Part shown: positions 1 to 19,881 of the stretch, in pieces
Position numbering within the stretch: position 1 is the stretch's first letter
Layout: every line of letters begins with the position of its first letter
Assembly: GCA_030611945.1 (NCBI GenBank)
Contig: JAUWOV010000029.1
Span: 1 to 19,881 of the forward strand
From: a bacterium
GTDB lineage: Bacteria > JAHJDO01
Length of the DNA stretch: 19,881 nucleotides
Reading direction: 5' to 3'
Translations under genes and position numbers: made by a program
Notes under the pieces: generated by a model
What the model was told of the DNA's origin: nothing
The model's input: the letters and a program-made list of their open reading frames with translations, nothing else
Databases searched by the model: none

Positions 1-2250
1 GACGTTGACTTAAATCCTTTCCTGTTGAACCTCGATTTGGAAACCGTAACAGTATTTCCTCGACAGGGACAAATGGTTAGTGAAGTGAAACTTCTGATTG
101 AAAACACCTCATCTGTACCACGGAAGGCAGACCTCAGGGCATATCTGAAAGCGGGGGAGAAAGAAACAGATGTTCTTTTATCCGGCATAAAACTTTCTAA
201 CGGTATACATCATCAGGACATTACCATTCCAATTCCCGATAGCGGCGAAGGCAAACTTAGAGTTGTCCTGCAGGATACTGAAACACAAAAGACTGTTTGC
301 TTCCAATCATTTACCGTCCCTCTTGATTATGCGCCTCTGAAGGTAGAGGTTCTCCGTCCTCATTACAGGAACGCAATTTTTGCCGCTCAGAATATAAAAG
401 ATTTAATATTAGAGGTGATCACTGCTTTGGCCCCAAAAGAAAGGCAGGATTACATATTTGAGTTCTTGTTAAAGTCAGATAAGAAGGTTCTCTGCAGTCA
501 AAACGCCGGAATAAGAGATGAGAAGATGAATATCTCCATCCCTTTTCCCGAACTAAAGACAGGCAAATACCTGATGAAAGGCGCTCTGGTGCATAAGCCA
601 ACCGGCAAAACACTAGCCGTATGGCAGGATATTTTACATAAACTGGCACCCCGGGAAGGAGAAGTTCGCTTTGATGAGAATTTTGTATGCCTGATAGACA
701 ATAAGCCTTTCCTGCCTTTTGGAATCTATGGTGATGAGTGGCCGAGAGGAATCTGGCAGGCTGCTGAGTTGGGCTGCAATGCGATGGCGGACATGAAAGC
801 GGACTGGGCGCGTCTTATTGAAAAGGATACAAAGTATCTTGATGCATTACATCAATTTAAGCTAAAGATCTTTATGCCGCCGTACCCGCCAGGCGTTGGG
901 ATTGCGATGAATGATAAAGAGAGGCTGACACTGGAGCAGAAGGAAGCAATTCGCTCCTATATGCGTAAGATGAAGCGCTGTCCGGCAATACTCACATGGT
1001 ATCTCAATGACGAAGCATCGCCGAATAAGGTATACCTGGAGCGCTTGAAGCAGATCAATAACATCATACAAGAGGAGGACCCCTATCATCCAACTTCCAT
1101 TACAACCGATAAGATTCCAAAAATCAGATATTATGATGAAGCTGCATCTTTTTTTATGCCGGACCCATACCCCCACTTTCTGAAAGATGGGGGACAGGTA
1201 CGTCCCCGGGTATCTACTCAACTTTTGGAAGAGTGCATTAGAGTCAGCAAAGGACGTAAGCCTGTATGGGTAGCATTACAGGCGTTTGGCTTCGATACAT
1301 TTGGTCGCTCTAATGAACGAGCACCTGACTTTATTGAACTGCGCAACCAGATGTATCAGGCTACAATTGCCGGGGCAAAAGGGTTTTTCTGGTATTGTCG
1401 CTTTTGGCTAGAACCTAATGTAAAGATAGGACTAACTTATCTGGCAAAAGAGTCTCAATTGCTGCGTGAGGCAATATTTGCCCCTGAATCTCCTGATAAA
1501 TTTACCACTATCAAAGGTAATGGCAAGCACAAGAATTTACACTTAAGCCGCAGACAGGTGGGCAAAGACTCTTATCTTTTTGCTGTCAGCAGTTCTGATA
1601 AAGGAAGAAAAATAACGTTTAATGCTGTCGATCTAAAGGATGGAGACCTTTTTGTAGTTGGTGAAGGTCGTAATATTAAAATAAAGTCTGGTAAGTTTGC
1701 CGATGCGTTTAAGCCTTACGATACACACATTTACACTACTGATAAATCCGTTGCCTGCAGGTTGGAGATTGCCAATGCGTTTAAAGAGATTGAATATGTC
1801 TGTAGTACAGTCATCAAGCCAGGTAACCTTGCCCACAAAACATTGGGTACGACGGTGAAAGTCTCTCCGAATTGGACGATTCGTTTTAATTTCCCTCGCC
1901 CGCTGCCTGAACGGGTTATTGACGGCATCAAAGGAACATCGTGGTATGGAGAGGCAAAGAAACCATCCAGAGGAGAAATAGAGATAATATTTGCTAAACA
2001 GGAAAGTATCTGCAAAGTGGTAATAGATTCAAATATCCGTCACTTGCAGATTGAGGCGGAGAAAGATGGAACATGGGTAAGAGTTGCGAATGTGAAAACG
2101 GATAAACATGATCTCCGCAGGGAAGTACAAACCATTAAATTTCCGTCGGTTGAAACACAGAAACTGCGATTACTGCCTCTGGCGGTAAAAGGTGGAAAGA
2201 TATTGAAAGGAAAAGTTGTTGAGATCTGGGAAATAGAGGTTTTTAAGTAA
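1..2250 (+). CDS. Glycoside hydrolase-like TIM-barrel protein with C-terminal discoidin-like domain (5' partial)
   Basis: The reading frame is open to base 1, so the true start lies outside the window; the TTG at 25 is only the first possible start inside it. Residues below are counted from that TTG. The N-terminal 200 or so residues look like beta-sandwich linker domains. A TIM-barrel-like domain follows, beginning near the phrase NKPFLPFGIYGDEW, which resembles the barrel entry of GH2-type proteins. The phrase TWYLNDEASP has Glu330 as a possible acid/base. Where clan GH-A enzymes usually carry the nucleophile Glu, this protein seems to read VALQAFGF, with Gln419. The last 100 or so residues end in IWEIEVFK and look like an F5/8 type C (discoidin-like) sugar-binding domain. 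No membrane segment is visible. The gene is followed after 26 bases by the GH94-like gene and is probably in the same transcript. A role in glycan binding or hydrolysis is inferred; the substrate is unknown and catalytic competence is uncertain. Confidence 0.7.
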   Translation, partial: DVDLNPFLLNLDLETVTVFPRQGQMVSEVKLLIENTSSVPRKADLRAYLKAGEKETDVLLSGIKLSNGIHHQDITIPIPDSGEGKLRVVLQDTETQKTVCFQSFTVPLDYAPLKVEVLRPHYRNAIFAAQNIKDLILEVITALAPKERQDYIFEFLLKSDKKVLCSQNAGIRDEKMNISIPFPELKTGKYLMKGALVHKPTGKTLAVWQDILHKLAPREGEVRFDENFVCLIDNKPFLPFGIYGDEWPRGIWQAAELGCNAMADMKADWARLIEKDTKYLDALHQFKLKIFMPPYPPGVGIAMNDKERLTLEQKEAIRSYMRKMKRCPAILTWYLNDEASPNKVYLERLKQINNIIQEEDPYHPTSITTDKIPKIRYYDEAASFFMPDPYPHFLKDGGQVRPRVSTQLLEECIRVSKGRKPVWVALQAFGFDTFGRSNERAPDFIELRNQMYQATIAGAKGFFWYCRFWLEPNVKIGLTYLAKESQLLREAIFAPESPDKFTTIKGNGKHKNLHLSRRQVGKDSYLFAVSSSDKGRKITFNAVDLKDGDLFVVGEGRNIKIKSGKFADAFKPYDTHIYTTDKSVACRLEIANAFKEIEYVCSTVIKPGNLAHKTLGTTVKVSPNWTIRFNFPRPLPERVIDGIKGTSWYGEAKKPSRGEIEIIFAKQESICKVVIDSNIRHLQIEAEKDGTWVRVANVKTDKHDLRREVQTIKFPSVETQKLRLLPLAVKGGKILKGKVVEIWEIEVFK

Positions 2251-2276
2251 TGTTTTCAGAAGGAGATTAAAAGAAT

Positions 2277-4619
2277 ATGTCCAGTTCACAAGATTTTGGA
2301 TTTTTTGATAAAAATAAAGATGAATATGTTGTTACAAATCCCTCTGCCCCCAGGCCTCAGGAAAATTATTTATTTAATAATTCATACTTTAGTTGTGTAC
2401 ATCAAACCGGGTATGGGTTTTCAAGCTATACAAACAAAGAGGGATATTACACTTCAATAATCACAGGAGATACACAGCCGGCGAATAATGAATGTTCCCG
2501 TATTGTCTATATTAAAGATAATGACACTGGTGAAATCTGGAATTTGGGATATTATCCACTTTGCAGGACGCCTGATAAATATGAATGCAGACATGGCGCA
2601 GGTTATACTTGTATTAAAAGCACATATGACAATATTATCGCAGAATTAAGAATATTTGTACCTTATAACAATGACCCGATTGAACTATGGACGCTGAAGC
2701 TTCATTCTTCGAGCGTTGCGGTACGCAATCTTTCAGTATTTGTTTTTGTGCCCTTTTCTCTTCAGACAAATGCTTTTACATACGGTCATGAGGTTTATCT
2801 AAACAGCATTCTTTTACCGGAATATAATTGTGTTGCGGCAAAAAAACCGGTAATGGATTTACCCCATAACTATTATTCAGCGTTATTAATGTCTTCAATA
2901 AAGCCTGATTCCATGGATGGGGACAAAAATGCGTTTATAGAACAATTCAGAACATTAGCAAATCCAATTGCCGTAGAAAGAGGCTATTGTTCAAATACTA
3001 TTTCCAGCAGAGGGCCTATCGCAGGAGCGATGCATTTTAATTTAACAATTTCTAAAAATAATATCTGGAGAAGTGATTTTCTTGTTGGTGCAGCAGATGT
3101 ATATAATGTAGAAGGTAGTGCTAAAGAATATTTTGTTAAATATTTAAGTGATTCAGGCAAGTCCATAGATAATTGTTTTCTGTCAACAAAGAAATACAAT
3201 AATGAGTTTCTAGAAAATGTAAAAATAGATATTGGAGATTATAAATTTAATACTCTTTTTAATCAGTGGATACCATTATTGATAAAATTTGGTATTACAG
3301 CCGGGCGATGGGGGTTGCTAGGATACAGAGACGTTGTTCAGCATACACAAGGTTTTTTAATGTTCAGCGAAGCTGATAAAATTAAAATGCGGATGTGCCA
3401 GGCTCTTTCAAATCAGTATAAAAGCGGATATGCTGTAAGATCTTTTCCCGCGGCACTTGATCCGACAAAATATAAATATGCCGACTCTGGTATATGGTTA
3501 ATCTATTGTGTTGTTGAATATTTAAAAGAATATGGGGATATGGCGTTTCTTGATAAAAAAATTCCTTTCTTGGATGACAATAAACCTAAACCGGTAATTG
3601 ATCATTTAGTTAAAATTGTAGATGTACTCTGGACTGAAAGAGGTTCTCATGGTTTTTGTCTCATATATCAAGGCGACTGGAATGACTCGCTCACTCATGT
3701 AGGTATTCACGGTAAAGGTGAAAGCGTTTGGCTCTCCCAGTCCTTTTGTCTTGCCTGCCTTTATCTTGAGGAGTTATTTATATATTTGAATGATTCGACC
3801 AACGCTGAATTGTATCGCGGTTATTATCAAGAAATGAAAATGTTATTAAATAAAAATGGTTGGGATGGGGAATGGTATATAAGAGCTTTTGATGATAATG
3901 GAAGTCCTATTGGTTCACGCATAAATAAAGAAGGCAGGGTATTTCTTAACACGCAGTCATGGGCAATGATGTCAGGAACTGTTTCGGAAGAGCGTATCAA
4001 GGTATTAAATAATAGTATTAACAAACATCTCTTTACGCCTTACGGCTATATGCTTCTTTATCCAACATACACTCATAAATGCGATAATATAGGAAGGCTT
4101 ACCTGTGTAGAGCCGGGTTGTAACGAAAACGCCAGTGTTTATACTCACAGTAATGCGTTTTTGATAGTTGGATTATTAAAATCTAATTTGCCTGATTTAG
4201 CATTTGATTTAATAAATAGAATAATGCCTTATAATCCTAAAAACCCAAGCAGTTCTGTAATTCCCTTTCAGCTTACAAATGGTTATGGAGGCATTGATCA
4301 TCGCACTGAGCCAGGGAAAATACTATACGGGTGGGTTACAGGCTCAGGTGCATGGCTTCATCAGGCAGTAATTGAATATATGTTTGGACTAAATAGAACA
4401 TTTGAAGGATTAATCATTAATCCATGTCTGCCAGAAAAGCTTAAAAACGTGAAAGTATCGAGAAGATATAGAAGCAGTATGTATGAAGTAGAGTATATAC
4501 GTAATGATGCAAAAAGCAATAAGGTTAAAAGAATACTCGTTAACAATAAGAAACATGGTACACATAGCCCTTTACCGTTAGGCAAAAATAAAAAGTTTGA
4601 AGTTAAAGTAATTTTTTAA
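2277..4619 (+). CDS. GH94-type glycoside phosphorylase-like protein
   Basis: This 780-residue protein has the length and motif order of GH94 inverting phosphorylases (cellobiose and chitobiose phosphorylases), which split a beta-glucoside with phosphate to give a sugar 1-phosphate. Visible motifs are GYRDVVQHTQ (residues 349-358), GDWND with the likely general acid Asp470, PGCNENASVYTHSNAF (His as a phosphate-site candidate), FQLTNGYGG, GWVTGSGAW and the C-terminal LIINPCLPEK. The phosphate-binding elements appear intact, so phosphorolysis rather than hydrolysis is likely. The family usually has QD where this protein has QH (His356), next to the -1 subsite, which may change the sugar accepted. 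There is no signal peptide, so it is probably cytoplasmic. A good ribosome site (AGAAGGAG) precedes the ATG. The DNA is clearly more A/T-rich than the gene before it. The exact substrate is not predictable. Confidence 0.8.
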   Translation: MSSSQDFGFFDKNKDEYVVTNPSAPRPQENYLFNNSYFSCVHQTGYGFSSYTNKEGYYTSIITGDTQPANNECSRIVYIKDNDTGEIWNLGYYPLCRTPDKYECRHGAGYTCIKSTYDNIIAELRIFVPYNNDPIELWTLKLHSSSVAVRNLSVFVFVPFSLQTNAFTYGHEVYLNSILLPEYNCVAAKKPVMDLPHNYYSALLMSSIKPDSMDGDKNAFIEQFRTLANPIAVERGYCSNTISSRGPIAGAMHFNLTISKNNIWRSDFLVGAADVYNVEGSAKEYFVKYLSDSGKSIDNCFLSTKKYNNEFLENVKIDIGDYKFNTLFNQWIPLLIKFGITAGRWGLLGYRDVVQHTQGFLMFSEADKIKMRMCQALSNQYKSGYAVRSFPAALDPTKYKYADSGIWLIYCVVEYLKEYGDMAFLDKKIPFLDDNKPKPVIDHLVKIVDVLWTERGSHGFCLIYQGDWNDSLTHVGIHGKGESVWLSQSFCLACLYLEELFIYLNDSTNAELYRGYYQEMKMLLNKNGWDGEWYIRAFDDNGSPIGSRINKEGRVFLNTQSWAMMSGTVSEERIKVLNNSINKHLFTPYGYMLLYPTYTHKCDNIGRLTCVEPGCNENASVYTHSNAFLIVGLLKSNLPDLAFDLINRIMPYNPKNPSSSVIPFQLTNGYGGIDHRTEPGKILYGWVTGSGAWLHQAVIEYMFGLNRTFEGLIINPCLPEKLKNVKVSRRYRSSMYEVEYIRNDAKSNKVKRILVNNKKHGTHSPLPLGKNKKFEVKVIF

Positions 4620-4621
4620 AA

Positions 4622-5824
4622 ATGCATTTTAAAAAACCCGTTCCAATTAAACGTATTAGTTCGGCAGATAAACATTTTTTTTTCGGTTACTATGATCGTA
4701 TTCCAATATCTAAAAATGGCAGGTATCATCTAGCTATACATCCTCAATTTGCAGATAGGTCTAATACAGAGAGTGATAAAGCGCCTCTATGTATAATTGA
4801 CTTGCAAGATAAAAATAAATGGATTCCTTTAGACGAAAATACTGCATGGAATTGGCAAATGGGGGCAAACGCTCAATGGTTAGGCTCGTCTCCTGATAGT
4901 GTTTTTATTTATAATGTAAGAGAAAAAGACCGTATTTTTGCAAGAATACGTGATATTTCTTCAAATATATTATATGATCTCCCTTTACCTGTATATGACG
5001 TATCCAAGGATGGTCGGTATGCAATAACCGTGAATTTTGCAAGAATTCATACATGCCGCCCAGGATATGGATATACTGGAATCATTGATTATTTTAGTAG
5101 TGAATCAGCCCCTAAAAATGATGGAATATTCTTTATTGATCTTAAAACAGGAAACTCAGAGCTTATAGTTTCACTTGATCAATGCCGTTCTTTTGAGCCG
5201 GAACTTAACATGAAATCAACCATGCATTGGTTTAATCACATTATGATTAGTCCTAATGGAAGTCATATCATGTTCTTACATCGATGGCAGCCAAAAGACT
5301 CTGCTCTATCGACCCGATTATTCATATGTAACCGCGACGGCACAAATCTTTCCCTTATTAATCGAGGGCCTATCGTCTCACATTGTGATTGGCGTGATGA
5401 GAATCATATTTTAAGTTTTTGCCAAAGCGGAGAAAAACCACCTTATTATTATCTTTTAGATATTAATAGTAAACAAGTGGAAGTTGTTGGTGAAAATTTG
5501 TTTAATTGGGATGGGCATTGTCATTATTATCCGCTTGATGATAAACGCTGGTTTGTGACTGATACATATCCTGATTTTAACAATCCAAAAAGAACACTCA
5601 TTATCTTTGACACTTATACAAATACTCGTTTTGATATTGGTGAATTTCTTTCTCTTGAAGGTTATGAGGGTGAGATTAGATGTGATTTACATTCAAGATG
5701 GGACAATAAAGGTAAATTTATATCTTTTGATTCTATGCATGAGGGTTATAGAGGAATTTATTTAGCAGATGTAAGTAATTTAATAAAAAAATGTAAAAAG
5801 TTGAAAACAAACATGGAGGAATAG
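4622..5824 (+). CDS. Beta-propeller protein, oligogalacturonate lyase/TolB-like
   Basis: The 400-residue protein is built of propeller-blade repeats of the type SPNGSHIMFL, SKDGRYAI and DNKGKFISFDS. The segments GHCHYYPLDDKRWFVTDTYPD-type (about residues 300-320) and LHSRWDNKGKFISFDSMHEG (near 360-380) resemble the histidine-rich blades of oligogalacturonate lyase-like proteins, where His residues bind a metal. WNWQMGANAQWLG near residue 80 is another recognisable blade motif. There is no signal peptide, so it is probably intracellular or handled by another route. The start is 2 bases after the GH94-like stop with no clear Shine-Dalgarno sequence, which suggests translational coupling. Its last codons form the ribosome site of the GH4 gene. 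Base composition is low in G+C (about 32% in a hand-counted 60-base sample). Lyase activity on uronates is possible but unproven; a sugar-binding or other role is equally open. Confidence 0.6.
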   Translation: MHFKKPVPIKRISSADKHFFFGYYDRIPISKNGRYHLAIHPQFADRSNTESDKAPLCIIDLQDKNKWIPLDENTAWNWQMGANAQWLGSSPDSVFIYNVREKDRIFARIRDISSNILYDLPLPVYDVSKDGRYAITVNFARIHTCRPGYGYTGIIDYFSSESAPKNDGIFFIDLKTGNSELIVSLDQCRSFEPELNMKSTMHWFNHIMISPNGSHIMFLHRWQPKDSALSTRLFICNRDGTNLSLINRGPIVSHCDWRDENHILSFCQSGEKPPYYYLLDINSKQVEVVGENLFNWDGHCHYYPLDDKRWFVTDTYPDFNNPKRTLIIFDTYTNTRFDIGEFLSLEGYEGEIRCDLHSRWDNKGKFISFDSMHEGYRGIYLADVSNLIKKCKKLKTNMEE

Positions 5825-5828
5825 TCTT

Positions 5829-7160
5829 ATGAAAGGACCTAAAGTAGTACTTCTTGGTGCAGGAAGCATGTTTTTCGGTCGTCAGTGCATTTGGGCAATG
5901 ATTCATTCCGACATTCTCTGCAATGGAACACTGGCACTGGTTGACACGGACATAGACAGATTAAACAAAATGACTAAGCTTGCCAAATTGGCTATCAAAA
6001 GCAAACAGAGTCCGCTTAAACTTGAAGCTTCAGCAAATCGGTTGGATGTACTCAAGGGTGCTGACTTTGTAGTATTGAGTTTTGCAGATAGGGGCGTTTA
6101 CTTTCGCGGTGTGGATTGTAAAGTATCAGAGAAATATGGAATTAGAATGTGTTCTGGCGATACAATCGGACCCGGCGGTATTTTTAGAGCAATGAGAGAA
6201 TTGCCGAAGATCCTGCAAGTTACCCGTGACGTGGAAAATATCTGTCCTGAGGCATGGGTAATCAACTACATAAATCCCACAGCAGTTAATGGAATAGGAC
6301 TTATGAGGCATGCAAAGGTTAAAAGCTTTGCGCTATGCGACGGTCTGCATATGCCTCACATAAAAAGAACATACATGAAAGAAGCAGGTTTAAATGGAAG
6401 AAACGAGGAAAAGTTTGACCTTAGAATTGCTGGCGTTAACCATTTCACATGGATGTTAGCTGCTAACTACAATGGAAAGGATGTAAGCAGCAGCATCAAA
6501 AAGCATAAAGCCATGTTAGCATCAGAGGAAAAGGATGAAGGCCACTCAAAGGAAAAGTTTAACAACAGTTATTTGCTTTCACTCTGGGATGTGTTTGGTC
6601 TTTGTCCCACTACTATCTCACATACAAAAGAGTATGTTCCATTCTGGCAGGGGAAGGGAGTGAAAAAAGATAAGCTTCCTCCTTTAAGCATCTTTGATGT
6701 AAAAAAAAGATACCATCGTCATGATGAAATGTGGCAGGAGGTAGATAGATATATTAACGGAACTATACCATTAGAAGAGTTTCATGACAAAAACAAACCG
6801 GATCATGCAACTGATGTAATTGAGGCCATGTGGTCGGGCAAAAAGCAGCCTTTCTATATCAATACCAAAAACAGTGGTTCTGTGGAGAATCTACCTGACG
6901 ATGCCTTTTTGGAGCTCTTATGTGATATAGATATGAATGGTCCCAAACCCCGTTATTCAGGGAAGTTTCCCATTGGGCTTAGGTCTATGCAAATGCAGGT
7001 ATTGGATACTCATGAATTAACTGTGGAGGCTATTGTCAAAAAGGACAGGAATCTCCTGCGCAGAGCAATGTGTACGGACCCAATTGTTCTGTCTATTGCT
7101 GATAGCGATGCAATTATTAATGAGCTTTTGGAAAGAGAAGCAGGCGCACTTGACTGGTAG
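5829..7160 (+). CDS. Glycoside hydrolase family 4 (NAD-dependent alpha-glycosidase/6-phosphoglycosidase-like)
   Basis: This 443-residue protein matches GH4 in length and layout. GH4 enzymes use NAD and a divalent metal to oxidise C3 of the sugar, eliminate the glycosidic bond, then restore the sugar. The Rossmann motif LLGAGSMFFG is at residues 8-17. The family block SGDTIGPGGIFRAMRELP follows at about residues 113-130, then NYINPTA. Metal ligands appear to be Cys170 and His205 (GVNHFTWML). The usual Cys-His pair of the family (CHS, CHN, CHG) is replaced by CDGLH (Cys170, Asp171, His174). Since the residues after Cys help define specificity in this family, the substrate may be unusual. The start is set by GGAGG at 5815-5819, which overlaps the end of the previous gene. 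It is the last gene of the + cluster; its stop faces that of the VWA gene 13 bases away. Confidence 0.85.
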   Translation: MKGPKVVLLGAGSMFFGRQCIWAMIHSDILCNGTLALVDTDIDRLNKMTKLAKLAIKSKQSPLKLEASANRLDVLKGADFVVLSFADRGVYFRGVDCKVSEKYGIRMCSGDTIGPGGIFRAMRELPKILQVTRDVENICPEAWVINYINPTAVNGIGLMRHAKVKSFALCDGLHMPHIKRTYMKEAGLNGRNEEKFDLRIAGVNHFTWMLAANYNGKDVSSSIKKHKAMLASEEKDEGHSKEKFNNSYLLSLWDVFGLCPTTISHTKEYVPFWQGKGVKKDKLPPLSIFDVKKRYHRHDEMWQEVDRYINGTIPLEEFHDKNKPDHATDVIEAMWSGKKQPFYINTKNSGSVENLPDDAFLELLCDIDMNGPKPRYSGKFPIGLRSMQMQVLDTHELTVEAIVKKDRNLLRRAMCTDPIVLSIADSDAIINELLEREAGALDW

Positions 7161-7173
7161 TCATAATTATCTA

Positions 7174-9396
7174 TTATATAAGCTGCAGCTTCTTTCTTAT
7201 AAGCCATTCTACGCTGAGAAGCATAATGAAAAGGAATAGTAGTAGGGGGGAATTGTGCAATTTTATTCTGTAAGATGTGATTGTCTGTCTATACCTGGCT
7301 TTTATTTCATTTAAAATACCATCTATATCCTTTACTGTATGATACGCTCCTCCTGTAGATGAAGCTATGTCCTTGAGCAGGATGTCGTTCAAGCCAATAT
7401 CTTCCTCTTCCATGTACGGATTGCCGACAGCAAACCCAATCAGCTCCTTCCCTAAAATGTCTTCAATTTTAGCATAAGCTTTTAATTGATAATATCCAAT
7501 ATCATCCGACTCGTAATCTGCTTCATATTTTCCTGTTTTACCTTCCACATTAGTCAAGTTCAGAAAGGTCTTTTTATTTGATGGTGTAGTTATTTGACAA
7601 TTTATGTTTGCTTTATCATATCTGCGATATTCCTTATCATACGCAGATGCCATAATATGAATTATCTCGCCGGGCTTGTAGTAATCCTTGTTTGTATATA
7701 TGAGGAGATGATCTGTATCTTGTTTTGGCTTTTTATCTCCGGAGCATAGCCATCTCACCATCTGCCCCCAGAATGTCTGATATATATTGATATCTTCTGC
7801 AAATGCCCATTTCCATGTAGAATCAGTTGCTATAGCTGCTGCTTTTCCTTCTCCATAATTTTGCGCTACTAATACCGGCCATTTTTTTAGGGATTTAGAG
7901 TCTGAAGCGTGGATAAGCACTATAGCCCCAGGCTTGGGTCTTGAGAGAAGATTAAACCCGGATAAAGCAGGTAATGTTCTTATATTCCTTAGGATTGGAT
8001 GTCTGGATGCTTCAGGTGTAAGCATTGGTACAAAAGTTTTCTTTTTCCACCTGCCTTTACCTTTTAGAGCAACAGGAAATATTTTTGATAACTTGCCTCT
8101 TTGATATCCTCCACTTTCAAAGGAATTTTTACCGCCTAAAATGAGAAAACCGCCGCCATTTCCGGTAAAATTGACAATATTAGAAGCAGATTTTTCATCA
8201 AACATGTTTTTAATATTTCCCATAATGATAATGTCGTATTCTTTAAGACCTTCCTTATGATGCAGAATGTCATTGAGTTCTTGATGTGCGGAAATCCCTT
8301 GCTGATAAAACCGCCCTGACGAAGTTAATATAAAAGCAGTAAGATCAATATGCGGATCTGACTCCAGTGCCCTTTTAAGGAATTTATATTCCCATCTCAA
8401 ACTCCCTTCAATATAGAGCACCTTGGTTTTCTGACTAGTTATGAGTACAGTAAAAGTCCTTTTATTGTTCTGTGTTATAAGCTCTCCTTCCATAGGAGGA
8501 ATCTCCGCAACATATCTACATACACCTGCTTGTTTTGGAATAAAACCGATCTCCATAATTTGCGCATTTTCAAATCTCTTTAGCAGCATACTACTGCTGG
8601 ATATCACCTCTCCATCCAATTCTACATTAACAGGAACCAGTTTTTCTTCATATCCTTGATTTTTAATCTTAATATCTATATTTATCTTTTCTCCCAAATA
8701 TCCGGTTAATGGAGAACTGATATGGGTAATTGATACATCCTTAAATGATTTATTTGCCTTTATATTGCCCAGTCCAACACTGTATATTGGAACTGCGAGG
8801 CTTTTAATTCTTTTGACCGTATTTTTGCCTGCATTATCATTTCCATCAGTAAATAATATGACTCCGGATATAGGTTTTTCTCCCATTGTTTTAACAGCAT
8901 TTTCTATTGAAGCAGCTATATCTGTAGAATTGCCATATGCGCTGAGCTTTGCAGGTGTGTCTTTTTCAGATATCTCAGCAGAACCCTTTGAAAATTCAAA
9001 TATTCTAACTATAAGCTGTTTAGACAATCTTCTGATAAAATTATTTTCATCTCTCTGAATTGTATCTTTAACTATCTCTAATTTGCTCTTTGGAGAAAAG
9101 GGACCATGCACACCCATGCTTTTTGAAGTATCAAACAAAAGTAGACAGCAGGATTTCTGAAGCTTTGATTTCAAAAAACTGATTGTCGGTCTGAATACTG
9201 CGCCTAGAATTATAATTATTAAAAGAATCCTGAGAAAAACTATCCAGCTTGCCTGCTTCCTGGAAAGGACAGAGTAAAGCCTGATATACGTTAAGATTAC
9301 AGCAGTAATAGCTATGGCGAGTATCCCGATCAACAACAAAGGATCTACTGAATTCTCAAACTCTATTCTTGTATTTTGCAGTCGCCACAAGTCCAT
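7174..9396 (-). CDS. Membrane-anchored VWA domain protein with GATase-like domain
   Basis: The 740-residue protein has two N-terminal membrane helices (about residues 20-39 and 51-68), a von Willebrand A domain and a C-terminal helix (about 718-733) ending in basic residues. The VWA MIDAS motif is intact: Asp89-Thr-Ser91-Lys-Ser93, with later NSTD and FTDGNDNAG segments. The middle (about residues 340-480) resembles class-I GATase-like domains, including IIIMGNIKNMF and GGKNSFESGGYQRG, but lacks an evident catalytic Cys. This architecture is common in planctomycetes and related bacteria, usually as an uncharacterised cell-envelope protein. The bulk probably lies outside the cytoplasm, with metal-dependent protein binding as the likely role. 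It is alone on its strand, convergent with GH4 and divergent from lacI. No Shine-Dalgarno sequence is visible before the ATG, and TATAAT lies only 9 bases upstream, so a nearly leaderless transcript is possible. Confidence 0.8.
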   Translation of the reverse strand: MDLWRLQNTRIEFENSVDPLLLIGILAIAITAVILTYIRLYSVLSRKQASWIVFLRILLIIIILGAVFRPTISFLKSKLQKSCCLLLFDTSKSMGVHGPFSPKSKLEIVKDTIQRDENNFIRRLSKQLIVRIFEFSKGSAEISEKDTPAKLSAYGNSTDIAASIENAVKTMGEKPISGVILFTDGNDNAGKNTVKRIKSLAVPIYSVGLGNIKANKSFKDVSITHISSPLTGYLGEKINIDIKIKNQGYEEKLVPVNVELDGEVISSSSMLLKRFENAQIMEIGFIPKQAGVCRYVAEIPPMEGELITQNNKRTFTVLITSQKTKVLYIEGSLRWEYKFLKRALESDPHIDLTAFILTSSGRFYQQGISAHQELNDILHHKEGLKEYDIIIMGNIKNMFDEKSASNIVNFTGNGGGFLILGGKNSFESGGYQRGKLSKIFPVALKGKGRWKKKTFVPMLTPEASRHPILRNIRTLPALSGFNLLSRPKPGAIVLIHASDSKSLKKWPVLVAQNYGEGKAAAIATDSTWKWAFAEDINIYQTFWGQMVRWLCSGDKKPKQDTDHLLIYTNKDYYKPGEIIHIMASAYDKEYRRYDKANINCQITTPSNKKTFLNLTNVEGKTGKYEADYESDDIGYYQLKAYAKIEDILGKELIGFAVGNPYMEEEDIGLNDILLKDIASSTGGAYHTVKDIDGILNEIKARYRQTITSYRIKLHNSPLLLFLFIMLLSVEWLIRKKLQLI

Positions 9397-9452
9397 TATT
9401 CTGAAATTATATCATAAGTTTCTTTGTTAGGCATATAATTTTAAAAAAACTC

Positions 9453-9486
9453 TTGACAAACGAAATCAGTTTCGTCATATTATAAT
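9453..9486 (+). promoter_or_regulatory. LacI-gene promoter with overlapping palindromic operator candidate
   Basis: A consensus -35 TTGACA lies at 9453-9458. Downstream are CATATT (9476-9481, 17-base spacer) or TATTAT (9478-9483, 19-base spacer) as -10 candidates; the perfect TATAAT at 9481-9486 is 22 bases away, which is too far. Between -35 and -10 is the perfect palindrome ACGAAA-TCAG-TTTCGT (9460-9475). A palindrome filling the spacer directly ahead of a LacI-type repressor gene is a natural site for autorepression. It lacks the central CG of classical LacI operators. A ribosome site AGGGA lies before the ATG at 9504. Confidence 0.65.
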
Positions 9487-9503
9487 CAAAAGGGAAATTA
9501 AGA

Positions 9504-10511
9504 ATGTCAAAAATTAGCATTGATGATGTTGCAGAAAGATTAGGAGTGGCGAAATCCACAATCTCTAAAGCTCTAAACGACCGACCGGATGTCAGCAAAA
9601 AGACCAAGGGTAAAGTTAGAAAACTTGTAGCAGAATTAGGTTATAAACCTGATAGATTGGCTCAGGCGTTTAGTTCAGGAAAGACGCGTCTTATTGGAGT
9701 GGTAATTCCTGTTATGAAATACGGCTTTTTTGTTAATATAGCCCGAAGCGTGACAAATGAAGCCAAAAAAAACGGTTATCGTGCAATATTTGATTCTTCA
9801 GACGAGATAGCCAAGCATGAGGTCGAAATAGTAAATGATTACATAGAAAGAGGTATTGACGGCTTGATAATTGCCCCATGTATAAAAGGAAGCAGTCCTT
9901 CTCTTAAGAAACTTGTTAAGAAGGAATACCCTTTTGTTGTGATTGATAGATATATAAACGGTATAAGAGCGCCATTTGTTGGGACTGATTTTGAGGGAGG
10001 TGCATACAAAGCAACGAAATATTTAATCAATCTTGGACATAGAAAAATTGCCTATTTAGGAGGTCATTCGTTTATTCCAGCTTCAAGAGAGAGGATTAAT
10101 GGTTTCAAAAGAGCTCTTGCAGAAGCGGGTATTAATGTAAAAGAAAATTTGATCATTCAAGGTGAGTATGATTCAGAAGACGCAAAGAAGAATCTGCGAA
10201 TACTTATGAAAACAGCTAATGATATAACAGCTATTGTCTGCGCAAACCCTGACATTTCCACAGGTGTATATGAGGAATTAATAAAGAAGGAAATAAAAGT
10301 TCCTGCTGATATCTCTTTAATAGATTTCGGCAACACTGGTTTTTTTACTTCTGTTGATCAGAAAACCGAAGAAATTGGCAGAATAGCCGTCCGAACATTA
10401 TTCGATATTATGAAAGGAGAAAAATCATCTGAGAAAATCATAGTTGATACAGAACTTATTGTAAGAGATTCAACTGAGCCAAATGGGAAAAATATTAATA
10501 GAGCTTCATAA
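9504..10511 (+). CDS. LacI-family transcriptional repressor
   Basis: The 335-residue protein has the full LacI layout. The N-terminal helix-turn-helix is ISIDDVAERLGVAKSTISKA (residues 4-23), followed by the hinge helix near residues 50-60 (PDRLAQAFSSGKT). The periplasmic-binding-protein-like effector domain starts at LIGVVIPV and contains DGLIIAP, YLGGHSFIPASRERINGF and the C-terminal TELIVRDST. Such proteins bind a palindrome near their target promoter and release it on binding a sugar or sugar phosphate. It heads the operon of oxidoreductases (18 bases to the next gene), so it likely senses the substrate or an intermediate of that pathway. A palindrome inside its own promoter suggests autoregulation. 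The effector cannot be read from the sequence. Confidence 0.92.
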   Translation: MSKISIDDVAERLGVAKSTISKALNDRPDVSKKTKGKVRKLVAELGYKPDRLAQAFSSGKTRLIGVVIPVMKYGFFVNIARSVTNEAKKNGYRAIFDSSDEIAKHEVEIVNDYIERGIDGLIIAPCIKGSSPSLKKLVKKEYPFVVIDRYINGIRAPFVGTDFEGGAYKATKYLINLGHRKIAYLGGHSFIPASRERINGFKRALAEAGINVKENLIIQGEYDSEDAKKNLRILMKTANDITAIVCANPDISTGVYEELIKKEIKVPADISLIDFGNTGFFTSVDQKTEEIGRIAVRTLFDIMKGEKSSEKIIVDTELIVRDSTEPNGKNINRAS

Positions 10512-10529
10512 CAAAAGGAGAGAGAGCAG

Positions 10530-11594
10530 ATGAATAAAGATAAAAAGGCAAAGATAGGATTCGTAGGATGCGGTGGCTTTTCCACTGGTAACTTATATCC
10601 AACAATTCACAAAATTCCGGAGTTTGACCTGGCGGCGGTTTGTGATTTGAAAGAGGAGCTTGTTAAAAGGAACGCAAGGGATTTTGGCGCAAGAAGACAG
10701 TATGCAGATTTGGATAAAATGCTTTCTGAGGAAGAATTGGACGGAGTGGTTGTAGTTGGTCTGCCTAAAATGCACTATGAAATTGGAAAACGATGTCTGG
10801 ATGCAGGTTTGCCGATATATGTGGAAAAACCATCTGCAAACACATATAAAGAAGCGCTTGATTTAGCGGAATACGCTAAGGATAAAGGGCTGTTTGGTAT
10901 AGTTGGTTTTATGAAGAGACACTCTACCTGTTACAGAATGGCAAAGATGATTACAGAAAAGGAAGAATTTGGCAAAATAAATGAAATTGAGGTAAGGTTT
11001 GCCAATGGGCGCTATCCAGACCTTAAAGGCTGGGGATTAGACAAGGGACCATCCAATAGCTTTCTCATCGGACAGGCAGTGCATATTTTAGATCTTATCA
11101 GGTTCTTCTGCGGCGATGTAGACGAGATTTACGCTTCGTTGAACGAGGGGAAACGTTTTGATAACGGCTCAGGGACTTTTGGCTATGCAATTACAGTAAC
11201 ATTTAAAAGCGGAAGCGTTGGAATAATGAATCTTAGCGCGTTTCATTGTCCGAACTTCCAGATGTCAGAATACTTTCTTGCCGCAGGCGATGAGTGCTGG
11301 CTTGAGGTAAGAGATATGCTGGAACTCAACTACCATGCGAATCAAAAACCAATGTCTGAGTTCAATCCTAATGGAAGAGCGCAGATCTTTTCATGGAGAC
11401 CGGAGTTTACAGAAGTTTTAGGATCTACAGCAGGAGGATTGATGGGATATGAAGGAGAGATGCGGAACTTTGCAAGAGCAAGCATTGGATTGGAAAAACC
11501 TGTTGCTGACCTCTTTGACGGAGCAAAGGATTTGCAGATCGCTGAGGCTATATGGGAAAGCAGTCAAAGTAAAAAGGCGGTAAAAATAAATTAA
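10530..11594 (+). CDS. Gfo/Idh/MocA-family oxidoreductase (copy 1)
   Basis: A 354-residue NAD(P)-dependent dehydrogenase. The N-terminal Rossmann motif is GFVGCGGFSTG (residues 10-20). The family EKP signature is at Glu99-Lys100-Pro101, and the catalytic His region is GQAVHILDLI (His185, Asp188). The C-terminal alpha/beta domain is of the usual length. Family members oxidise or reduce a ring or chain hydroxyl of sugars, inositols or glycosides. The phrase FLIGQAVHILDLIRFFCGDV fits enzymes acting on glycosides or modified sugars, but no substrate can be fixed. A clear ribosome site AAGGAG (10515-10520) sets the start. The gene lies 18 bases after lacI and 24 bases before the second oxidoreductase, so all are probably one transcript. 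No damage is visible. Confidence 0.9.
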   Translation: MNKDKKAKIGFVGCGGFSTGNLYPTIHKIPEFDLAAVCDLKEELVKRNARDFGARRQYADLDKMLSEEELDGVVVVGLPKMHYEIGKRCLDAGLPIYVEKPSANTYKEALDLAEYAKDKGLFGIVGFMKRHSTCYRMAKMITEKEEFGKINEIEVRFANGRYPDLKGWGLDKGPSNSFLIGQAVHILDLIRFFCGDVDEIYASLNEGKRFDNGSGTFGYAITVTFKSGSVGIMNLSAFHCPNFQMSEYFLAAGDECWLEVRDMLELNYHANQKPMSEFNPNGRAQIFSWRPEFTEVLGSTAGGLMGYEGEMRNFARASIGLEKPVADLFDGAKDLQIAEAIWESSQSKKAVKIN

Positions 11595-11618
11595 AATTCG
11601 AATATAGGAGAAGCTATT

Positions 11619-12569
11619 ATGATTAAAATCGGTCTTGTTTCAGCGGCGACGTACGGCCCCGGATATAAAGGGAAAGATGTTCCACGCACACCAGGATCTT
11701 TTCACGGCACAGCGTTTGCGTCCACCTATAACGGATGTGATGAGGAAAAAGCGAAGCAATGGGATTGGACATTCGTGGCGGCCGAAAAGCATATTGAGGA
11801 CGCTAAAGTTGTCAAGGTTTGGGACCCACATAGGGAATGGGCCGAACGACTGGCTGAGGTCTGTTTTATTCCAGAAGTAGCGGAAACTCCTGAAGAATGC
11901 ACAAAAGGAGTTGATGCTGTGGTTATCGTTGATGATGGCTCAGGCACCCAGTGGAAATACGCAGTTGATCCACTCAAACGAGGAATTCCCACATACTGCG
12001 ACAAACCTCTGGCAATGAACGCCAGAGAAGCCAGGCAGGTAGCTAAAGTGGTCAGGAAAACTGGAACTCCCTTCCTGTCAGCAAGTTCGCTGCGATTTGT
12101 GCCGGACATTGTCGCATTAAAAAATGAACTGTCCGACCTTGGTGAAATCAACCTGGCAACTTCGGCGTGCGGCAATGAGTTGATATACTACGGCATCCAC
12201 GCTCTGTCAATGTATTATGGGATTCGCCCCGGGGGCGCTGTATCATGTTTCAATGTCGGACGGTCGAACTGCAACATTGTTCGTGTGCGGTTTGAGAATG
12301 GATGTGATCTGATGCTCATGGTCGGAGAGAGTGAGATGATGTGCGCCGGCTACCAAATCAATCTCTATGGTACCAAAGGCTGGCGAACATTGACGCCAAA
12401 GCTGGACAATCTCTACTTCTATCTTCAGGAGCAATTTATCCAAATGCTTAAGACAGGAAAAGAGCCGGTGCCTGTGGAGGAAGAAGTGGAGGTCATCGCC
12501 GTACTGGAGGCAGGAAAACGCTCTCTGGCTGAAGGCAGGGAAGTAAGCATCAAAGAGGTATTAGCGTAA
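11619..12569 (+). CDS. Divergent Gfo/Idh/MocA-family oxidoreductase (copy 2)
   Basis: This 316-residue protein belongs to the Gfo/Idh/MocA group but is atypical. The usual GxGxxG nucleotide loop is not obvious; the N-terminus reads MIKIGLVSAATYGPGYKGKD and then has an inserted stretch up to about residue 60 before the second strand (AKVVKVWDP). The EKP signature is DKP (Asp128, Lys129, Pro130). A candidate catalytic His is His194 in YYGIHALSMYYG. It is shorter at the C-terminus than its neighbours and ends REVSIKEVLA. The DNA is richer in G+C than the flanking genes (31 of 60 bases in 11941-12000). Ribosome site AGGAG is at 11606-11610. It may be a partner or a differently specific dehydrogenase in the pathway; co-factor use is uncertain. 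Confidence 0.8.
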   Translation: MIKIGLVSAATYGPGYKGKDVPRTPGSFHGTAFASTYNGCDEEKAKQWDWTFVAAEKHIEDAKVVKVWDPHREWAERLAEVCFIPEVAETPEECTKGVDAVVIVDDGSGTQWKYAVDPLKRGIPTYCDKPLAMNAREARQVAKVVRKTGTPFLSASSLRFVPDIVALKNELSDLGEINLATSACGNELIYYGIHALSMYYGIRPGGAVSCFNVGRSNCNIVRVRFENGCDLMLMVGESEMMCAGYQINLYGTKGWRTLTPKLDNLYFYLQEQFIQMLKTGKEPVPVEEEVEVIAVLEAGKRSLAEGREVSIKEVLA

Positions 12570-12590
12570 GTGAAATTATGAGGAGAAGTT

Positions 12591-12923
12591 ATGATTTTTG
12601 ATCACATCGGAGTAATAACGGACGAAAAGAAAGAAGATGAAATATGGGTGGAGGCTACAAGAGTGTGGGTAACTGATTACAAGAAACATCCTTACAAAGT
12701 AGAATGGTTGAGATATGAGCCGGACAGTCCTGTCAAGGGACCAGTCAGAGAAATGGCGCATGTCGCATACCGGGTTGAAAATTTAAAAGAAGCAAGCAAG
12801 GACATGAAGGTACTACTGGAACCCTTTGATGTTGGGTTTGCTGTAGTTGGTTTCTATGAATCAGAGGATGGCGCAGTAATTGAATTTATTGAATACAAAG
12901 AGAAAGGACAAAAAGATGAATGA
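12591..12923 (+). CDS. VOC-superfamily (glyoxalase fold) small protein
   Basis: A 110-residue protein of the glyoxalase/VOC metal-enzyme fold. It begins MIFDHIGV, with His5 as the first metal ligand. The pattern repeats as HVAYRV (His57) with a late GAVIEFIEY (Glu98). Glu39 may complete the site, so a mononuclear metal centre is plausible. VOC proteins include isomerases, epimerases, lyases and dioxygenases. In this operon, between sugar oxidoreductases and an epimerase, a role in isomerising or breaking a keto-sugar intermediate is an inference only. AGGAG at 12581-12585 precedes the start. Its 3' end overlaps the next gene by 8 bases, which suggests coupled translation. Confidence 0.75.
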   Translation: MIFDHIGVITDEKKEDEIWVEATRVWVTDYKKHPYKVEWLRYEPDSPVKGPVREMAHVAYRVENLKEASKDMKVLLEPFDVGFAVVGFYESEDGAVIEFIEYKEKGQKDE

Positions 12924-13911
12924 GATGAAACTAAAAAATATTTTTGTTACAGGAGCCAGCGGCAAGATTGGCAGGGCGCTTCTACCCGAGCTTCTTGCTA
13001 AAGGATACAAGATAAGAGCGCTTGAGTTTGAAGAAGATATAATTGAGTGTAAAGATGTGGAAATAATGCGTGGAGATTTGAGAGATCCTTCTCTTGCCAA
13101 AAAGGCTCTTCAGGATATGGATGCCGTTATTCATTTAGCAAACTGCAAAGAGAACAGAGAGTTGTTTCTGGATACAAATATAAAAGGAACCTTTTATCTT
13201 CTTGATGAAGCAAAAAACTGCGGTCATATAAAACAGTTTATTCAGGCAGGCTCAGACGCAAGAGCAGGCATCTATCACTATCCTCGTCCTTATCCTATTG
13301 ATGAAACATATCCTCACAGCGCTTACCCGGGTTACTATGCTTTTTCCAAGGTTCTTGAGGAGACAATGTGTGAGCAATATACTATTCAGTATAAATTACC
13401 TATCACAGTCGTTCGTTTCTCATGGGTGCATGATGAAGATGACTTCCTTTGTCATATTACGCTAAAAGAGCCTGATTTCGGTGTTCCTGTATGGAAAGAA
13501 CTGGCTAAAACTGCTAAACAGAAAGAGTTCTTTGAAAAAGGCATGAATGGCGTGGCGAAACTTGTTCACCCCGGAGGCAAGCCTGGAATCCGCCATATAG
13601 TAGGCATTAAAGACGTTGTTCAAGGAGTTATTCTTGCAATAGGAAACCCTTCTGCTATTGGGCAAGCATTCACGATCACAGCTCCTTCTGCTTTCAGCTA
13701 CGGCTTTGCTGCTGAGTATATATCAAAAAAACTGAACATTCCTGTAGTAGAGTTTGAGTATGATAAATTCCACGATTTTACTCATACCATCGCAAAGGCA
13801 AGATCAATCCTTGGATATAATCCGGAATACGACATAACGAAAATTATTGATTCTGCAATAGAGTTCAGGAAATCAGGCAAAGAACGTCATCAAACAAAGT
13901 ATATAGGATGA
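12916..13911 (+). CDS. NAD-dependent epimerase/dehydratase (extended SDR)
   Basis: The 331-residue protein is an extended short-chain dehydrogenase. The nucleotide motif is TGASGKIG (residues 12-19), followed by GDLRDPSLAKKAL, AVIHLAN and the catalytic Tyr141-x3-Lys145 (YAFSK). These enzymes epimerise, dehydrate or oxidise nucleotide sugars or free sugars and lactones via NAD. The ATG at 12916 is preferred over an in-frame start at 12880, which would add 12 lysine-rich residues inside the VOC gene; AAAGGA at 12903-12908 supports 12916. It overlaps the VOC stop by 8 bases. The chain is near full length for the family. Because there are no other nucleotide-sugar genes here, a catabolic sugar substrate is more likely than a nucleotide sugar, by inference. 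Confidence 0.88.
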   Translation: MNEMKLKNIFVTGASGKIGRALLPELLAKGYKIRALEFEEDIIECKDVEIMRGDLRDPSLAKKALQDMDAVIHLANCKENRELFLDTNIKGTFYLLDEAKNCGHIKQFIQAGSDARAGIYHYPRPYPIDETYPHSAYPGYYAFSKVLEETMCEQYTIQYKLPITVVRFSWVHDEDDFLCHITLKEPDFGVPVWKELAKTAKQKEFFEKGMNGVAKLVHPGGKPGIRHIVGIKDVVQGVILAIGNPSAIGQAFTITAPSAFSYGFAAEYISKKLNIPVVEFEYDKFHDFTHTIAKARSILGYNPEYDITKIIDSAIEFRKSGKERHQTKYIG

Positions 13912-13929
13912 GCAAATACATGGAAAATT

Positions 13930-14029
13930 CTAAATCCGAATATCTAAATTCTAAACAAATACAAATAACCAAAATCCAAAACAGTTTAGAACATTTGTAT
14001 TTAGAATTTTAGATTTGTTTAGGATTTGT
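13930..14029. repeat. A/T-rich imperfect inverted repeat (approximately 100 bases)
   Basis: The left arm (13930-13966, TAAATCC then TCTAAATTCTAAACAAATACAAAT-like) pairs imperfectly with the right arm (13993-14027, ATTTGTATTTAGAATTTTAGA then GGATTT). The loop is about 26 bases. It almost fills the 135-base gap between the epimerase stop and the start of the third oxidoreductase. The tandem TAAATTC/TAAATCC flavour resembles small dispersed palindromic repeats that I recall from several environmental bacterial genomes, but only one copy is present here. It is too poor in G+C to be a good intrinsic terminator. It may mark the boundary of the original operon. Confidence 0.7.
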
Positions 14030-14046
14030 GGATAGAGGAGAAGAAA

Positions 14047-15057
14047 ATGGATAAACTGAGATATGGTGTAATAGGTACAGGCTGGTTTGGGGAAATACAT
14101 ATTGAAACGTTATCAACTTTACCAAATGTAGATGTGGTAGGTATATCCCGGAGGTCTATAGAACCGTTAAAAGAAACTGCAAGAAAACATAATATCCCAA
14201 ACATCTATACTGACTATAAAGAGTTATTAGCGAACGAAGAAATAAATGCGGTAAGCATTACTACTCATTTTGATAATCACTTACAGCCTGCAATAGATGC
14301 GCTAAAAGCTGGGAAACACGTTTTTTTAGAGAAACCTATGGCAAAAAGCGCAGCTGAATGTGATGAAATCATCAAAGCTGTTCGCTCAACGGATAAACTA
14401 TTTATGGTAGGTCATGTCTGCCGTTTTGATCCCCGCGTAAGTCTTGCTAAAGAAGCTATCCAACAGGGACGTATCGGCAATATCGTCTCAATGCACGCAA
14501 CGCGGAACTTACCGGCAAGTGTCGGCGCAGCCAATCTTGATAAAATTTCAGCGCTTATGGGCGACGGCATTCACGATACTGACCTGATGTTATGGTTCAC
14601 AAAAAGCAAAGTAAAGACAGTATACGCGCAGACCGTTCGTGTAGGAGATTTCAAGTACCCGGATATCGGCTGGGCAATGTACAGATTTGACAGCGGCGCA
14701 GTTGGAGTGATTGAGTCTATCTGGTCGCTCCCCGATACTACAGCTTTCACCATTGATGCCCGCATGGAGATTATTGGAACTAAAGGAGCTATTTATATAG
14801 ATGCGGGGAATGCGGGTCTGACAATCACCGACAGTATGGGTAGTAAAAAGCCTGATACGGGATATTGGCCGGAACTTTTTGGAAAGCGAGTTGGAGCTTT
14901 GCGAAACGAACTCAGCTATTTTATCAACTGTATCAGAACAGGTAGAACCCCTGATGTGATTACTCCTGAGGAGTCTGCAGAAGCAGTAAGAGTAATGGAA
15001 GCCGCTGAAGAATCTGCAGCATCGGGAAAGGTAGTGAAAATTGTGAAAGAATTTTAG
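14047..15057 (+). CDS. Gfo/Idh/MocA-family oxidoreductase (copy 3), inositol/sugar dehydrogenase-like
   Basis: A 336-residue canonical member. The dinucleotide loop is GTGWFG (Gly10, Gly12, Gly15), EKP is at Glu95-Lys96-Pro97, and the catalytic motif GDGIHDTD has His176 and Asp179. The family oxidises sugars, myo-inositol or related polyols with NAD(P). The ATG at 14047 is supported by GAGGAG at 14035-14040; an upstream TTG at 14026 would start inside the inverted repeat and lacks a ribosome site. The gene is separated from the epimerase by that repeat, so it could be a later addition to the operon. Its final codons (VKEF and stop) lie in the left copy of the 21-base direct repeat. No lesion is seen. 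Confidence 0.9.
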   Translation: MDKLRYGVIGTGWFGEIHIETLSTLPNVDVVGISRRSIEPLKETARKHNIPNIYTDYKELLANEEINAVSITTHFDNHLQPAIDALKAGKHVFLEKPMAKSAAECDEIIKAVRSTDKLFMVGHVCRFDPRVSLAKEAIQQGRIGNIVSMHATRNLPASVGAANLDKISALMGDGIHDTDLMLWFTKSKVKTVYAQTVRVGDFKYPDIGWAMYRFDSGAVGVIESIWSLPDTTAFTIDARMEIIGTKGAIYIDAGNAGLTITDSMGSKKPDTGYWPELFGKRVGALRNELSYFINCIRTGRTPDVITPEESAEAVRVMEAAEESAASGKVVKIVKEF

Positions 15058-15061
15058 GAAT
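15041..15061. repeat. Left copy of 21-base direct repeat
   Basis: The segment beginning TTGTGAAAG and ending TTTTAGGAAT is identical, base for base, to 16461-16481. The match stops on both sides (A versus C before it, A versus T after it). This copy holds the last codons and the TAG stop of the third oxidoreductase. Confidence 0.9.
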
Positions 15062-15079
15062 AGGTCATATTCTTTAGCT

Positions 15080-16372
15080 TTAAATTAAATAGAACGGAAC
15101 GAATGTAAACCCGTTTTTTTGTTTTAACATCTTCTTGTTAGCCACAATGGCTGTTTTGCTCTTATACTTCCTTGAAAAAGAAACCATGCCTGCAGGCAAG
15201 TTATCCGTTTCTTTTAGTTTCACCTCCAATGGAAGGATATTCTCTTCATCAATCACAAAATCTACTTCAGAGCCATATTTTAATCTCCAGAATTTTATGT
15301 TCTCCACGGTTTCTACTCTCTTCAATAAGTTCTTAAATACCACATTTTCAATAAGAGCGCCGGCATCAACTCGTTCATCAATCTTTCTAAAATCGTTAAT
15401 AATTCGGTTGCGCAGACCAATGTCATAGAAATAGACTTTTGGCATCTTCACAATTTCTTTTTTCTTATTAGTAAAATACGGGCTGATAAACCTACATACA
15501 TAAGTACTCTCTAAAATGGAAAAATATTTCTCAACTGTCTGACGGGCTATTCCTATTTCTTTGCTAATATCCTGCGCATTAATTAAATTTCCAATATTCA
15601 AGGATAGAAGTTTTACAATTTTGTTAAATGCTGTTATGTTTTCTAAAGAAAAAATGGCATTAATATCCTTTCTTATGTAAGAATTATAAATATCCTCCAG
15701 GTATTTCTTTTTTTGAGCATGTTCATTAAGCATTACTACAGCAGGATAGCCTCCAAAAAGAGCATATTCAAAGTAATGTTTTATAAGCTTGTGATGAGAG
15801 ATATCAGATATGGGCTTAAGTTGGCTAAAATCGCTATGCTTATCTATTAAGTCTTTTAATTCCCTTTCGTTCTGAAAAATAAGGTATTCTCTAAAGTCAA
15901 GAGAATAAACTGCAAAGGTTATTTTTCTGCCGACAAGGGAATCTTTAAATTTCTTCTTAATTGTTAAAGCTGACGAACCTGTGACAAATATCTTTATTCC
16001 ATCTGAATGGTGGTCAACAAGAAGTTTTAATATATTGGTGGGATTATCTAAATATTGTATTTCATCTATAAAAATAAATTTTTTGCTATTTCCAGGGCTC
16101 TGTTCGCAGATATAATCAAGAAGCCTGTCTGCGCCGGCATTAAGCAATTCAAGATTATCAATCCTTTCTAAGTCCAGATAAAATATGTCTTTCTCAGCTA
16201 TCCCCTTATTTACCGCCAAATACTGGATGAGCAGATAGAGCAAAGAGGTTTTCCCAACCTGCCTTGAACCAAGTAGGATAAGCGCTTCTTTTTCAGGTAT
16301 CCATTTTATTATCTGCGGCAGTATATTTCTTTCAATTAAGCTTTTATTAAGAATCTGTGTAATATCAGACAT
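15080..16372 (-). CDS. AAA (AAA_14)/DUF4143 ATPase with PD-(D/E)xK-like C-terminus
   Basis: A 430-residue protein of the common prokaryotic AAA_14 plus DUF4143 family. Walker A is GSRQVGKT (residues 35-42). Walker B is FIFIDEIQ (Asp103, Glu104), and a sensor-like FVTGSSA sits at about 129-135. A winged-helix segment follows (INAQDISKEIGIARQTVEKYFSIL, about 264-287). The DUF4143 end carries Glu342, EVDFVID (Asp371) and PLEVKLK (Glu383, Lys385), which resembles a PD-(D/E)xK nuclease core. The molecular role of this family is unsettled; many copies behave as mobile or defence-like accessory genes. Here it stands alone, opposite in strand to the upstream operon, with its own promoter, and between 21-base direct repeats. 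The ATG at 16372 has only a weak GAGAAAA ribosome site. No frameshift is visible, so it looks intact. Confidence 0.88.
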   Translation of the reverse strand: MSDITQILNKSLIERNILPQIIKWIPEKEALILLGSRQVGKTSLLYLLIQYLAVNKGIAEKDIFYLDLERIDNLELLNAGADRLLDYICEQSPGNSKKFIFIDEIQYLDNPTNILKLLVDHHSDGIKIFVTGSSALTIKKKFKDSLVGRKITFAVYSLDFREYLIFQNERELKDLIDKHSDFSQLKPISDISHHKLIKHYFEYALFGGYPAVVMLNEHAQKKKYLEDIYNSYIRKDINAIFSLENITAFNKIVKLLSLNIGNLINAQDISKEIGIARQTVEKYFSILESTYVCRFISPYFTNKKKEIVKMPKVYFYDIGLRNRIINDFRKIDERVDAGALIENVVFKNLLKRVETVENIKFWRLKYGSEVDFVIDEENILPLEVKLKETDNLPAGMVSFSRKYKSKTAIVANKKMLKQKNGFTFVPFYLI

Positions 16373-16395
16373 TTTAGTTTTCTCAATTTAGTTTA

Positions 16396-16428
16396 ACTAT
16401 ATTATAAGATGTTATTAAATATAGTCAA
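16396..16428 (-). promoter_or_regulatory. Promoter of the ATPase gene with overlapping inverted repeat
   Basis: Read on the - strand there is TTGACT (16423-16428), a 16-base spacer and a perfect TATAAT (16401-16406), placing a start of transcription about 20 bases before the ATG. An inverted repeat, ACTATATT (16396-16403) and AATATAGT (16418-16425), has its arm centres 22 bases apart and overlaps both boxes. It could be a two-turn operator, possibly for autoregulation. Confidence 0.65.
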
Positions 16429-16444
16429 TATTTATTTTGCCTAC

Positions 16445-17569
16445 TCACTTACCTGTGATCTTGTGAAAGAATTTTAGGAATTCATTAAATTGACCTCTTT
16501 TATCAAACTTCTCTTTCATAAGCTTACGAGCGTTTTTGCCAATCTGCAGGTAATTGTTCTTATCTGAGGAGAGTTTGGCGATCGCGTTTATAAGTTCGTT
16601 TTTGTTCCCTGGTTCTATCATATAGCCTGTTTCTCCATCAAAAACAACTTCAGGCACTCCTGCTAATTTTGACGCTATAACAGGCAGTCCCATAGACATT
16701 GCTTCAAGCAGGACATTTGGCAGCCCTTCCTTATAGAGACTTGGAAGAGCTAATATATCAATTCTTTCAAAAATATAGTTTGGTTCGTTGGTAAATGGGA
16801 AAAATGTTACGTTTTTTTCAATATTCATTGTTCTGACTTTTGCTTTCAACATTTCTTCATCCGGACCATCCCCGACAAGCATTAAGTGAATATCAGGGAA
16901 TGATCCATCTGCAAGCTTTGCGACAGCTTCGAGAAGAAGCATCTGTCCTTTTCTTTCTTCAAAAGAGCCTACTGAGCCCAGAACCGGACCGACAGTGCTA
17001 CAAAGAGAATAACGCCTCAAGGCTTCAGCTTTGTTTTTATCTGATGAAGTAAAACGGTCAACTTCTGTTCCCTGATAGATGAGTTCAACCTTTTCAGAAG
17101 GGATTTTATAATTATCAATAAGATACTTGCGTGTGAAGTCTGTGATACTGATGATTTTTACATTAATGGAGTCATCCGGAAGATAAAATTTCCTCAGATA
17201 TTCAGGTACAATAGTTCCTGTTTTGGGGATAAGAACTGTGTCAAGACCAGCTTGTTTTATACATTCAGCGCCAAAAACAGCGCAGTGAAATCCATTTCTC
17301 GGAGGGTGCACAGTACAAACAGCAACATCACAATTATTCAGACCCTCAGTCCAGATCCTTTTAAATTCATCGCCTTTGGATACAACTCCGTCCCAGTCAT
17401 ATCCAATAACATGCGCTCCTGCATTAGAGCATTCTATAGCTACCCAGCTGTCCAGAGGCGCAATAACAGTAACATCCTCTCCTTTTTTAAGAAAAAACTT
17501 GACCGCTTCAGAAACCCAGATTTGGGTCCCGCCATGAAGATGTGTATCTTCAATAAATCCGATATGCAT
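16445..17569 (-). CDS. GT4-family glycosyltransferase
   Basis: A 374-residue GT-B retaining glycosyltransferase. The N-terminal acceptor domain begins MHIGFIEDTHLHGGTQIWVSE, where GGTQ (13-16) is the usual glycine loop. The donor domain has GSVGSFEERKGQ, LMLVGDGPDE and the EX7E signature Glu281 to Glu289 (EGLPNVLLE), followed by PVIASKLAGVPEVV. It transfers a sugar from a nucleotide-sugar donor to an unknown acceptor, probably in the cytoplasm or at the inner face of the membrane. It starts 5 bases after the stop of the larger glycosyltransferase, with AAGGG as ribosome site, so the two form an operon. Its last residues (ITGK) and stop fall inside the repeat-bracketed segment, so its C-terminus may have been altered by insertion. 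Confidence 0.88.
   Translation of the reverse strand: MHIGFIEDTHLHGGTQIWVSEAVKFFLKKGEDVTVIAPLDSWVAIECSNAGAHVIGYDWDGVVSKGDEFKRIWTEGLNNCDVAVCTVHPPRNGFHCAVFGAECIKQAGLDTVLIPKTGTIVPEYLRKFYLPDDSINVKIISITDFTRKYLIDNYKIPSEKVELIYQGTEVDRFTSSDKNKAEALRRYSLCSTVGPVLGSVGSFEERKGQMLLLEAVAKLADGSFPDIHLMLVGDGPDEEMLKAKVRTMNIEKNVTFFPFTNEPNYIFERIDILALPSLYKEGLPNVLLEAMSMGLPVIASKLAGVPEVVFDGETGYMIEPGNKNELINAIAKLSSDKNNYLQIGKNARKLMKEKFDKRGQFNEFLKFFHKITGK
16461..16481. repeat. Right copy of 21-base direct repeat
   Basis: Perfect copy of 15041-15061, located in the 3' coding end of the GT4 gene (codons around EFLKFFHK). The last few codons and the stop of that gene lie on the inner side of the repeat, that is, within the region bracketed by the two copies. 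Confidence 0.9.
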
Positions 17570-17574
17570 ATTTC

Positions 17575-19341
17575 TCAGCCCTTAGATCTTTTCAAAGTTC
17601 TGAGCAATTTATAGAATGTCTTTGCAAGAACTTCAGTTCCATAACGCATTCTTACAGCATCTCTGTTATGCTTTTTAAGTTCTTCTTCATTTTCTCCAAA
17701 CATCAGCTTTGTTGCTTTACTAAGAAAGTCCTGAGAAAAATCGTTCTCCGGGAAAAGTATGTATTTTATTTGCTTCTCTTCGGGAAGATATTTGCCAACA
17801 ACATTGGCAAAAACATCTTCAGGATAATAACTGCTGCATATAATGGGTATCCTGCACGCGCTTGCCTCAATAATAGGCAATCCTCTACCTTCAGTTTCAC
17901 TGGGGAATAAAACTACTGTAGCAAGTCTGTAAATGTCCTCAATATGCATACGTTCCAACCCATTTGCCTTAAAGCTCGGGTGATCTTCTGTTCCTACTGA
18001 AAACGCAATAAAAATGCGGTCAGAAATATCTTTTGGCAATGCTGAGCACAAATCAATATAAGCTCCTAAAACAGTTTCAAGGTCTGCCTGATGCTCTATA
18101 GGCACAGGTCCTGTTATATGGAGAACAAGTTGGAAGTCATTATTGCCTTCAAACTCCTTGCGAAAATGGGAGTAGTTCATAAGCGCGAAAAAAAGATGCA
18201 GATCCTTTTCAATACGTTTTCTGGCAACTATGCGTGTAGGCTGGAGACAGTAAATAATCTTTTTACTTGTTAAGTCAAGCTCAAGTCCATTTCTGAATCC
18301 ACAGACAACAGGCTTCTGTTTCTTCATCCATTTTGTGAGATTCGCAACGTGAGAGGAAACCTGAACAGGTTTGATTTTTGGCCTGCCATCTGAAAGTATA
18401 TATGCCATTCTCCGACGTGAAGATATGACATCTTGTTTTGTATATTCTCTTAAAAATTCGTCGCTTATGAAGGTAGATAATTCAAACACTCTATTCTTAG
18501 AAAATCCATAATGAGTAGTCAGGTAACGTGACTGCTTGTGATTTATATTTACCTGAATCCACCGCTTTCCATTCCATGGATATAGTGTTTTAAACAGCGA
18601 GAAAAATGCCTGATTCTTAATGTTTCTAAAAAAGTGATCTCTTACCCCTGATTTTTCTCCAGGGTTGCGTTCTGAGGCAGGTTTTCCTCCTTCCCAATAG
18701 AAATCATGATTTGAATTCAAAACATACATACCAAGAGATTCAGAAACTAAAATAGCCGCAATAGCAATAGCAAAATTCCCGGGATTTGAAAAAATATTAA
18801 CAGGAAAGAGTAAAGTAATGTTTTTATTCACTACATAAGATCCGAGTTCTTCTGCAAAAGAGATTACCTGATCCCACATCTCTATTGCAATATCACCTGA
18901 AACTTTACTGCCTTCAGGTATATCCTCATAGAAAAGCTTGGAAAACCACTTTCCATTGTGCCATTTAGACCATCCATTCATTTCACGGATATGAGAGCGA
19001 TTCCAGTGCGGTTTAAGAACAGCATCCGCTTTATCATGGAAATCTCCGCTGATAAAATGGAGAACAGGTAAAGTGCTGTAAGCATCTGTGAATATCTTTT
19101 CCATACAATGAGCATATTTGCCTATTTCAATTGAGACTCCGTCAATTCCAAAATCGTATGTCATAAACGCAATACCATTATGAAGTGAATTTAGGAATTC
19201 CTTATCGGTGAATGCCTCAATCTCAGGAGAATCTCTCTTTACAGATTCAAGGACAGCTGAGATATCCTTCCACCTTTTGACATTCGTTTCTGAAAGCATC
19301 TGTTTCATCTGGTTAAAAAGGATTTTCTTATTACCTGCCAT
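17575..19341 (-). CDS. Large GT4-like glycosyltransferase with extended N-terminal domain
   Basis: A 588-residue protein if started at the ATG at 19341, chosen because GGGAG stands 8 bases before it; in-frame starts at 19362 and 19422 have no ribosome site. The C-terminal third is a GT-B donor domain with CLQPTRIVARKRIEKDL (basic pair Arg374-Lys375), HITGPVP and the EX7E signature Glu484 to Glu492 (EGRGLPIIE). The N-terminal part is longer than in ordinary GT4 enzymes. It holds GIAFMTYDFGIDGVSIEIG, LLFPVNIFSNPGNFAIAIAAI (an acceptor-side glycine loop) and SNHDFYWEGGKPASERNPGE, so it is probably a large acceptor domain. No membrane helix is evident. Linked to the GT4 gene downstream, it may help build a glycan or a compatible-solute glycoside. 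Acceptor and donor are unknown. Confidence 0.82.
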   Translation of the reverse strand: MAGNKKILFNQMKQMLSETNVKRWKDISAVLESVKRDSPEIEAFTDKEFLNSLHNGIAFMTYDFGIDGVSIEIGKYAHCMEKIFTDAYSTLPVLHFISGDFHDKADAVLKPHWNRSHIREMNGWSKWHNGKWFSKLFYEDIPEGSKVSGDIAIEMWDQVISFAEELGSYVVNKNITLLFPVNIFSNPGNFAIAIAAILVSESLGMYVLNSNHDFYWEGGKPASERNPGEKSGVRDHFFRNIKNQAFFSLFKTLYPWNGKRWIQVNINHKQSRYLTTHYGFSKNRVFELSTFISDEFLREYTKQDVISSRRRMAYILSDGRPKIKPVQVSSHVANLTKWMKKQKPVVCGFRNGLELDLTSKKIIYCLQPTRIVARKRIEKDLHLFFALMNYSHFRKEFEGNNDFQLVLHITGPVPIEHQADLETVLGAYIDLCSALPKDISDRIFIAFSVGTEDHPSFKANGLERMHIEDIYRLATVVLFPSETEGRGLPIIEASACRIPIICSSYYPEDVFANVVGKYLPEEKQIKYILFPENDFSQDFLSKATKLMFGENEEELKKHNRDAVRMRYGTEVLAKTFYKLLRTLKRSKG

Positions 19342-19375
19342 TAATTGTACTCCCAAATTCATGAATGTAATTTGT

Positions 19376-19403
19376 ATATTAGCATACTGGCAGAACTTTG
19401 CAA
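19376..19403 (-). promoter_or_regulatory. Possible promoter of the glycosyltransferase operon
   Basis: On the - strand, TTGCAA (19398-19403) and TAATAT (19376-19381) are 16 bases apart, about 35-60 bases before the chosen ATG at 19341. Neither box is perfect, so this is a weak call. Confidence 0.35.
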
Positions 19404-19427
19404 TAAATTTGCCATCCGCCACTCTTT

Positions 19428-19676
19428 ATGATAAAAGATATGGATGGACAAAATTATGGCGGCGTTAAATATTATACTAAAGAAGACGATATTTTGAGTG
19501 ATCCCGATGTTCAAGCTGTATATATTGCTACCCCTGTTTATCTCCATGTCTCTCAAGTTATAAAGGCAGCTAATGCAAAAAAGCATATCTTCTGCGAAAA
19601 ACAGATGGCTATGACTGTGAAAAAATGATTAAAGAATGCAAAAAAAGTAGTTATGGCTTGTTATGAATCTAGTAAG
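19428..19676 (+). pseudogene. Decayed Gfo/Idh/MocA oxidoreductase fragment
   Basis: The open frame 19428-19628 reads KYYTKEDDILSDPDVQAVYI, then ATPVYLHV and HIFCEKQMAMT. This is the middle of the Gfo/Idh/MocA Rossmann domain around the EKP motif, with Gln in place of Pro. The N-terminal nucleotide loop is missing, and it stops soon after the motif. Homology continues in another frame (CEKMIKECKK from 19616), then returns to the first frame (VVMACYES from 19647), so two indels are needed. Upstream, KRYGWTK just before base 19450 in a second frame may be more of the same gene. The catalytic half of the protein is gone. It is a remnant, unless the indels are assembly errors. Confidence 0.7.
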
Positions 19677-19798
19677 AAAAAGAGAGCTATAGAAGTAGTA
19701 TAATGCATAAGGTAAAGATAAATAATTTTAAGGATTTTAAATACACCCAAAAACCTAGATAGAAGCCTAAAAAAAGGTAGAAAGAAGCAGGCTCTGCT

Positions 19799-19845
19799 GG
19801 TATAATAGCAAAAACAGAGCATCACCCAATGGGTGAAAAACGGAG
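19799..19845 (+). promoter_or_regulatory. Extended -10 promoter, short hairpin and ribosome site for an edge gene
   Basis: TGGTATAAT (19798-19806) is an extended -10 element; no good -35 is visible. About 17 bases further on is the perfect stem CACCC-AAT-GGGTG (19823-19835), then GGAG at 19842-19845. The order fits a promoter and short leader for the gene starting at 19852. The hairpin may be an operator or leader structure. Confidence 0.45.
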
Positions 19846-19851
19846 ATAAAG

Positions 19852-19881
19852 ATGCTATTAACAAAAAAGATGTCACAAGTC
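19852..19881 (+). CDS. Start of an unidentified gene (3' partial)
   Basis: An ATG at 19852, 6 bases after GGAG, opens a frame (MLLTKKMSQV) that runs off the window. Ten codons are too few to identify a family. The call rests on the promoter, ribosome site and open frame together. Confidence 0.35.
   Translation, partial: MLLTKKMSQV

What the first reader, a model, noticed from the sequence alone, without database searches (positions are those of the whole stretch)
15041..16481. Lone AAA/DUF4143 ATPase gene bracketed by perfect 21-base direct repeats
The same 21 bases occur at 15041-15061 and 16461-16481, with mismatches on both outer and inner sides. Between them is only an ATPase gene with its own promoter, on the opposite strand to the upstream operon. 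A chance 21-base match in 20 kb of A/T-rich DNA is unlikely (roughly one in several thousand by a hand estimate). This fits insertion with target duplication or recombination at a short site. One detail argues against a simple insertion: if one copy were ancestral, the glycosyltransferase frame would have read on without a stop far into the oxidoreductase gene. The insert may therefore have supplied the present glycosyltransferase stop. I know of no transposase in this family, so it would be a cargo or a non-classical mobile unit.
Basis: partly seen in the sequence, partly recalled or inferred. Interest (0 to 1): 0.75.

Follow-up and report, generated by a model that had tools for sequence, protein, structure and literature searches.

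The report
Single-gene insertion with duplicated target ends
A lone ATPase gene of a very common candidate phage-defence family sits between two copies of the same 21 bases, and comparison with sister species shows that genes of this family (and a few unrelated lone genes) enter genomes as single-gene units that often copy 20-180 bases of the spot where they land.

Summary
The perfect 21-base direct repeat (15041-15061, 16461-16481) is real and beyond chance. The ATPase between the copies is an AAA_14/DUF4143 protein with an intact PD-(D/E)XK motif (PADLOC "PDC-S01"). Three same-genus genomes keep the glycosyltransferase, its stop and the right copy, with no ATPase there. So the right copy and that stop are ancestral; the left copy is the extra one and now codes a four-residue extension of the oxidoreductase.

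The pattern recurs. About 15 of 119 genes of this family carry a flanking direct repeat of 20-181 bases, usually 80-195 bases before the start and within 35 after the stop. Two sister loci show true empty sites with one copy (39 and 177 bases). One 95% identical unit occupies two different sites. In 822 kb from the genus, 6 of 20 family members but 2 of 683 other genes are so flanked.

Best reading: a single-gene insertion with target duplication, followed here by a second rearrangement that replaced the left flank. Lone Fic genes and an esterase gene show the same duplication, which argues against the ATPase driving it. The mechanism is inferred, not shown. I found no report of this.

The parts
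15041..15061 (+). Left copy of the 21-base direct repeat; the extra copy. It codes the added C-terminal residues (VKEF and stop) of the oxidoreductase
   Evidence: six oxidoreductase homologs end at residue 334 of the query or within one residue of it
16461..16481 (+). Right copy of the repeat; ancestral, part of the 3' end of the glycosyltransferase coding sequence
   Evidence: same sequence with one mismatch in G001, G002 and G004, with the same DNA on both sides
15080..16372 (-). AAA_14/DUF4143 ATPase (COG1373, PADLOC PDC-S01), 430 aa, with Walker A/B, HTH-like region and PD-(D/E)XK residues E342, E369-x-D371, E383-x-K385
16401..16428 (-). Promoter-like site of the ATPase (TTGACT, 16 bases, TATAAT), inside the inserted unit
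   Evidence: read directly from the sequence
15062..16442 (.). Inferred inserted unit: about 70 bases upstream, the ORF, 18 bases after the stop. The right boundary is approximate
   Evidence: left edge = end of the left repeat copy; right edge = where similarity to relatives stops
16443..16460 (-). Native tail and stop codon of the glycosyltransferase, conserved in relatives; shows the original duplication was probably longer than 21 bases
16445..17569 (-). Glycosyltransferase (group 1), target gene whose 3' end was duplicated
14041..15057 (+). GFO/IDH/MocA oxidoreductase, now fused at its 3' end to the left repeat copy

Best explanation
The ATPase gene entered this locus as a single-gene unit (short promoter region plus ORF, ending about 18 bases after the stop) at the 3' end of the glycosyltransferase, and the event duplicated at least 21, probably about 36 or more, bases of that gene's end. 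The glycosyltransferase side is intact and native. On the other side the duplicated copy lost its outer part when the DNA left of it was replaced by the oxidoreductase operon, in a second event or the same one. Shown: both copies, the ancestral state of the right copy and of the stop, absence of the ATPase beside this gene in relatives, and the same kind of duplication around other family members with true empty sites. Inferred: that this locus arose the same way, and how the duplication forms. I think insertion through DNA repair is most likely: either fill-in of a widely staggered break, or recombination with homology at one end and illegitimate joining at the other. The gene would then be cargo and not the driver.
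For: Repeat real and unique. Relatives hold the glycosyltransferase with native tail and stop but three different downstream neighbours and no ATPase. Oxidoreductase homologs end where the left copy begins. Family pattern: 14 of 82 genes with non-repetitive flanking repeats, 20-181 bases; 21 of 82 scoring 34 or more against 4 of 973 mismatched flank pairs and 0 of 60 control ORFs. True empty sites with one copy: 39 bases (G004:C54 against G002:C42) and 177 bases (G004:C24 against G002:C101). Third site with about 40 bases, where G002 lacks the gene. One 95% identical unit in two sites, homology ending 86 bases before the start and 17-18 after the stop, while flanks are 84-90% identical. Genus scan: 6 of 20 family members against 2 of 683 other genes (Fisher p 6e-9); the two others are a Fic gene and an esterase gene.
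Against: No empty site of this very locus exists in the data: no genome joins this oxidoreductase to this glycosyltransferase. The left flank needs a second event. Some insertions of the family show no duplication (G002:C101 replaces about 23 bases, G002:C97 is nearly blunt). In 37 further, weaker homologs only one clear repeat was found, and in six plasmid-borne homologs none. Repetitive cases were excluded by eye.
Confidence: 0.7

Rival explanations
1. The ATPase protein moves its own gene. Its PD-(D/E)XK nuclease domain cuts or nicks the target with a wide, variable stagger, the AAA+ and HTH parts choose the DNA, and fill-in makes the duplication. PDC-S01 would then be a selfish mobile gene and not, or not only, a defence gene.
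For: Single ORF in the unit; intact nuclease motif in nearly all of 82 homologs; AAA+ fold of the initiator/clamp-loader type; tight unit boundaries; 6 of the 8 repeat-flanked genes in 822 kb are this family.
Against: Lone Fic genes (about 4 of 29) and an esterase gene show the same duplications, so the ATPase is not needed. No conserved ends among units. Some insertions have no duplication.
Confidence: 0.17
2. Homology-facilitated illegitimate recombination (one sub-form of the repair reading above, listed apart because it makes its own prediction): incoming DNA carried the ATPase joined to a homologous piece of the target gene from another strain; one end recombined, the other joined illegitimately, leaving recipient and donor copies of the same piece.
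For: Explains variable lengths, small deletions at some sites and imperfect copies. Differences between copies fall mainly at third codon positions (7 of 9 in L124, 11 of 16 in L147). The mechanism is known in several bacteria (PMC3240628).
Against: Does not by itself explain tight single-gene boundaries or the same unit at two different sites. Copies at L124 are closer to each other than to the sister species. The window copies are identical.
Confidence: 0.3
3. An unidentified transposase or integrase acts in trans on single-gene units.
For: Unrelated cargoes (ATPase, Fic, esterase) with similar geometry.
Against: No terminal inverted repeats, no fixed duplication length and no shared site.
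Confidence: 0.1
4. Chance or independent origin of two identical 21-base stretches, or an assembly artefact.
For: Some such repeat may turn up when very many windows are read; 21 is a common assembly word size (general knowledge; the 21-base length itself is).
Against: Simulations give at most 17. The left copy begins exactly where the oxidoreductase's homologs end. The pattern recurs in other genomes with lengths of 20-181. A false join through a shared word does not by itself create a second copy.
Confidence: 0.05

Closest known systems
COG1373 / AAA_14-DUF4143 ATPases, PADLOC PDC-S01
   Same: Family membership by profile (E 1e-85 to PDC-S01, DUF4143 132 bits); ATPase fused to PD-(D/E)XK; single gene; patchy, often transferred (PMC12988326, PMC10782964)
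   Different: No paper found describes target duplications or single-gene insertion for this family
Insertion sequences and other transposons with target site duplication
   Same: Direct repeat made at insertion, single copy at the empty site
   Different: No transposase, no terminal inverted repeats; duplication length varies from none to 181 bases
Homology-facilitated illegitimate recombination (PMC3240628)
   Same: Can leave a duplicated, slightly diverged piece of the target gene, or a small deletion
   Different: Does not predict units cut tightly around one gene or the same unit at different sites
Gene cassettes / site-specific integration at gene ends
   Same: Single gene, inserted at gene ends, neighbours kept intact
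   Different: Each insertion has a different repeat; the 21-mer occurs only at this locus in the genome

Membership tests
AAA_14/DUF4143 ATPase (COG1373, PDC-S01) | AAA_14 and DUF4143 domains above curated cut-offs; PDC-S01 profile | tested here: met
AAA_14/DUF4143 ATPase (COG1373, PDC-S01) | PD-(D/E)XK catalytic residues | tested here: met
   E342, E369, D371, E383, K385 present; conserved in 82 homologs at 83-100%. The nuclease part of the model is of low confidence
AAA_14/DUF4143 ATPase (COG1373, PDC-S01) | anti-phage activity | not testable with these tools
   PDCs are described as unvalidated in PMC12988326
Classical transposon / insertion sequence | transposase gene inside the unit | tested here: not met
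   only the ATPase ORF lies in the unit
Classical transposon / insertion sequence | terminal inverted repeats at the unit's ends | tested here: not met
   no inverted repeat pair joins the two ends; no shared ends among units
Classical transposon / insertion sequence | target duplication of fixed length | tested here: not met
   39 and 177 bases at two resolved sites of one genome, others none
Insertion with target duplication (general) | single copy of the repeat at an empty site | tested here: inconclusive
   met at two sister loci; no empty site found for the window locus itself
Site-specific integration | common core site | tested here: not met
   the 21-mer is unique to this locus; all repeats differ
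Homology-facilitated illegitimate recombination | donor-derived homologous flank on one side | tested here: inconclusive
   third-position bias in two repeats, but the window copies are identical and no donor was found

The most novel reading that the evidence does not exclude
A so far undescribed process inserts single promoter-plus-ORF units, most often PDC-S01 ATPases, at gene ends with 20-180-base target duplications. In its strongest form the ATPase-nuclease drives its own spread, so that one of the commonest 'defence candidates' of prokaryotes is a selfish mobile gene with a new mode of transposition.
Probability: 0.18. Interest if true: 0.9.

Novelty: new variant of a known kind. Interest (0 to 1): 0.62.

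Why it matters
PDC-S01 is reported as the fourth most common putative defence system in prokaryotes and is unvalidated (PMC12988326). Showing that its genes sit as single-gene insertions with long, variable target duplications gives a direct handle on how such lone genes spread, and bears on whether their abundance reflects defence or mobility. The repeats mark insertion points to the base, so the process can be tested by comparing strains. Scanning for flanking gene-end duplications could also reveal other recently inserted lone genes.

Tried and rejected
Simple one-step target duplication at this locus: rejected, because the right copy has native DNA on both sides and the left flank is not native. 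A common core site: rejected. Conserved unit ends or inverted repeats: none seen. Self-mobilisation as the leading view: dropped after the Fic control and the whole-gene scan showed the same duplication around unrelated lone genes. Repetitive flanks (L167, L176, L178, L179, L180, L317) were set aside by eye as tandem or dispersed repeats. Plasmid homologs (Runella, Lactobacillus, Moraxella, Treponema, Methanomethylovorans, Bacteroides): no repeats; two plasmid backbone searches were not followed to an empty site; E. coli has no near relative of the Moraxella homolog. Genus search for an empty site at a ribosomal S7 insertion: no other genome in that genus. A first polarity count for L124 was misaligned by one base and was redone.

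Full report
1. Observation. The 21 bases TTGTGAAAGAATTTTAGGAAT occur exactly at 15041-15061 and 16461-16481. They occur nowhere else in the 1.66-Mb genome even with three mismatches. Shuffles of the window never give two matches, and simulated windows of the same composition have longest direct repeats of 12-17 bases. Only the ATPase gene lies wholly between the copies.

2. The gene. The 430-aa protein has AAA_14 and DUF4143 domains and matches PADLOC's single-gene phage-defence candidate PDC-S01 at E 1e-85. In 82 homologs the Walker motifs and the residues E342, E369-x-D371 and E383-x-K385 are conserved, a PD-(D/E)XK pattern. A model with pTM 0.74 resembles AAA+ proteins such as Orc/Cdc6 and clamp loaders in solved structures, with low whole-chain TM-scores; its nuclease part is of low confidence. 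PDC-S01 is reported as the fourth most common putative defence in prokaryotes, an ATPase fused to PD-(D/E)XK, and unvalidated (PMC12988326). COG1373 also appears in a list of transferred gut genes (PMC10782964).

3. Which copy is original. Three genomes of the same genus hold the glycosyltransferase at 88-90% identity, with the right copy (one mismatch), the native tail and the stop. Each has something different downstream, never the ATPase. So the right copy and the stop are ancestral. Six homologs of the oxidoreductase end at or within one residue of the point where the left copy starts; in the window the gene runs on into the left copy and gains VKEF. So the left copy is the foreign one. 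As the native tail stands only on the right, the original duplication was probably longer (about 36 bases or more, inference) and its outer part was lost when the left flank changed.

4. The same pattern elsewhere. The genome has 11 DUF4143 matches. Others of them are also bracketed by direct repeats of 20, 15 and 14 exact bases. Over 82 family genes from this and other genomes, 21 have flanking repeats scoring 34 or more, against 4 of 973 mismatched flank pairs and, in a closely similar test, 0 of 60 control ORFs. Leaving out seven repetitive cases by eye, 14 remain, of 20-181 bases. In most of them the upstream copy lies 79-194 bases before the start and the downstream copy within 35 bases of the stop; L153, L186 and L183 depart from this. 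A second set of 37 weaker homologs gave one clear case, L289, with the same geometry. The rate is therefore about 15 in 119 and uneven among lineages.

5. Empty sites. At G004:C54 an ATPase is flanked by two copies of a 39-base piece that G002 has once. At G004:C24 the first 177 bases of an amidohydrolase-like gene are duplicated around the ATPase, and G002 has promoter and gene start once. In the window's genome, contig C108, the last 39 or so bases of a gene are duplicated, and G002 lacks the ATPase there. In another genome the ATPase sits at the end of the ribosomal protein S7 gene with a 75-base duplication.

6. Movement. A 95% identical ATPase unit lies after a hydrolase gene in the window's genome (C26) and before the same gene in G002, while the flanks are 84-90% identical. 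Homology ends 86 bases before the start and 17-18 after the stop. G004 has neither copy. A second pair, G001 and G002, is also 95% identical in different places. The C26 copy shows the same oddity as the window: its left repeat lacks the native left flank.

7. Not always a duplication. In a comparison of about 360 kb each of G004 and G002 (about 96 kb in aligned pieces of at least 250 bases), 3 of 17 insertions were lone ATPases. One had the 39-base repeat, one replaced about 23 bases, one was nearly blunt. The contigs were partly chosen because they hold such genes, so the 3 of 17 is not a genome-wide rate. Six plasmid homologs had no repeat.

8. Not only this family. As a control I examined lone Fic genes of the same genomes: about 4 of 29 carry similar repeats (32-64 bases). 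Among about 700 genes in 822 kb of the genus, eight are flanked by repeats: six of 20 ATPases, one Fic gene and one esterase gene. The duplication is thus a mark of lone inserted genes, most often this ATPase, and the ATPase is not required for it.

9. Mechanism. Shown: insertion of single genes with variable target duplication in this genus, and the unequal surroundings of the two copies at the window locus. Inferred: that repair of widely staggered breaks, or recombination with homology at one end only (described in PMC3240628), makes them. Differences between copies fall mostly at third codon positions in two cases (7 of 9, 11 of 16), which fits donor-derived flanks; perfect copies such as the window's fit fresh duplication. 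I cannot decide. Self-movement by the ATPase remains possible but is now the less likely view.

10. Novelty. Searches for DUF4143, COG1373, PDC-S01 and related terms found no account of such insertions. The library lacks most subscription journals, so this is not proof of novelty.

Noticed in passing
window 13915-14040: An A/T-rich, hairpin-forming dispersed repeat just after the epimerase gene; dozens of related copies on both strands in same-genus genomes G002 and G004.
   Followed up: partly
L084 1-137 and 5936-6029: Other dispersed repeats of the genus, several at contig ends in G004, so they probably break assemblies.
   Followed up: no
L307 1144-2262 (G003:C123): A lone Fic gene just downstream of what looks like the 3' end of a tRNA gene, flanked by a 64-base, 98% direct repeat that starts with GCCA.
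   Followed up: partly
G002:C140 7692-8738 (L240): An abhydrolase/acetyl-xylan-esterase-like gene inserted after an HtrA-like gene, with a 60-base duplication of that gene's end.
   Followed up: partly
G002:C140 19100-19571 and 20927-21401: Single-gene insertions of about 470 bases relative to G004: a four-helix-bundle-like and a GxxExxY-like small protein, named by eye, without clear repeats.
   Followed up: no
G001:C32 (L076) against window 11609-14183: The oxidoreductase operon is shared with G001 in the same order, but with insertions of 1.2, 6.2 and 1.9 kb between genes.
   Followed up: no
G042, G047: Genomes with 17 and 32 matches to this ATPase family, an unusual load for genomes of about 2 Mb.
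   Followed up: partly
L085 4338, L126 and L145: The ATPase reading frame ends at the junction and its stop codon is supplied by the target DNA, so the inserted units end at or before the stop.
   Followed up: partly
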